Source: Candidatus Marinarcus aquaticus
GTDB taxonomy: Bacteria > Campylobacterota > Campylobacteria > Campylobacterales > Arcobacteraceae
Assembly (NCBI RefSeq): GCF_004116335.1
Contig: NZ_PDKN01000008.1
Span: forward strand, 1-64,000
DNA: 64,000 nucleotides
Reading direction: 5' to 3'
The translations under genes and the position numbers were made by a program. Numbering within the stretch: position 1 is the stretch's first letter; each line of letters opens with the position of its first letter. Shown one piece after another: positions 1-64,000 of the stretch. The notes under the pieces are model-generated. The model saw nothing but the letters and a program-made list of their open reading frames with translations. It had not been told where the DNA came from and did no database searches.

Positions 1-117
1 TGCTGGTGGCTATAGAGAAGTGGAAATACCCAGCTCCATTCCGAACCTGGAAGTCAAGCACTTCATCGCTGATAATACTGCACCTTTCAGGTGTGGAAAC
101 GTAAGCCGCTGCCAGCT
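1..117 (+). rRNA. rrf: 5S ribosomal RNA (5' end at or just before window edge)
   Basis: The sequence has the typical 5S layout: a GAACCTGGAAGTCAAGC-type loop B/C block near position 43-60 and a 3' end GCTGCCAGC that pairs with the GCTGGTGG at the left edge to form helix I. It is the last gene of an rRNA operon whose 16S and 23S genes lie outside the window. The first one or two bases may be missing. A 75-codon open frame that overlaps it is not a gene. Confidence 0.92.
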
Positions 118-348
118 TTGAGTATTTGTGCTAAAAAAGATTTGCATCTTTTTCAGGGACAAATTTTATTTACAGGCTTAGTTTTAGACATCATCAGATG
201 TTTAACCCTAGGCCTTTTTTTATGTCTGCATTTTACTGCTTTATTGTGTCTTACTACTCCAATCTATTATTTACTACACAAATTCTTTCTATTGTACAAT
301 ATACTATTTGGATTTTAAGATAGGTTAGGTGATTTTCTGAAAGTGAAA
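118..348. other. Intergenic region after 5S rRNA
   Basis: No gene is supported here. An AT-rich hairpin (AAAAAGAT / ATCTTTTT, 134-153, loop TTGC) lies shortly after the 5S gene and may help end the rRNA transcript. A T-run follows CCTAGGCC near 210-221. The minus-strand operon ends at 349, so this is a convergent space. Confidence 0.4.
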
Positions 349-606
349 TCAGTTTATACGTTTCTCTTTTTTATTGTTTGTATACCATTTATATAAACCA
401 AATAAGCTGATGACTATCCAAAAGAATTCTATGATGACTGAAGCCAGATTCCAATTGTATGTTAAAGAGTAAAGAATCATTAATGAGCCCAAGGCATTTA
501 GAAATGAATACCCAAAACCGTTTGCATTGATTCTCTCTAATTGTAAAAGTAAATAGGTAAGTACCACAATAGATACACCAATTACTCCTATAATATTAAT
601 CCACAT
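349..606 (-). CDS. Small inner-membrane protein (CBU_0592-like)
   Basis: An 85-residue protein with three hydrophobic segments (about residues 3-22, 32-50 and 54-72) and a short basic C-terminus. Size and pattern resemble the CBU_0592 family of small integral membrane proteins, whose function is unknown. The start overlaps the 3' end of the YihY-family gene by 11 bases, so it is the last gene of the minus-strand operon that begins with bcp. No catalytic motif is seen; the family call is from general resemblance only. Confidence 0.6.
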   Translation of the reverse strand: MWINIIGVIGVSIVVLTYLLLQLERINANGFGYSFLNALGSLMILYSLTYNWNLASVIIEFFWIVISLFGLYKWYTNNKKEKRIN

Positions 607-1411
607 GTGTATTTGTTTTAAATCGATGACTTAAGGCTTTGATATTGAGCTGATGACACAGTTTTACTCCATATAAATAGATAATCCAAGAGATGTATAT
701 CCAAAAGAAGAAAAACAACAACGTTGCCAGTGAGCCATAAATGGTTGTATAGGTTTTATTATAAACCACATAGTAGACAAATAGGTTTTTAGTAACGCTG
801 AGCGTTACAAGTGTTAGAAATGAACTTATAAGAGCTGCTTTATTATCGATGTATCGATTGACCGTTAATTTAAATAATCCAAAGAAAATAATCCACGCAA
901 AACAAAAAGAGAGTAAGAAATTAAAAAATGCATTGTCAAACAAAGCAATCATAACTAAATAAGCAACAAATAAAATAGGAAATACCAATATAAATGATAG
1001 ATAAAAGAAAAACGAAGCATAAATCGATTTTCGTTTTGCTTTGTGAATTTTATTGACAATGTATTCAAAGTCTTTAAAAAACATGGTAAATACAAACAGC
1101 ATGTAAATAATACCAATTGAACCTAAGTGATTTGAGTTTGAAATGAAATTCTCAATTTGTGTGATGAATTGTTTGGAGTGCGTAGGGTTTAATAACTCTA
1201 AGATATATTGCATAAAGATTTCAATGTAGTTGTCAAACTGAGGTAAGCTTGATACTATGGAAATAGCTAAAGCAATAATGGGAAGAATAGAGAAAATAGT
1301 GAAAAAACTTAAGCTGGCTGCATAATACGTGGTGTCGTCATTAAAAAACGAATCCAATGCAGATATCAGCTTTTGAAAAGGAGTTTTTTCGACTCTTTTC
1401 TCTTTTTTCAT
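596..1411 (-). CDS. YihY/BrkB-family inner-membrane protein
   Basis: A 271-residue polytopic membrane protein with about six membrane helices. The N-terminal part (DDTTYYAASLSFFTIFSILP) carries the A-x-SL-F-ff-SilP signature of the YihY/virulence factor BrkB family. The C-terminal half has the W-I-x-W-I-I-YLYG type end helix of the family. Some members were misnamed ribonuclease BN; the biochemical role is not established. It starts directly after the glcD stop and overlaps the next small gene, so it is cotranscribed with both. A short basic tail follows the last helix. Confidence 0.88.
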   Translation of the reverse strand: MKKEKRVEKTPFQKLISALDSFFNDDTTYYAASLSFFTIFSILPIIALAISIVSSLPQFDNYIEIFMQYILELLNPTHSKQFITQIENFISNSNHLGSIGIIYMLFVFTMFFKDFEYIVNKIHKAKRKSIYASFFFYLSFILVFPILFVAYLVMIALFDNAFFNFLLSFCFAWIIFFGLFKLTVNRYIDNKAALISSFLTLVTLSVTKNLFVYYVVYNKTYTTIYGSLATLLFFFFWIYISWIIYLYGVKLCHQLNIKALSHRFKTNTHVD

Positions 1412-2800
1412 TTAAAGTCCCATTTTAAATGGATTTAAAATATTATTGGGGTCAAATGCTTTTTTGATGCTTTTAAAGAGTTCCATCTCAGCTTGGTTAA
1501 AAGCGATGTTCATAAATGGAGCTTTTGATAATCCAATACCGTGTTCACCTGAAAGTGTACCTCCCATATCAACAACCAGTTGAAAAATCTCTTCGATGGC
1601 TTTGTGTCCATCGGCCATCTCTTGTTCATTGTTTTTATCTTTAACCATGACATTAACATGGATGTTTCCATCTCCAGAGTGTCCAAAACATGGTGCTTTT
1701 AAACCATATTTATCGGCAATTTTGTAAATCTCTTCAAGAGCTTCTGGCAGTTTACTTCTTGGAACTGAAATATCTTCATTGAGTTTTTTAGTACCGTACA
1801 CCATGGTTGCAGGACTTGCATTTTTACGTGCAAACCAGAGTTTATCTGCCTCTTCATCACTTTGAGCTACGATAAAGCCATTGGAACCATTATCTTTAAA
1901 AGATTGTTTGAGTGTTTCAAGTTGTGAAGTGATTTCAGCTTCAGATGAACCATCCACATCTCCCACTAAAATACCACCTGCATTTTGTGGCAGGTCAATA
2001 TCTGGGAATTTTTGTTTGAGAGCATCAATCACTAAGGCATCTAAAAACTCCATCGCCACTGGGTTCGCTCCAGCTGCAAGTGATTTAAATACTGCATTCA
2101 TCGCTTTGGTTACATCAGGAAAAATACCCATGTATGTTTTTTTCAATTTTGGTTTAGGAATAAGTTTCAAGGTAATTTGAGTAATAACCGCCAATGTTCC
2201 TTCTGAAGCAATCAAAATACCTGCAGTGTTATATCCTGCTACATCTTTAATGGTCTTTTTACCTGCAGTGATGATCTCTCCGTTTGGAAGTACGGCTCGT
2301 AAAGCGACAACGTAATCTTTTGTAATACCATATTTAGCCGCTCTCATACCACCTGCATTTTCAGCAACATTGCCACCTAAAGTACAGTACATCTCGCTTG
2401 CTGGATCTGGTGGGTAAAAAAGTCCTACAGCTTCAGCTGCTTTTTGAAAATCCATATTGATAACACCTGGTTGTACAATCCCAAGCATGTTTTCCATATC
2501 AATTTCAAGGATTTGATTCATGTGTCTTTCAAGTGAAAGAATGATTCCTCCATTCGCAGGAAGCGCACCACCTGTAAAACAAGAACCTGCACCTCGCGGA
2601 ACGATAATGATTTTATGTTCGTTACAATATTTTAAAATATTTGATACATCTTGTTCATCTCTTGGAAAAACCACGGCATCAGGTTCAAATCGTTCTCTTG
2701 TTGCATCATAACAGTATGCAATGAGGTGTGCTTTGTCTGATTTGACATTCTCAACTCCAACAATGCTTTTAAAATGATTTAAGTGTTTATTGTCTAACAT
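1412..2800 (-). CDS. glcD: FAD-linked oxidase, glycolate/D-lactate dehydrogenase subunit GlcD-like
   Basis: 462 residues with an N-terminal FAD_binding_4 domain (VPRGAGSCFTGG around residues 67-78, LGGNVAENAGG around 141-151) and a C-terminal FAD-oxidase domain ending in GHSGDGNIHVNV, SGEHGIG and the terminal DPNNILNPFKMG motif. It probably oxidises a 2-hydroxy acid such as glycolate or D-lactate and passes electrons to the respiratory chain; the substrate cannot be read from sequence. No separate GlcE or GlcF gene is adjacent. Its start lies inside the 3' end of the PgbA-like gene (14-base overlap), so translation is coupled. Confidence 0.9.
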   Translation of the reverse strand: MLDNKHLNHFKSIVGVENVKSDKAHLIAYCYDATRERFEPDAVVFPRDEQDVSNILKYCNEHKIIIVPRGAGSCFTGGALPANGGIILSLERHMNQILEIDMENMLGIVQPGVINMDFQKAAEAVGLFYPPDPASEMYCTLGGNVAENAGGMRAAKYGITKDYVVALRAVLPNGEIITAGKKTIKDVAGYNTAGILIASEGTLAVITQITLKLIPKPKLKKTYMGIFPDVTKAMNAVFKSLAAGANPVAMEFLDALVIDALKQKFPDIDLPQNAGGILVGDVDGSSEAEITSQLETLKQSFKDNGSNGFIVAQSDEEADKLWFARKNASPATMVYGTKKLNEDISVPRSKLPEALEEIYKIADKYGLKAPCFGHSGDGNIHVNVMVKDKNNEQEMADGHKAIEEIFQLVVDMGGTLSGEHGIGLSKAPFMNIAFNQAEMELFKSIKKAFDPNNILNPFKMGL

Positions 2801-3857
2801 CCGTTAATCCTAAAAGATTCATATAGTATGCTTCATAATTCTCTTGGTGTGTTTTTTGACCATCTGCAAGTTTCAAGTCCTCATTGAGGTACTCTTCTTC
2901 AGTTTGCTCATTGGCACCCACTAAGTCTTTAATGATGTCAATGTAACCATCAAAATCGATATCCCAGAATGCTTTGTCAATCTCTGCAACTCGCGTATAA
3001 AATGGCAGTTGTTCATCATTGTTTGAGTAAAGAACAGGATATGAGTGTAAGACTGAAAATGTTTTTGCATCCACCACATAGACTTGACTGTTTACAACAA
3101 AAAATATGGTACCAATGTTTTGGAATTTACTGAATTTAATAAATGTCTTTTTTGAAGGCAATGGTTCATTTTCAAGTTTTAAGTGCGTTGCAAAAATATC
3201 TGAATGTAAAAAGTTATTCTTTTTGAATTTTTCTCTTACCACACTGAAACTTTGTGAGGTGGGTGCAATTAAAAGTGAAGCGTCATACAAGTAGTTCAGA
3301 ATAAAAGTGTCACCATTGGCACTTTTTCTGTTGGTTGTAGGAATAGCGTCTTGCTCTAAATCGTCAAATTGTGAGAGTCGTAAAACAGAGTAGCTTTCAT
3401 TACTGTTTATTACATGTGCATTGTTTACAATCACCGATTTCCCATCTTCATATGTGTGTACGACAATACCACTTTGACCTTTTTTAAGGTTTGCTATATT
3501 GATTTTTGCTTCATTGTTAGAAACATCATATATTTTTGTGTATTGGATGTCAAACGAAGGAATCGTAACCTCTTTTTTTGCATTTAAAAATTTACTGACT
3601 TTAGGTTGAACATCTGTAAATGTATAGGTATAGTTTAAACCCTTTTTAGAAGAACTCACTTGAATATCTTTGATATTCCACCCTTTTTCTTTCATCTCAA
3701 TAACACTGAATGTCGAGTTACACTCACCTCCATCAAGTGTTGTTGTTTCAATCGTTCCTGGAGATAACCAGTCTTTTTTATAACATATTGTCTCTTTTGC
3801 TTGAAGTGACAGTGTAACAAACAAAGATGCACAAAGCAGTAATATTTTGTTTTTCAT
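2787..3857 (-). CDS. Secreted protein with PgbA-type N-terminal domain
   Basis: 356 residues beginning with a clear Sec signal peptide (MKNKILLLCASLFVTLSLQA). The mature N-terminus (ETICYKKDWLSPGTIETT) and the following region resemble the plasminogen-binding N-terminal domain named after Helicobacter PgbA/PgbB, a domain widespread in Campylobacterota including free-living species; binding of plasminogen should not be assumed here. The C-terminal part contains a DIDFDGYIDIIKD stretch that looks like an EF-hand-like Ca-binding loop. The gene sits 8 bases after bcp and overlaps glcD. Confidence 0.7.
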   Translation of the reverse strand: MKNKILLLCASLFVTLSLQAKETICYKKDWLSPGTIETTTLDGGECNSTFSVIEMKEKGWNIKDIQVSSSKKGLNYTYTFTDVQPKVSKFLNAKKEVTIPSFDIQYTKIYDVSNNEAKINIANLKKGQSGIVVHTYEDGKSVIVNNAHVINSNESYSVLRLSQFDDLEQDAIPTTNRKSANGDTFILNYLYDASLLIAPTSQSFSVVREKFKKNNFLHSDIFATHLKLENEPLPSKKTFIKFSKFQNIGTIFFVVNSQVYVVDAKTFSVLHSYPVLYSNNDEQLPFYTRVAEIDKAFWDIDFDGYIDIIKDLVGANEQTEEEYLNEDLKLADGQKTHQENYEAYYMNLLGLTDVRQ

Positions 3858-3865
3858 TTTATTCC

Positions 3866-4372
3866 TTATTTTGATTGTAATTCTTTTAATGTCTCTTTAA
3901 CAACGTCTACGTGAAGGACTTCTACCGTTTCACCTTTGACTTTTTTCTTCTTTCGAACGTTGACTTTTTCCCAAGCTGCTGCAATTTTTCCTTCAGGATT
4001 GATAATAAAGGTGCTTCTTACAACACCCATAGACTCTCGTCCCATGAACTTTTTAAGTTGCCATACACCATACGCTTCACACACTTTTTTATCTTCATCT
4101 GCTAAAAGTGTGATATCCAGTGATTGCTTTTCTATAAAGTTTCTGTGTTTAGCAGGTGTGTCAGGACTGACACCCAAAATCAACGCATCTAAGCCTTCAA
4201 AGTCTGGCATTGCAGCAGTAAAGTCGCAAGCTTCTGTGGTACAACCAGGTGTGTTGTCCCGAGGATAAAAATATAATACAATCCATTTTCCCGCTAAATC
4301 TCTCAGACAAATTTCAACATCATCTTGATTGGGAATACAAAACTCTGGAGCTTTTGTTCCAACTTCTAACAT
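3866..4372 (-). CDS. bcp: Thioredoxin-dependent peroxiredoxin, Bcp type
   Basis: 168 residues of the AhpC/TSA thioredoxin fold. The active-site block PGCTTEACDF gives peroxidatic Cys44 and resolving Cys49, the arrangement of the atypical 2-Cys Bcp/PrxQ subfamily. It reduces hydrogen peroxide and organic hydroperoxides in the cytoplasm using thioredoxin. It is slightly longer than most Bcp proteins because of a lysine-rich insertion (RKKKKVKGE) near the C-terminus. It is the first gene of the minus-strand operon that continues through the PgbA-like gene, glcD and yihY. Confidence 0.93.
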   Translation of the reverse strand: MLEVGTKAPEFCIPNQDDVEICLRDLAGKWIVLYFYPRDNTPGCTTEACDFTAAMPDFEGLDALILGVSPDTPAKHRNFIEKQSLDITLLADEDKKVCEAYGVWQLKKFMGRESMGVVRSTFIINPEGKIAAAWEKVNVRKKKKVKGETVEVLHVDVVKETLKELQSK

Positions 4373-4473
4373 ATTATTTCCTTTTTATTAGTCCCAATAA
4401 AAAGGGACCGTATTATTTCTTTCTTCTTTTTAGTATAGGAAATAAATTCCTATTAAAAGAAGCAAAACCTAAA

Positions 4474-4493
4474 GAGCCTCAGAAGAGGCTTTA
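4474..4493 (-). terminator. Hairpin terminator after cmoA
   Basis: AGCCTC / GAGGCT inverted repeat (4476-4481 with 4486-4491, loop AGAA), extended by a G-T and an A-T pair. It begins directly after the cmoA stop codon and ends the tlyA-ribF-cmoA transcript. The T-run is weak (TCTTTAGGTTTT), so efficiency is uncertain. Confidence 0.6.
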
Positions 4494-4495
4494 AT

Positions 4496-5203
4496 TTATT
4501 TGATGGCAATAAACGTTGCAAAATTCACCCACTTAAAAAGGGTTTCACAGTGTGAAAATCCTGCATCTTCTATCATTTGTCTGTTCTCCTCTTCACTGTA
4601 AGGAATCAAAACATTTTCTAACGCTTCTCTTTTTTGAGCAATCTCAAATTCAGAGTAACCTTGTGTTTTTTTAAATTTATAATACTCATCAATAGACTGT
4701 TTATTGAGTGTTTTATTGGATGAAATCACTTTTTCACTGAATATAAACACTCCGCCACTCTCTAAAGAATCATAAATTTTTTGAACCAGCTTCTCTCGAT
4801 GCAGTGGGCGAATAAATTGCAGTGTATAGTTTGAGATAATCAACTTTGCATCTTCTAATGCAATGTCGTGAATATCTCCTTCAATAAACTCAATTGCTAC
4901 ACCAAAAGCTTTTGCTTTGTTTTTAGCTCGGTTGAGCATGGCATTTGAGTTATCAATCCCAATAAGTTGCAACTCTTTATCACAATGTTTTGCAAGTTCA
5001 ATCAGTGTTGAAGCAGTTGAACAACCTAAATCATACACTTTATCATTGTTCTCTAAAAAATTCAAAGCAAAATTGATGGTCAATCGTTGCATCTCTTTGT
5101 AGTATGGAACAGAACGGTTGAGCATGTCATCAAAAACGGATGCAACCTCTTCATCAAACTCAAATTGTTTGGTTATAGATTTTTCAAATACTTTATCTAT
5201 CAT
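4496..5203 (-). CDS. cmoA: Carboxy-S-adenosyl-L-methionine synthase
   Basis: 235 residues with a class I SAM-binding fold: glycine motif [15 protein letters not shown] near residues 57-71 and acidic GIDNSN at the end of the second strand. N-terminal features ([19 protein letters not shown]) match CmoA, which makes carboxy-SAM from prephenate and SAM for the CmoB step of tRNA wobble uridine modification. It is third in the tlyA-ribF-cmoA order known from Campylobacter. A terminator hairpin follows the stop codon. No cmoB is seen in the window. Confidence 0.88.
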
Positions 5204-5258
5204 CTTAATATTGTATCGAATTGAAAGTTATATTCATATAATTTTTTTGCACACTGAA

Positions 5259-6080
5259 TCATTTTTGAAAATAGTTTTTAACATCAATAATGTCTTGGTC
5301 AATTTGAAGTTTCAAGTCTTCAAAGGAATCAAACTTTTGATTGTCTCGTATTTTTTCAAAAAACTTGATCTGCACCTCTTTCCTGTGGTTGGTTAAGTTC
5401 TTGTCCAATATGTGAGTCTCTATAGCAAAAGAACCATCGGTGGTTACTCTGTGACCTAAGAAAGTAATCGATTCATAACTTTGTTTTTCTACGATGGTTT
5501 TGGTGGCATAAACCCCTTCATTGGGAAGCAAATAATCCTCAACTTTTAAGTTGATTGTGGGCACAAAACTTTTTGAACCAAGCCCTTGACCTTTGACTTG
5601 AACACCATCGATGGTATATTTTCTGCCAAGCAAAGTGTTGGCTGTGAGGAAATCTCCTTTGACAATATATTCTCGAATGATTCTTGAGTGTACGGGAATA
5701 TTATTGATACACACTTCATTAATCACCACTACTTCCCCATGAAAGAGCTCTTTGAGTTCACTGATACAGTGAGTTCTATTCGCACCAAAACAAAAGTCAA
5801 ATCCCACTACAATTTTTCGCATGTTGGGAAACTCTTCATTTAAAAGTGCCATAAACTCTTTGCCTTGTAAGTGTTTAATACTTTGTAAATCGTAATAGTA
5901 TATCGGGTAGGAGGTGAAAGCTTCTCGTTTGGTTTTGGGGGTTAAGTTGGCATATCCGGTCTCTATAACAACTATAGCACCATTTTTTGTTAAGTTTGCA
6001 AAGAGTGTTTGATGCGCCATGTGCATGCCATCAAAACCACCAATGGCAATTGAGGTGATACTTTTTTTATCGACTAACAT
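5259..6080 (-). CDS. ribF: Bifunctional riboflavin kinase / FAD synthetase
   Basis: 273 residues from the preferred start. The N-terminal adenylyltransferase domain shows AIGGFDGMHMAHQTLF (the GxFDGxHxGH motif), and the C-terminal flavokinase domain carries the PTINLKVEDYLLPNEGVYAT block. It converts riboflavin to FMN and FMN to FAD. A longer frame opens at 6140, but that start lies inside tlyA; the ATG at 6080 has an AGGAG Shine-Dalgarno and sits 8 bases after the tlyA stop, so it is chosen. Operon with tlyA and cmoA. Confidence 0.92.
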   Translation of the reverse strand: MLVDKKSITSIAIGGFDGMHMAHQTLFANLTKNGAIVVIETGYANLTPKTKREAFTSYPIYYYDLQSIKHLQGKEFMALLNEEFPNMRKIVVGFDFCFGANRTHCISELKELFHGEVVVINEVCINNIPVHSRIIREYIVKGDFLTANTLLGRKYTIDGVQVKGQGLGSKSFVPTINLKVEDYLLPNEGVYATKTIVEKQSYESITFLGHRVTTDGSFAIETHILDKNLTNHRKEVQIKFFEKIRDNQKFDSFEDLKLQIDQDIIDVKNYFQK

Positions 6081-6087
6081 GTTTCTC

Positions 6088-6798
6088 CTACTGCTTAATA
6101 AAGTAAAGAAGCTCTTCTTGGTTGCCCTCTTTACCTTCAAGTTGACTCAAACTGTGATATTGAAGTGTCCAATTCAATTTTCTGGTCGCTTCTATAAAAG
6201 TGCTTCGTGCTTTTTCAATCGCTTTGGCATCTTTTACGACCCCTTTTTTATCACGTTTGATATGGTTACCCACTTCAAATTGGGGTTTAAATAAAATGAT
6301 AATCTCATGACTGCTCAGTTCATTAATTGCATCTAAAATATGATGCAAACTGATGAATGAAACATCACAGGTCACCAGTTCAAAAGGCGTTTGTGCTTTG
6401 AAGTTTCGAATATCGCACTGCTCATGAAATGAGATTTTGGCATGATATTTGATACTCTCATGCAATTGATTGCTTCCCACATCAACACAAGTGACACTCT
6501 CAACCTCTTTTTCTAAAAGTATTTGCGTAAAACCACCTGTACTTGAACCAATGTCAAGGGCTTTTTTACCTTTGATATCTAGAGGAATCTCTTCGAGGAA
6601 ATATTTTAACTTATACGCGGCTCTGGAGACATAAAGTTGCTCTTCAAGCAGTTCAATGGTATGCGTTTGTTCCACATTAAATGATGGTTTTGTTATAATC
6701 TCACCATTGACTTTAACTTTTGATGTTTTTATCAGCTCACACGCTTTATTTCTGCTTTGTACATCATGGTTTTTTGTTAAAAATATATCCAATCTCAT
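6088..6798 (-). CDS. tlyA: TlyA-family rRNA 2'-O-methyltransferase
   Basis: 236 residues. An N-terminal S4 RNA-binding domain (RLDIFLTKNHDVQSRNKACE... KVKVNG) is followed by an FtsJ-like methyltransferase with motif I ALDIGSSTGGFTQILLEK and a TCDVSFIS block. TlyA enzymes methylate ribose 2'-OH groups of 16S and/or 23S rRNA, which affects capreomycin sensitivity and in Campylobacter also fitness traits. It starts the tlyA-ribF-cmoA operon and is divergent from the YigZ-like gene with only 14 bases between starts. Confidence 0.92.
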   Translation of the reverse strand: MRLDIFLTKNHDVQSRNKACELIKTSKVKVNGEIITKPSFNVEQTHTIELLEEQLYVSRAAYKLKYFLEEIPLDIKGKKALDIGSSTGGFTQILLEKEVESVTCVDVGSNQLHESIKYHAKISFHEQCDIRNFKAQTPFELVTCDVSFISLHHILDAINELSSHEIIILFKPQFEVGNHIKRDKKGVVKDAKAIEKARSTFIEATRKLNWTLQYHSLSQLEGKEGNQEELLYFIKQ

Positions 6799-6812
6799 AG
6801 GCGGTATTATAG

Positions 6813-7385
6813 TTGAAATTTGTTCAAAAAGAGTTTAGTTCAGTTTTTGAAGAGAAGAAGTCCAAATTCATTGCACATCTGTTTCCGTATGTGATGTTTG
6901 ATGACGTGATGCAACGATTAAAAACAGAACACCCCAAAGCCAGACATCATGTCTATGCCTACCGATATCTTAATGAGTTTGAACAAATTGTTGAAAACAG
7001 CAGTGATGATGGTGAACCAAAAGGCACCAGTGGAAAACCAAGTCTGAATGTGCTTGCAGGACAAGAGCTGATTAACACAGGTGTCATAATTGTGCGATAT
7101 TTTGGTGGAATAAAACTTGGAACAGGTGGACTTGTACGCGCTTACAGTGATGCAGTCAATGCCGTCATTAATGAGAGTGAACTTTATATGTATGAAAAAA
7201 AAGAAGAAGCATTGCTTCAAATGGATTACAGTATGCTTTCACAAATAGAGTATCTTCTTAACCAACTTGAAATTGAGGTTATTCATAAAGTTTTTGAACA
7301 AGATGTGACGCTCACACTTTCGGCCACTGAAGAAAAATTGGAACAATTACAAAAAGAATTGCCATTAAATGTCAAATTTAAGTGA
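6813..7385 (+). CDS. yigZ: YigZ/IMPACT family protein
   Basis: 190 residues. The N-terminal UPF0029/IMPACT domain shows FEEKKSKFIAHLFP, ARHHVYAYRY and the SSDDGEPKGTSGKP signature, then YFGGIKLGTGGLVRAYSDA. The C-terminal DUF1949-like ferredoxin-fold domain follows. The bacterial family has no proven reaction, although the fold suggests nucleic-acid or ribosome binding. The start codon is TTG at 6813, supported by homology of MKFVQKEFSSVFEEKKSKF to family N-termini and by the close divergent tlyA gene. Confidence 0.88.
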   Translation: MKFVQKEFSSVFEEKKSKFIAHLFPYVMFDDVMQRLKTEHPKARHHVYAYRYLNEFEQIVENSSDDGEPKGTSGKPSLNVLAGQELINTGVIIVRYFGGIKLGTGGLVRAYSDAVNAVINESELYMYEKKEEALLQMDYSMLSQIEYLLNQLEIEVIHKVFEQDVTLTLSATEEKLEQLQKELPLNVKFK

Positions 7386-7393
7386 TTTTTCTC

Positions 7394-7422
7394 TTGCATA
7401 ATTTATAAAATTGTATTATAAT
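7394..7422 (+). promoter_or_regulatory. Sigma-70 type promoter for the secretin gene
   Basis: TTGCAT (7394-7399), a 17-base spacer and TATAAT (7417-7422). Transcription would start near 7429, about 28 bases before the secretin ATG, with an AAGGGG ribosome-binding site between. Confidence 0.65.
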
Positions 7423-7456
7423 TGTGTTGTTTTTAAAACAATCATAAAGGGGATGA

Positions 7457-8869
7457 ATGAATTTGAGGAAGTCCGCGCTCTCTTTTCTTCTGATGATTCA
7501 AACACTCCTTTACTCTTCTCCTTCTGAAAAAATTAAAATCAATTTCACTGACTTAAGCATACAAGAACTCATTCATATCACCTCCAAACAAATAGATAAA
7601 AACATATTGATAATTGACTCTGTCCAAGGCAACGTAGATTTTGTTTCCAACCAACAATTGAACCCTTCTGAACTTTTTAATCTATTAAAAATGGTATTGG
7701 AATCAAAAGGTTATGCCATAAAATTGGATAAGGGTATTTATAAGGTCATTCAAAAACAAACAAAGAACAATCATAAGAAAAGTGTTGAAATTATCAGTTT
7801 AAATAATGCCGATGTAGAAACGGTATTTCCCGTACTTGAAGAACTGCTCCAACATCGATTTAAAAACAAACAACTTTTTGTATCAAAAGATAACAGCAGT
7901 AATGCGCTTGTTCTCTTAGGACTTCAAGAAGATATTGCATTAGCTAAAGAGATTATCACGGAATTAGACCATGAAAAGTACCAAGTCTATGTGGAAGCAA
8001 AAATTGTGGAACAAAGTGAACTTAAAACAAAAAGTTTAGGTTTAAAGTATGGATTGAGTGGTTTGGATGTTTCAGGCAATACCATTTTCTCTTTGGGTGC
8101 CAATTTAGGTGGCGTAAGCAATGCGGTTAATGAGAGTATTTTTTCACTTTTTTCCTTTGAAACCAAGACATTGCAATCTGCTATTTCTTTGGGTGCAACG
8201 TTGAACTTTTTAAATGAGAACCAAGTCATTGATATTGTTTCTCAACCCTCCATTTTATGTATGAATAATAAAGAATCGATTATTTATGTAGGGGAGACAA
8301 AATCGTTTCAAACGGGTTCAACCACAACCGATGGGGGTACGACCAATAACAGTTTTCAAAGAGAAGACATTGGACTGACTCTGAAAATCAAACCTCGTGT
8401 CTCTAATGAACAAAAAGTAGTTTTAGATATACAAGCCATACAAGAAGATGCAAAAGAGCTGCAACAAGGACAAGTCAATCCTGATACCACTAAAAAAGAG
8501 GTGAAAACCACGGCCATTGTATCCAATGGAGAGAGTGTTATATTGGGTGGTTTGATAAAAAATAAACAGACGCAAGTCAATACAGAAGTTCCCATTTTAT
8601 CAGATATCCCACTGTTAGGAAACCTTTTTAAAGACACTAAAAATGCCAAAGATCGTATCAATTTAGTGGTGATATTAACTCCATATATTGTGCCCAGTTC
8701 AAAGAATTTAACGCAAGTCACACAAGAGTTGAGCAGTTTAAAAGCACTTCAAAAAAAGTTTGCAAAAAAATTAGAAGAGAACTTACAAGAAGAGAAGACA
8801 ACAACGGCTGTAAACTCTGTAAAAGTGCATCAACAACATTTACAGCAGTTGGGTTTAGCTTATGAGTAA
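7457..8869 (+). CDS. Secretin (GspD/PilQ family outer-membrane channel protein)
   Basis: 470 residues with an N-terminal signal sequence. An N0/STN-like domain (INFTDLSIQELIHIT, residues about 25-95) and one N1-type domain (VEIISLNNADVETVFPVLEEL) precede the secretin core, which shows the VSNGESVILGGLIKNK and VPILSDIPLLGNLF signature. Secretins form multimeric outer-membrane pores for type II secretion, type IV pili or related systems. No ATPase, inner-membrane or pseudopilin gene is adjacent, so its machinery must be elsewhere. The ATG at 7457 is favoured over one at 7453 (out of frame). It overlaps the convergent HNH gene by 10 bases. Confidence 0.87.
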   Translation: MNLRKSALSFLLMIQTLLYSSPSEKIKINFTDLSIQELIHITSKQIDKNILIIDSVQGNVDFVSNQQLNPSELFNLLKMVLESKGYAIKLDKGIYKVIQKQTKNNHKKSVEIISLNNADVETVFPVLEELLQHRFKNKQLFVSKDNSSNALVLLGLQEDIALAKEIITELDHEKYQVYVEAKIVEQSELKTKSLGLKYGLSGLDVSGNTIFSLGANLGGVSNAVNESIFSLFSFETKTLQSAISLGATLNFLNENQVIDIVSQPSILCMNNKESIIYVGETKSFQTGSTTTDGGTTNNSFQREDIGLTLKIKPRVSNEQKVVLDIQAIQEDAKELQQGQVNPDTTKKEVKTTAIVSNGESVILGGLIKNKQTQVNTEVPILSDIPLLGNLFKDTKNAKDRINLVVILTPYIVPSSKNLTQVTQELSSLKALQKKFAKKLEENLQEEKTTTAVNSVKVHQQHLQQLGLAYE

Positions 8870-9486
8870 CGATTTGATAGATGGATTAAATCGTCATAGA
8901 TTTTCAAAGAGGATGCCAGTTTTGCGGGTTCATCTGCTTTAACAATACGGTTGCAATCTACACAAAATGTAACCAGATTTTCTAAATGATACGTGCCACC
9001 ATCCTCTATCTTTTTGATCATTCCTAAGTAAGCATCGGTTGGTTTGAGTTTTTGCCCACACCGTTTACACGTTTGTAAATCTCTTCTGTAAACCAACTCT
9101 TTTCGTTGAGAAAGATCTTTGGGGATTTTGTCTTTTTTGACAAAGGAGTTCTCTTCGTACGTTGCCCAAAGTAATTCTTTCCCTACTGAGGGCTGAGTCT
9201 TTAAACTATAAGGCATATGAATAAATTGTGAGACTAAATCCTCTATGACCATCACCTCTTCCATATTATCACTGGTTGCTTGTTCTTTACTGGTTTTAAA
9301 AATAGAATAATCCAGTGGAACCATTGGATGTCGGTTGGAAAAATAGATTTCTACTTCGTGTTTAAAGTGCTCTAAATCTGATTTTTCAAAGAGGCTTTTT
9401 TTTCTTTTTTTAACATAAATATAAAGCGGCAATAGCATTAGAAACATTGCTATTGACGCGAGAATAAATTCGTAACCCAGTTTCAT
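8860..9486 (-). CDS. Membrane-anchored HNH-type zinc-finger protein
   Basis: 208 residues with an N-terminal membrane anchor (about residues 5-25) followed by basic KKRKK. The C-terminal 75 residues hold an HNH-like fold: CKRCGQKL and CVDCN supply two CxxC pairs that would bind structural zinc, with the YHLENLVTFC block between. HNH proteins are usually nucleases, but the histidine of the classical active site is not obvious and a membrane anchor is unusual for a nuclease, so activity is uncertain. It is joined to the upstream DUF5644-like gene (shared base at 9486). Confidence 0.65.
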   Translation of the reverse strand: MKLGYEFILASIAMFLMLLPLYIYVKKRKKSLFEKSDLEHFKHEVEIYFSNRHPMVPLDYSIFKTSKEQATSDNMEEVMVIEDLVSQFIHMPYSLKTQPSVGKELLWATYEENSFVKKDKIPKDLSQRKELVYRRDLQTCKRCGQKLKPTDAYLGMIKKIEDGGTYHLENLVTFCVDCNRIVKADEPAKLASSLKIYDDLIHLSNRYS

Positions 9487-10580
9487 CAGATCAGTTGAGG
9501 ATTAATGCTGTGTTGGGCGAGTGTTTTTTGTGCTTCATCATGAAGTCCACATACCAGTTTTGATAACTCATTGCTGTGAATGACGGGAAGATTGACCTCT
9601 CTTCCACTGACACGTTGCAGTTCGTTTCTTTTTCCATCAAATAAATAGAAGTCATCTTCATTGTCCACAACCATAAAGTCTGCACCGTTGTCAAAGGCAT
9701 CTAAGATGACTTCCGCAGCAAGCTTATAGGTAAAATCTTCATTGAGATGAAACACCTCTTTTGCAATGTCATTGTTCATGCTTTGCAGTTGTAAATAGTT
9801 TGCATCCAAAGCATGTAAAAGGTTGTGTGTCTTTTCACACCCTTTGTTTCCGGTGTAATATGCAATATTAAACTCTTTAAAGGTGTGTTTAATGATGGAT
9901 GTACCACATGGTTTATCAAAGTCAATGTTTTTTGAACCTTTTTTCAATAGTTGTACCGATGCTTCAGAGACAACATTCAACTCTTTTTGAAGGGCAATAA
10001 TACTATTTTCAATCTCTTCAGGAAGATTAAAAACTCTGTTTTTCAGTGAAGTGTGAAATGCGATGCCCTTTTCTTTAGAATTGAGAACTTCTAAAATAGC
10101 CATTTTGTTTTCTGGCTGTTTTTGGATCAGATCATACGCCAATAATATAATTGCATCGCCGATATACTCTTCATTGACATTCAATGTATTTGACGCATAA
10201 TAGTAGAGTTTATAAGAGTCATAGAGTGCTTTGTCTGCTTGTGTTGTAAAGGCTTCAAGCAGTTTGAATTTTTCGTTGAAGTCATCTTCATTGATAAGTA
10301 GGTCTTTATAAACGCGTTTTATGCTCACAGGTTCAATTTGAAGCTCTACTCCAAACTCTTTTTTAATGGTTTCAAGTTCGATATCCAAAGTGGTATAAAG
10401 TCCATTTAAAACCACACCAAAATCGATGTGTGGATTGAACCCAAACGCTTCATCTTTGTGGATGGTTTTAAGAACATCTAAAAGTGTGCGTTCCTCTTTA
10501 ATTTTTACAAAATGTTTTGTATAGTAGGGTAAGTAGTCCGATTGAGCATCAAATTTAAAGAGTGATATTTCTAATTTCAT
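9486..10580 (-). CDS. DUF5644-like protein with HdrB-like C-terminal region
   Basis: 364 residues, soluble, no signal peptide. The N-terminal 90 residues (KLEISLFKFDAQSDYLPYY, FGFNPHIDFGVVLNG) resemble the DUF5644 domain found in Campylobacterota proteins; it has a ferredoxin-like or SdhB N-terminal character without cysteines. The C-terminal part (FNIAYYTGNKGCEKTHNLLHALDANYLQL) resembles the region that follows heterodisulfide reductase HdrB-type domains. Function is unknown. It is cotranscribed with the HNH gene. Family names are from memory and should be treated as probable. Confidence 0.55.
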   Translation of the reverse strand: MKLEISLFKFDAQSDYLPYYTKHFVKIKEERTLLDVLKTIHKDEAFGFNPHIDFGVVLNGLYTTLDIELETIKKEFGVELQIEPVSIKRVYKDLLINEDDFNEKFKLLEAFTTQADKALYDSYKLYYYASNTLNVNEEYIGDAIILLAYDLIQKQPENKMAILEVLNSKEKGIAFHTSLKNRVFNLPEEIENSIIALQKELNVVSEASVQLLKKGSKNIDFDKPCGTSIIKHTFKEFNIAYYTGNKGCEKTHNLLHALDANYLQLQSMNNDIAKEVFHLNEDFTYKLAAEVILDAFDNGADFMVVDNEDDFYLFDGKRNELQRVSGREVNLPVIHSNELSKLVCGLHDEAQKTLAQHSINPQLI

Positions 10581-10666
10581 AATACTTTGTTCACCTTTTT
10601 GTGTTAATTTTTAATTGTAATACAAACTCACTTAAGGGTACCTCTAAAGAGCTGTTCCCGAGAGTT

Positions 10667-11935
10667 CTACTCGTTGAAACGTTTGACATCTGCTCCAAGT
10701 GCAGTGAGTTTTTCTTCTAAATTTTCATAGCCTCTGTCAAGATGATAGATTCGATGAATATTGGTTGTCCCTTTGGCAACAAGTGCAGCCAGTACCAATG
10801 CTGAACTTGCTCGTAAATCAGTTGCCATGACATCCGTTCCTGTCAATGCATTTGGCGTTCCAGTGATGGTTGCTGTATGCCCTTTGAGTGTAATATCTGC
10901 TCCCATTCTAAGAAGTTCGTTCACGTGCATGTATCTGTTTTCAAACAGATTTTCATCAATGATACTCACCCCATTGGCTTGTGTTGCAAGTGCCATGAAC
11001 TGTGCTTGCATATCTGTAGGAAAGCCTGGGTACTCTGTGGTTGTCAGTTTCACTGGTTTGATGCTTTTTGCAGGTAGTAAGGTAATGGTTGTATCTGTTT
11101 TTTCAATACCAAATCCCATCTCTTCAAGTTTAGATAACACAGCATCTAAGTGCATGGGTATGACATTATTCAAAGTGATTTTACTGTTTGCAATGGCGCC
11201 TGCACAAAGGTAAGTTCCTGCTTCAATTCTATCAGCAATGATGCCAAAATCTTTGAACTCTAATAGCTCTTGTGCGGTTCCTTCAATCTCAATTTCATTG
11301 GTACCAATGCCTTTGATGTTTAATCCAGCATCTCTTAAGACTTCACACAGTTGTACCACTTCAGGCTCTTTAGCCGCATTGATGATTTTAGTGGTACCAT
11401 GAGCTAAGGCTGCTGCCATAATGATATTCTCTGTTCCCGTTACGGTGATTTTATCAAAAACAATCGTAGAACCTTTTAATCCCTTGGGTGCAGTTGCAAG
11501 AATATATCCCGCTTTAATCTCAATGATGGCACCCATTTGCTCTAAAGCTTTTAAGTGTAAATCAACAGGTCTTTGACCAATCGCGCATCCTCCCGGCAGT
11601 GACACTTCACAATGTCCAAATCGTGCCAGCAGTGGTCCTAAAACTAAAATCGAAGCTCGCATGGTTTTGACGATGTCATAGGTGGCTTTTGTTTCATTGA
11701 TGTTGAGTGTATTAATCGTAATACAGTTGTTATCAATTTTAGAAAAACTGCTTCCTAACATCTCAAGCAGTTTTAACAGGGTATTGATATCCACAACATT
11801 GGGTAAGTTGCAGATTTCTACACTATTTTTTGCTAAGATGGTTGAGGCTAAAAGTGGCAGTGCAGCATTTTTTGCTCCTGAAATGCTCACTTCTCCAGCA
11901 AGTTTTTTTTGTCCTAAAATTTGTAAATATTTCAT
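10667..11935 (-). CDS. murA: UDP-N-acetylglucosamine 1-carboxyvinyltransferase
   Basis: 422 residues, full length for MurA. It adds enolpyruvate from PEP to UDP-GlcNAc, the first committed step of peptidoglycan synthesis. The N-terminal [12 protein letters not shown] motif and the catalytic loop [14 protein letters not shown] with Cys117 are intact, so the enzyme should be fosfomycin sensitive. C-terminal [17 protein letters not shown] and the [14 protein letters not shown] end block are typical. It lies 11 bases after the mscS-like gene on the same strand. Confidence 0.97.
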
Positions 11936-11946
11936 TGTTATCCTGT

Positions 11947-13020
11947 TTAAATTAATTGATTGGTGTTGCTGTTTTCATTGTCGGTTTCAATATAGATTGA
12001 ACGACTTGGAAACGCAAATGAAGCGCCATTTTTCTCTACAAGTTGCATCACTTTTAAGTTGACATCTTCTCTTACTTTCATGTACTCTCCCCAATTAATT
12101 GTATTGGTAAAGAAGTAGCAAAAAATACCCAGTGAAGAGTCATTGAAATCTGTAAAGTAGATGTGAATGGTCTCTTGATGAATCTCTTTATGATTTAAGA
12201 GCATTTCCCGTAACTCTTCCACAATGGTTTGCATCTGTAAGGCCGTTGTAGAGTAGGTCAAACCCAATTGCATCTTAATACGACGTTTTCCCATGGCTGA
12301 CCAATTTAAAATGGCACTGTTGGCTAAAACGGCATTGGGTACGGTGACCAAGGCTTGTGCAAAGGTTCGTATTTTGGTTGAACGAATACCAATACGCTCA
12401 ACAATACCTTCCACATCGGGAGTGTAAATCCAATCCCCAATTTTAAAGGGTCGATCTGAGAAAATAACCAGTGAACCAAAGAGGTTGGCTGCGGTATCTT
12501 TGGCAGCCAGTGCCAGTGCCATACCCACTAAACCAAGTGACGCTAAGAAGCCACTGATGTTGTATCCCCACTCATTCATAATGGCAGCAAACCCGATGGA
12601 AATAACGACAAATTTTAAACTCTTTATTATGAAGTTTGTAATATCATCGCTTAACTCTTTACCGAACTTAGCGGTGATTTTATGCAACACATTTGAAAGT
12701 GGATTGAGCATGTTATAAATCGCCCAAAAAATAGTAAATCCAAAGAGGGATTTTATGGTGTGACCGACAAATGCTTGCAGATCTTCTGGAATTTCAATAA
12801 ATCCTAAAGCCACCTGTAAACCAATAACAATAAAAAGAAAGTGTGTTGGTTTTTCAACTGCATGTAGCAGTTCGTCGTCAAACGTTGTTTTTGTTTTTGT
12901 AACGAGTTTGCTTATAAATGTAAATATAATGATTCGAAACAGTTTTCGTGCAAGCAAGAAGAATATAAAAATAATAAGTGCAATGGGCAATTGATATTGT
13001 GGGTCATTTAAAAATGACAT
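11947..13020 (-). CDS. MscS-family mechanosensitive ion channel
   Basis: 357 residues. Several N-terminal membrane helices lead into the pore helix [21 protein letters not shown] and the beta domain [32 protein letters not shown], the best conserved blocks of MscS channels. The C-terminal half forms the cytoplasmic cage. The channel opens on hypo-osmotic shock and releases small solutes. It probably shares a transcript with murA. The DMT exporter is divergent. Confidence 0.93.
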
Positions 13021-13098
13021 TGATTCTCCTAGATTGATAATAGGATGGATTTTAACAAAATATGTATTAAATTTTGATTTGAAATAAGTAGGGATTAT

Positions 13099-13983
13099 AT
13101 GACGAACGAGACAAAACAGGGAATACAGTACATGTTGATAGCTTCGCTGTTATTTGCTTTTATGGGTGCTTTTGCAAAAGAGTTGAGTGACAATATGAGC
13201 TCTGTTGAAGTGGTTTTTTTTCGAAATGTGTTTGGTGTTGTGTTAATTGCACTGTCTGTGTATAAACGACCTTTGCAACAAACGGGTGGGAAGTTTTGGC
13301 TTTTAGTGTTCAGAGGTTTAGCAGGTTTTACAGCTTTATTGATGTTTTTTTATAATATTTCACAAATTTCTTTAGCTGAAGCGATGACTTTTTCTAAAAC
13401 GTCTCCTATTTTTACAGCAATATTTGCATACATTTTTGTCAAAGAGAGAATCTCGTTTAAGGGTTGGGTTGGAATTTTAATTGGTTTTATTGGGATTTTA
13501 TTTATCACCAAGTTTGATGGCAGCAATTTAGATAAAACAGACTGGTTGGGGATTTTATGTGGTGTGGGCGCTGGGTTGGCTTATACTTCAATTCGTGAGC
13601 TTAGAAACTATTATGAGAACAGAGCCATTGTGTTATCTTTTATGACCATTGGTACGATAGGCCCTGTTTTTCTAATGATTTTGGCAGAATTTTATACAAC
13701 TACTACGTTTGATTTTGTGATTGCCCCTTTTGCCATGCCTCAAACTTCGGACATACTTTTAATCATCGCATTGGGTCTGTTCTCAACGTTTGCACAAATT
13801 TATATGACCAAAGCTTATAGCAGTGCCAAAGCAGGTATTATAGGAACCATCAGCTATTCCAATATTGTCTTTTCAATTATTTTGGGGCTTTTTTTAGGGG
13901 ATGCTTGGCCTGACATTTGGATATTTTTAGGTATAATGCTCATAGTTTACAGTGGCTATTTGGTCAGTAAAGTAAAAGCTTAG
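13099..13983 (+). CDS. DMT-superfamily (EamA) transporter
   Basis: 294 residues with ten predicted membrane helices in two EamA repeats (repeat 1 about residues 5-135, repeat 2 about 150-290). FRNVFGVVLIALS and the AEAMTFSKTSPIFTAIFAYIF block are typical of the EamA/RhaT family. Substrates of close relatives are unknown or are metabolites such as amino acids and SAM. The next gene follows after 21 bases. Confidence 0.88.
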   Translation: MTNETKQGIQYMLIASLLFAFMGAFAKELSDNMSSVEVVFFRNVFGVVLIALSVYKRPLQQTGGKFWLLVFRGLAGFTALLMFFYNISQISLAEAMTFSKTSPIFTAIFAYIFVKERISFKGWVGILIGFIGILFITKFDGSNLDKTDWLGILCGVGAGLAYTSIRELRNYYENRAIVLSFMTIGTIGPVFLMILAEFYTTTTFDFVIAPFAMPQTSDILLIIALGLFSTFAQIYMTKAYSSAKAGIIGTISYSNIVFSIILGLFLGDAWPDIWIFLGIMLIVYSGYLVSKVKA

Positions 13984-14004
13984 TTACAAAGTAGGGGAAG
14001 AAGT

Positions 14005-14382
14005 ATGAATTTAGACAAAGTAATTTCTGGATTTTTTATCATTTTAGCGATGACAATTAACTTTGGGTTTTTCTATGGAGATATTGATTCATTAGAGACG
14101 CACAGTAAGTATGAGCTCTTTGCAGCAATTATCATTAACCTTATTGCGACCACTTTGAAACTGGGTGATAAAACACAAATGGGTTCAGTGCTTTTAGCAA
14201 CTTCACTGGTTGCAGATATTCAACTGATTGCAGCAGCCATTATTTGGGGAGTAGCAGCGTATGCCTATACAATTGACAGAGAGATTGCATCAATTATTAT
14301 TTCGTTAAGTGGTGGAGCACTGTTGGCCAATATCACTTCTGTTGCATTGTATGTGGGTGAAACCATTAAGTCTAAACGATAG
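14005..14382 (+). CDS. DUF6394-like small membrane protein
   Basis: 125 residues with three or four hydrophobic helices (about 8-26, 38-52, 65-88 and 92-115). Sequence such as NLIATTLKLGDKTQMGS fits the Campylobacterota family DUF6394, of unknown function. It stands 19 bases before the K+ channel gene on the same strand, a linkage that suggests a role alongside that channel; this is inference. Confidence 0.6.
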   Translation: MNLDKVISGFFIILAMTINFGFFYGDIDSLETHSKYELFAAIIINLIATTLKLGDKTQMGSVLLATSLVADIQLIAAAIIWGVAAYAYTIDREIASIIISLSGGALLANITSVALYVGETIKSKR

Positions 14383-14401
14383 ATTTGCTTAACCAATAGG
14401 A

Positions 14402-16099
14402 ATGATTGTGCAAAACAGTTCACTTTGGATCGTCTTTCACAAGATGAGGATGCCCTTTATTGTCATCATCTTAACCTACACCATTTCAATTACAGGTTTG
14501 CTGATTATTGAGGGTGTAGACAGCAATGGCAATCCATACCACATGAGTATCTTTGATGCGTTTTATTTTATTACGTATACAGCTACTACCATTGGATTTG
14601 GAGAAACACCTTATGAGTTTACTTATGCTCAAAGGCTGTGGGTCTCATTTTGTGTCTATTTGACCGTAATTGGTTGGTTTTATGGTGTGGGAGCATTAAT
14701 CAGTCTGTTGCAAAATAAGATGTTTTTGCATGAAATTTCAAGGGTGAGATTTAAACGACAAGTCAAAGCCATACGTAAAAAGTATATCATCCTTTTAGGC
14801 TACAACTACATCACCAGTGAAATCATCAAACGACTGCTTGATGCAGATATTCGAGCCGTGGTGATTGAAAAAGATGAAGAGAGAGTTAATTCACTTATTT
14901 TAGAGAGTTATACGCCAACAGTCCCAGTGTTATTGGATAACGTACACTCTCCAAAATCGCTTGAAGCTGCGGGGATTTCACGCCTAAATTGTAAAGCGGT
15001 GGTTTCATTGTTTAACAATGATGCACTGAATTTACGGATAGGAATTGTCTCTAAGCTTTTAAATAAGAACATCACTTTAGCAGTTAAAGCTACTCACCCT
15101 AAAAGTGTGAATAATTTAAACGATATCAATGCAGAAATCATTGTCAATCCTTTTGTTACGATTGCCAATGAGTTAAAAATGGCGATACAATCGCCGCATT
15201 TACTCAAACTTGAAAAGTGGTTGTACCAAATTGATACATTGGATGCGCATATGCCAAAACTGCCAATTGGGCGATATATTGTATGTGGTTTTGGACGAAT
15301 GGGACAGAGCATTTATCGTACCCTTAAAGATGAAAAAGAGGTGGATCTTTTCTTTATTGAAAGAAACAAAAAAAAGCTTGATGGTTTGAGTGAACGAGAG
15401 CTTCAAAATTTTATCGTGGCGGATGCAGATGATAAAGAGGTATTAGAACAAGCAGGAGTAAAAGAAGCGGTTGCTATTGTGGCATTTACCAATAATGACA
15501 CGGTCAATATCTCTATTTTAGCAACTGCACGAAAACTCAACAGCAGTATTTTAACGCTTGCAAGAGAAGATGAGATGGATGATGTCTCGATTTTTAGCAA
15601 TGCTCAAATGAATTATCTGTTTATGCCATCAAAAATCATCATCAATAAAATCACCAATGCGTTGATCAACCCATTGGCGGATCAGTTTGCTCGATGCATC
15701 ATGGAAAAAGATGAAGCTTGGGCGATGCATTTGGTCAAAGATTTATTGCAAAAAATTGATAATGCACCGCTTTTATACGAGATGACTATCAATGAACAAG
15801 AAGCACCTGAGGTGATTAACTTTTTAGAAAAAAGCGAATTGATGTTAAGCATTTTTCAAGTTTCACTGCATAATCGTCATCAACATAACAATGTCATTCC
15901 GTTGTTGCTTCTTAGAAGTGATGATACGATTGTCCTGCCTCATTGGAATATGCCCATACGGCAAGATGACAAAATTTTGTTTGCATGCGATGCGTATGCA
16001 CAAAATGACATTGAGTATATTGCTCAAAACCCTTATGAGTTCTACTATGCACTCACGGGGGAAGAAAAAACAATTTTTAAACAAAGGTTATTTAAATGA
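14402..16099 (+). CDS. K+ channel with two TrkA-N (RCK) domains
   Basis: 565 residues. Two membrane helices flank a pore loop with the selectivity filter TIGFGE (residues about 63-68), a TxGYG-type filter with Phe for Tyr. Two NAD-binding TrkA-N domains follow: YIILLGYNYITSEI near 128 and YIVCGFGRMGQSIY near 293, each with a Rossmann glycine pattern, then TrkA-C-like regions. The protein probably forms a ligand-gated potassium channel in the inner membrane. It overlaps kdsA by 4 bases, which couples translation. Confidence 0.9.
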   Translation: MIVQNSSLWIVFHKMRMPFIVIILTYTISITGLLIIEGVDSNGNPYHMSIFDAFYFITYTATTIGFGETPYEFTYAQRLWVSFCVYLTVIGWFYGVGALISLLQNKMFLHEISRVRFKRQVKAIRKKYIILLGYNYITSEIIKRLLDADIRAVVIEKDEERVNSLILESYTPTVPVLLDNVHSPKSLEAAGISRLNCKAVVSLFNNDALNLRIGIVSKLLNKNITLAVKATHPKSVNNLNDINAEIIVNPFVTIANELKMAIQSPHLLKLEKWLYQIDTLDAHMPKLPIGRYIVCGFGRMGQSIYRTLKDEKEVDLFFIERNKKKLDGLSERELQNFIVADADDKEVLEQAGVKEAVAIVAFTNNDTVNISILATARKLNSSILTLAREDEMDDVSIFSNAQMNYLFMPSKIIINKITNALINPLADQFARCIMEKDEAWAMHLVKDLLQKIDNAPLLYEMTINEQEAPEVINFLEKSELMLSIFQVSLHNRHQHNNVIPLLLLRSDDTIVLPHWNMPIRQDDKILFACDAYAQNDIEYIAQNPYEFYYALTGEEKTIFKQRLFK

Positions 16100-16893
16100 T
16101 TATATTAACAGGTCCATGTGTTTTAGAAGACAGAGAGACGGTCTTTGACATTGCAAAAAAATTGCAACCACTCAGTGAAGATAAGCGAGTGGAATTCTAT
16201 TTTAAAGCCTCTTTTGATAAAGCCAATCGAACCAGTTTAAGTTCATACCGTGGGCCCGGTTTAGAAGAGGGCTTACGAATTTTTGAAGAGGTGAAAAAAG
16301 AGTTTGGATATAAAGTCGTTACAGACATTCATGAATCACATCAAGCAGCGATGGCCGCTGAGGTTGTGGATATTGTTCAAATTCCAGCGTTCTTGTGCCG
16401 ACAAACAGATTTACTTGTAGCTGCAGCTAAAACGGGGGCTAAAGTCAATATTAAAAAAGGGCAGTTTCTAGCAGCAGATGCGATGAAACATCCCGTAGAG
16501 AAAGTGTTACAAACTCGAGGCTTTGATGAGGTCAATTACCAAAACTCAAAAGAGGCAGGGGTGTGGTTGTGCGAACGAGGAAACACCTTTGGATACGGAG
16601 CCTTAGTTGTAGATATGAGAAACTTACTTCTTATGAGAGAGTATGCACCTGTGATATTTGATGCCACTCACTCTGTTCAAATACCAAGTACGGGTGGAAC
16701 AACAGGAGGGAATTCAGCTTTTGTTCCATACATGGCAAAAGCAGCTGCCGCAGTGGGTGTGGATGGTTTCTTCTTTGAAACACACACCGACCCAAGTGTG
16801 GCAAAAAGTGATGGTCCTAACATGCTGCAAGTGGATGAACTGTATAAAACAGTGAATGATATTTTTGCAATTAAAGAGGCATTAGGCAATTAA
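16096..16893 (+). CDS. kdsA: 3-deoxy-8-phosphooctulonate synthase
   Basis: 265 residues. It condenses PEP with D-arabinose 5-phosphate to KDO-8-phosphate for lipopolysaccharide. ILTGPCVLEDRE, FKASFDKANRTS, IPAFLCRQTDLLVAA, NIKKGQFLA and DATHSVQIPS are family landmarks; the Cys in TGPCVLE at position 8 suggests the metal-dependent class. The gene begins the kdsA-ribH-nusB-pyrF order conserved in Campylobacter, here overlapping the K+ channel gene by ATGA. Confidence 0.96.
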   Translation: MIILTGPCVLEDRETVFDIAKKLQPLSEDKRVEFYFKASFDKANRTSLSSYRGPGLEEGLRIFEEVKKEFGYKVVTDIHESHQAAMAAEVVDIVQIPAFLCRQTDLLVAAAKTGAKVNIKKGQFLAADAMKHPVEKVLQTRGFDEVNYQNSKEAGVWLCERGNTFGYGALVVDMRNLLLMREYAPVIFDATHSVQIPSTGGTTGGNSAFVPYMAKAAAAVGVDGFFFETHTDPSVAKSDGPNMLQVDELYKTVNDIFAIKEALGN

Positions 16894-16916
16894 GAGGGCT
16901 TAATGATTAATTGTAG

Positions 16917-16922
16917 TATAAT
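16917..16922 (+). promoter_or_regulatory. -10 element before ribH
   Basis: A TATAAT hexamer lies 30 bases before the ribH ATG in the 58-base kdsA-ribH gap, without a clear -35 box, as is common in this phylum. It suggests ribH-nusB-pyrF has its own promoter. Confidence 0.45.
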
Positions 16923-16951
16923 CGCAAACATAAATAGAATACGGAGTAAAC

Positions 16952-17422
16952 ATGAAGACAATTGAAGGTAAATTAAGACTCAATGGAAATGAAAAAATCG
17001 CTGTCATTAATGGACGATTTAACCATATTATTACTGACAGATTGGTTGAAGGTGCTAAAGATGCATTCTTACGACACGGTGGTAATGAAGAAAATTTAGA
17101 TTTGATTTTAGTTCCAGGTGCATTTGAGATCCCTTTTGCACTTGAAAAAGCCTTGGCAACAGGTAAATATGACGCTGTTTGTTGTGTTGGTGCTGTGATT
17201 CGAGGTGCAACTCCACACTTTGATTATATCTCTGCAGAAGCCACAAAAGGGATTGCAACAGTGGCACTAAAATATGGTAAACCTGTATCAAACGGGGTAT
17301 TAACTACGGATACAATCGAGCAAGCAATCGAGCGAGCTGGAAGCAAAGTAGGAAACAAAGGTGCAGAAGCGATGGTAACAATTATTGAGATGCTGGATTT
17401 ATACAGCGAAATGGGGAAATAA
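16952..17422 (+). CDS. ribH: 6,7-dimethyl-8-ribityllumazine synthase
   Basis: 156 residues, full length. Lumazine synthase condenses 5-amino-6-ribitylaminouracil with 3,4-dihydroxybutanone phosphate in riboflavin synthesis. Landmarks are [37 protein letters not shown] with the catalytic His, and [16 protein letters not shown]. The nusB TTG start follows the stop after 2 bases. Confidence 0.97.
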
Positions 17423-17424
17423 GG

Positions 17425-17817
17425 TTGGCAACAAGAGCACAAGCCCGAGAGTCAGTAATTGGTCTTTTATACGCCTATGATTTAGGGAATGAAGGCATTG
17501 CAAGTTTTGTGGATGATATTTTAGAAGACAGAAAAATCAGAAACAAACAAAAAGAGTTTGCACTTCGACTTTTTAATGGAGTGATTGAACACATTGAAGA
17601 AATCGATACGGAAATCACATTGCATTTAGACAAACGGGGTTTAGAAGATATTGGTTCAGTGGAGCGGTCAATTTTACGATTGGCAACGTATGAGATTAAG
17701 TTTGAAAGTTTAGACAAACCTATTATCATCAACGAAGCAATTGAACTTGCAAAAAGACTTGCAGGGGACAATGCACCTAAGTTTATCAATGGATTACTTG
17801 ACAAGGTCAATAAGTGA
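17425..17817 (+). CDS. nusB: Transcription antitermination factor NusB
   Basis: 130 residues, all helical, with TRAQARESVIGLLYAYD at the N-terminus and PIIINEAIELAKRLAGDNAPKFINGLLD at the C-terminus as in NusB. It binds boxA RNA with NusE (S10) for rRNA antitermination. The start codon is TTG at 17425, supported by the family N-terminus and by its position 2 bases after ribH. It overlaps pyrF by GTGA. Confidence 0.95.
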   Translation: MATRAQARESVIGLLYAYDLGNEGIASFVDDILEDRKIRNKQKEFALRLFNGVIEHIEEIDTEITLHLDKRGLEDIGSVERSILRLATYEIKFESLDKPIIINEAIELAKRLAGDNAPKFINGLLDKVNK

Positions 17818-18497
17818 AACTGTGTGTTGCATTAGATTTGCCCAGTGCAAAAGAGAATCTAGAACTCGTAGAAAAAATCAAAGAGTATGATGTTTGGTTA
17901 AAAGTAGGGCTACGAGCATTTATTCGAGACGGATATGCTTTTTTAGCTCAACTTAAAGCGATTAATCCTAACTTTAAAATCTTCTTGGACTTAAAACTTC
18001 ATGATATCCCCAATACCATGGCTGATGCTGCACAAGAGATTGCACAGTTTGGTGTGGATATGTTTAATGTACATGCAAGTGCAGGAAAAGTTGCTATGAG
18101 TACAGTAATGGAAAGATTAAAAGGGTGTGAACAACAACCCATCGTTCTAGCTGTAACGGCATTGACAAGCTTTGATGAGGCAAACTTTCAAGCAGTTTAT
18201 AATCAAGATATTGCGTCAAAAGCAACGCAGTTTGCAAAAGATGCACATGAGTCTGGGATTCATGGTGTTGTATGTTCTGCTTTTGAGAGTCAAGATATTA
18301 AAAACAACACTTCAAACAGTTTTGTAACACTGTGTCCAGGTATTCGACCATTTGGTGAGGATGCAGGAGATCAAAAACGTGTTGCAGACATTGCTTTAGC
18401 ACAAGAACAAAGTGTCGATTTTATCGTTGTTGGTCGACCCATTTATAAATCTGAAAACCCCGCAGACGTCGTAAAAAGAATTTTAGAAAAACTCTAA
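17814..18497 (+). CDS. pyrF: Orotidine 5'-phosphate decarboxylase
   Basis: 227 residues. It makes UMP from OMP. The catalytic tetrad motif DLKLHDIPNT gives Asp59, Lys61 and Asp64; CPGIRP and the VGRPIY phosphate-binding block are intact. The start is GTG at 17814, overlapping the nusB stop, so translation is coupled. It ends the kdsA-ribH-nusB-pyrF group; tRNA genes follow. Confidence 0.96.
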   Translation: MKLCVALDLPSAKENLELVEKIKEYDVWLKVGLRAFIRDGYAFLAQLKAINPNFKIFLDLKLHDIPNTMADAAQEIAQFGVDMFNVHASAGKVAMSTVMERLKGCEQQPIVLAVTALTSFDEANFQAVYNQDIASKATQFAKDAHESGIHGVVCSAFESQDIKNNTSNSFVTLCPGIRPFGEDAGDQKRVADIALAQEQSVDFIVVGRPIYKSENPADVVKRILEKL

Positions 18498-18529
18498 AAT
18501 TCTTTGTCAAATTTAAGCGATGTTTTAAC

Positions 18530-18535
18530 TATTAT
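18530..18535 (+). promoter_or_regulatory. Possible -10 element for the tRNA pair
   Basis: TATTAT lies 28 bases before tRNA-Ser, with a TTGTCA about 20 bases further upstream. Spacing is long, so this is tentative. Confidence 0.35.
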
Positions 18536-18562
18536 TCAATAAAATTACAACCTCAAACCAAA

Positions 18563-18653
18563 GGATAGATGGGTGAGTTGGCTGAAACCACATCCCTGCT
18601 AAGGATGCGTACTGGTAACGGTACCGAGGGTTCGAATCCCTCTCTGTCCGCCA
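18563..18653 (+). tRNA. tRNA-Ser (GCT)
   Basis: 91 bases with the long variable arm of a class II tRNA (ACTGGTAACGGTACC region). The acceptor GGATAGA pairs with TCTGTCC (one G-T pair), the T loop is GGTTCGAATCC and CCA is encoded. The anticodon loop CTGCTAA gives anticodon GCT, reading AGC/AGU serine codons. Confidence 0.96.
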
Positions 18654-18665
18654 TTTGTTTATTAT

Positions 18666-18742
18666 GGGTCATTAGCTCAGCTGGTTAGAGCACTCGGCTC
18701 ATAACCGAGTGGTCGAAGGTTCGAGTCCTTCATGACCCACCA
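18666..18742 (+). tRNA. tRNA with CAT anticodon (Ile2 or elongator Met)
   Basis: 77 bases; acceptor GGGTCAT pairs with ATGACCC, D arm AGCTCAGCTGGTTAGAGC, T arm AGGTTCGAGTCCT, encoded CCA. The anticodon loop is CTCATAA. The anticodon stem GGCTCATAACC resembles tRNA-Ile2, in which TilS converts C34 to lysidine, more than elongator Met, but the identity needs comparison with the other CAT tRNAs of the genome. It marks the left edge of the disturbed AT-rich region. Confidence 0.93.
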
Positions 18743-18826
18743 GATACATTTAAAAATCATTATCAAAACTTATACCAAATACGATGGTCATCCCATATTG
18801 CATTTTGTAATTGTCTTTCTATCTAT

Positions 18827-21517
18827 TCATAACAGATTAATCAAACATTTTTTTAATCTTTTTTCTTCTTTACTATCATTAGTTTTAAACCTCATAATAG
18901 CTATCTCACTTTTATTTAGAATAGAGTCTTTTACTCTATCTCTTTCTAATTGTTCAGGATTATTTTCATGATATGCATACCCATCAACTTCTACAGCTAA
19001 TACAGTACTATTATTAATTTTGTTATATATCAGAAAATCAATATGAGATTCAGGATGAAGAACAAATTTTTGTTCTCTTTCAGTCAGTATACTTAAATCC
19101 CTAATTAATCTATTTAATGGCATATGAATAACTCTACCTAAGTGAGAGAATATATCCTCACTTAATATTTGTTCAATAACAATATTCATTAAATTTTCTG
19201 ATTTATGCTTGCTCAAACTTTTATATTTTGTTAAATATTTTTTTAAGTATGGGGAATAACTTTGATATAATAAATCAAAAATTGAATATACCTTACTTTC
19301 TTTTATCTCTAAGTTGTTATATTTAATATAATTTACTAAATCTTTCATATTTTTATTTTTCTCTCTATCAGAAACAACAACAAAAAGTTTATCAACTGCT
19401 CTTGAAATTGCGACATTTAGAAGATTTTCATTATCAACAAAGTCATTTTCTTTGTCTACAACAGTTGATAAAATCATTATATTTTTTTCTCTGCCTTGAT
19501 ATTTATGAACTGTATCTATAACAATCTCTTCATCATTTTCAAATAAATTATTTAATTTAGAAACTTGTTTTCTAAAAGGTGATGCAATCCCTATATTTAT
19601 TTTGTCTATGTTCGGTAATATCTCTTTTTCAATCACATCTATTTGCCGTTGATTATATGTTCCTCTTGCATGATTACCTTCTACAGTTTTATATAAAGTA
19701 AGAGGTATATCTTCATCATTTTGTTTTGTTAGAACTATTAACTCATTATTATAAAACTTTTTATTACAAAACCCTATAATTCTGGGATGACACCTATAAT
19801 GTTCTTTTAACAATGTTTTAGGAATATCTTTATAAATTTTAGAAATAGAAGATAATAAACTTTCTTCATAATTATAAGGATTGCTAACTTTGTAGTTATT
19901 ATATATATTATTAACGATTTCTTTTGTCTCATCTTTTATTACATGAGGTAATTGCTTTAAATCTCCAACAACTACAACATTTTTTGCACAAGACAATGCT
20001 AATGAACCAGCTACAATAGCTACTTGTGAAGCTTCATCAATAATCAAATAATCATACAATTTCCCATTGGCTATACAGTTTCTTAAAGAGTGCGTTGTAC
20101 TTAAAACTACAGGATATTCTTCAATAAAGTTATCAAACTTATCACTTTTCCATAAAATATCATCATCAAAGCTATCTCTTTGGGTTTTAAAACCATATTT
20201 ATTTGATAAAAAAGCTTTAAATAAAAGCATTGATTTTTCGCTAAATAGTTTCATACTATTATCAAAATCAAAGTCTTTTAAAGTATCTTCTAGTTTTTTT
20301 ATCTGTTTTAATACCTCTTTTTCTTTTTGTATATAAAAATACTTTTGTAAAAGTAAAATAATAGAATCTATAGAGTTCTTATATAGTGAAAATAAAAGAA
20401 TTCGATATTTTATTAAAATTTTAAATTTAAATAAAAATGATATTTTCTTATTTAATTTTTGTCTTTTCTCAAAATCAGCCCACAACGATAATATATTCTC
20501 TGTATTAAATCTATTAAATTTATGATAACTATCTATTTTATCTTCTCTTTTTTCATATAGATCCAAAAAATGGTTTTTTTCTACTTTAAGTTCCATTTGA
20601 AGCTGTTTTAATTTTGATAGTTCATTATTTTGTTCTAACATCACTTTTAAAGATTCTATATCATCAACTATTGTTTCTGTAAAATTATTTAAATCTATAT
20701 CTTTTTTGTTTTTTATAAACTCTGGATATTTTGTGTTTTGATTTGAGAAAAATTCCTCTTTATTATCTTTATTCCCTAAAAAAGCAGAGATAAAAGATAA
20801 ATCATATTTTTCTAATTTTTCAAATACATTTTTTGTAGCGGCATTATTATTCGATACTATTGCTATAGTTTTATTTCTCATAATAAGATTTGCAATAATA
20901 TTAAGAATGGTTTGAGTTTTACCTGTTCCAGGGGGACCTTCTATCACACTAATTTGATTTAACAAAGCTTTTTGAACAGCCTTTTCTTGACTTAGATTAA
21001 AACCAAAAGGAAATATTATACTTTCTTTGTTTTCATTAGTATCTATTTCTGAAGCATTTAGATATTTTGATAAAACACTTTTTTCACTAATAAATGTCAT
21101 TTTATCATAGCTATTAAATAAAAAATCATTTTCTTCATCAACACTTTTTGATAATTCTTTTAAATATTCTAAAATATTTTTTGAATTTTTATTTGTCAAA
21201 CAATTTTTTTCAAAAGTTAAACGAGAAGATTTATAAATATTTTTTCTTCCATTTTCATAAAAAATCCTAAAATATAGTTTGAAACTTTGAATTTTAATTA
21301 TATTTGAAAGAAGTTTCCCATCTAAATACAATATATAATCAGAGGGATCTAATTCTTCTAGTAATTCAAGTTGTACTACTCTGTGTTTTTTATATTTATA
21401 AACTGTATCATTAGTTATAAACTTGATATTCGCATAATCACTTTGAAAATCTAGTTGCTCTATATCTTCTGTTTTATCTTTATTATCTATAATTATTAAA
21501 TATTTATTTTTATCCAT
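18827..21517 (-). CDS. UPF1-like SF1 helicase with C-terminal PD-(D/E)XK-type nuclease domain
   Basis: 896 residues. The helicase core has Walker A EGPPGTGKTQT (about 193-203), DEAS box YLIIDEASQVA (about 490-500), VVVVGDLKQLP (about 514-524), motif V VIDTVHKYQGRE and motif VI LNVAISRAVDKLFVVVSDR. A lysine-rich, predicted helical insert (about 285-445) separates motifs I and II. The last 75 residues (HIDFLIYNK, LAVEVDGYAYH, ERDRVKD) match the REase_MTES_1575/DUF559-like nuclease fold with acidic residues near Asp827, Glu843 and Asp845. Such helicase-nuclease proteins are frequent in phage-defence regions. It follows the tRNA genes on the opposite strand and is clearly more AT-rich than the core genes, which suggests transfer. 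Substrate is unknown. Confidence 0.82.
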   Translation of the reverse strand: MDKNKYLIIIDNKDKTEDIEQLDFQSDYANIKFITNDTVYKYKKHRVVQLELLEELDPSDYILYLDGKLLSNIIKIQSFKLYFRIFYENGRKNIYKSSRLTFEKNCLTNKNSKNILEYLKELSKSVDEENDFLFNSYDKMTFISEKSVLSKYLNASEIDTNENKESIIFPFGFNLSQEKAVQKALLNQISVIEGPPGTGKTQTILNIIANLIMRNKTIAIVSNNNAATKNVFEKLEKYDLSFISAFLGNKDNKEEFFSNQNTKYPEFIKNKKDIDLNNFTETIVDDIESLKVMLEQNNELSKLKQLQMELKVEKNHFLDLYEKREDKIDSYHKFNRFNTENILSLWADFEKRQKLNKKISFLFKFKILIKYRILLFSLYKNSIDSIILLLQKYFYIQKEKEVLKQIKKLEDTLKDFDFDNSMKLFSEKSMLLFKAFLSNKYGFKTQRDSFDDDILWKSDKFDNFIEEYPVVLSTTHSLRNCIANGKLYDYLIIDEASQVAIVAGSLALSCAKNVVVVGDLKQLPHVIKDETKEIVNNIYNNYKVSNPYNYEESLLSSISKIYKDIPKTLLKEHYRCHPRIIGFCNKKFYNNELIVLTKQNDEDIPLTLYKTVEGNHARGTYNQRQIDVIEKEILPNIDKINIGIASPFRKQVSKLNNLFENDEEIVIDTVHKYQGREKNIMILSTVVDKENDFVDNENLLNVAISRAVDKLFVVVSDREKNKNMKDLVNYIKYNNLEIKESKVYSIFDLLYQSYSPYLKKYLTKYKSLSKHKSENLMNIVIEQILSEDIFSHLGRVIHMPLNRLIRDLSILTEREQKFVLHPESHIDFLIYNKINNSTVLAVEVDGYAYHENNPEQLERDRVKDSILNKSEIAIMRFKTNDSKEEKRLKKCLINLL

Positions 21518-21558
21518 TACTTCTCAATATATCATCCATCAATTTTTTTTACATACTC

Positions 21559-21681
21559 CTATTTAAATATAATTTGTGCTTGTTCATCTGGTGGTGTTAG
21601 TACACTTGGCTTGTATTTTTTAAGCCAAAGTGCTTTGGGGCATTGGATGCCTCTTGTGTAGAGGGATTTAGATAGGTTCAT
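21559..21681 (-). pseudogene. N-terminal remnant of a DUF2779 protein gene
   Basis: A 40-codon open frame, starting ATG at 21681 with AAAGG upstream, encodes MNLSKSLYTRGIQCPKALWL and continues KKYKPSVLTPPDEQAQ before a stop. This is the characteristic N-terminus of DUF2779 proteins (Cas4-like nuclease relatives of several hundred residues), in which the LSKSxYxxGxQCPKxLWL block opens the protein. Everything after residue 40 is missing. It lies between the helicase gene and the receiver gene and marks a recombination or deletion scar. The family call is from memory of this signature. Confidence 0.68.
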
Positions 21682-21749
21682 TGTCTTTTACCTTTGTTTG
21701 TTGTTGCATTTTTATTATATATCCTCTAATTTAAAAGACATGTATTAAA

Positions 21750-22631
21750 TTATTTCAAATATTGTTTTGCCCAAATTAATAACTCAAGTAAATTATAAAT
21801 TAATGATTTTAAAGCATAACTACTTATCATATAACTTCCCGCAGGAGTAGTATGTATATATTGTCCGCAAGACCAATATAATGAATCTGAAAAATTAAAA
21901 ATTGTTTGATTTTTATATGCTGAATTATCTGGAATACGTTGTTTCACACAATTTGTTTCTGATGATTTACCTATAAGATGCTTCATTAATTTATTCCAAT
22001 CTATCATACCATTAGGTTTGAACATAATATCAGGAACAATTGTTTTATTTTTTTGATTTATTTTTTTATATATAGCTTCTTGCATAGACCGTACATCACT
22101 CAATATTCCCTTAAATTTAGATGAGTCTTTTTCATTTAAATTTTTTAAAATATTCAACATTTGTATCTCTTGGGTACTATCCATTAAGTTTTGCTCAAAA
22201 ATTTCAAAAATATCTTGATAATCTCTTTTAATTCTCAAATTTTCTGAATTATCACAATACCATTTAATTCTTGTAAATAAATCATCCTCTTGTCCTTTTA
22301 AAAAAACTTCTTCATGTTTATAAAATCGTTGAAATCCAGTAAATGATTCATCATCTCCAGTTAAAATTATTCTTGGAAATTTTGGATAATTTTGGTCTAG
22401 ATAAGTTATCGCTGTTCCTATAAAATCTTCATTCTCTACTTCTTGATTATCATTAATTAAACATTTTATATCCAATATTACAACTGCAATTTTATGATAA
22501 AGTTTTGGCATTTCTTTTTTAAGCCCCTCAAAACTTCTTGCCGCAGCTACATTTATACTTTTAGCATTCATTTTTGTAAGAAATGCATCTACAAATTCTT
22601 TTTGATCATCTATTATTAATATATTATTCAT
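21750..22631 (-). CDS. Receiver-domain protein with unknown helical output region
   Basis: 293 residues. The first 120 form an intact two-component receiver: acidic pocket IIDDQ (Asp8, Asp9), phospho-acceptor Asp54 in VVILDIK, Thr91 in IILTGDD and Lys112 in VFLKGQ. Residues about 125-293 are predicted mostly helical and match no output domain that I recognise; there is no winged helix, GGDEF, HNH or nuclease motif. The ATG overlaps the stop of the methylase/kinase fusion by one base (TAATG), so the two are translationally coupled and the kinase is the obvious phospho-donor. A short C-terminal hydrophobic segment (LKSLIYNLLELLIWA) is present. Confidence 0.8.
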   Translation of the reverse strand: MNNILIIDDQKEFVDAFLTKMNAKSINVAAARSFEGLKKEMPKLYHKIAVVILDIKCLINDNQEVENEDFIGTAITYLDQNYPKFPRIILTGDDESFTGFQRFYKHEEVFLKGQEDDLFTRIKWYCDNSENLRIKRDYQDIFEIFEQNLMDSTQEIQMLNILKNLNEKDSSKFKGILSDVRSMQEAIYKKINQKNKTIVPDIMFKPNGMIDWNKLMKHLIGKSSETNCVKQRIPDNSAYKNQTIFNFSDSLYWSCGQYIHTTPAGSYMISSYALKSLIYNLLELLIWAKQYLK

Positions 22632-25474
22632 TATATTTCTCCATTATGTTTTAGTGGGATTTCAACTTTAAATTTAAATCCTGTATCATTTTTTGTATCA
22701 ATAAACAAGTCTCCATTATGGGCTTTAATAATTCTATAAATAAAATTGCCGCCTATACCTGAGCCATCACTCGATTGTCCTTTTTTAAACGCTCCTATAT
22801 AATCTTCCTTGGAAACATTAAATTTTTGACCATTATTAAAATATTCAATAGTTACTATTTCTTTTGATTTATTTTCTCTTATATTAAAATCAATTTTATA
22901 ATCATTATTACTATCTTTAAAAGCATGTTTTCTAGCATTTGAAATTAGTTGGTCTAATAACTCAACAAATGAAGCTTTATTAAAATCAACATAAACACTT
23001 TTCCCTTTTACATTAATAGTAAAGTTATTCCCATTTTCTGTTTTTTTTGATTCTATATATTTGGTAAAAAAATCGTATAAGTCAACATTTTCAAAATCAT
23101 TATTATCAAGTTTAAAACGCATTACTTTATCTACTATATTTAAACTATCATGTAATTTTTTTGAATTTGCTTTAATTTTGTTACTAATTTCATCAAGAGT
23201 ATAATCTATTGGTCTTGCAAAATCAGTGTCTTCTGGAATAATCAAATTTTTATTTTTTAAACTTCCTACATCTTGTGAATCCATAATAGTTTTTAAAATA
23301 TCAACATCCATATTTATTGTAGATAATATAGCTCTTAATTGATGAGTTAAAGTTCTAACAATATCACTTTCTTTTGATTCAACTTCTTCTTTGTATCCAA
23401 TGAGTTTTAATTTTGTTTCAAATTCAGCTCTTTGTAAAGCTATAATATTTGCTTTTTGTGTATCAATAAAGTTTGTTTGCTCTTCTAATTCTACATAAGG
23501 AATTACAAGTTCTGATATACTTGATATTGTTAAAAAAGTTCTAATAGAACCCGATGTTAAATTTTTTATTTGTTCTGTGACAATTTTTGAATACATTTGG
23601 TAATATAAATATTCTATTGAAACCGTATCATCTTTTGGTACCAAGGCTATTATATTAGTTGTAATAAAAATATTTGGTAGTTTGCTAGTTGGTCGATATA
23701 TTGTCGGTTTTATTTGTTCACCAACAGAAGCTATTAGAATACATTCTTCACAAATCACATCTCTACTGGAAACATCTTGTAACATATCGAAAGTATCATT
23801 TTTATTTATATAGAAATCCAATACATCATTATGTAAATTTTGAATTTTCACAATAGGAAATTCACCTTGGTTAGAAAGCTTATATTTATTAAAATTTTTA
23901 CCTTTTTTTATTACAGCCAAATCTTTTAGATATTTAGCTTTCCCGTCTTCTAAAGCATGGTGTAATTCAAAAATTTCTTTTTGAAATATATTTGAATCTA
24001 ATCTATAATCTTTTTTTGAAATTTTCTCTATATCTATAAAAAATGAATCTTTTGTTTCATCATAGTAAGAATCCATTATGGTATCAATATCTAAAATGCT
24101 TTCATTGACAATTTCTCTATTTCTAGTCTTAGCTTCATACAGTAATTGAGCATTTATTATTTTGATTTTATTTTTTTCATTCTTATTAAAATTTATAAGT
24201 AGTAGTGATGTATTAATCCCAGAATGATACATTGTTCCAGAAGGTAGATTTACAATAGCTTCAATTAAATCATTTTCAATTAAATATTTTCTTACTTTTA
24301 TATAATCTGTAGAGGTATAAAAAAGAAATCCTGTTGGAACATTAAATATAGCTTTTCCACTACTGTTAATTTTTGATAATGTATATATCATGTAATAAAG
24401 TATTGATTCTTTAGATTTGATATTGCCTATTGGATTATTAAATTTAATATTGTTAACACTACTAGAATATGATTCATTTTGTGTAAATTTTCTAGCAAGT
24501 GGCAATTCTGTAATCAAATAATCATACTTTTGATTATCTTGATATGAGAGAAAAGAATCTTCATGATTAAATTTTATATTAAAGTGTCCATACATATAAA
24601 TAGACATAAAACCAAGTTGAAGAGTTCTCTTATTTATTTCACTATACTCAAGATTAATATTTGAATTATTTAGGATAGATTCAATTACTAAACCACCCAA
24701 TCCACCAAAAGGATTTAAGACAGTTGAATTATCACCTAACTCAAAAAATTTTAACATTAGCTGTTGCATAGATTTGTTAGTAAAATTGTGTTCTATGTCT
24801 TTATCGATTAAATATTCATAAATTTTACCAAATTCAACTTGGTTATATTTTGTAGTGTCTAATTGTTCCAACATATAAAATATTTCTTCAAGTATTTCAA
24901 TCTTAAAATTTTGAATATAATTAATAAAATCATCTACTAAATTAATTTCAAAATTATAATAGTTGTGAAATTGTTTTATATTTTCTATTAATACATTTTT
25001 TCTATCTATCTCCAACATAAAAGTAGTTAATTTTATATCATCTAATTGACGATTTTCATATTCGTTAAGTCTTTTATAAAAAAATAAAAAACTAACTATA
25101 TATTGAATATCCGATTTATTAAAATAAGGGCTTAACAGATTTTTTATATAATCATGATACTTTTTAATCTTTTGGAATACTTCTTCTTTAGTATCAATAA
25201 TAAGTCCATCAATATAATAAAAATTGCTAGGATATTTTAATATTTCTAAAAGTATTTTGTTTGTCTCGATATTTGGATTATGATATTTGTAATTATTTAA
25301 CTCTTCTTTTAAAGTTTTAATATTAATAAATCCATCACTTTGTTCCAAAATATTTTGTATTCTACTATATAAAGTGGTACGATGTATTTCTCTTCCTTCT
25401 TCTACATGTTTAACAGCATCTTCCATGTTGAATCCTTCATCCATCATCATAGAAACTTCTTTCATAAATCCCAT
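22631..25474 (-). CDS. HsdM-like methylase fold / HsdS-like TRD / histidine kinase fusion
   Basis: 947 residues. Residues 35-95 look like a winged helix; 100-245 are helical as in the HsdM N-terminal domain; 250-450 carry an N6-adenine methylase fold with motif I VLNPFGGLGGLVIES (252-266) and the HsdM-like block FNVPTGFLFYTSTDYIKVRK (377-396) and NLPSGTMYHSGI. The expected catalytic NPPF/Y motif is replaced by TELPLA (322-327), so DNA methylation may be lost. Residues 515-690 match one HsdS target-recognition half with its conserved coiled segment. Residues 700-945 form a histidine kinase: H-box THQLRA with His711, N-box LISNARKHAF with Asn846, G1 as NNG (880-882) and G2 GSGIGGNF (904-911). 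GGAGG precedes the ATG. The next gene is a receiver protein. I know of no named system with this layout. Confidence 0.8.
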   Translation of the reverse strand: MGFMKEVSMMMDEGFNMEDAVKHVEEGREIHRTTLYSRIQNILEQSDGFINIKTLKEELNNYKYHNPNIETNKILLEILKYPSNFYYIDGLIIDTKEEVFQKIKKYHDYIKNLLSPYFNKSDIQYIVSFLFFYKRLNEYENRQLDDIKLTTFMLEIDRKNVLIENIKQFHNYYNFEINLVDDFINYIQNFKIEILEEIFYMLEQLDTTKYNQVEFGKIYEYLIDKDIEHNFTNKSMQQLMLKFFELGDNSTVLNPFGGLGGLVIESILNNSNINLEYSEINKRTLQLGFMSIYMYGHFNIKFNHEDSFLSYQDNQKYDYLITELPLARKFTQNESYSSSVNNIKFNNPIGNIKSKESILYYMIYTLSKINSSGKAIFNVPTGFLFYTSTDYIKVRKYLIENDLIEAIVNLPSGTMYHSGINTSLLLINFNKNEKNKIKIINAQLLYEAKTRNREIVNESILDIDTIMDSYYDETKDSFFIDIEKISKKDYRLDSNIFQKEIFELHHALEDGKAKYLKDLAVIKKGKNFNKYKLSNQGEFPIVKIQNLHNDVLDFYINKNDTFDMLQDVSSRDVICEECILIASVGEQIKPTIYRPTSKLPNIFITTNIIALVPKDDTVSIEYLYYQMYSKIVTEQIKNLTSGSIRTFLTISSISELVIPYVELEEQTNFIDTQKANIIALQRAEFETKLKLIGYKEEVESKESDIVRTLTHQLRAILSTINMDVDILKTIMDSQDVGSLKNKNLIIPEDTDFARPIDYTLDEISNKIKANSKKLHDSLNIVDKVMRFKLDNNDFENVDLYDFFTKYIESKKTENGNNFTINVKGKSVYVDFNKASFVELLDQLISNARKHAFKDSNNDYKIDFNIRENKSKEIVTIEYFNNGQKFNVSKEDYIGAFKKGQSSDGSGIGGNFIYRIIKAHNGDLFIDTKNDTGFKFKVEIPLKHNGEI

Positions 25475-25575
25475 TATATAACCTCCAAAATCTATTAACT
25501 AATCTATTATTTTTTCTCAACTACTTTAAGAATTACTTTTTTCTAGTTTATAAATATCTAAAATAGTCATTTTTG

Positions 25576-25581
25576 ATTATA
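25576..25581 (-). promoter_or_regulatory. -10 element upstream of the methylase/kinase fusion
   Basis: TATAAT on the minus strand about 100 bases before the ATG at 25474. The adjacent 14-base inverted repeat (25593-25625) falls over the -35 region, as an operator would. Confidence 0.4.
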
Positions 25582-25592
25582 CTATTTTAATT

Positions 25593-25625
25593 AGATAAGT
25601 ATATTTTATCTAAATATACTTGTCT
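25593..25625. repeat. 14-base inverted repeat between sbcC remnant and fusion gene
   Basis: AGATAAGTATATTT (25593-25606) and AAATATACTTGTCT (25612-25625) are complementary with one G-T pair and a 5-base loop. There is no following T-run on the minus strand, so it fits an operator at least as well as a terminator of sbcC. Confidence 0.6.
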
Positions 25626-25634
25626 AGAAATATT

Positions 25635-28600
25635 TTATTTAAAAATAAATGTATTCAATTCCAAACCACTCGTCCCATCACCCTTAGGCTCTATCTTTAT
25701 CTGCAATGGAATTCTTTCTTTTAGTGCTTCCACATGGGAAATCACGCCTACCATCTTTCCTGAACTTTGCAGTTGATTTAGTGCATTTAGTGCTAGTTCT
25801 AGACTATCGCTATCTAGTGTTCCAAACCCTTCATCTAGAAAAAGTGAGTCTATACTTATCTTTTGGCTTGCTAGGCTTGATAGTCCTAAGGCTAAAGATA
25901 GACTTACTATAAAGCTTTCTCCCCCTGAGAGAGTGTTTACACCTCTTACTGCGTCTCCTTGGAAGCCGTCAATTATCTCTATATCTAAGAGTTTGTTTGA
26001 TTCTGTGTTTCTTTGGAGTTCATATCTTGGGCTAAGTATTTCTAGGTGTTTGTTTGCTAGGTAGATTAGCTGGTCTAGGGTGATACCTTGGGCAAACTTA
26101 GCAAACTTGTCCCCTTGGCTTGAGCCTATCATATCATTTAGTTTTACCCATACTTGAAAGGCTTGTTTTTTCTTTTCAAGTTGTTTGATTTTATCTTCTG
26201 ATTTTTTTATATTTTGGGTATTTATTTCTAACTCTTTTGAGATGCTTCCTATGGTTTCTTGTAGTTGGTCTATCGTGCTTTGTAGGTTTTGTAACTCTTT
26301 GTTTATATCATCTTGTAGGGTTTATCTCTTTTTCTAAGAGTTTGTGTTCCTTTAGTTTTTTATTTGTGTCTGTTTTTAGAGTTTGTATTTGTGTGTATTT
26401 CTCTTCTATAGTTTTGCATAGATTTGTTAGGGTTTCAAACTCTTCTTTTGGTAAATTTGCTTTTTCAAACTCCTCTTGTGAGTTGAAGCCATACTCTACT
26501 AAAGCTTTCTCAAACTTCTCTTTTATGAGTTGTAAGTTTTGTTTGTCATCTTCTTGTTTTTTATTTAGTTGAACTATCTGTTTTGATAGGGATTCATCTT
26601 TTGATTTTAGGCTTGAAAGATGGTTTTGCAAACTGTTATAATGTTTTGAAACAGTGTCTAAACTCTCTTGGATATTTTTCTCAAAAAGGTCTAAATCTTC
26701 TATATCTAAGATATTTTTGCTTTGGGTTTCAAGCTTTGTTATCTCTTCTTTTAGTGTTGATTGTTCCTCTTTTAATTCTTTTATAGTGTTTATGCTTGTG
26801 TTTATCTGTTGTTGTTTTTGCAGCTCTTTATTTAAAGATATTTGTAGAGACTCTTTTTTTACTTGTAAAGACTCTTTTTGCTCTCGTAAGTTTACATACT
26901 CTTTTAGCTCGTTTTCGCAAAATTGTATTTGCTCTTGTAGTGTGGCTTTTGAGTCTTCTTGCAGTTTGAAATCACTTGTTTTAAAGTACTCTTCTATTTG
27001 CTCTTTTGTAGTTTGTTGTTTTTGTATTTCTAGGTTTGAGCTTTCAAGTTTTGAGCTAAGTTTGGCTAGGTTTATTTGAGCGTTGTTTAGTTCACTGTTT
27101 TGCGCTTGTAGATAGATTTCTTGCTCTTTTATTTTAGCTAGTGTTTGACTTATCTCTGTATCTATATTTAAAGAGTAATTTATATATGGATGTTCTTTTG
27201 AACCACATAAAAAGCACTCTTGCCCATCTTTTAGTTTAGCTCTATCTTGCTCGTAGTTTTTGATAAGAAGCTCTTTTTCTCTTGTTTGTTTTAGTGAGTT
27301 TAGAGTTTCGTTTATTTGCTTAATTAGTTTTGTTTTTTCTTCGTTTAGTTTTGTTTGTGATTCTATTTGAGCGTTGTACTCTTTTATCTTGTTTTGCTCT
27401 TGTGTGATTTGCTCTTGTAGTGTTTCATAATCACTTAGGGCTTTTAGAAGTGTTTCTATCTCTTTTAGTTTGGCTCTTGTATTTTGCTCTTTTTGGTTTA
27501 TATCTTTTGTTTGGGTTTCTAGTGTTTTATATTGTTCTACTAAAGTTTCTAACTGCTCTTTTTTTGTGTCTAGATTTGATGAAAAGTTTTTGTATAGATT
27601 GTCTATTTGTGTTTCGTCATTTAAAAGTGTTTCAAATGCTATCTCAAAATGTTTTACTAACTCTTGTAAGTGTTGTGATATTTTTTTACTTTTTTCTACA
27701 TATAAAGAGTTCTTACCATCACTTTGTGTTTTTATAGTTCTTAATTCTTTTAGTTTTTTATAGTTTTCATTGTATGTAGTTTGCTCTTTTGTTTGGATTT
27801 GTTCTTTTAACTCTTTATCCTCTTTTTGCAAAGATTCTAAGCTTTGTTTATCATTTGTGATTGTGTTTGTTAGTTGGTTTTTCTCTTGGTTCAAAGCTTG
27901 TATTCTTATGGCTTTGTTTGCTAGTTCAAGCTTTGAAAACTGTTCTTTGTTGTCCTCTTTTTCTTTGCTTATTTGCTCAAACTCTTGGTTGTATTTTTGA
28001 CTATCTACTTCTAGTTTACTTAGAGTTTCTAGGTAGTTTGATAGTTTTTTTAGTTCGGTTTCTTTTTTATCTAATTCTTGTTTTTCTTTTTTATTTGTTT
28101 CTAGTTGTTTTGTTTTCTCTTCTACTATGTTTGGCTCTAGTAGTTCTATACTTCCTAGTGCTATCTCATCGGCTTCTATCTCTTTTTTCTTTGACGAGTA
28201 TGTTTCATAGATACTTTGTGAGATCTGTTTGTAGATATATGTTCCAGTAATCTTTTCTAGTAGGTTTGAACGCTCGTTTTCTTTGGCTTTTAAAAAGGCA
28301 TCAAAACTTCCTTGGGCTAACATCATAGATTGAACAAACCTACCAAAATCAAGCCCTGAGATTTCCTCAACTACTTTTGGTACTTTTGAAAGATATGATT
28401 CTAGTATTTTGTTAGAATCTAATTCTACTATCTCCATCTTAGCAGATTGGAAGTTTCCATTTGGATTTTTTCTAGCTCTTTTTTGCGCCCAAGAACTTCT
28501 ATAGACTTTGCCTTTGATTTCAAACTCCACTTCACATAAACACTCGCCTGTGTGTCTACTCATCAAGTCATTTGGGTTTGTTAATCTGGCTGTTCTTCCA

Positions 28601-28761
28601 TATAAGGCACAAGTAATTACATCTAGGATTGTACTTTTCCCTGCTCCTGTTGGTCCTGTTATGGCAAAAAGAGATTCATCATGCAAAAACTCTTGGAAGT
28701 CTATGCTAAACTCACCTTTTAGGGAGTTTATATTTTGTAGTCTTACTTTTAGTATCTTCAT
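25635..28761 (-). pseudogene. sbcC: sbcC, SMC-like nuclease subunit, frameshifted
   Basis: The first 817 codons (from 28761) encode an SbcC protein: Walker A ITGPTGAGKSTILDVI near residues 33-48, the Q-loop region, two long coiled coils and a zinc-hook CFLCGSKEHP (CxxC) in the middle. The frame then stops after EKEINPTR at 26308. Translation resumes in another frame (LQDDINKELQNLQ) and runs to 25635 with signature LSGGESFIVSLSLALGLSSL, Walker B SLFLDEGFGTLD and the H-loop. One extra base near 26315-26322 (in AACCCTACA) explains the break. With sbcD also broken, this is probably a decayed gene, though a sequencing error cannot be excluded for this single-base change. Confidence 0.85.
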
Positions 28762-29272
28762 TAGACCTGCTCACTTTTTGGCTCTTCATGAAGATTTGAG
28801 ACTACTTCATTAAAAGTTTGTGATAACTGCTCTTTAAACTCACTGTTTTCTATCTCTTCTAAGTCTAATCTTTTTTCAAAAACCTCTTGAACACTTAGTT
28901 CATCTAAACTTATAGCTTTTAACTCTTTTGCTCTTAGTTGCTTTTCACTTTTTTCTATTTTAACTGCTAGGATTGTTAGCTCAAGTTTTGTGGCTAATTC
29001 TCTTATCTCTGTATTTGCAAACATTGGGTTGTCATCTTTGTATTTAAACTATTTACTTGTGATAGTTGTTTCAAAAAGTTATAATATATTTCAAGTGCAT
29101 AGTTTGGTGGAGTTCCTGTATCAAAGATATCTCCTGATACAAGTAATACGTCTATATTATTTTCTTTTATTGTTTCTAAAAGCCAAGATAAAAAAGCTTC
29201 ATGCTCTTCAATTCTGCTTTTTCCCATAAAGTTTTGACCTAAGTGCCAGTCAGAAGTGTGTAAAAATTTCAA
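28761..29272 (-). pseudogene. sbcD: sbcD, exonuclease subunit, internal deletion and frameshift
   Basis: The N-terminal 80 codons carry the Mre11-type phosphoesterase start (HTSDWHLGQ, VLLVSGDIFDTG). After NSLNTK the frame shifts and is followed at once by what looks like the SbcD C-terminus (NPMFANTEIRELATKL to SEQV). About 200 codons including the GNHD and later histidine motifs are missing compared with the usual length near 380-400 residues, so the metal site cannot form. The remnant C-terminal frame ends at the sbcC start codon, as in an intact sbcDC operon. The deletion is too large to be a read error. Confidence 0.85.
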
Positions 29273-29409
29273 ATGATTCCTAAAATATATTAATAACTGT
29301 AATAATTATAACAAATAACTGTTACAAAAAAGTGTAAATCTTCTTTTTTTAGGAGGAGGGTGTTCAAAAAGAAACACTCTTTATATATATAATTATTTAA
29401 CTAACGGTG
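29273..29409. other. Intergenic, right edge of the disturbed region
   Basis: No gene seen. A hairpin GAGGGTGTT / AACACTCTT (about 29353-29381, two G-T pairs, loop CAAAAAG region) lies here without a clean T-run on the minus strand. Confidence 0.3.
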
Positions 29410-29613
29410 TTAGAAGAGTTTTTTGATGTCGTGTATAGTATAAGATTTGTTTAAATAAGCAAACAGTAATCCAAAACATAACAGTATACCACCCATAGCA
29501 ATAGCATTATTGTCATTGACAGTAAATAGTATTGTAGCAGGTAGTATGAGTAATATAAAAAAGATAATGTAGTCTTTATACTTTGTCATTAATTGTTTGC
29601 TCTTCACTTTCAA
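29410..29613 (-). CDS. Small two-helix membrane protein, hypothetical
   Basis: 67 residues: a basic N-terminus (KVKSKQLMTKYKDY), two hydrophobic helices (about 16-32 and 37-53) and a short basic tail. No family recognised. It stands alone downstream of the MCP gene on the same strand, with about 120 bases between. Confidence 0.45.
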   Translation of the reverse strand: MKVKSKQLMTKYKDYIIFFILLILPATILFTVNDNNAIAMGGILLCFGLLFAYLNKSYTIHDIKKLF

Positions 29614-29736
29614 TTTAATCTCATTTTTTTATGGATAAGACATTAAATATAAACAACAATTACTCTTAAATTGAACTTTTAATGTTATATAGTACAATTT
29701 ATTTTGATATAAATATTTCTAACCATGGTTAGACTT

Positions 29737-31146
29737 TTATGCACATCGGCTACAAGAAATTGTATCTTTATTTTCAAACTCTTTTTCATTGGCTTTATCT
29801 ACAATAGTATTTGCGATATTTGATGTGTTTGTTGCTATGATATGAGCTTGTGAAGAGACTTCAGAGTTTGTATGTACTTGTTGTTCTAAAATAGACATGG
29901 AGTTGTTGATTTGTACTATTCCCTCTTGTTGCTCTTTTGATATGTTTGCTACATTATTAATAATATGAATGGTTTTATCAATATCATGATGAAGACAACT
30001 GTAACCTTCTATCATATCATTGGCAATATCTTTGCCTTGGTCTGCTTTTTCTTTTGCAAATTCAACAATATTTTTTATCTCTTTGGCTGCTTGAGTACTT
30101 CTGTTAGCAAGGTTTCGAACTTCACTTGCAACTACAGCAAAACCTTTTCCTGCTTCACCCGCAGTTGCAGCTTCTACGGCTGCATTGAGTGAAAGAATAT
30201 TGGTTTGAAAAGCAATTTGATCAATAATTGCAATGGCTTCATTGATTTGATTGACTTGGGTTGAGATTTCATCCATAGCGCTCGTTGTTTGAGAAGCGAG
30301 TTTTTTACCTGTATTGGCTGAAGAGATAACAGCATTTGCCAGTGTGGACATCTGATTCATTTGTTGCGTTGTTTGTGATACATTAAAAGTAATCGTTTCA
30401 AGCGCGGTTGATGTATATTGTAAACTTTTTGTCGCTTCATTAGAAGAGAGGTTGAGCTTATCAACATTATCTAAAAGTACTTCAGATGAGTTTTGCAAAT
30501 TAACACCATTTTTTTTATTATCAAGCAACATTTGAGTGATGGCCTCTTTTAATTGATTCACAGAAGATACAATTTGTTCTAAATCACCCTCTTTGATTAA
30601 ACCATCAATACTCAATTGATTTCTGTAGTCATAGTTGGTGTATTCATTTAAAATTTTATTGGTATTTGCAAAATGTTTTTTTGTCTCTAAAATCATCTCA
30701 TTGACACTCTCTTTAAATAATTCTAAAGGCTCATTGGATGTTGAAGCTTCTATGGTCTTAGAATATAAACCTTGCTTTAAATTATTCATTACAGCATTGG
30801 CTTGCATAATAAGAGCTAAATCTTCTTGTTCTTTTTTCAGTAATTGCACTTCTCTTTTATCAATCACTTCTTTAATTTGACTGTATTCATTCGCCATAGA
30901 TGTATTTATTTGTAATGTTGCATTTTTATTGTCCATATTTTTTAAAAACTCAACAAGTTTTTGTGAAAGTTGTTTTCCATTTTTCCTTTCATCCAATTCA
31001 TGAATTATTAATGCTAAAGTGATAATGATTTGAATTGTTTGTGATATTGTATTTGATGAAAATAAAAAAGCATTGATAGGCAATAGTATCATCCCCACAT
31101 AATGCACTATGGTCATTCTAAAATAGAGTGATCTAAAATTAAACAT
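29737..31146 (-). CDS. Methyl-accepting chemotaxis protein without periplasmic ligand domain
   Basis: 469 residues. Two closely spaced membrane helices at the N-terminus (about 10-30 and 33-50) leave only a few residues outside, so there is no periplasmic sensor. A helical region (50-230) leads to the MCP signalling domain with the hairpin tip core [20 protein letters not shown] and [21 protein letters not shown]. The C-terminus ends in CSRCA, a CxxC that could bind metal or respond to redox. It probably signals through CheA/CheW from the cytoplasmic side of the membrane, perhaps sensing energy state. The ligand is unknown. Confidence 0.9.
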
Positions 31147-31321
31147 AAAGAATCCTTTGATTAAGATAATGAAAATTTATCACAACAAGGAATAAATTTA
31201 ATTGACAATAATCAATATAGGACTATTTTTATCCTATTTTAGAAAATGAATAAAAAATTGAGTAATATCATGAAAAAAGAGATACAATCAAGCTATACTT
31301 CTCAATTAAAAAAGGAGCACA

Positions 31322-31741
31322 ATGGAATATTTATTTATTAAATTGGTGCATATTTTCTCAGTATTGATTTATGGTGGTTTTTTATTTACAGATAATCTTA
31401 TTTTAATGAGAATGCAAAAAGTTTTATCTAAAGAGAAGTATGAAGAGGTTCGGTCATATTTTAGAGGTTTTACAAGAACAATTGTTCCCGAAGCGTTGGT
31501 CTTAGCAGTAATTTCAGGCGTGTTTTTGTTCCATAATAGTTTTGGCAGTGTAGGAGAGAATGGTTTAACTCATTTCCAATTATTACTTTCTATAAAAGCT
31601 ATTTTGGGTCTGTGGTTAGGACTTAGAGGTGTGTTGCAAGTCTTTTTTGGAATACAACCTTTTATTTTTAAAAGCCATAAATTGCCCTTTATTTTAGTGG
31701 TGGTTATTGTCATTTTGTCTCAAGTAATGTTTTACGTTTGA
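31322..31741 (+). CDS. CopD-like four-helix membrane protein
   Basis: 139 residues with four membrane helices. The first helix has the K-x-x-HI-x-x-V pattern (IKLVHIFSVLIYGG) with a conserved His seen in CopD/DUF2269-like integral membrane proteins that may bind heme or copper. It has AAGGAG-type ribosome binding before the ATG and TATACT about 25 bases upstream. It converges with the nos cluster across a shared hairpin and resembles the protein encoded at 50942-51367. Function is unproven. Confidence 0.6.
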   Translation: MEYLFIKLVHIFSVLIYGGFLFTDNLILMRMQKVLSKEKYEEVRSYFRGFTRTIVPEALVLAVISGVFLFHNSFGSVGENGLTHFQLLLSIKAILGLWLGLRGVLQVFFGIQPFIFKSHKLPFILVVVIVILSQVMFYV

Positions 31742-31746
31742 TGAAT

Positions 31747-31768
31747 AAAAGGGAGTTTTTTCCCTTTT
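31747..31768. terminator. Bidirectional terminator
   Basis: AAAAGGGA pairs with TCCCTTTT (31747-31754 and 31761-31768). The A- and T-rich outer stem supplies T-runs on both strands, so it can end both the CopD-like transcript and the nos transcript. It overlaps the stop codon of the last nos gene. Confidence 0.75.
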
Positions 31769-32258
31769 ATATATCGCCATTGAGTAACTCAATTAAGGCC
31801 TTTTTTACTTCCTTAAAAGAGAAAATACGTTTTCCATTATTATGTTGTGCAAACTCGTTAGCATCATCGTAACTCGCAAATGCGGGTAAATCATCACCTG
31901 ATGGAGATGTTTTATTACTGCCATAGACATAAAACGCACCTTTTGCATTGATGGCTTTGTGTGTTTTATAATCTGTCACAACAATTTCTTTGAGTGTATT
32001 GGTATCATCCACTTTTGTATCTGCCCATTTTTGTGGATCAAAATAAAATTCAAACATTGATTTTGGGCTAACAAAGTAAAACTCTTTGGATTCTTTGGTT
32101 ACAACTTTAGCAACCCAACTTGGATGTTTATACACAAGCATATGTCTTACCAAACTTTTTGTCTCTTTGTTAAACTCTAACGAATAAGCCGATTGTGCAT
32201 TGAGTCCTAAAAGACCAACTGTACACACTAATATAATAATGAGAGCTACTTTTTTCAT
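31767..32258 (-). CDS. NosL-like periplasmic accessory protein, second copy
   Basis: 163 residues with a Sec signal peptide (KKVALIIILVCTVGLLGLNA). The mature part (VRHMLVYKHPSWVAKVV, FYFVSPKSMFEFYFDP, ALIELLNGDI) follows the NosL fold but lacks the Cys-x-x-Cys of NosL, offering Met and His instead. NosL proteins deliver copper to apo-NosZ. It is the last gene of the nos transcript, 10 bases after nosY. It may be a divergent copper chaperone with different affinity. It is not a lipoprotein by sequence. Confidence 0.7.
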   Translation of the reverse strand: MKKVALIIILVCTVGLLGLNAQSAYSLEFNKETKSLVRHMLVYKHPSWVAKVVTKESKEFYFVSPKSMFEFYFDPQKWADTKVDDTNTLKEIVVTDYKTHKAINAKGAFYVYGSNKTSPSGDDLPAFASYDDANEFAQHNNGKRIFSFKEVKKALIELLNGDI

Positions 32259-32268
32259 AACAATCCTT

Positions 32269-33096
32269 TTAAACTAAATCTTTTTTTGCAAATATAATAT
32301 AACCCAAGAAGGCAAAAACCAATCCTAATATAACAGGATATGCGATGGATAACAGTACAAATGTGGTTTGTTTGAATGTGTCTAAAATATAAAAAGCTAC
32401 GGGTCCCATCACTGTTAAAGAGGGATCAAACAAAGAAATTGCGGCAACTCTGAACATTTCCATTGGATTTAAAAGTGCAATGGATATAATCAAAGTCTCA
32501 TCAAATCTGTTTTGCATCATCAATGATATCAAAGCGATATCGATAAAAGCCAATAAAAAAATCCATATAAAAAATGAAAGCCCCAGTGCAATTTCACTGC
32601 TTTTTACAAAGGAAGAGATGAAAAATGCTATCCCTAAAAATGCAGAAGAGAGTGAAAAAAGTAATCCCGTATATAAAATAAAAATATCCCAAGGAATCTC
32701 TGCACCAATAAAGACACCATATATGATTGCCAAAAACATTGCAAAAAATACAGGTAAAAAGACAGTGATAAATCGACCCAATACCTTTCCCCAATAGTAC
32801 TGTTTTAAAGAGATAGGAAAGGAGAGCATGTACTCTAAAATATGAGTATCTCGGTCTCCTGATATTGAACGTACGGTTGTAATAAGTATGAAAATGGGTA
32901 AAATTACAATTGTAACTTGTATATACATAAGTAATAAACGACTTAAACCACTGAACCCCATTACTTGGGATTGCGTGACACCTGCAATAAAAAAGAGTGC
33001 AATCATGCCCCCAAAGACCAAGGTGTAAACTAAAAACCATTTTGCTCTAATAGACTCTTTTAGATCTAAATAGGCAATTAAGAGTAAATTTTTCAT
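32269..33096 (-). CDS. nosY: NosY, ABC transporter permease of the nitrous oxide reductase maturation system
   Basis: 275 residues with six membrane helices (KEAIRAKWFLVYTLVFGG-type N-terminus, typical ABC-2 family). With ATPase NosF it forms the NosFY transporter that works with periplasmic NosD in Cu-Z site assembly; the exported or energised step is thought to involve sulfur or copper transfer. The block RSISGDRDTHILEYMLSFPIS after helix 2 is characteristic. It lies between the two NosL-type genes. Confidence 0.88.
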   Translation of the reverse strand: MKNLLLIAYLDLKESIRAKWFLVYTLVFGGMIALFFIAGVTQSQVMGFSGLSRLLLMYIQVTIVILPIFILITTVRSISGDRDTHILEYMLSFPISLKQYYWGKVLGRFITVFLPVFFAMFLAIIYGVFIGAEIPWDIFILYTGLLFSLSSAFLGIAFFISSFVKSSEIALGLSFFIWIFLLAFIDIALISLMMQNRFDETLIISIALLNPMEMFRVAAISLFDPSLTVMGPVAFYILDTFKQTTFVLLSIAYPVILGLVFAFLGYIIFAKKDLV

Positions 33097-33142
33097 ATAT
33101 TATTTTCCATAAAGTGTTTCTTTATTTTGTTGAACAAAACAA

Positions 33143-33595
33143 TTACCGACCTCTTGCAAGGATTCGTTTAACCATTTCATTGTAATCAACAACCTCATGT
33201 CCCGACTCGATATCCTCTTTGGTTTTGTGTGCAGAGAAACCATATCCCATGGGTGTTCTTGTTTCTGTCTCATAAAATGCAGTTTTTGCATTGAGCCAAT
33301 CGCCTGTTTCTACATCAGTAATCCAGATGTTTGCACTCTCTTTCCATGCAATGTTTTCTTCTTTAAACCAAAAAATTGCACATCCAATATCATCAAATTT
33401 ATAAACGTGACCATCTTGTTCATTTCTTACTTGAACCGCATGTTTCCTTTCACTGATAACCATTTTACATCTCTCACACATGTCTCTGTCCCAGTGCATT
33501 TCTGCAACATTTTGTGATGTTTCATTTTCTTCACAACCAGAAATAAAAAACAATAATGAAAGTACAAATAGACTTTTTAATAGTATTTTTAACAT
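33143..33595 (-). CDS. nosL: NosL copper chaperone lipoprotein
   Basis: 150 residues. Lipoprotein signal with lipobox FISGC (Cys21). The mature protein has MHWDRDMCERCKMVISERKH, the Met/Cys-rich Cu(I)-binding region of NosL, then YKFDDIGCAIFWF and GYGFSAHK. NosL inserts copper in periplasmic apo-NosZ together with NosDFY. Position between nosF and nosY differs from organisms that have nosL last. It ends 46 bases before nosY. Confidence 0.9.
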   Translation of the reverse strand: MLKILLKSLFVLSLLFFISGCEENETSQNVAEMHWDRDMCERCKMVISERKHAVQVRNEQDGHVYKFDDIGCAIFWFKEENIAWKESANIWITDVETGDWLNAKTAFYETETRTPMGYGFSAHKTKEDIESGHEVVDYNEMVKRILARGR

Positions 33596-33609
33596 ATTAC
33601 ATCCTTATA

Positions 33610-34248
33610 TTAAATTTTTTCATCAGAGATAATCTTCCCTAAATCCATGTATATTTCTCTGTTAACAATATCTTTGATTTCATCCAATCGGTGTGTTACA
33701 AACAGGGAGATTCTCTCTTTTTCATTATCTTTCAATAGTCTATAAAAATCATCTCTTGCTTTGGGATCCAAATTGGCAGTGGGTTCATCATAGATAATAA
33801 TTTCACTGTTTTTGGCCAAACTGATTGCAATTAACATCTTTTGTTTCATCCCACCAGAGAGTTTAAAAAAAGATTTGTTTAAATTGGCATTGATGTCCAA
33901 TTTCATCTCATTTGCATAGTGCATGATCTCTTCAATATTCACATTTGAACTGGCGTGAATATATTTCATTAACTCATTCAAACTCAGTTTAATAGGCGGA
34001 GGTAGTTGAGGCACAAATGCAATGGAGTCTAAAACCTTTGTTCTGTTTTTTATAGGATCAAGCCCGTTGATATGAACTGATCCTGAACTTGGATGATAGT
34101 AGCCCATAATTGAGCGTATCAGTGTTGTTTTACCTGCTCCATTGGGACCCATTAATGCCGTATAATCATTTTTTTTAATTTGAGTTGTTACATTATCTAA
34201 AGAGATGTGAGAACCAAACTGTTTTGTTAAATTTTGAATATCAATCAT
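33610..34248 (-). CDS. nosF: NosF, ABC transporter ATPase for NosZ maturation
   Basis: 212 residues, a compact ABC ATPase. Walker A GPNGAGKTTLIRSIMG, Q-loop FVPQLPP, signature LSGGMKQKMLIAISLA, Walker B EIIIYDEPTANLDP and the H-loop VTHRLDEI are all present. It pairs with NosY. It starts directly after nosH and shares the polycistronic transcript. Confidence 0.92.
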   Translation of the reverse strand: MIDIQNLTKQFGSHISLDNVTTQIKKNDYTALMGPNGAGKTTLIRSIMGYYHPSSGSVHINGLDPIKNRTKVLDSIAFVPQLPPPIKLSLNELMKYIHASSNVNIEEIMHYANEMKLDINANLNKSFFKLSGGMKQKMLIAISLAKNSEIIIYDEPTANLDPKARDDFYRLLKDNEKERISLFVTHRLDEIKDIVNREIYMDLGKIISDEKI

Positions 34249-34249
34249 T

Positions 34250-35155
34250 TTATATCAACCCTTTTAATCTGAAGTCAAATTTTAAAGCATCAGAGTGACA
34301 TACATCTATACATCGTCCGCATAGCGTACAGTCTGCACCTGTGACATACTGTTTTTTAATCCCTTTCTCTTTTCTTTGTTCATCATATTTTGCTTTGGTC
34401 AGTTCTAAGACTTGATTCTCAAAACAGACATCATGACACACCATACAGTGATCACAATTGTCATTCCATTCAACTCTTAATCCACTTATTTTTCCTATAT
34501 AACCATACGTTGTTCCAATAGGACAAATATAGGTACACCAAGCACGTCTTGAATAAAAAACTTCAATTAAAAATATGATTAAAACCCATGAAAGAGCTAA
34601 ACTCCAACCATAGGCAATAAAACGACTCAGAATTCCCACAACATTAAAAGTTTCAAATACCAAATAACCACTTGTAAATGCCATAATCATAAACATTATC
34701 CAAAAAATATGTCGAACTCTGTGGTCAAATCTTCTCTCTTTGATTATTTTTTTGTGCACCAAAGTATTGTGGATTTTTTCACCAATTTCACTCAATAATC
34801 CATACGGACAGACCCAAGCACAATAGCTTCTTCCTCCTATCAGTAAATAAAAGAACAAGATGGTTGTTGTTCCAATAATGATATTTACTGGCATATGGTA
34901 AGTGGCAAGGTACATTTGAATGGTTGTGAATGGATCAATTAAGTGAAAACCTAAGAATCTAGAACCATTCAAAGTTCCTTCTAATGTTTGAATATCAATT
35001 GCAAACGATAAAAAGAATAAAAGGTGAATTGAAATGATCACAATCCATCGTTTCATTCTGTATGAAAATTTTGTTTTTCCATCTTTGGTTTTATCAAAAA
35101 ATGTCGATATAAAACTTGATTTGTTTATTGTCTCTTTGTTATTCCATTTGTCCAT
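34250..35155 (-). CDS. nosH: NosH, polyferredoxin membrane protein (NapH-like)
   Basis: 301 residues with about four or five membrane helices. Two cytoplasm-facing cysteine motifs CAWVCPYG and CTYICPIG and two C-terminal 4Fe-4S clusters (CDHCMVCHDVC, CTLCGRCIDVCH) match NapH/NosH. In the Wolinella model NosH oxidises menaquinol and passes electrons to NosG and then to NosC cytochromes. The cluster lacks nosR, as expected for clade II systems. Confidence 0.9.
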   Translation of the reverse strand: MDKWNNKETINKSSFISTFFDKTKDGKTKFSYRMKRWIVIISIHLLFFLSFAIDIQTLEGTLNGSRFLGFHLIDPFTTIQMYLATYHMPVNIIIGTTTILFFYLLIGGRSYCAWVCPYGLLSEIGEKIHNTLVHKKIIKERRFDHRVRHIFWIMFMIMAFTSGYLVFETFNVVGILSRFIAYGWSLALSWVLIIFLIEVFYSRRAWCTYICPIGTTYGYIGKISGLRVEWNDNCDHCMVCHDVCFENQVLELTKAKYDEQRKEKGIKKQYVTGADCTLCGRCIDVCHSDALKFDFRLKGLI

Positions 35156-35166
35156 TTTATATCTCC

Positions 35167-35652
35167 TTATTTTAAAGCATCTTGACGTGCTTTAAATTCT
35201 GAAATCTCTTTTGCAAACTCTTTTAACTCCTCTTGTGAAAGATTCATTAACAAGCCTTTCATAATGAGATTCTCTTTTCTTCCTGCTTTAAAATCATTTA
35301 GTTTCTTTAACAGTGTCTCTTCACTTTGGCCAATAATAGCTGGTCCCATTAATTTTTTACCATTTTGGGTACCTGAACCATCAACGCCATGACATGAAGC
35401 ACATTTTTTTCTATAGCTGTTACTTACTTCAAAAGAAGAGGTATTTCCTGCTTTATCTCTTAAAGCTTTTAATTTTTCTTGACCAATATCTTTCTCTTTG
35501 ATCGGTTCAATTTTTGCTTTTTGTTCCAGTGTTTTTAAATCTTCAATAATATGTCCTGCTTTACCTCCTTGGTATGCGGGACCTTTTAAAAACGTATAAA
35601 TCATTAATCCTAAAACAACAACAGTTGCTATGAGCGCTATTGTTCTTTTCAT
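35167..35652 (-). CDS. nosC2: NosC2, membrane-anchored monoheme cytochrome c
   Basis: 161 residues. One N-terminal membrane anchor (about 3-20) and one heme motif CASCHG near residue 84 in a class I cytochrome c fold, with Met residues in the C-terminal half (LIMKGLLMNLSQEELKEFAKE) as possible axial ligand. It should carry electrons in the periplasm toward NosZ. Overlaps nosC1 by 4 bases. Confidence 0.88.
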   Translation of the reverse strand: MKRTIALIATVVVLGLMIYTFLKGPAYQGGKAGHIIEDLKTLEQKAKIEPIKEKDIGQEKLKALRDKAGNTSSFEVSNSYRKKCASCHGVDGSGTQNGKKLMGPAIIGQSEETLLKKLNDFKAGRKENLIMKGLLMNLSQEELKEFAKEISEFKARQDALK

Positions 35653-36242
35653 TTTAGATCCTTGATTTGTTGATTAAACTCATAGATTTCGGTTGCAATT
35701 CTTTGTATCTCTTCTTTCGTCATTTGATTCACTAAGTCAGTCATTAAAACATTGGCATCTTTGTTGTTTCTAAATTTCATGATACTTTCATAAATAAAAG
35801 TATCATCTTTACCCAACAGTGAAGGACCAATTACACCGTTGGCATAATCATTATGACAAGCTGAACATTTCACAATAAACTCTTTACTGAGCCGTTTGAC
35901 CAACATTGAAATTTTCACCTCTTCATAAGGACTTCTTACATGCATGTTTGCATCAATTGAATTTCGAGGTTTGACTCGAATGGCAGCATCTTTATTGGCA
36001 GGTTTTGCATTGGGGTCATATTCACTTTTAATTCCGTAGTTAAAATAGTAGGTTTCATTCTCTTTTGATTTTTCATTTTTTAAAGCAACTTTGATCTCTT
36101 TTGTATTTGAGCTCTCTTCAACTTCTATTTTAAGTGGTTCTTGTGTTTGTATCATTTTTGCATTTGTTTTTTCATCTTTTTTTTCACCACAACCTGAAAT
36201 CAGTAAAATAACTGCCAGAGGGAATAAAATATTTTTAATCAT
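35649..36242 (-). CDS. nosC1: NosC1, monoheme cytochrome c lipoprotein
   Basis: 197 residues. The lipobox LLISGC near residue 18 predicts a lipoprotein. A charged linker is followed by a cytochrome c domain with CSACH near residue 123 and the C-terminal LMTDLVNQMTKEEIQRIATEIYEF helix that resembles NosC2. The two cytochromes probably act as the electron link between the NosGH module and NosZ. It overlaps nosG by 4 bases. Confidence 0.87.
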   Translation of the reverse strand: MIKNILFPLAVILLISGCGEKKDEKTNAKMIQTQEPLKIEVEESSNTKEIKVALKNEKSKENETYYFNYGIKSEYDPNAKPANKDAAIRVKPRNSIDANMHVRSPYEEVKISMLVKRLSKEFIVKCSACHNDYANGVIGPSLLGKDDTFIYESIMKFRNNKDANVLMTDLVNQMTKEEIQRIATEIYEFNQQIKDLK

Positions 36243-36982
36243 GAGTTGCTTCCTTTTATATAGTAATCGTCATATGACATTCTTGGTTTTATTACAATGG
36301 CAGCTTCATTAGCAGGGCATAACTCTTCACAAGCACCACATCCAATACATCCATCATATACTTCGGGTTTTTTCCCTTCCCCATCACCAATCATTGAAAT
36401 AGCACTTAAAGGGTTTGGAATAGGGCACATGTCTGCACAAATGGTGCACTGTTTTCCTTCAAATTCATCAAGCTTGTTAAGCAAATCTATTTCAAGTTGA
36501 GTGACATTATTTTGGTTATTGGTAAAATCATGAACTCTTTTACTGTGCCCTTTGGGTACGGGTGTATTCGTTCTTGCCAGACATCGGTCTGGAAACTCTA
36601 AGACGGCAATCCCCATTTTTATATCTTCGGGTTTTTCAGTTTTATGATCAAGTGCCCCACTTGGACAGGCTAAAACACAAGGAACCGCAGTACAGGAGTA
36701 ACATCCTCTTTCTCTTGCATCAATATAAGGCGTACCAATACCATGCCCTTTGGCCATATCAGAAAGTTTAATCGAATGATACGGACAGACTTGTAAACAT
36801 TGACCACATTTGATGCATAAAGCTAAAAACTCATTCTCTTTTACTGCACCAGGTGGTCTTAATCTCATCTCGGCTTGCAAGGCATAAGGACTTATTACCA
36901 TTCCTGCTCCAAGTGTTAATCCCAAGATTCCCAATGTTGAGAATTTTAAAAACTGTCTTCGGTCTTCTTTTATATTTGCCAT
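36239..36982 (-). CDS. nosG: NosG, periplasmic ferredoxin-type protein (NapG-like)
   Basis: 247 residues from ATG at 36982 (AAGGA 9 bases upstream; a longer frame uses TTG at 36988). The signal DRRQFLKFSTLG is of the twin-arginine type, so it is exported folded with its clusters. Four 4Fe-4S motifs: CIKCGQCLQVCP, CYSCTAVPCVLACP, CTICADMCP and CIGCGACEELCP. With NosH it forms a quinol-oxidising module. Confidence 0.92.
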   Translation of the reverse strand: MANIKEDRRQFLKFSTLGILGLTLGAGMVISPYALQAEMRLRPPGAVKENEFLALCIKCGQCLQVCPYHSIKLSDMAKGHGIGTPYIDARERGCYSCTAVPCVLACPSGALDHKTEKPEDIKMGIAVLEFPDRCLARTNTPVPKGHSKRVHDFTNNQNNVTQLEIDLLNKLDEFEGKQCTICADMCPIPNPLSAISMIGDGEGKKPEVYDGCIGCGACEELCPANEAAIVIKPRMSYDDYYIKGSNS

Positions 36983-36992
36983 TATCAAATCC

Positions 36993-38207
36993 TTATTGCT
37001 TAAGCTTTGGTTGTGTATCTTCCATTAAAAATACGGGTTCACTAAATGGAGCCAATTTTGCAAGGAAGTTGAGTAAAGAGATTACAGGAGAACCATAAAA
37101 AAACTTCACATCTGAATTATAGACCCAAAGTTGGTCTGCATATTGATAGACTTTATGCGGAGTATCTCCTATATTATCGCCATTTCTGTCAAATCCTTCA
37201 TAGTTGTCCCAATAATTATTCACAATCTCATTTTGATGTGTTCTTGCTCCTCTGCTGTCATTTACAATATCTTCAATATTTCCTACAATAGCATTTTGTT
37301 TAATTACATTATTCTCACTTAAAGAGTGAAAATGAATCGCTTCTGAGTTGTATAAAATATGATTGTTCTCTATCCAGTTATTTGTATCTGGTTCAAAAGG
37401 AGATCGGTCCACATAAACCCCAATTGCATTATAAATAACAGTATTGTTTTTTAATGTAAAGTTTGAGACATCTTTAAGTCCAATCCCCATGCCTGTAGCA
37501 CCCAAAGAACTCTTTACCACATTCCCTGTTGCAATGGTGTCTTTGCTGTACATAAAAAAGATGCCAACCGAGTTAAACTCATAGGTATTGTTATGCACAA
37601 AATTCTTTCCTGCATACATAAAGTGAAGAGAGTATCGGTTGTGTTCGCCATAATTTTCTGTGATTTGATTTCCGTGTGAATACCATACAACCATATCTCT
37701 TGATTTTACCAATCGATTTTTTGTAATAATATTGTCATTGGAATACCAAATTCTTAACCCATCTCCTCGAAGCCCCAGAGGTAAACTCTTTGAGGTAATA
37801 TTGTTATTAGAAATAATCGAGTTATTTGTTGTTGCCATATCAATTCCAAATAATGAGTCTCGTATGATACAATCTGAAATTTCCGATTGTTGCGAGTTTT
37901 CTATTCGAACACCGGCATCCACATTTTCATGTCGACTTCCACTGTTTTGGATGGTGAGATTTTTTAAGGTTACATAAGCACTGTTGATGGTTACAACAGT
38001 ACCTTCCCCTAATCCATCAATAATCACACCATCTTCTTTCCCTATGATTGAAAGTGGTTTATCAATTGTTATTTTCCCTTTATATACCCCTTTAGGCAGT
38101 TTTAAAATAGAACCTTCTTTGGCTTTATTAATTGCCTCTTGCAACAAGTTTGCATGACAGAAGTTTATAAAGAGTAAAAGCGTTGCGATTAAAATTTTTA
38201 ACATCAT
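36993..38207 (-). CDS. nosD: NosD, periplasmic maturation protein
   Basis: 404 residues with a Sec signal peptide (LKILIATLLLFINFCHA) and right-handed beta-helix (CASH/PbH1) repeats in which N-N-x-I and I-x-x-N patterns recur from residue 60 to 340. NosD binds the NosFY transporter and helps assemble the tetranuclear Cu-Z site. It shares one base with nosB and is followed by nosG, the standard clade II order. Confidence 0.93.
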   Translation of the reverse strand: MMLKILIATLLLFINFCHANLLQEAINKAKEGSILKLPKGVYKGKITIDKPLSIIGKEDGVIIDGLGEGTVVTINSAYVTLKNLTIQNSGSRHENVDAGVRIENSQQSEISDCIIRDSLFGIDMATTNNSIISNNNITSKSLPLGLRGDGLRIWYSNDNIITKNRLVKSRDMVVWYSHGNQITENYGEHNRYSLHFMYAGKNFVHNNTYEFNSVGIFFMYSKDTIATGNVVKSSLGATGMGIGLKDVSNFTLKNNTVIYNAIGVYVDRSPFEPDTNNWIENNHILYNSEAIHFHSLSENNVIKQNAIVGNIEDIVNDSRGARTHQNEIVNNYWDNYEGFDRNGDNIGDTPHKVYQYADQLWVYNSDVKFFYGSPVISLLNFLAKLAPFSEPVFLMEDTQPKLKQ

Positions 38208-39001
38208 TAAACCTTATAGTTCATACCTGTTTCTCTCATTGCTTTGTTTTTTGACAGAATTGATAACAGTGAAAAAAAGCCAATGGCTAAAATCACATAA
38301 AAGCCAATTGTTGGGTACGAGTGTGTTGTAAACTGCGCAATTTTTCCATCTCCAAAGACGGTGGGCATAAAGGGTTTGATTTTAAATGCTCCCCAATCAT
38401 GTAGGTTATGACCAAACCAGTATAACCAGTAGGAGTAGTCTGCAATAAAAATTAAAGGAAGAGCTGTTGGTATATACATGAAATAGGTCAATATTTTTTT
38501 ATGAAACAGAATAAAATAGACCATAAACAGTGAAAGACCCAATAAAGCATAGATACCAATTTCTCGTTCAAATATTCCCCCTCTCCACATTGGATCCATT
38601 CCTACGTAGTGGTTAATGGTATTCATCTCATGAACTTCTCCACTGAACCCATCAAAGTGAAAAAATACTGGGATTCCTTCTGGAAAAGCTTTTTTCGGAT
38701 AATTGGGTGCTTCAAGAGAACAGGACCAAATAGGAAGTGAAGCAACACCTATCTCTGCAGCATTCTCTATCATCTTTTCCAAATCATTATGGGCTTCTTT
38801 GGGGGTTGTTGTACTTTTGTATCTGCCTTGATTATAAAAATTCCATGTTTTTATTGCTAAAGGAGATATCTCTTCAATTCTATCTTCATCAATGGCATTT
38901 AATGTGCCATGAAAAGCAATCATGGGAAATGTAAATGCAAGTGTAAGCAGTATCAGTGCGAGTGAAGCATAGACTTTTGATTTAATAAAACTAGAATGCA
39001 T
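38207..39001 (-). CDS. nosB: NosB, membrane protein of clade II nos clusters
   Basis: 264 residues with about five membrane helices: one N-terminal (10-30), a periplasmic domain to about residue 125, then a helical cluster. Position directly after nosZ and before nosD identifies it as NosB, which occurs only with Sec-dependent NosZ; in Wolinella it is needed for N2O respiration, but its exact reaction is unknown. It has its own upstream gap with a possible promoter. Confidence 0.82.
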   Translation of the reverse strand: MHSSFIKSKVYASLALILLTLAFTFPMIAFHGTLNAIDEDRIEEISPLAIKTWNFYNQGRYKSTTTPKEAHNDLEKMIENAAEIGVASLPIWSCSLEAPNYPKKAFPEGIPVFFHFDGFSGEVHEMNTINHYVGMDPMWRGGIFEREIGIYALLGLSLFMVYFILFHKKILTYFMYIPTALPLIFIADYSYWLYWFGHNLHDWGAFKIKPFMPTVFGDGKIAQFTTHSYPTIGFYVILAIGFFSLLSILSKNKAMRETGMNYKV

Positions 39002-39055
39002 TTTTATCCTTCTTTAAATAGAACCCATTTTGGTTCTTTGTTTGAAAAGTTTTAA

Positions 39056-39061
39056 AGTATA
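39056..39061 (-). promoter_or_regulatory. Possible -10 element for nosB and following genes
   Basis: TATACT on the minus strand about 55 bases before the nosB ATG, in the gap after the nosZ terminator. It would permit separate expression of accessory genes. No clear -35 box. Confidence 0.35.
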
Positions 39062-39138
39062 ATTTAAAAGAGTAATTCATACTTTACGACTTATAATAAA
39101 AGTACTACAATTGGTACATTATCTTATTGATTCTTATC

Positions 39139-39175
39139 AAAAAAGAGGGAAAACTTTTTGTTTTCCTCCTCTTTT
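39139..39175 (-). terminator. Terminator or attenuator between nosZ and nosB
   Basis: Minus-strand hairpin AAAAGAGGAGGAAAAC / GTTTTCCCTCTTTT with a two-base bulge and loop CAAAAAG, followed by six T. It lies 10 bases after the nosZ stop codon. It should give nosZ mRNA in excess over the downstream accessory genes. Confidence 0.75.
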
Positions 39176-39184
39176 AATAGGATT

Positions 39185-41782
39185 TTAGAAAAGGTTGGCG
39201 TTTTCTTCAATCCATTTGAGATATTCAATAATATCTTTTGTCTCTTCTTTCGTCATATGTTGATTAGGCATTTTTAAATTGAAGTAGTCAATCATCCCTT
39301 TCACATATGGATCATCATACATTTTTTCAGGGCCTAGAATAAAGTTACTGACCCATTGTTCACCATTTTCATGTCTGAGTAATACTCCTGTTAAATCAGG
39401 ACCTGATGAAACTTTTCCAATAACATGGCAACCATTACAACCGCCTTCAGCAAAAGCAACTTCACCTCTTGCAGCAGCAGCGCTTTGTTTGGTTGCTATT
39501 TTTCTTACTAAGACATCTTTGGCTCTGATACCAACATCAGCTGTTTTAACCATCAATTGCCAAATCATATTTTCAAACAGAATGGCTTTTTCAGTATCTC
39601 CTGCTTTTAAAGCCTCGTTTGCTTTTTTCTTTTGTTCTGGGATTTGATTGTATTGGTCAAATGCATCAGTGACAAGGTTGGCAACGACTTTATGGTCTTG
39701 ATAGTTGTTGTCTTTTAAGAATTTTACAACCGATTGAATGACCGCATCAGTTGAATTATTAACTGCAACTGTTTTATCGTATTCTGCTTTTAACTCTTCT
39801 GCTGACATCGATTTCATTTTAAGTTTTTGAGCACTGACATATTTTTTATTTGGGTCTTTAACCATCATATATCCCATCATTTCCAAGTGAAGTGCTGAAC
39901 AGAATTCTGTACAATAATATGGGAATACCCCTTCGATATCTGCTTCAAACTCTAAGGTTGCTGTTTCACCTGGCTCTAAAGAACCATGGATATTATAGTT
40001 GTCAATGGTAAACCCATGTGTTTCATCTTGTGCTCTTTCAAGATTGGTCATGTGAATAGTGACATGGTCACCTTTGTTTACCGTGATTCTTTCTGGATTG
40101 ATATGAGATCGCACTAAAGTTGCATATACTGTAACATTTTTGCCGTCTCGCTCAATTCTCTCTTCACCTGCAAGTGTTTTCCCAATATGTTGTTGACCTG
40201 TTTTAGAGTTTGTACCCATTTTGTATCGTACATGAGGGTGAAGTTTACTTGCTCGGATTGCAACTGCTTGGTGAGGTTCTCCAAGTGGCAGAGGCATATC
40301 AACAAGTAAATCCATGGTTTTACCGCTAATATCAATTAATTGGTGATTTTGAGGATGCAAAGGCCCCACATTTTGGAATCGATCAATGGCTAATTTATTT
40401 AAAGCGATGATATAATCCCCTTGTGGATCCGCTGATTTTCCTTCCATACCTGCTAAGTGACCAATGTTGTAATGTACGTTCTCTTTATCAATCACTTTAA
40501 GCTCTTTGAAGTTCCATTTTACAACTTGTGAGTCAACATACAATGAAGTATAGATTTCACCATCAACAGGAGAGTATTGGTTATGCAAAGGCCCAAGACC
40601 TAATTCAACTTGTCCATGTAATGATTTTTTCATATCTAAAATAGGAATACCGTATGGATCTTTCCCTGCAAACTCTTTGTTTTTAATCAGTTTTTGGATT
40701 TTTTTAAAATCATAAACAGAGGCATGTGTATCGAGTTTTCCACATACAACTAAGTATTGTCCTGTAGGATCAACATCGACACCATGTGGTGATTTTGGTT
40801 CAGGAATTAAAAACAGTGCATCGTTTTTAACTGCAATATCAATAGGAATAACTTTATGGTCATTGATGATTTTTACATTTTTTGGATTTTTTGCCAGTTC
40901 AGCCAGTTTCTCCCAGTTGTAAACATGTAAAAAGTCCGTGTCATTTCTTGACATACCTGCTTCATTTGGTGGCATACCTACTTCAATTCCACCTGTATAC
41001 ATTTCAGTATTAAATGAATTAGTAAATCCCCAACCATAACTCACACCCTTACCTGCATCTGATAAATCTTGGTGATAAGGAGGGAACTCAATCGTGAATG
41101 AATCTTTTGGCATAATTCGACCGATTTTATTATCAAATTTCCACATGGTAACACCACCTCTGTACGTCTCTTTGTACTCTTCAATTGGATGGTAAGCATT
41201 ATCATATGGTGCAGCATATTGTGATGCTTCAATAATATACTCAGAGTTTGGAGTAAAGAATGCTCCACCGTGATCTGATTTAAAGACTGGGTTTGGAACG
41301 ATTTGTTTTGTTTCAAAATCTGAAAGATCGATAATCGCAATTCTTGGATTGGCTTTGTCATTAATTGCCAACCATTTTCCATCATATTTTCCATCAATTT
41401 CTGACAGTGCTGGATGGTGCGTATCTCCCCAATTAATTTCTCGACCTCTTATATTCCCTTGTCGAAGGACCTCTAAGGAATCTTTATCAAATCCATATCC
41501 TTGCCATGGTTCAGGTGTAAATACACCGATGTATTTTAGAATTCTCATTGACGGAACACCATAAACAATGACTTGTCCTGATTGTCCACCGGATGAAAAA
41601 ACAACATATTTATCTTTTACACCTGTTGGGTTGTAAGTTTTTGCAGCTCTGATAACATCAATTTCAGATAAGCCTCTCTCTTTCATGACTTTAGATAATT
41701 CATTGGTAGCTCCAGAAGCAACTGAAGCAGTTAATGCTGTACCTAAAACAAGTGTAGAGAGTTTAATGTGTGACTTTTTCAT
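39185..41782 (-). CDS. nosZ: Nitrous oxide reductase NosZ, clade II with C-terminal cytochrome c domain
   Basis: 865 residues. A plain Sec signal peptide (no twin arginine) marks the clade II or atypical enzyme. A seven-bladed propeller carries the Cu-Z histidines (for example DTHHPALSE near 121, DHGG near 170, SPHG near 331); the cupredoxin domain has the Cu-A motif CTEFCSALHLEMMGYM near residue 625; and a C-terminal cytochrome c domain has CNGCH near 782 with a late Met. It reduces N2O to N2 in the periplasm. AAGGAG precedes the ATG, and an FNR-type site lies about 70 bases upstream. A terminator follows. Confidence 0.97.
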   Translation of the reverse strand: MKKSHIKLSTLVLGTALTASVASGATNELSKVMKERGLSEIDVIRAAKTYNPTGVKDKYVVFSSGGQSGQVIVYGVPSMRILKYIGVFTPEPWQGYGFDKDSLEVLRQGNIRGREINWGDTHHPALSEIDGKYDGKWLAINDKANPRIAIIDLSDFETKQIVPNPVFKSDHGGAFFTPNSEYIIEASQYAAPYDNAYHPIEEYKETYRGGVTMWKFDNKIGRIMPKDSFTIEFPPYHQDLSDAGKGVSYGWGFTNSFNTEMYTGGIEVGMPPNEAGMSRNDTDFLHVYNWEKLAELAKNPKNVKIINDHKVIPIDIAVKNDALFLIPEPKSPHGVDVDPTGQYLVVCGKLDTHASVYDFKKIQKLIKNKEFAGKDPYGIPILDMKKSLHGQVELGLGPLHNQYSPVDGEIYTSLYVDSQVVKWNFKELKVIDKENVHYNIGHLAGMEGKSADPQGDYIIALNKLAIDRFQNVGPLHPQNHQLIDISGKTMDLLVDMPLPLGEPHQAVAIRASKLHPHVRYKMGTNSKTGQQHIGKTLAGEERIERDGKNVTVYATLVRSHINPERITVNKGDHVTIHMTNLERAQDETHGFTIDNYNIHGSLEPGETATLEFEADIEGVFPYYCTEFCSALHLEMMGYMMVKDPNKKYVSAQKLKMKSMSAEELKAEYDKTVAVNNSTDAVIQSVVKFLKDNNYQDHKVVANLVTDAFDQYNQIPEQKKKANEALKAGDTEKAILFENMIWQLMVKTADVGIRAKDVLVRKIATKQSAAAARGEVAFAEGGCNGCHVIGKVSSGPDLTGVLLRHENGEQWVSNFILGPEKMYDDPYVKGMIDYFNLKMPNQHMTKEETKDIIEYLKWIEENANLF

Positions 41783-41849
41783 ATAACTTCTCCTTATACT
41801 TTGTCTGATGACACCTAAAGTATACTACTGACTAAGTAGACTTTTTTAA

Positions 41850-41863
41850 TTGATTAAAATCAA
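41850..41863 (-). promoter_or_regulatory. FNR/NssR-type operator in front of nosZ
   Basis: TTGATTAAAATCAA is an exact match to the Crp/Fnr-family consensus TTGAT-N4-ATCAA, extended by one base pair on one side. Its centre lies 29 bases from a TAGTAT and 32 from a TATACT -10 candidate, which fits a class II activator site near -41.5. It suggests oxygen- or NO-dependent activation of nosZ. Confidence 0.75.
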
Positions 41864-41997
41864 TATCAGAATCAGTTGGTATTTAAGACCAACTTAATCT
41901 AATCAACTAATGTTTAATCTTAAAAAGCATTATAATACATGTGGAGTTTCTTTTGAGTCGCTGCGTAATTTTTTAAGAAAATTTCTGAAGGTTATGA

Positions 41998-42684
41998 TTA
42001 TTTGATCATATATCCAAGTTTTGAAACAGTTTGAATGATGTCCGTATCTAGTTTCTTTCTGAGTTTAAAAACAAGGTTTTTTAGGGCACTGAGTGGTGCT
42101 TCTTCATAAATATATAATTTACTTTCTATTTCACGTTTAGTGACTAAGGTACCTCTATGTGCCAATAATATTTCTATAAATTCCACTTCTTTATTTGTTA
42201 AAAGAACACTTTTGTTTTTATGACTGAAAGTTTTATTACTGTAATCATACAAAGTATCTTTATCAAAATGTATAATGGTTTTTGAGTTTTTAAGCAGCGT
42301 TTTTGCACATCTTGTTAATAAATCAGAAAGACAACTTTCTCTGATGGGTTTTACAACATATTCTACGAGAGATAATTTGATGGATTCCAGTAAGAAAGTT
42401 TGGTCTGTATATGCACTGGTGACAATTATTGGAATCTCTTCATTCTCTTCTCTGATCAGTTTGATTAAATCCAAACCATTGATGATGGGCATTTTCAAAT
42501 CGGTAATAAGAATGTCAGGTTGGTGTTTTTTATAAAGGTTTAAAGCCTCTTCTCCATTGGAAGCTGTGTATACTTTCTCAACATAAAGTAATAAAACTTT
42601 CTTAAAACTTTCTCTTAATTTGTCTTCATCTTCGGCTAATAAAATAGATGATTTTTTGAGTATTATTTCATATTTTTCTGTCAA
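41998..42684 (-). CDS. Response regulator, OmpR-like winged helix
   Basis: 228 residues. Receiver with acidic pair AEDED, phospho-Asp in ILITDLKMP, Thr/Ser in IIVTSAY and Lys in VVKPI; C-terminal winged helix (TNKEVEFIEILLAHRGTLVTKREIESKLY, ALKNLVFKLRKKL). It is divergent from the sensor kinase at 42757 and shares its short promoter region, so the two form a pair. Position beside nosZ suggests a role in respiratory control, but target genes are not visible. Confidence 0.9.
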   Translation of the reverse strand: MTEKYEIILKKSSILLAEDEDKLRESFKKVLLLYVEKVYTASNGEEALNLYKKHQPDILITDLKMPIINGLDLIKLIREENEEIPIIVTSAYTDQTFLLESIKLSLVEYVVKPIRESCLSDLLTRCAKTLLKNSKTIIHFDKDTLYDYSNKTFSHKNKSVLLTNKEVEFIEILLAHRGTLVTKREIESKLYIYEEAPLSALKNLVFKLRKKLDTDIIQTVSKLGYMIK

Positions 42685-42756
42685 TTTTGATTCCCAGTGA
42701 GTTATATTCAGCGAATTATGATAGCATTATTAGTGTAAAAAACCATTAAGGCTTTC

Positions 42757-44352
42757 ATGTTAGAGAATTTTAGTTTTACCAAAAGATATATTTTAGCACT
42801 GAGTATTATTGCTCTTTTATCCATTTTAGCATTTGTGAATTTAAGTAAACTGTTAACGATACAATCAAGCGATGCACGCATTGTCAATATGAGTGGTAAT
42901 CAAAAAATCATTACACGAGAAATTGCCTATTTTGCTATCTATTATAAAATTGATCAACTCAAAGATAAAATAGAGGAGATGGAGAAAACCCATAATGAAT
43001 TGATTTCATTGGAAATGTCAGAAGCGTTGAAAAATATTTATTATGGTGAACAAATCAATTTAGATAAGAAAGTTCGTGCATACTTACAACATGCAAAAAG
43101 TTTTTATGAAAAACGAGATGGAAAAAGCCAAAATTATGTTTTAAAAAGCTCTGAAAACCTTCTTGTGGATTTAGAAAAAGCAGTTTCAATCTATTTGGAA
43201 GAGGCACAAGCAAATACAAAAAAAGTTCAACAAGTTGAAACCTTTATTCTTATTATGACACTTTTAACGCTTCTTTTTGAAGCCATTTTTATCTTTATGC
43301 CAGCAAATAAAAGTATCAATAAACGAACCAATGAATTAATCAGAGAAAAAGAGTTTTCAAATGCTGTTATTGAATCAAGTCCCAATGCAATTATCACTTT
43401 GGACAGTGATTTAAAAATAAGAACATTTAATAAAGAAGCAGAAAAGATTTTTCATTATACAAAAGAAGAGATGTTAGGTGAGCGTTTTTTGGGTCGATTG
43501 ATTCCCAATAGTGATATTATGAAGACTTCTAACGTCAGAGAATATCATGAAATTGAAGCTGTTACAAAAGAGGGCCGAAGTTTCCCTGTACGTATATCTT
43601 TTGGTACCAGTGGAGAAAACAAAGATATTGCCATTGTTGCTAACATTCAAGACATCTCAAATGAAAAATTAAATAATGAAATTTTAGAACAACAATCTAA
43701 ATTAGCCGTTTTAGGTGAAATGATTGCAATTATAGCTCATCAATGGCGACAACCTTTATCACAATTAAGTTTTAATTGTATGTATATCAAAAAGAAAACT
43801 GAAGATCCAGATATCATAAATGAGTCTATTGAAAATGAAGAGATTATTCAATTTATGTCTGAAACTATCAATAATTTTCAAGACTTTTATAAAAAAACAG
43901 ATGATGCCATTTTTAATCCTGTTGTTTCAATCAATCAAGCTTTAAAAATTGTGGATTCAATTTTAGAATTACATCAAGTTCAGCTTATAAAAGAGATAGA
44001 ATCAACAATAAAAATATATGGGAATGCGAATAGTTTAGCACACATTATTTTGTCGATAATACAGAATACCATTGATATTATTCGAGTCAGTAAAGTTACA
44101 AATCCTTGCATAAAAATTACTCTTCAAGATAGTCCAAAAAATATAATTTTAAGCATACAAGATAACGCTGGAGGCATTAAAGTTAATCCAATTGATGATA
44201 TTTTTAAACCATTTCATTCAAAAAAAGAGAAACCTTCCACAGGAATTGGATTGTATATGTCAAAAATGATTATTAAAGATCATTTTAAAGGTTCAATCAG
44301 TGCAACCAATAAAGACACTGGAGCAGAGTTTTTAATTTGTCTTCCTCATTAA
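42757..44352 (+). CDS. Sensor histidine kinase with PilJ/NarX-type N-terminal domain and PAS
   Basis: 531 residues. Two membrane helices (about 9-29 and 165-182) bracket a periplasmic domain with the type IV pilus PilJ/NarX-like P-box-type segment (RIVNMSGNQKIITREIAYFA), related to nitrate sensing regions. A PAS domain follows (SPNAIITLDSDLKIRTFNKEAEKIF), then an HWRQ-type kinase with IIAHQWRQPLSQLSFN, HATPase N-box ILSIIQNTIDII, DNAGGI and GIGLYMSKMII. It is divergent from the response regulator. Ligand unproven. Confidence 0.88.
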   Translation: MLENFSFTKRYILALSIIALLSILAFVNLSKLLTIQSSDARIVNMSGNQKIITREIAYFAIYYKIDQLKDKIEEMEKTHNELISLEMSEALKNIYYGEQINLDKKVRAYLQHAKSFYEKRDGKSQNYVLKSSENLLVDLEKAVSIYLEEAQANTKKVQQVETFILIMTLLTLLFEAIFIFMPANKSINKRTNELIREKEFSNAVIESSPNAIITLDSDLKIRTFNKEAEKIFHYTKEEMLGERFLGRLIPNSDIMKTSNVREYHEIEAVTKEGRSFPVRISFGTSGENKDIAIVANIQDISNEKLNNEILEQQSKLAVLGEMIAIIAHQWRQPLSQLSFNCMYIKKKTEDPDIINESIENEEIIQFMSETINNFQDFYKKTDDAIFNPVVSINQALKIVDSILELHQVQLIKEIESTIKIYGNANSLAHIILSIIQNTIDIIRVSKVTNPCIKITLQDSPKNIILSIQDNAGGIKVNPIDDIFKPFHSKKEKPSTGIGLYMSKMIIKDHFKGSISATNKDTGAEFLICLPH

Positions 44353-44368
44353 GTTCACTTTAGTGAAC
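44353..44368. repeat. Perfect 16-base palindrome between converging genes
   Basis: GTTCACTTTAGTGAAC (7-base arms, two-base centre) directly after the kinase stop codon. No T-run follows on either side, so it is either a poor terminator or a protein-binding site. Confidence 0.5.
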
Positions 44369-44394
44369 ATGAGCATGGAATAAATATTAGAAAA

Positions 44395-45030
44395 TTACTT
44401 TAGCATTTCATAAAAAGAATCATCTGAAATCATATTATCTTTATTTAAATAACCCTGGTCTTTAAGCTTTCTTAGTGATCTTGATAATGTTGCAGGTGCC
44501 ATATTTAAAATATTAGCAATGTCTGAATGTTTTTTTTCAACCAAGATATATGGGGATTCTTTTAAGAGTGAACATACTTTTTGTGTAGCATCAAATACCA
44601 AATTACGATGAATGGTTTGTTCCAAAGTCTTCATTTTTTTAATAAGTGATCCCATGAGATGAAATGATAAATGAGCGTTGTTTTGTAAAAGTGAAATAAA
44701 CATCTCTTTTTTTAAAACGGCAATTTTTGACATACTGCTTGTACTGATTGCTGTTGCAGGAAAAGTGGATTCTTGAAAGGTAGCCATTTCTGCAAAAATA
44801 GTTGGTTTATTGAACGTATGCATAATAATTTGATTTCCCAAAGGTCCCGTTTTATAGAGTTTCAAATTTCCTTGAAGTAAAATATAAAACGATTTTGCAA
44901 CATCTCCTTCATAAAATAGTACATTGTCTTTATACAGTGTGATGATTTTGCAAGCATTGCTTATTAATTGAATCTCTTCATCACTTAAATATTTAAAAAA
45001 ATCTATTTTCTTTAATATCTCTTTAGGCAT
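44395..45030 (-). CDS. Crp/Fnr-family transcriptional regulator
   Basis: 211 residues. N-terminal cyclic-nucleotide-binding fold (FYEGDVAKSFYILLQGNLKLYK), dimer helix, and C-terminal HTH HSDIANILNMAPATLSRSLRKL. It has no N-terminal cysteine cluster, so it is not an oxygen-sensing FNR with 4Fe-4S; it resembles NO/nitrosative responders such as NssR or Dnr. TLSRSLR in the recognition helix fits TTGA-N6-TCAA sites like those found nearby. It is divergent from the ABC/NnrS operon. Confidence 0.85.
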   Translation of the reverse strand: MPKEILKKIDFFKYLSDEEIQLISNACKIITLYKDNVLFYEGDVAKSFYILLQGNLKLYKTGPLGNQIIMHTFNKPTIFAEMATFQESTFPATAISTSSMSKIAVLKKEMFISLLQNNAHLSFHLMGSLIKKMKTLEQTIHRNLVFDATQKVCSLLKESPYILVEKKHSDIANILNMAPATLSRSLRKLKDQGYLNKDNMISDDSFYEMLK

Positions 45031-45063
45031 AAAAAATCATAACTTAATCATACTTAAGAATTC

Positions 45064-45077
45064 TTGATTTAAGTCAT
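45064..45077. promoter_or_regulatory. Near-consensus Crp/Fnr site in the divergent region
   Basis: TTGA-TTTAAG-TCAT differs from TTGA-N6-TCAA at one base. It lies between the regulator gene and the ABC/NnrS operon and could serve autoregulation or operon control. Confidence 0.45.
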
Positions 45078-45131
45078 TGATAATTAAAATCATTTTCATT
45101 ATGATTTCAAAAAATATGATTTAGGATAGAG

Positions 45132-45914
45132 ATGAAATTTATATTTAAGATACTTAAAGACTTTCCTTCTTATGTGTGGAGTGGTTGGGGATCCATTGCT
45201 TCGATTTGTCTTTTTTTTGCTTTGTGGGATTTTGGAAATCAACTATATGGCAACCTTGTTTTACCAAATCCCAAAGAAACAATCGCAACTTTATTATCTG
45301 TTATTTTAAATGATGAAATGCTTACAACTATAGGGATTACAATAAAAAGAGCTTTTATAGGTTTTTTTATATCTCTTATATTTGGTTCGTTTTTGGGACT
45401 GCTTGCTGGACTTTTTGCAACCGCATCCATGATGAGCAGACCAATTGTTACCATACTTGTGGGAATGCCTCCTATTGCATGGATTGTTTTAGCAATGATT
45501 TGGTTTGGTATGAGTGATATGACGGTCATTTTCACAGTAATTGTGGCTTCTTTCCCTATTGTTTTTGTGGGAGCTTTACAAGGAACCAGAACTTTAGAAG
45601 GAGATTTAAAAGAGATGGCTGATAGTTTTAATCTCTCTTTCAAAATGAAAATGTTTGATTTATATTTCCCTCATATTTTCTCTTATGTATTTCCAGCTTG
45701 GATCAGTGCCTTAGGTATGTCTTGGAAAATTGTTGTCATGGCAGAACTCCTTTCATCAAATGAAGGAATAGGGGCAAGTTTAGCAATTGCTAGAAGTCAA
45801 TTAGACACACCAATGGCTCTTTCCCTTGTTTTAATTATGGTTGGCAGTCTGCTTTTGATTGAATATTTAATTTTAGAACCAATAAAAAGAGAGGTTGAAG
45901 CATGGAGAGATTAG
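45132..45914 (+). CDS. ABC transporter permease, NitT/TauT/SsuC type
   Basis: 260 residues with six membrane helices and the permease EAA-like loop (EMADSFNLSFKMKMFDLYFPHIF). It belongs to the BPD_transp_1 family used for nitrate, taurine, sulfonate and thiamine-precursor uptake. The ATPase gene overlaps it by 13 bases; NnrS, a lipoprotein binding protein and a TonB receptor follow. The imported solute is not known. Confidence 0.88.
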   Translation: MKFIFKILKDFPSYVWSGWGSIASICLFFALWDFGNQLYGNLVLPNPKETIATLLSVILNDEMLTTIGITIKRAFIGFFISLIFGSFLGLLAGLFATASMMSRPIVTILVGMPPIAWIVLAMIWFGMSDMTVIFTVIVASFPIVFVGALQGTRTLEGDLKEMADSFNLSFKMKMFDLYFPHIFSYVFPAWISALGMSWKIVVMAELLSSNEGIGASLAIARSQLDTPMALSLVLIMVGSLLLIEYLILEPIKREVEAWRD

Positions 45915-46651
45915 AACAACTATCAGTTAAAAATGTCTCGTTCTCCTTTGGATTTAAAGAGATTCTAAAAAACATCAATTTCGAGCTTACAAAAGGTCAA
46001 GTTGTTTCAATTGTAGGACCAAGTGGTGGAGGAAAAACAACTCTGCTTCATCTTTGTGCAAAATTGTTAACTTTAGAAGAAGGAAAAATAAAAAACAGTT
46101 TTAAAAACTCCTCTTTTGCTTTTCAAGAAGCACGACTGCTTCCTTGGAAAAATGTGCTTGATAATATCTGCATAGGCCTTCTTGCAAAAGGTGTTAAAAA
46201 AAGTAAGGCACAAATTTTAGCAAAACAGATTGCTTTGAAGTTTGGACTTGAAGAGGATGATTTCTCAAAGTTTCCAAAAGATTTAAGTGGAGGAATGAAG
46301 CAAAGAGTATCTTTTGCTAGAGCTTTAGTTCTTAAACCTTCACTTCTGTTTTTAGATGAACCCTTTTCTGCTTTGGATATTGGTTTAAAAAAAGAGCTTC
46401 AAAGTTTACTCATTGAAACCATTGAAAAAGAAAACTTAAGTATTTTATTTATTACCCATGATTTAATGGAAGCTATTAAGTTGAGTGATGAAATTTTAGT
46501 TTTACAAGCCCAACCAGTAGGACATATTGTAAAAAGTTTTAAATTTAATACACCAAGAATTTTAAGGGATGATACTTTTGTTTATGAACAAACAGCAAAA
46601 CTTTTAAGTGATGAATATATTATCAATACTTTCGAATTGGAGCTAAAATGA
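45902..46651 (+). CDS. ABC transporter ATPase, NitT/TauT type
   Basis: 249 residues. Walker A GPSGGGKTTLLHLCA, Q-loop FQEARLLPWKNV (typical for SsuB/TauB-like proteins), signature LSGGMKQRVSFARALV, Walker B LLFLDEPFSALD and H-loop FITHDLMEA are intact. It partners the permease upstream and the binding lipoprotein encoded at 47897. The stop overlaps the nnrS start codon. Confidence 0.92.
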   Translation: MERLEQLSVKNVSFSFGFKEILKNINFELTKGQVVSIVGPSGGGKTTLLHLCAKLLTLEEGKIKNSFKNSSFAFQEARLLPWKNVLDNICIGLLAKGVKKSKAQILAKQIALKFGLEEDDFSKFPKDLSGGMKQRVSFARALVLKPSLLFLDEPFSALDIGLKKELQSLLIETIEKENLSILFITHDLMEAIKLSDEILVLQAQPVGHIVKSFKFNTPRILRDDTFVYEQTAKLLSDEYIINTFELELK

Positions 46652-47886
46652 TGGATAATAAAAAACAGTATGCTGCAAAACATTATGAACATTACCCCCA
46701 AGGTGATTTTCCTATCTATTTAGCCTATGGGTTTAGGCCTATATTTTTACTGCTTGCCCCATATATAGTGATTTCTATTATTCTTTGGAGTTTTACTTTT
46801 AGCGGTTTTATCTCTTTGGGATTTATTGATAATCTTCTGACATGGCACATTTATGAAATGATGTATGGAGTAGGAAGTGCGGGCATCATTGCCTTTTTTC
46901 TTACGGGAGTTCCAGAGATGTTTCCTGGTGCAGTTCCTATTGTAGGAAGAAAACTTTTATTTGTCGTTTGTCTTTGGATAGCTTCCAGAATTAGTTTTTG
47001 GTTTATAGCATTTTTAGGCGTTCCTTTGGTTGCATTTCTCAATTTGTTTTTAAGTGTATATATTATTTTACTTATTATAAAACCTGTCTTTGCAGATGTG
47101 AATAAAAAGCATATCTCACTTGCGTTTGCTTTGCTTGCTTTACTTATTATTCAGGCTCTTTTTTTCTTAAGTATTTCTGGGCATTTGGTAGTGGATGCTG
47201 TATCTGTTTTGATTTTAGCATTAGGTTTTTTTATTGTATTAATATTATTGGCACTAAGAAGAGTCAATATGGAAGCTATAAATGAACTTTTAGAGAGTGA
47301 AAATATTGATGAGACTTTTTATTCAAGAGCCCCACGATATAATCTGGCCATTTTTTGTGTACTTTTATACACGCTTGTGGAGTTTTTCTTTCCAAATAAC
47401 TCTATTTTAGCTTATTTAGCACTTGCTTGCTTTGCAGCTATTTTAAATATCTCAAATGATTTTATTTTAAAAGATAATAATATTTTAACAAAACCCTTTG
47501 TTCTGTATATGTTAAGTATTATTTTACTCACTTCTATTGCTTATAGCTTCTTGGCTTATGATTATTTAAATGAAGAACTTTATGCATTAAATCACTTTAG
47601 ACACTTTCTTACAACAGGAAGTTTTGGTCTAGTTTTTTATATTGTGATGATTGTTGTCTCTACTATTCATACAGGAAGAAAACTCTTTACAAACCTTTGG
47701 TTAAACCTTGGAGTTATTTTAATATTTTGTGCAACTTTTATAAGAGCACTCATTCCTTTTTATGAAGAGTATTCAATTGAAGCATATATTGTATCGTCCA
47801 TTTTATGGGCAATCCCATTTATTATATATATGAAAATCTTTTTTCCGTTTTTACTTTCAAAAAGAGCAGATGGAATCAAAGGTTAA
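46648..47886 (+). CDS. nnrS: NnrS-family multi-helix membrane protein
   Basis: 412 residues with about twelve membrane helices. N-terminal YLAYGFRPIFLLLAPY and TWHIYEMMYGVGSAGIIAFFLTGVPEMF are hallmark NnrS blocks with conserved His residues; NnrS proteins bind heme and copper and protect against nitric oxide stress in denitrifiers. It sits inside the ABC operon (ATG overlaps the ATPase stop; a second ATG at 46651 is equally possible). The operon context ties the transporter to nitrogen-oxide respiration. Confidence 0.9.
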   Translation: MMDNKKQYAAKHYEHYPQGDFPIYLAYGFRPIFLLLAPYIVISIILWSFTFSGFISLGFIDNLLTWHIYEMMYGVGSAGIIAFFLTGVPEMFPGAVPIVGRKLLFVVCLWIASRISFWFIAFLGVPLVAFLNLFLSVYIILLIIKPVFADVNKKHISLAFALLALLIIQALFFLSISGHLVVDAVSVLILALGFFIVLILLALRRVNMEAINELLESENIDETFYSRAPRYNLAIFCVLLYTLVEFFFPNNSILAYLALACFAAILNISNDFILKDNNILTKPFVLYMLSIILLTSIAYSFLAYDYLNEELYALNHFRHFLTTGSFGLVFYIVMIVVSTIHTGRKLFTNLWLNLGVILIFCATFIRALIPFYEEYSIEAYIVSSILWAIPFIIYMKIFFPFLLSKRADGIKG

Positions 47887-47896
47887 AAGGAGAATT

Positions 47897-48874
47897 ATGA
47901 AAAAAATAGTATTACTTGGTTTTGTGTTTTTATTATCACTTTGTGCAAAAGATGAAAATAAAATTGTTGTTGCAGGTCCTTTTGCCACAGTCTCTCACCC
48001 TATTATGCATATGATACAAAGAGATGCTCTAAAAGAGTTGAACAAAAAAATAGAGTTTAAGTTGTGGAAAAACCCTGATGAGCTTAGAGCAATTGTTTTA
48101 AACTCAAATGTTGATTTTATAGCCTTGCCAATCAATGTGGCTTCAAATCTTTACAATAAAGGAGTTGATTTAAAACTGCTCAATGTCTCTATTTGGGGAA
48201 TCCTAGGTATGATAAGTCGAGACCCCAGTTTAAAAACTTTAAAAGATTTTAAAGGTAAAAAAATAGCGCTTCCTTTTAGAGCAGATATGCCTGATATTAT
48301 CTTTCAAGAATTGGCTAAAAAACATGGTTTAGACCCTAAAAAAGATTTTAAAATTCAATATGTAACAAACCCAATTGATGCAATGCAAATGCTTATTTTA
48401 AGAAGGGTTGATCATGCCCTTTTAGCTGAACCCGCTATTTCAATAGCTTTAAGAAAAACAGGTTCTTTTCCTATGAATATTGTTGCACCTGATTTATACA
48501 GAAGTGTTGATTTACAAGAAGAGTGGGGAACACTTTTTAAAACTGAAGCAAAAATTCCTCAGGCGGGCATTGCATACTTAGGTAATACAAAAGGAAAAGA
48601 AAAATTAATAAATAAATTCTTAGAGGAATACGAAACTTCACTTAAATGGTATCAACAAAACCCTAAAGAAGCTGCAAAATTAGTGGTTAAAACTTTACCC
48701 ATGCTTGAAGAAAAAGGTTTAGCAGATTCAATCAAGTATGTCAAACTGAAAAGCATAAATGCCTATGAAGCAAAAGAGGATTTAGCGTTTTTCTTTACTG
48801 TTTTACAAAACAGTGATCCAAAGCTTATAGGCGGCAAATTACCCAATGAATCATTATATTATCAATCTAAATAA
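47897..48874 (+). CDS. ABC transporter substrate-binding lipoprotein, NitT/TauT type
   Basis: 325 residues from ATG at 47897, which has AAAAGGAG just upstream; a longer frame from 47870 lies inside nnrS. Lipobox LLSLC predicts a lipoprotein with Cys17. The SBP fold shows the VDFIALPINVASNLYNKG and KDFKGKKIALPFRADMPD blocks of the NMT1/SsuA-like family. Ligand is unknown. Confidence 0.86.
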   Translation: MKKIVLLGFVFLLSLCAKDENKIVVAGPFATVSHPIMHMIQRDALKELNKKIEFKLWKNPDELRAIVLNSNVDFIALPINVASNLYNKGVDLKLLNVSIWGILGMISRDPSLKTLKDFKGKKIALPFRADMPDIIFQELAKKHGLDPKKDFKIQYVTNPIDAMQMLILRRVDHALLAEPAISIALRKTGSFPMNIVAPDLYRSVDLQEEWGTLFKTEAKIPQAGIAYLGNTKGKEKLINKFLEEYETSLKWYQQNPKEAAKLVVKTLPMLEEKGLADSIKYVKLKSINAYEAKEDLAFFFTVLQNSDPKLIGGKLPNESLYYQSK

Positions 48875-48887
48875 AAGGAAAAATGAA

Positions 48888-50942
48888 ATGAAAAAAAGTC
48901 TGATTTTATCAAGTGTTGCTGCAATAGTGTTAACAAGTAATGCATATGCAAATACAGATTTAGGTGAAGTGTTGGTTACAACAGCCACTAAAACAGAAAA
49001 AAATATAGAAGGAGTAAGTGCATCTGTTATAGTTGTTTCAAAAGAAGATATTGAAAAAATCTCTGCTTCTACACTCAAAGATGTATTTGAAAAAATACCA
49101 TCAATTAATGCTCAGTATGGAAGATTTCCACATCCAAGTTCAGCTTCAAAAGCTGCTATTTCAATAAGAGGTGTAGGTGCAAATGGAACACTGCTTCTGT
49201 TAGATGGGAAAAGACTTTCCGCAGAGACAGAAAACCCGTATGAGATGAATCGAATCCCCGCTTCCATGATAGAAAGAATTGAGATTGTTAAAGGCTCCAT
49301 GTCGACACTGTATGGTTCAGATGCCATTGGTGGAGTTATTAATATAATTACAAAAAAGATTACAGAACCTCAAACAGCCATTGATTTAAAATATGGATTA
49401 AATCATAAAGGGGATGCAAAGCAAAAAAACTTTAACTTTACAACCATTGGAAAAAATGAATATTTCAATTATAAAATATTTGGTTCCGTGATTGATTCTA
49501 CATCGTTTACAAAAAAGAAAAGTTACACACAATCGGCTGTGAACCCTCAAACAGGCATGATTCTTGGTGCAAATCCACAAAATGGAATATCTGGGAATGA
49601 AGGGGTTACCTATGCAGATGATGCTACTGTATTAAGTTTTGGAACAAGAATAGAAAAAGAGTTGACAAAGAATTTCATAGCAGGACTAGATTTTAATTAC
49701 TTTAAAGAAGAGAGAGAAGGAACCTACCTTGGGAATGCAAAATTTTCAGGAGGAGGACTGATAAAAAATACCCCCATTTTATCTGAGGACAATAATAAAA
49801 GAATTGATCTCTCCAGTGATTTTGTCTATCATGCCAATGATGATTTAACAACAAGCTTGCGATTTTATCGTTCATATTATAAAAAAAGAAATGAAACAAC
49901 GCCTCAAAATTTTACGGGTCCAGTGAATAAAAAATTCAGTGCAAATGTAACCATTGATAATGTAGAATCAACGACAACATATACATTAAATGATTTTAAT
50001 ACATTAACTTTTGGAGCAGAATATCGAAAAGAGAACCGAGATTCAAGTGCCATTAATCCAGATCCAAATTCGGATGAGTTTATTACTAAAGAAGTCACCT
50101 ATAAATCAGCTTATATACAAGATGAACTGAGTATAACGGATTCTTTAAATGCGACTTTGGGTGCCAGATATGATAATATTTCCAATGCAGAAAATAAAGT
50201 AACTTTTCAAGCAGGAATGGTACAAAAATTTACAGATAATACTTCATTAAGAGTAAATTATTCTCAAGGATTCAGAGCACCTGATATTGCTGAACTTTAT
50301 GTTGTTGCTCCTGTATATAAAGATGGAAAGAGATTTGGTTCAGATGTTATTTATGGACCTAAAACCACTTCATATGATTTGAAACCTGAAGAATCACAAA
50401 GTTTTGAAATAGCACTTTTAAATAACTTCAATGATTTTTCTTCTGAAATTGTTCTTTTTCACACAAATATAAAAGATAAAATTGAATTGGTATCTTATGG
50501 TACTGGCAATGCTAAGTTTTATACTTCAGAAAATTTAGATAAAGTTGAAATCAATGGTGCTGAGTTAAGACTTGATTATAAATTCAGCAAATTTTTTCAA
50601 TCAAATTTTAATTTAACGTATCTGGATTCAGAAGATAAAAGTTCAAATAAAGAACTGACTTTTACTCCTGATGTATCTGCTTCATTAGGGCTTGATTATA
50701 AAATCAATGATAAGTTGAATACCAATGTATCTTTTCGATATATTGCAGAACAATACACCGATACTCAAAACAGTGAAACAACAGATGCCTATACTCTTGT
50801 AGATTTAAGTTTAAATTACAAAATTAATAAAATCATAAATTTCTATGCTGGAATAGATAATGTATTTGACAAAAAACTTGAAGAAGAGTTGGGTGTCAAC
50901 GTAGGCAGTTATGTTTATGGTGGATTTAGGTTTAACTTTTAA
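48888..50942 (+). CDS. TonB-dependent outer-membrane receptor
   Basis: 684 residues from ATG at 48888 (AAGGA upstream; a longer frame from 48846 overlaps the previous gene). Signal peptide to ANA; TonB box region GEVLVTTATKTEK; plug domain with ISIRGVGANGTLLLLDGKRL and ERIEIVKGSMSTLYGSDAIGGVINI; 22-strand barrel ending in an aromatic GGFRFNF. It resembles the BtuB/Cir/FepA class. Together with the ABC importer it could bring a metal chelate across both membranes; the ligand is not known. Confidence 0.93.
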   Translation: MKKSLILSSVAAIVLTSNAYANTDLGEVLVTTATKTEKNIEGVSASVIVVSKEDIEKISASTLKDVFEKIPSINAQYGRFPHPSSASKAAISIRGVGANGTLLLLDGKRLSAETENPYEMNRIPASMIERIEIVKGSMSTLYGSDAIGGVINIITKKITEPQTAIDLKYGLNHKGDAKQKNFNFTTIGKNEYFNYKIFGSVIDSTSFTKKKSYTQSAVNPQTGMILGANPQNGISGNEGVTYADDATVLSFGTRIEKELTKNFIAGLDFNYFKEEREGTYLGNAKFSGGGLIKNTPILSEDNNKRIDLSSDFVYHANDDLTTSLRFYRSYYKKRNETTPQNFTGPVNKKFSANVTIDNVESTTTYTLNDFNTLTFGAEYRKENRDSSAINPDPNSDEFITKEVTYKSAYIQDELSITDSLNATLGARYDNISNAENKVTFQAGMVQKFTDNTSLRVNYSQGFRAPDIAELYVVAPVYKDGKRFGSDVIYGPKTTSYDLKPEESQSFEIALLNNFNDFSSEIVLFHTNIKDKIELVSYGTGNAKFYTSENLDKVEINGAELRLDYKFSKFFQSNFNLTYLDSEDKSSNKELTFTPDVSASLGLDYKINDKLNTNVSFRYIAEQYTDTQNSETTDAYTLVDLSLNYKINKIINFYAGIDNVFDKKLEEELGVNVGSYVYGGFRFNF

Positions 50943-51367
50943 TGATGTATGAATTTCTTAAATTTATTCATATAGCTACTGTTATTTTGTTTGTTGGTAC
51001 TGTATTTTTTAGAACATTTGTAGTTTTAAAAACTCTTGAAGCTTTTCCTAAAAATCAAGCAATTAAAATACAACAAGCAATGGGGCAAAAAGCCAGAGAT
51101 ATAATCAAAATCAATAATCTGATTTTGATTATATCCGGTGGTTTATTATTGATGGTATATATAAAGACTCATTTACCAATTTTATATCTTAAAGTGGGAA
51201 TGGGGCTTGTATTGGTTATTGGATTCTATTTTGTTCCTTTATTGTTTAATAAACTTGAAGCAAATCAAAGGTTTAAAATGATTTTTCATTATCTCTTTTT
51301 TTTGTTTTTGATGTTTATTGTGTTGTTGTCTCAATTTATATATTTTGATTTTAAGAATTTCAGTTAA
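50942..51367 (+). CDS. CopD-like four-helix membrane protein
   Basis: 141 residues with four membrane helices and the same K-F-I-HI-x-x-V opening (LKFIHIATVILFVG) as the protein at 31322. It overlaps the TonB receptor stop by one base and ends the ABC-NnrS-TonB operon. The family is related to CopD/DUF2269-like proteins that may bind heme or copper. Function is unproven. Confidence 0.6.
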   Translation: MMYEFLKFIHIATVILFVGTVFFRTFVVLKTLEAFPKNQAIKIQQAMGQKARDIIKINNLILIISGGLLLMVYIKTHLPILYLKVGMGLVLVIGFYFVPLLFNKLEANQRFKMIFHYLFFLFLMFIVLLSQFIYFDFKNFS

Positions 51368-51548
51368 AATTTTGGAAATTTTCCAAATAATAATTTTAAT
51401 TGATTTTATCTATTATACTTATGTTGTTACATAGTTGTAATAATTATATCATAGCGCATAAAAACTGTTACGATTTTTTCAATTAGCTAATATATAGGCA
51501 CTCAGACTCACTTGCAGGGGTGTGTTTTTATAAATATAAAAAAGTTTA

Positions 51549-51577
51549 TTGATATATAAGAAAAAAATCATTATAAT
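51549..51577 (+). promoter_or_regulatory. Promoter of tRNA-Gly
   Basis: TTGATA (51549-51554), 17-base spacer, TATAAT (51572-51577), giving a start near 51584, about 18 bases before the tRNA. Confidence 0.75.
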
Positions 51578-51601
51578 TTGGTACTTTCAATAAGTATCAG
51601 T

Positions 51602-51678
<77 letters not shown>

Positions 51679-51766
51679 CTTTTAATCTATCATTCCTATT
51701 CAAATTTCTCTTTTATTACAAGTTTTTTATTGCATAATTTAAAATAGTACATACAGTGACATGTGG

Positions 51767-51796
51767 TTGACATTGAAAATATTGATAGGGTGTAAT
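51767..51796 (+). promoter_or_regulatory. Candidate promoter facing the small ORF
   Basis: TTGACA (51767-51772), 18-base spacer, TGTAAT (51791-51796). A plus-strand RNA from about 51803 would run through the inverted repeat and into the 3' end of the 27-codon ORF on the other strand. No coding frame follows it. Confidence 0.45.
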
Positions 51797-51822
51797 AAAC
51801 GCAGATTTAAAATAAGAGAGTT

Positions 51823-51855
51823 GTAAACAAAGCCCTTAAAAAGGGCAAAGTTTAC
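51823..51855. repeat. Extended inverted repeat
   Basis: GTAAAC-AAA-GCCCTT-AAA-AAGGGC-AAA-GTTTAC: two nested complementary blocks (51823-51828 with 51850-51855; 51832-51837 with 51841-51846). On the minus strand TTTGTTTAC follows the inner stem, so it may act as a second terminator for the small ORF. Confidence 0.65.
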
Positions 51856-51881
51856 TCATAGAGATAAACACACTTCACGAA

Positions 51882-51908
51882 AAAAATTTTTAGGTTTTTT
51901 CAAACCTA
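51882..51908 (-). terminator. Terminator at the end of the 27-codon ORF
   Basis: On the minus strand AGGTTT-GAAA-AAACCT is followed by AAAAATTTTTTT. The stem begins in the stop codon of the small ORF. Confidence 0.6.
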
Positions 51909-51989
51909 TGCAAAACTAGAACTGATTAAACCAATTGTAGCCATCGATACGACAACAATGATTACGAGATTTCTTACAAATTCCATCAT
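51906..51989 (-). CDS. 27-residue hydrophobic peptide
   Basis: ATG at 51989 (or the next codon, also ATG) with AAAGGATC as ribosome-binding site, then MMEFVRNLVIIVVVSMATIG and LISSSFA, stop TAG in a terminator stem. It is a single membrane-spanning peptide with a charged start (EFVR). Size, hydrophobicity and an opposing promoter recall type I toxin peptides, but it could equally be a small regulatory membrane protein linked to the kinase gene 100 bases upstream. No family recognised. Confidence 0.5.
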   Translation of the reverse strand: MMEFVRNLVIIVVVSMATIGLISSSFA

Positions 51990-52088
51990 TGATCCTTTGA
52001 ATTATAATCTTACATCTTTTAAATTGTATAAGAAAAGTGTCAATTCTAAAATAGGAAGACTCTTTACAATTTCTTGACAAATGAAATG

Positions 52089-53471
52089 TTAAAACTTTAT
52101 AGAAAATATGTTGTAGGGGTTTTTATAACTGTAATGGAGTTTAAAGCCGTGCATTTGGGTGATTTTATTGACAATATTCAGACCCAAACCATGTCCTTGT
52201 TGTTGGTTGGGCTCTCTTGTAAAAGGTCTTATATAATAGACAAGGTCGTTGCTGAGTTTTTCTGCCATATTTTTAATATCTAAAGAGCGTTCGTTTGTTT
52301 CAATTTTAATGGGATACTCTTGTGCATATTTCATGGCATTATCGATAAGGTTTTTAAGTGCTAAAGTAAGGTAGTATTTATCGGCATGAATAGTAAAGTC
52401 TTCTTTGATATCCAAGACTATTTTTGATTCATCATCAATAGAGAGTTTTGAAAGCGATTCTAAAATCAAACTGCTGACTTTAAAGCTTGAAGCATTGATG
52501 GTTGCAAAGTTGAGTTTCTCTCTTTGAAGCAGTTTACTTGTAAGCTCTTCTATGTCTATGAATACTTTGTTGATGTTCTCTATTTCAACATTGTGAAGAC
52601 TCTTTTTGAGACTCTCTACTAGGAATTTTCCTTTGGTAATGGGCGTTTTTAACTCATGACTGATGTTTCTTAAAAGCTCCTCTCGTGAGTGAATAATGGC
52701 ACTTTGTTTTTCTAAATAGGAGTTCAGATTATTGGTGATTTCACTGAGTTCATTGTTTTTCCCAATATCCACTTTAATGCTGTTTTCATCATCATTAAAT
52801 AGTTGCAGTACACCCTTGTTGAGTTTGTCCAGTTTATCTTTGGTCTCTTTGATGATTTTAGAAGCAATGACAAATGAGACAGTAAAGGCAAGAAAAAGCA
52901 GTATCACAACCTCTATTTTAATGGTATCAATAAACTGGTTTCGACTCTGTTCGGTTTTATTGAGTTGTTGTTGTAAGTACTCTATTTCTTGAATTAAGAG
53001 CAAATTGGTTTGTTGGTTTAATGCATCAAATGCTTGATGAAAAGAGATGAAAGTCGTAGAGTCTTTTTTAACCAAGACGTGTGCAAATAATTCTACTTTA
53101 ATCGCTTTTTCCATCTTTTCGAAGTAGGAAAAAATCAACTTTAAATTCTCTTTTTCACTCACAGATTCTGAGTTTTCAATGGTCTGCTTTTTTTGTAAAT
53201 GTAGGGTTTTAAAAAGAGTATCTGCTTTGTGCAGTCGCTCTTTGACCACATTGACTTTGTCATAATCGGTGATGATATCTAATACAATCCACGAAAACGA
53301 GTTGTTATACTCTTTGAGTTTTTCAACACGACGTATTTGGTCGTAACGATGGTTTTGAGACATGTGTATTTCATTGAGGTTGTAAATGGAGTAAAAAAAT
53401 ACCCCAATAATAAACATGGTAATCAATAAAATCAATGAAAGTGCAATGTAGAGTCGTTGTCTAATGGTCAT
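52089..53471 (-). CDS. Sensor histidine kinase (ArsS-like)
   Basis: 460 residues. Two membrane helices (about 8-30 and 185-205) enclose a periplasmic helical domain; a HAMP-like linker and HisKA domain follow with RNISHELKTPITKGKF (phospho-His), then HATPase with LIDNAMKYAQ (N-box) and GHGLGLNIVNKI (G2). It pairs with the response regulator encoded directly upstream (11-base overlap). The ArsS name reflects the Campylobacterota kinase group; the stimulus is unknown, though linkage to nhaA suggests pH, sodium or acid. Confidence 0.88.
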   Translation of the reverse strand: MTIRQRLYIALSLILLITMFIIGVFFYSIYNLNEIHMSQNHRYDQIRRVEKLKEYNNSFSWIVLDIITDYDKVNVVKERLHKADTLFKTLHLQKKQTIENSESVSEKENLKLIFSYFEKMEKAIKVELFAHVLVKKDSTTFISFHQAFDALNQQTNLLLIQEIEYLQQQLNKTEQSRNQFIDTIKIEVVILLFLAFTVSFVIASKIIKETKDKLDKLNKGVLQLFNDDENSIKVDIGKNNELSEITNNLNSYLEKQSAIIHSREELLRNISHELKTPITKGKFLVESLKKSLHNVEIENINKVFIDIEELTSKLLQREKLNFATINASSFKVSSLILESLSKLSIDDESKIVLDIKEDFTIHADKYYLTLALKNLIDNAMKYAQEYPIKIETNERSLDIKNMAEKLSNDLVYYIRPFTREPNQQQGHGLGLNIVNKITQMHGFKLHYSYKNPYNIFSIKF

Positions 53472-54141
53472 GAATAAATTTATACCCTATACCCCAAACT
53501 GATTTTATATACTTTGGCTCTTTTGAGTCATCGTTGATTTTAAATCGTATGTTACTCACGTGCATGTCAATCGTTCGGTTTTTTGTATCATTTTTTAAAG
53601 AGGTTTGATTGACAATATCTTCTCGTGAGACCACTTTGTTGATGTTTTTGATGAACATAAAAAATATCTCTGATTCAATTTTGGTAAACTCTATCTCTTG
53701 CTCTTCTAAAAAGGCACGTTTATTATTCACATCAATGAGCAGTTCATCCATTTCAAGAACATCGTCATTGGTATAACGTTTAAGGGTGGCATCAATTCGA
53801 AGAACAAGCTCTCTTGGCTCATACGGTTTGGAGAGGTAATCATCAGCACCCAATTCAAAACCATATATCTTATTGCCAATATCATCGCGTGCAGTGGAGA
53901 TGATAATGGGGGTATTTTTTATCTCTTTTATTTTCTTAAAAAGATCAAAACCATCCATTCTAGGAAGGCCCAAGTCTAAAATGATAATGGCATATTTTAA
54001 ATGGTTCGTTTCGAACTCTTTTAACGCTTCTAAAGGTTGAGAATATGCACTGCACGTGTAATTATAATCTTTTAAAAAATTACAAATAAGTGTTTGCAGT
54101 TCGAGGTTATCCTCAATCAAAAGAACGTGTCTGTTTTTCAT
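53461..54141 (-). CDS. Response regulator, OmpR family
   Basis: 226 residues. Receiver: LIEDN, phospho-Asp in AIIILDLGLPRMDGF, Thr/Ser in IIISTARDD, Lys in YLSKPYEPRELV. C-terminal winged helix with SREDIVNQTSLKNDTKNRTIDMHVSNIR (quoted positions about 172-200) and the GIGYKF end. It overlaps nhaA by 4 bases and the kinase by 11, so the three genes form an operon. Confidence 0.92.
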   Translation of the reverse strand: MKNRHVLLIEDNLELQTLICNFLKDYNYTCSAYSQPLEALKEFETNHLKYAIIILDLGLPRMDGFDLFKKIKEIKNTPIIISTARDDIGNKIYGFELGADDYLSKPYEPRELVLRIDATLKRYTNDDVLEMDELLIDVNNKRAFLEEQEIEFTKIESEIFFMFIKNINKVVSREDIVNQTSLKNDTKNRTIDMHVSNIRFKINDDSKEPKYIKSVWGIGYKFIHDH

Positions 54142-55478
54142 ATTTGACTCGGTTTATTCCCAACAGCTCGTAACCAAAAATATCCAAACAATCCAGACAG
54201 AAGTGAGGCTGTTAAAATTCCCACTTTGGCTTGAAAAATCAGTTCAGGATTTCCAACAAAAGCAAGTTCTGCAACAAAAATAGACATGGTAAAACCAATT
54301 CCACCTAAGAAAGCCACACCAAAGACTTGACTCATAGAGCTTCCTTTAGGAAGTTCAGCAATTTTAAGTTTAATGGCCAACCATGATACCCCAAAGATGC
54401 CAATGACTTTTCCTAAGATAAGTCCTGTGATAATTCCTAAAGAGACAGGTTCTAAAATGGTAGAACCAATTGAGCCAAAATCAACTTTTATCCCTGCATT
54501 GGCAAGGGCAAAAATAGGAATAACGATTAAAGCTACTGGCAGATGAAGCGTGTGTTCCAGTCTGGCTGCTGGTGTTCCCACTTCGTCAATTTTATCTTTG
54601 ATGTTATCAAGAATCTTTTTTTGTTTTTCATGCATTTGATGGTTCTCTTGTACGGGATATTTTTCATACTCTTCAAGTAAATGAATGGTGTCTTGAGTAA
54701 AACTTTCTGGAGCTCGTTTAGGTGTTGAAGGTATGGCTAATGCTGCAAGAACTCCAGCAATAGTGGCATGAACACCTGATTCAAGCATAAAAAACCACAT
54801 AAACAGACCCACAATAAAGTACGGCAAAATCATATGAATACCAAATCGGTTAAAGATAATCATAACTCCTAACATCACACCTGCTAAACCTAATGGAATC
54901 ATGTTAATGGTGTCCGTATAAAAAAGAGCAATGACCAATACTGCCCCTAAATCATCTACAATGGCCAATGCAACTAAAAACGTAACTAACGTAGTAGGAA
55001 CTCTTTTACCTAAAAGTACCAAAGCACTGATAGCAAATGCGATATCGGTTGCCATAGGCACACCCCACCCATCTGCACCTAGTGTTCCTTGGTTAAAACC
55101 AAAGTAAATTATTGCAGGAAAAACCATACCACCAATGGCTGCAAGAATAGGTAAAATGGCTACTTTGATGTTTGAAAGTTCACCAGCTGTAATCTCTCGT
55201 TTGATTTCAAGACCAATAATAAAAAAGAAAATGGCCATCAGTCCATCATTGATCCAATGATGCAAGGAGTGAGAGAGTGCCCAAGAACCTACATTAAAGT
55301 CAATGTTCATGTGAAAAAAGTGTGCATATGACTCATACAGTGGTGAATTGGCCAGTATTAGTGCCAATATGGTCATAATCATTAAGATTAAACCGGTTGT
55401 TGTTTGTGCATGTAAAAACTCCTCAAATGGGGTTGATACTTTTTTAAACGCTTTCTCCCAAGGGGCGTACAGTTTCAT
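54138..55478 (-). CDS. nhaA: Na+/H+ antiporter NhaA
   Basis: 446 residues with about eleven membrane helices. Characteristic blocks are NDGLMAIFFFIIGLEIKRE, GWGVPMATDIAFAISALVLL and ALAIVDDLGAVLVIALFY with the paired Asp of the ion site, and the C-terminal GIGFTMSIFVAELAF. It exports Na+ in exchange for H+ and helps pH and salt balance. A hydrophilic loop of about 60 residues before the late helices (TQDTIHLLEEYEKYP) is longer than in Escherichia coli NhaA. Confidence 0.95.
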   Translation of the reverse strand: MKLYAPWEKAFKKVSTPFEEFLHAQTTTGLILMIMTILALILANSPLYESYAHFFHMNIDFNVGSWALSHSLHHWINDGLMAIFFFIIGLEIKREITAGELSNIKVAILPILAAIGGMVFPAIIYFGFNQGTLGADGWGVPMATDIAFAISALVLLGKRVPTTLVTFLVALAIVDDLGAVLVIALFYTDTINMIPLGLAGVMLGVMIIFNRFGIHMILPYFIVGLFMWFFMLESGVHATIAGVLAALAIPSTPKRAPESFTQDTIHLLEEYEKYPVQENHQMHEKQKKILDNIKDKIDEVGTPAARLEHTLHLPVALIVIPIFALANAGIKVDFGSIGSTILEPVSLGIITGLILGKVIGIFGVSWLAIKLKIAELPKGSSMSQVFGVAFLGGIGFTMSIFVAELAFVGNPELIFQAKVGILTASLLSGLFGYFWLRAVGNKPSQI

Positions 55479-55517
55479 TTAAACTCCTAATATAATGGGG
55501 TGGTTATTAATTGTCAA

Positions 55518-55523
55518 ATTATA
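55518..55523 (-). promoter_or_regulatory. -10 element upstream of nhaA
   Basis: TATAAT on the minus strand, about 40 bases before the nhaA ATG, in a region rich in TTGACA/TGTCAA words (55509-55575). AGGAG precedes the start codon. Confidence 0.5.
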
Positions 55524-55588
55524 CATAATATTTGTCAATATGGTAACAGACAAACTCTTGACACTTTCTTTACAAATTGTATATTTGT

Positions 55589-55996
55589 TTATGTCATAAC
55601 AGTCAGTACAATTTTTCTTGAACCTCCATAGTTTCTATGTTCATTTAAGTAAATGCCTTGCCATGTTCCTAAGTTTAACTTTCCATTGCTGATAGGAATA
55701 TTTAAAGAGACACCTAAAAGTGAAGATTTAGCATGAGCTGGCATGTCATCATTGCCTTCATAGGTGTGCTGGTAGTACGGTTTATCATCACACAGTTCAT
55801 TCATAAGGTTTTCTAAATCTTTTCGAACTTCTGGTTCAACATTTTCATTGATACTCAGACTTGCACTGGTGTGTTTTAAAAATATATTGAGCATCCCAAC
55901 ATTTACATTGGATATATCAAGGGCATTGAGAATCTCATCGGTTATGAGGTGAAATCCACGAGGCTTTGTTTGTAGTTGTATCTCTTTTTGAAACAT
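55589..55996 (-). CDS. YjbQ/UPF0047 family protein
   Basis: 135 residues from ATG at 55996, which follows the EAL gene stop by 8 bases and matches the usual family length; the longer frame from 56056 lies in the preceding gene. Landmarks are the N-terminal KEIQLQTKPRGFHLIT, LKHTSASLSINENVEPEV with conserved His and Asn, and the C-terminal LGTWQGIYLNEHRNYGGSRKI (21 residues, positions about 108-128) region. Some members have thiamine phosphate synthase activity in vitro; the physiological role is unclear. Confidence 0.88.
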   Translation of the reverse strand: MFQKEIQLQTKPRGFHLITDEILNALDISNVNVGMLNIFLKHTSASLSINENVEPEVRKDLENLMNELCDDKPYYQHTYEGNDDMPAHAKSSLLGVSLNIPISNGKLNLGTWQGIYLNEHRNYGGSRKIVLTVMT

Positions 55997-56003
55997 GATA
56001 TCG

Positions 56004-58016
56004 TTACTCTTTTTTTTGTGTTTGGTTAAAATTTTTTGAATAGGTTTGGACTTCATTAAATGGAATCGCTTTTGAATAATACCACCCTTGAACGTAACTC
56101 ACATATGGATTGATTAATCGGTCATACTCTTCTTTCGTCTCAATACCTTCTAAAACAATTTCTAGGTTTAGATTAGCACAGAGTTGGCAAATATCTGTAT
56201 AGAGTTTCAGTCCCTTTGATGTTTGCGTAAAGGTAATAACTCTTTTATCAATTTTCACAACATCCAATGGAAGTTCATAGAGCATTGAAAAGTTTGTATA
56301 ACCTACACCCAGATCATCCAAAGAGATTTTAAACCCATTTTCTTTAAGAAGTTGTAGGTTATTTAAAATGTTTTGATTCAAAGCTGAACGTCGCTCAATT
56401 ATTTCAAAACCGACAGTATAACCTTTAAGTGTATCAATGATTTGCTCTGTATAGTTCGCATCTTCAAGTGTGTGAGGGAACAGATTGATACAGACATGAG
56501 GATAAAATCCAGCTTCTGCCCATGTATCAAGATCTTTTTTTACCCCTTTACAGACCCAAATGTCAAGAATAGGTGCTAAGCCTGAGTTTTCAATGTCTAA
56601 AATAAAAGTTGGTCCTGTGATACTGCCATCATCTTGTTTGACACGAATCAGAACTTCAAAATGACTACAATTGTGGTTTTTAATATCAATTTTAGGTTGA
56701 TAATAAAGCAGTAAATTGTTTTGGTTTATTGTATCAACGATTTTATTAACTTTGTAATGAGCGTTAATCAATAGCGATTGTGCTTCTTGAAATTTGATAC
56801 TTTTTTGTGCTTCAATCGATGTTGTGATGTTATATTTTCTGGACATTTTATCTAAAAGGGCTGTGGAACTTTGTGAGTGTGTATATCGTTTTATAAAAGG
56901 GATATAAACAAGCGTACCCAGTATAATGAGTCCCAGTTGGAAAAGTACGGCTAAAAAGTTTCCTTCTGTAGAAAAATAGACATTAAACAAAGCAGGTGTG
57001 GTCCAAGGAATGTAGCCATTGCTGAAAGTAATAAAATCAGTATAGCTTAAAAGTAAATAGCTCAATATAAAATTGATACAAGGCACTATAATAAATGGAA
57101 TGATAAGTGTAAAGTTCATAAAAACGGGTATTCCAAAAATCAGTATTTCATTGATATTAAACACAACAAAAGGAAGTGACATCTTTCCTATAAAAGAGGT
57201 ATGTTTATCTTTTGAAAAAAATAAAATAGCAATGGCAAGAGACAGACCAGCTCCTGAACCACCTAAGACAATAAATGTATTAAAGAATTCTTCATAAGTG
57301 AAGTTTGGAAACATAAAGTGCTTAAGAAAACTCACATCAACCAAAGTATCGAAGAAATTAACACCATGTATTCCAAAAAACCAAATAAAACTAGAGACCA
57401 ATGTTCTTAAAAAAAGAAGCACTCCTTGGTCTATAAGATGAGTCAGTGAAAAACTGGTTTCAATATAGGTATAGATATGAAAAGCCGTTAAAATAAATGT
57501 CAATATAAAAAAAGTCAAAGCAAAGGGAATGATATAGATAATCATAGTGACGATGTTGTTGGTCAAAAGAGAACTCAGCTTTTTTTCATATTGCTTAAGA
57601 AGTTTTAAAATTTGAGATAAAGACCATGTTGTACAAAAAGGTACGAGCATTGCTAATAGGATAGACTCAGGTAAAAAATAGTGCTTTATATTGGTGTTAT
57701 GTACTAATAATTCAACTGAGAGATAAATAATCAATGAAAGTATAATCGTCAGCAGTCTATCAATACGGGTGTAATATCCTGTTACTAAATGGTAAGTGAT
57801 GGTTAAATTCAAAAGCAGGGGTAAAAGTGCACTGATGAGTTCAATACAGTTGGTTGAAGCCTCTAAAGTGAGTATTGAGTTATAAAAATGAAACTGTTTT
57901 TGAAGCTCCACACTTAAAATAACCAAAGAGTATAAGACATAGTAAGGTACTAACGAGATAAAAGATGCACGAATGACATCAATAAACGATAAAAAATTAT
58001 TTCTTAATTGCTGCAT
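56004..58016 (-). CDS. PTS EIIC-like membrane domain fused to EAL phosphodiesterase
   Basis: 670 residues from ATG at 58016 (TTG at 58031 is an alternative). Residues 1-390 form about ten membrane helices of the lactose/cellobiose PTS EIIC fold, including FNINEILIFGIPVFMNFTLIIP and the GYIPWTTPALF block. Residues 420-660 form an EAL domain: FEVLIRVK (E-x-L variant), NLFPHTLED, SLDDLGVGYTNFSMLYELP, VVKIDKR and EGIETKEEYD, so key metal residues are kept and c-di-GMP hydrolysis is likely. No EIIA or EIIB gene is near. The EIIC part may act as a ligand-sensing domain. Confidence 0.85.
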   Translation of the reverse strand: MQQLRNNFLSFIDVIRASFISLVPYYVLYSLVILSVELQKQFHFYNSILTLEASTNCIELISALLPLLLNLTITYHLVTGYYTRIDRLLTIILSLIIYLSVELLVHNTNIKHYFLPESILLAMLVPFCTTWSLSQILKLLKQYEKKLSSLLTNNIVTMIIYIIPFALTFFILTFILTAFHIYTYIETSFSLTHLIDQGVLLFLRTLVSSFIWFFGIHGVNFFDTLVDVSFLKHFMFPNFTYEEFFNTFIVLGGSGAGLSLAIAILFFSKDKHTSFIGKMSLPFVVFNINEILIFGIPVFMNFTLIIPFIIVPCINFILSYLLLSYTDFITFSNGYIPWTTPALFNVYFSTEGNFLAVLFQLGLIILGTLVYIPFIKRYTHSQSSTALLDKMSRKYNITTSIEAQKSIKFQEAQSLLINAHYKVNKIVDTINQNNLLLYYQPKIDIKNHNCSHFEVLIRVKQDDGSITGPTFILDIENSGLAPILDIWVCKGVKKDLDTWAEAGFYPHVCINLFPHTLEDANYTEQIIDTLKGYTVGFEIIERRSALNQNILNNLQLLKENGFKISLDDLGVGYTNFSMLYELPLDVVKIDKRVITFTQTSKGLKLYTDICQLCANLNLEIVLEGIETKEEYDRLINPYVSYVQGWYYSKAIPFNEVQTYSKNFNQTQKKE

Positions 58017-58094
58017 CAAGATTAACCCCAAGGTAGAGATGTTCTATTGTATCTAAAAATTATTTAAATGTAACACTTGGAAATAGAGACTCTT

Positions 58095-58826
58095 TTATCG
58101 AACTCTTTTTTGTTGAATGACTTCTTCTGTTTGAATACAGTAAGCACTGAGTTCTCCTAAGTCATTTTCTAAACCATAAGTGCATCCTGTATCAATATTT
58201 AAATAGTGTTGGTTCAACTTAATTTTTTCTACAGGTGTATGTCCATAGATATTAAAAACATCAACATCTTCTCGTGGATTTTTGCGGTTCCAAAGAGCAT
58301 ACTCTTCAAAGGTTTCTTGGTTGCTCTCATCATCATGAAAGTGCCACACATTTGCACATGATGCATGCGTGATTACAACACGTTTGTTTTGTTTGTGTGC
58401 ATTGAGTTTGATGTATAAAGGCAGGCTTTTAAACCAGTTGACATCCTCTATAAAATCATATAAGGCAATTTGGTTATTGCTTTTTAGAATCGTATCACCC
58501 ACGATTTCAATCAAATCATAGGATTGAAGAGTTTCTTTTCCTCCATTTTGAAGCCATCGTGAAGTTGAGTAGGGAAGCGCTTCATTGTTCAAAAAGACTT
58601 TAATAATGGCTTCGCTGGCATCGAGCATAAGTTTCTCGTGATTGCCTAAAACACAGGCATAAAAGTTTTTTTTGACAAAGTTAACCACCTCTTTGGATTT
58701 GGGACCACGGTCAATTAAATCACCCACAAAAATGAGTTCATGTTCTGTAGGAAGTTTTTCAATGAGTGCCAACAGTGTTTTGTATTCACCATGTACATCG
58801 CCAATGACATATTGCTTTTTAGACAT
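58095..58826 (-). CDS. Metallophosphoesterase (PP2A/diadenosine tetraphosphatase type)
   Basis: 243 residues. The dinuclear metal motifs GDVHGEYKTLL, FVGDLIDRGPKS and VLGNHEKLML, followed by ITHASC and YGHTPVEK, define a PPP-family calcineurin-like phosphoesterase. Family members act on phospho-Ser/Thr proteins or on diadenosine tetraphosphate; substrate here is not known. It stands between suf and the EAL gene, with 78 bases before the EAL gene. Confidence 0.9.
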   Translation of the reverse strand: MSKKQYVIGDVHGEYKTLLALIEKLPTEHELIFVGDLIDRGPKSKEVVNFVKKNFYACVLGNHEKLMLDASEAIIKVFLNNEALPYSTSRWLQNGGKETLQSYDLIEIVGDTILKSNNQIALYDFIEDVNWFKSLPLYIKLNAHKQNKRVVITHASCANVWHFHDDESNQETFEEYALWNRKNPREDVDVFNIYGHTPVEKIKLNQHYLNIDTGCTYGLENDLGELSAYCIQTEEVIQQKRVR

Positions 58827-58853
58827 TAAAAAACTCCTTGTAGATTTTAAAAA

Positions 58854-59198
58854 TTATATAATGGCCCCACTTAAAATCATCATCTCTCTTCCTTCTTCTG
58901 TGAGTTTGCTTTTATCCCAAGGTGGGGTAAACGTCAAATTGACCCTTGCTTCATCCACTTCATCCACAGATTGTGCCACATATTGCACTTGATCCACCAG
59001 TGCATCTGCAACAGGACATGAGGGACTTGTCAATGTCATGTCAATTATACAGTGCAGATAATTCTCTTTTGTTTCCAACTCAATAGAGTAAATTAACCCT
59101 AAGTCATAGATATTCACAGGAATTTCTGGGTCATAAATATTTTTGAGTTTTTGTATGATTTTCTCTTTTATCTCTTTGGTATTAAACAGTTCACTCAT
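58854..59198 (-). CDS. sufT: SufT-like DUF59/MIP18 protein
   Basis: 114 residues from ATG at 59198; the longer frame begins inside sufE, while this ATG has AAGGAG and begins one base after the sufE stop. NIYDPEIPVNIYDLGLIY and TLTSPSCPVADALVDQV are hallmark MIP18 motifs with the conserved Cys. SufT helps mature 4Fe-4S proteins. Last gene of the suf operon. Confidence 0.9.
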   Translation of the reverse strand: MSELFNTKEIKEKIIQKLKNIYDPEIPVNIYDLGLIYSIELETKENYLHCIIDMTLTSPSCPVADALVDQVQYVAQSVDEVDEARVNLTFTPPWDKSKLTEEGREMMILSGAII

Positions 59199-59199
59199 A

Positions 59200-59613
59200 T
59201 TAGGCTCCTTGTAAAAGTGCATACGATTTTATTTTTTTTATCATGCCTGTCACCCCGCTTTGACGATTGGGTGTAATGACTTCACTTAAGTTAAGTTCTT
59301 GCACAATATCCATATTGACCTCTTGAAGTTCTTGTATGGTTGCACCTGAAAAAATATCTAAGATCATATAGACTAAACCTTTGACAATGACGGCATCCGA
59401 GGTTCCTTTAAAATAGAGTCGGTCATCTTTTTGCTCACATATGAGCCAGACTTGTGAGGTACACCCTTGAACCAAGTTTTCATCTTTTTGCTCTTTTTCA
59501 TCAAATGGGGGCAGTTTTTTACCTAAGTCAATGATGAACTCATATTTTTGCAGTTCATCTTCAAAGAAAGCCAAATTTTCTTTATAGTTTTCCAATTTTG
59601 TTTGAATACTCAT
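59200..59613 (-). CDS. sufE: SufE cysteine desulfuration protein
   Basis: 137 residues. The acceptor Cys lies in VQGCTSQVW (about residue 51), and the FKGTSDAVIVKGLVYMIL region matches SufE. It takes persulfide sulfur from SufS and passes it to SufBCD. It begins 3 bases after the sufS stop. Confidence 0.93.
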   Translation of the reverse strand: MSIQTKLENYKENLAFFEDELQKYEFIIDLGKKLPPFDEKEQKDENLVQGCTSQVWLICEQKDDRLYFKGTSDAVIVKGLVYMILDIFSGATIQELQEVNMDIVQELNLSEVITPNRQSGVTGMIKKIKSYALLQGA

Positions 59614-59616
59614 ACT

Positions 59617-60801
59617 CTATCCTTTTAACATGGCAATGGCTTTTTTAAGTGCAGTGATGAATTGATCAATATCTTCTTTATCATTGTAAAAAGCGATGGA
59701 AACACGAATGGTTCCTTTGATACCCAAAGCTTTCATAATGGGTTGTGCACAATGATGACCTACTCGAACGGCAATATGCATTTTATCTAATAGTATGCCA
59801 ATGTCATCATGAACAATACCTTTGATATTAAAGCTTCGACTGCCAATGGCATGTTGAATGCTGTTGTAAAATTTTATTTCTTCAATGGTATGCAACTGTT
59901 CATCCAAATAAGCATACAGCTCCTCTTCATAAGCTTGTATCTGTTTATATCCCACAGATTCAATATAACTCAGTGCTTGAGAAAAACCAATCACACCTGC
60001 AATGTTTTGTGTACCTGCTTCAAATTTATAAGGGGAATCAAGCAGAGTTGACGATTCAAAGTCAACCTTGTCAATGGTTGCACCCCCTGTTTGATACGGT
60101 AAGAGTTTGTTGAGGTGCTCCTCTTTCACATACACTGCACCCACTCCTGTAGGAGCGAAACTTTTATGTGCAGACAGGGCTAGAAAATCCACATCTAATG
60201 CTTGCACATCTATAGCCATGTGTGCCAAACTTTGCGCCCCATCGACAAGGACTACCGCCTCATATTTGTGGGCAAGCTTTATGATGGCTTTTAAATCATT
60301 GATTTTTCCAAACGCATTTGAGATGTGTGTGACTGAGACAAAAGCCTTAGGATATTTTTGTAAAAGTGCTTCAAAGTTTTCAAAGTCAAAGTCCAAATCA
60401 GAGGTATATTTTACGACTTCCAATCCTTTATGCAATGTTCTTCCTTGCATGTGCCAAGGTACAATATTGGAGTGATGCTCCAGTGATGAGATAATCACCG
60501 TATCAAATGAATTTGCAAAGGAGTGGGCAATAAAGTTAATGGACTCAGTCACCCCTTTTGTAAAAATAATCTCTTCATTTTTACTGGCATTAATAAAACT
60601 TCTTAAGTGTTTTCGTGCATTCTCATACTTTTGTGTGGCTTTGTTGGCATCGCCAAAGTTACTTCTGTGGGTATTGGCACAATAGTGTTCGTAATACTCT
60701 ACTTGTGAATCAATAACTGCTTGTGGTTTTTGAGTCGTTGCTGCATTGTCTAAATAGACAACGTTGGAGTTCTTAAAGTAAGGAAAATCCTTTTTATACA
60801 T
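59617..60801 (-). CDS. sufS: Cysteine desulfurase SufS
   Basis: 394 residues from ATG at 60801, preceded by GGAG; a longer frame from 60903 would overlap sufD. PLP-dependent class V aminotransferase fold: VVYLDNAATTQKP at the start, LSAHKSFAPTGVG with the Schiff-base Lys, and RVGHHCAQPIM with the catalytic Cys of the SufS (group II) type. It releases sulfur from L-cysteine. It overlaps the sufD end by 8 bases. Confidence 0.95.
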   Translation of the reverse strand: MYKKDFPYFKNSNVVYLDNAATTQKPQAVIDSQVEYYEHYCANTHRSNFGDANKATQKYENARKHLRSFINASKNEEIIFTKGVTESINFIAHSFANSFDTVIISSLEHHSNIVPWHMQGRTLHKGLEVVKYTSDLDFDFENFEALLQKYPKAFVSVTHISNAFGKINDLKAIIKLAHKYEAVVLVDGAQSLAHMAIDVQALDVDFLALSAHKSFAPTGVGAVYVKEEHLNKLLPYQTGGATIDKVDFESSTLLDSPYKFEAGTQNIAGVIGFSQALSYIESVGYKQIQAYEEELYAYLDEQLHTIEEIKFYNSIQHAIGSRSFNIKGIVHDDIGILLDKMHIAVRVGHHCAQPIMKALGIKGTIRVSIAFYNDKEDIDQFITALKKAIAMLKG

Positions 60802-61825
60802 GATAAACTCCTTGATGTTGCAGTACATACTCTTTGACTTTCTGATTATTAATATTTTCATAAATGGTTTTTTCAAAAGCATCGAGTAATATTCTGCTTG
60901 CATGCTCTTGTTTAATACCTCGACTTTGTAAGTAAAGCAGCTGCTCTTTGTTTAATGCACCTGTAGTTGCACCATGACTTGCTTCAAGTTCATCCGTTGC
61001 AATTTCCAGATGAGGTTGCGCAAAAATAGTGGCATCATCACTTTGTAAAAGTGTATTGGAACTTTGAAATGCTTTGGTATACAAAGCTTTTTCTTTTACA
61101 ATCGATTTTGCTTTAAAAATAGCCGTTGAAGCATCATTTAATGAGTGTTTAACATTGATATTGCTTAAACAACTTTCGTTGTTATGAATGGTTCTTATAA
61201 GATTTGCTACCGTTGAACTGTTGTGAAGTTTGACCAAAGCATTTAAATTGTAATTGGCTTCAGGCTCATTGAGTTCATTAATATAGTTATTGAGGGTATA
61301 TCCATCTCCATACTCAAAGGCGTTGATTTGACAATATGAACTGTTATCTTGTTCTAAGGTTATATTATAAACCATATTGTTACTTGTTTGAATCTCTTGA
61401 ATTTTGGCATAGACGAGTTGACTGTTTTTTTCAAGATTAAACTCACGATTGATTAAAAAAGCGCTGTTTTGTGCTTGTGTTTTAAAAAGTTCAATCACAG
61501 AGGCTTTAATATTGTCTGCTACTTCAATTTTCAAAGAGTGAGAGAGTAGGGTTTCATCCTCTTTTAATTCATACATTAAAACCAGTGGTTCACTGCTTTG
61601 TTGTGTGATGCGTAATACCTCTTGCTTATCATTCACTCCTCTCACCCACTCAAAGAGTCGATTAGTATAGGCATCTTTAGTGGTAATTATAGAGGTGTTT
61701 TCATTGAGTTTAAACTGCACATGCTTTTTAAACTCATGCTCATAAAGAGATGAGAGCTCAATTTTTCTGAACTCTTCATCGTTTTTATCAGGTAAGATAA
61801 TTGTTTTTATATCACTGAGTTTCAT
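60794..61825 (-). CDS. sufD: SufD, Fe-S cluster scaffold subunit
   Basis: 343 residues, shorter than many SufD proteins. C-terminal beta-helix and helical tail with AQPHLEIATDELEASHGATTGALNKEQLLYLQSRGI (positions about 272-308), the SufB/SufD family core with the conserved His. It forms the SufBC2D scaffold. It overlaps sufC by 14 bases. Confidence 0.92.
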   Translation of the reverse strand: MKLSDIKTIILPDKNDEEFRKIELSSLYEHEFKKHVQFKLNENTSIITTKDAYTNRLFEWVRGVNDKQEVLRITQQSSEPLVLMYELKEDETLLSHSLKIEVADNIKASVIELFKTQAQNSAFLINREFNLEKNSQLVYAKIQEIQTSNNMVYNITLEQDNSSYCQINAFEYGDGYTLNNYINELNEPEANYNLNALVKLHNSSTVANLIRTIHNNESCLSNINVKHSLNDASTAIFKAKSIVKEKALYTKAFQSSNTLLQSDDATIFAQPHLEIATDELEASHGATTGALNKEQLLYLQSRGIKQEHASRILLDAFEKTIYENINNQKVKEYVLQHQGVYHV

Positions 61826-62567
61826 CTTTTATTCCTATTCCTTCAAACCCTTTTTCATCCAGTTCAAGTGCCAGTTTATAATCACCCGTTTTAACAATTT
61901 TTCCATTATGTATGATGTGTACAAAATCGGGTTTAATCAACTCCAAAAGTCGATCATAGTGTGTAATCATCAGCACTGATTTTTTACCATCTAACATGCC
62001 ATTTATAACATTGGCTACGGTTTTAATGGCATCCACATCCAGCCCTGAGTCAATCTCATCAAGCATGATTAAATCAGGATTGAGAAGCAAAAGTTGAATG
62101 AGTTCATTTCGTTTTTTTTCACCACCTGAGAAGCCTTCATTTAAATCTCTTTGTAAAAGTTTATTATCAATTTCATACTTCGAGGTTTGCTCTTTAACAT
62201 GTTTTAAAAACTGCATGGCATCCATAGGTTCTTCACCCAAATATGAACGTTTTTCATTGATGGCAGTTTTTAAAAAGTAGCTGTTATTAACCCCAGGTAC
62301 TTCCACAGGATTTTGAAAACTCATAAAAATACCTTCATTGGCTCTTTGGCTGACATCCATTTCAAACAAGTTTTTGTCTTTAAACTGCATAGTGCCTTCA
62401 ACGATTTCACAATCATAATGTCCACTGATGGCTTTAACCAGTGTGGATTTCCCTGCACCGTTCATTCCCATGATGGCATGCACTTCACCCTCTTTAATCT
62501 CTAAGTCAAGGGCATTTAATATGGTTTTATCATTGATATTTACTTTTAAATTTTCTATTTTTAACAT
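61812..62567 (-). CDS. sufC: SufC, ABC-type ATPase of the SUF scaffold
   Basis: 251 residues from the ATG at 62567, the second of two tandem ATG codons placed after AAAGAGG; the ATG at 62582 is an alternative. Walker A GMNGAGKSTLVKAISGH, Q-loop FMSFQNPVEVPGV, signature FSGGEKKRNELIQLL, Walker B LIMLDEIDSGLDVDA, H-loop ITHYDRLL. It powers cluster assembly on SufB. Confidence 0.95.
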   Translation of the reverse strand: MLKIENLKVNINDKTILNALDLEIKEGEVHAIMGMNGAGKSTLVKAISGHYDCEIVEGTMQFKDKNLFEMDVSQRANEGIFMSFQNPVEVPGVNNSYFLKTAINEKRSYLGEEPMDAMQFLKHVKEQTSKYEIDNKLLQRDLNEGFSGGEKKRNELIQLLLLNPDLIMLDEIDSGLDVDAIKTVANVINGMLDGKKSVLMITHYDRLLELIKPDFVHIIHNGKIVKTGDYKLALELDEKGFEGIGIKDETQ

Positions 62568-62586
62568 CATATCCTCTTTCATTATT

Positions 62587-64000
62587 TTATCCTACACTTC
62601 CCTCTAAAGAGATACTGAGTAACTCTTTTGCTTCAGCTGCAAACTCCATTGGCAACTCTTTTAATACCTCTTTACAAAAACCATTCACAATCATCGCAAT
62701 GGCATCCTCTTCTTGGATTCCTCTTTGATTGAGATAAAAGAGTTGTTCATCTGAGATTTTAGAGGTGGTTGCTTCATGTTCTACTTGTGCACTCATGTTC
62801 TTAATCTCATGATAAGGGTAGGTGTGTGCTTTACATTGGTTTCCAATAAGCAAGGAGTCACACTGTGAAACGTTTCGTGCATTGTGTGCTTTTTTACTCA
62901 TACGAACCAATCCTCTGTACGCATTCACACCGTTCATGGCCGAAATACCTTTTGAGATGATCGTTGATTTGGTATTGGCTCCTAAATGAATCATTTTAGT
63001 ACCTGTGTCGGCTTGTTGTGCACGTGATGAAATTGCCACAGAGTAAAATTCACCCACGGAGTGGTCTCCTTTTAAAACACACGATGGGTATTTCCACGTT
63101 AAACTAGAGCCCGTTTCTACTTGTGTCCATGAAATTTTTGAATTTTCACCTGCACACAAGCCTCGTTTGGTTACGAAGTTTAAAATTCCCCCTTTACCGG
63201 TGTCATCCCCAGGATACCAGTTTTGAATTGTGGAGTATTTGATTTGACTGTTCTTTAATGCAACAAGCTCAACGACAGCGGCATGAAGTTGTCTGTTATC
63301 TCGTGAAGGGGCAGAACACCCTTCATTGTATGAAACATAGGAACCCTCATCACAAATGATCAGTGTACGTTCAAACTGTCCTGTGTTTAATGCATTGATT
63401 CTAAAATAGGTTGATAATTCCATTGGGCAACGCGTGTTGGGTGGAATATATACAAAACTTCCATCGGTGAATACTGCAGAGTTCAAACATGCAAAAAAGT
63501 TATCTCCCACAGGTACAACAGAAGCCAGATATTTTTTTAAAATCTCTGGATGTGCATTGGCAGCTTCTGAAATAGAACAAAATATGATGCCCAACTCTTC
63601 AAGCTCTTTTTGAAAAGTGGTTTTCACTGATACTGAATCAAACACTGCATCCACTGCTACACCTGCAAGCTGTTTTTGTTCATCTAAAGGGATACCTAAA
63701 CGTTCATATGTTTTTAAAATCTCTGGGTCAACTTCATCTAAAGAGTCTAAAGGTTTTTTAGGCGCTGAAAAGTATGAGATATCTTGATAATCAATTTTGG
63801 CATATTTCAGGTTTGCCCAAGTAGGCTCTTTCATGCTCAACCATTTCTTATAAGCTTTGAGCCTGAACTCTAAAAGCCATTGTGGTTCATTTTTTTTTGC
63901 AGAGATAGCTTTAATGACCTCTTCATTTAAACCTTTTGCAAAAGTTTCACTTTGAACTAAAGTTTCAAACCCCAATTCATAGTCGTGATGCAGTATTTGT
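62587..64000 (-). CDS. sufB: SufB, Fe-S cluster scaffold subunit (5' end beyond the window)
   Basis: At least 471 codons lie in the window. The frame is open to the right edge (codons before 63975 read [15 protein letters not shown], matching the family N-terminus Y-x-x-GF), so the TTG at 63975 is not the true start and the gene is truncated by the window. Landmarks: NNxRCPM-type [53 protein letters not shown] (positions near 270-290) and the C-terminal [11 protein letters not shown]. It is the site of cluster assembly and opens sufBCDSET. Confidence 0.95.

Follow-up and report, generated by a model that had tools for sequence, protein, structure and literature searches.

The window, a 64,000-nucleotide stretch of the Candidatus Marinarcus aquaticus genome, contains a gene that joins a pseudo-methylase, a target-recognition domain (TRD) and a histidine kinase in a single protein of 947 residues, here called MSHK. 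A preliminary description of this DNA had reported one reading frame across 22631..25474; the frame exists and lies on the minus strand (25474 to 22631), as do all features below unless another strand is given. Pfam assigned N6_Mtase, Methylase_S and HATPase_c in this order, all above their gathering scores. The HsdM-like N6_Mtase domain covers residues 215-498 (23981..24832; 1.5e-27). It is followed by a single TRD at residues 514-674 (23453..23935), matching Methylase_S at 4e-7 and, in a scan of the window's own genome, at 2.4e-8. The kinase part begins with a helical linker and DHp region (23105..23452) that carries the phospho-acceptor His711 (codon 23344-23342). It was located by matching a family profile to HK853, since Pfam made no HisKA call on the window protein alone. 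The HATPase_c domain (residues 837-942; 22649..22966; 1.3e-7) contains N846 and the GSGIGG motif at 904-909. At the N-terminus, residues 33-95 (25190..25378) align with a HARE-HTH winged helix found in close homologues. This domain is too diverged for Pfam in the window protein and was detected at the N-terminus of three relatives (L095, at 1.3e-8, L094 and L073).

The proposed layout of an HsdM-like domain, one HsdS-like TRD and a kinase was borne out both by these Pfam assignments and by matches to solved structures. A profile of the 21-member family matched the HsdM of EcoR124 (9.4e-58), HsdS structures (5ybb_D and 3okg, about 1.5e-14) and HK853 (2c2a, 7.9e-15), the last match covering both DHp and catalytic domain. 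The HK853 match starts at profile position 592 and the HsdS match ends at 594, so that the HsdS-like helix runs straight into the dimerisation helices of the kinase, a connection that may transmit the signal.

The stop of MSHK overlaps, at base 22631, the start of a gene for a 293-residue response regulator (21750..22631). Its receiver domain (22248..22631) has D9, D54 (codon 22472-22470), T91 and K112, with D54 as the phospho-acceptor; the domain is diverged in the window protein, and the family profile matched receiver structures in the PDB at 5e-6. The C-terminal helical output domain (21753..22238) retains conserved R181, E185 and H260. Its resemblance to DUF4145/HEPN is faint, with a profile match (hhalign E 0.03) that brings the R, E and H into register, and a single-sequence AlphaFold model of the regulator gave no usable fold (pLDDT 41).

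Beyond the regulator lies a gene for an 896-residue protein (18827..21517) with an SF1 helicase (residues 173-716) and a C-terminal DUF2726/MTES_1575 nuclease of the PD-(D/E)XK type (residues 823-891), both assigned by Pfam. By adjacency, this helicase-nuclease may be the effector in the window genome; the link is weak, because the two are separated by a 232-nt gap that contains a decayed DUF2779-like gene. That remnant, 40 residues long (21559..21681), resembled the N-terminus of a DUF2779 nuclease in a by-eye comparison with the L074 gene, and had no Pfam match on its own. In L074, a full DUF2779 gene stands directly upstream of the fusion gene.

These genes lie in an island with a GC content of about 24% over 20-26 kb, against 30-39% around it. 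The island starts just past pyrF and the genes for tRNA-Ser and tRNA-Met (18563..18742, plus strand), which mark an insertion hotspot. In three related genomes (L112-L114), the DNA beyond pyrF is unrelated to that of the window and its content is different in each, which indicates a variable insertion spot. No duplicated tRNA end that could serve as an attachment site was found within the window. Beside the island, sbcC-sbcD (25635-29272) is damaged: the sbcC frame is shifted near 26308-26132, and most of the middle of sbcD is missing. This sbcC is the only copy found in the window genome.

Distribution of the fusion and its pairing with a response regulator

A profile built from two regulators, those of the window and of a Myroides plasmid, was searched in 396 Bacteroidota genomes and gave 12 matches, 11 of which have the fusion gene directly upstream. 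A further 301 genomes of one order added eight regulator matches, all with the fusion. Overall, we recovered 20 homologues with the same architecture (19 Bacteroidota genomes and the Myroides plasmid), giving 21 loci with the window. Plasmid scans returned Myroides as the only member. Elsewhere the searches came back empty: across the window's phylum (397 genomes) the matches listed for a profile included no other full-length fusion, 250 genomes from the phylum of Natroniella held no member, and single-protein or small-alignment scans of genome contigs, viral contigs and phages found none. A second scan of the genome contigs returned plain HsdMs instead of fusion members. In the tree, the window copy is nested in a clade (7 rows, 100/100 support) whose other members are all Bacteroidota. 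As no second copy was listed for the genomes sampled from its own phylum, this position is simply explained by horizontal transfer.

The architecture is unusual and no close relative is listed in the window's own phylum sample, as might be expected of two unrelated genes joined by chance or by misassembly. This explanation can practically be discounted, since the same domain order occurs in 20 further homologues, in 19 other genomes and on a complete plasmid. In the Myroides plasmid protein, moreover, a single BLASTP alignment spans the methylase through the kinase (E=1e-22), and the regulator gene then follows.

The pairing is obligate among these members: a response regulator adjoins the fusion in 21/21 loci, at a gap of -38 to +21 nt, in line with the earlier suggestion that the kinase acts on a partner through a phospho-relay. 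The residues on which such a relay depends are intact. His711, Asn846 and GSGIGG lie where they had been placed, and H711, N846, G882, G906 and G908 of the H-, N- and G-boxes are kept in all 21 kinases. Similarly, every receiver has an acidic pair (Asp-Asp or Glu-Asp), the Asp, a Thr/Ser and the Lys. Evolutionary distances of kinase and receiver correlate across the family (Spearman 0.53, 0/2000 permutations). Judged by residues and pairing, the two-component nature of the pair is thus well supported. The spacing between Q666 and H711 is constant within clades only, and a heptad rule for it across the whole family was rejected.

The output side varies among the members. Pfam found no HTH or other DNA-binding output in the regulators. 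Two regulators, on one tree branch (L081 and L099), have a Schlafen AlbA_2 domain as output, and nine longer ones (372-396 aa) are extended at the C-terminus; in at least one of these, Pfam gave OB/CSD-type matches. The family's output domain also occurs in a regulator of L079 (7259-10474), paired with a kinase that lacks the methylase head and whose histidine kinase part matches the family (3e-27); this pair sits among the genes of a type III CRISPR operon, which encodes Cas10, Cas6 and a CARF protein.

Loss of methylase motifs and conservation of the TRD

The M domain of MSHK is judged catalytically dead by its motifs. Active HsdMs have NPP[YFW] at motif IV, where the window protein reads ELPL (residues 323-326; 24497..24508), and MSHK thus falls outside the pattern of motif I plus motif IV by which HsdM is recognised. 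In 0/21 members are both motifs canonical; L082 and L096 have a canonical motif IV and neither has a canonical motif I. As a control, ten true HsdMs from the same neighbourhoods were inspected, and motif IV was present in 10/10 and the motif I pattern in nine. The preliminary description had suggested that binding to a DNA sequence or its methylation state controls phosphorylation; given the loss of catalytic motifs, a reading of methylation state finds no support. One could still suppose that the protein methylates DNA and that its kinase signals how far modification has gone. The window clade does keep the glycines of motif I (NPFGGLGG, DPVAGxGG), so SAM binding is possible, but with ELPL at motif IV and the two motifs never canonical together, we consider this very improbable. 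One group of "N-6 DNA methylase" annotations finds its explanation in this family; the proteins concerned are probably not methylases.

The TRD has been retained in a different way. Among genuine restriction systems at these loci, conservation is lower in HsdS than in HsdM, with normalised scores in a mean ratio of 0.65. The fusion shows the opposite, its TRD exceeding its methylase domain in these scores (ratio 1.79). Plain identity hardly differs between the TRD (25.6%), the methylase domain (24.1%) and the ATPase domain (25.4%). The idea that the TRD copies the specificity of the cognate HsdS was rejected, as it shows no resemblance to those of the HsdS encoded alongside. A conserved TRD that is unlike its neighbours argues against sensing of methylation at the site of the local restriction system. 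An unvarying ligand fits better, whether DNA of any kind, a structure or a protein. The claim that MSHK reads a locally tuned DNA sequence hence found no support, and sequence-specific reading of foreign DNA is doubtful, since the TRD neither diversifies nor matches the cognate HsdS. By homology of the M domain, the TRD and HARE-HTH, MSHK probably binds DNA.

A protein ligand is the core of another explanation, in which the head is a decoy. Phage anti-restriction proteins of the Ocr/ArdA type mimic DNA, and Ocr binds the M.S complex of Type I enzymes. A dead M-TRD head could bait such mimics, and their capture would start the phosphorelay and an abortive response. The loss of catalysis with the M-TRD shape kept, a TRD that is conserved and not diversifying, adjacent restriction systems and the Schlafen outputs would all fit. 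However, a decoy has no obvious use in the McrBC-linked relative, and HARE-HTH plus TRD equally fit plain DNA binding; we regard this explanation as unlikely.

Restriction neighbourhoods and a proposed alarm

A survey of gene neighbours, proposed in the preliminary description, revealed mostly restriction genes beside the pairs of the relatives. Of the 21 loci, 11 have HsdM and HsdS beside the pair, against a rough base rate of about 0.4% per 20 kb by our own estimate from about 100 TRD matches in 61 genomes. Another locus (L080) has HsdM together with HsdR. HsdR is present in ten loci (10/20 relatives). A frequent order is kinase-regulator-M-S-(GmrSD)-R, for example in L074, L078 and L083, and L095 has R-M-S-kinase-regulator. 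Other loci place the pair next to McrB/McrC (L081), NACHT (L073), nSTAND (L100), an OLD-like ATPase and a UvrD helicase (L084), or an AAA ATPase and a SIR2-like protein (L094). A WYL regulator occurs in 9/21 loci. Near the window copy, neither HsdM/S/R nor WYL was found.

Embedding in Type I operons, together with the WYL regulators, could also mean that the pair senses M.S occupancy of DNA and adjusts how much of the linked restriction system is made, and is no switch for defence. Restriction systems need timing control, which adds to the appeal of this idea. Yet the regulators have no HTH or other Pfam DNA-binding output, two members have Schlafen AlbA_2 instead, and some loci are without Type I genes. 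We therefore consider a role in expression control unlikely.

The reading we prefer, with roughly even confidence, is a soluble two-component alarm in which a sensor derived from a restriction enzyme feeds a relay that controls a restriction-type effector. The sensor head would be a Type I M-TRD half-complex that has lost methylation and probably still grips DNA, with an N-terminal HARE-HTH-like winged helix added in the window clade. Dimerisation of the kinase would set two M-TRD heads side by side, as in an M2S complex, and the helix after the TRD would lead directly into the DHp bundle. Binding of the ligand, which we infer to be either DNA that is foreign or abnormal or something resembling M.S, would alter this bundle. 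H711 would then be autophosphorylated and the phosphate passed to D54 of the co-encoded regulator, whose helical domain most likely activates or licenses a restriction-type effector; control of an effector is suggested by the gene neighbourhoods. Candidate effectors are the HsdR of Type I systems in many relatives, McrBC in a single one and perhaps the SF1 helicase-nuclease in the window genome. In two relatives a Schlafen domain takes the place of the helical domain, and in others an OB-fold-like tail is added to it.

A broader proposal is held more tentatively, at somewhat less than even confidence. The MSHK pairs may represent an as yet unnamed family of immune signalling systems, in which the dead methylase-TRD head of Type I origin senses nucleic acids or DNA mimics and feeds a His-Asp phosphorelay. 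The relay would license interchangeable effectors (Type I HsdR, McrBC, Schlafen, helicase-PD-(D/E)XK), and the same regulator module would serve in type III CRISPR under another sensor. Taken together, the fusion and its matching regulator, often in restriction operons, suggest a largely undescribed DNA-sensing alarm wired to immunity.

Comparison with known systems

The fusion was not named by any of the libraries used (Pfam, PADLOC and NCBIfam), and the earlier statement that it belongs to no named system holds in that no match to one was found. The pair resembles HK853-RR468-type two-component systems in its DHp and HATPase domains with H/N/G boxes, its receiver D/D/T/K and its adjacent, co-oriented genes; it departs from them in a sensor made of a dead HsdM fold and a TRD, and in an output without a recognisable DNA-binding domain. 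With Type I restriction-modification (HsdM/HsdS/HsdR) it shares the M and TRD domains, and many homologues sit in Type I operons. MSHK, however, has one TRD (one Methylase_S stretch) instead of two and an added kinase and has lost the canonical methylase motifs, and no HsdR translocase lies near the window copy. The TRD also matches MAD5 of the methylation-associated defence system, MADS (mad5, 3.4e-14 in PADLOC and 1.2e-11 in NCBIfam), but at 44 bits against a cut-off of 400, and no MADS gene set surrounds MSHK. Other mad matches of PADLOC are generic SMC-like or helicase hits.

Two further defence systems combine comparable parts. Detocs is a phage-defence system built on two-component signalling; MSHK differs from it in its methylase-TRD head, and PADLOC, whose library may predate Detocs, gave no DtcA/DtcB/DtcC match. 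The kinase of Pgl is a Ser/Thr kinase and a separate protein. Judging by a title cited in PMC12707154, Pgl, or Type 2 BREX, defends against phages with both a methylase and a protein kinase. None of the window neighbours tested had a Pfam match to PglX, PglZ or BrxC/PglY-like proteins. The legend of Fig. 6F in the DefensePredictor paper (PMC13092281) mentions HATPase and receiver domains for systems that are predicted but unvalidated, and by this legend one of them could overlap the MSHK pair. A full-text search, with most subscription papers and preprints outside its coverage, found no published description of the fusion architecture.

What is new here is thus an unprecedented restriction-derived sensor on an otherwise standard two-component pair. 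In the usual view, restriction enzymes work on DNA autonomously; with a conserved kinase-regulator pair carrying a dead methylase head, mostly beside restriction genes, restriction could come under His-Asp signalling. With the MSHK family, the reuse of restriction parts as a sensor can be tested directly. On the Myroides plasmid pFM-G13 (L021), the fusion is annotated "N-6 DNA methylase" and its regulator "hypothetical protein", and the pair is flanked by a WYL regulator and by HsdM/HsdS with a PLD-domain protein.
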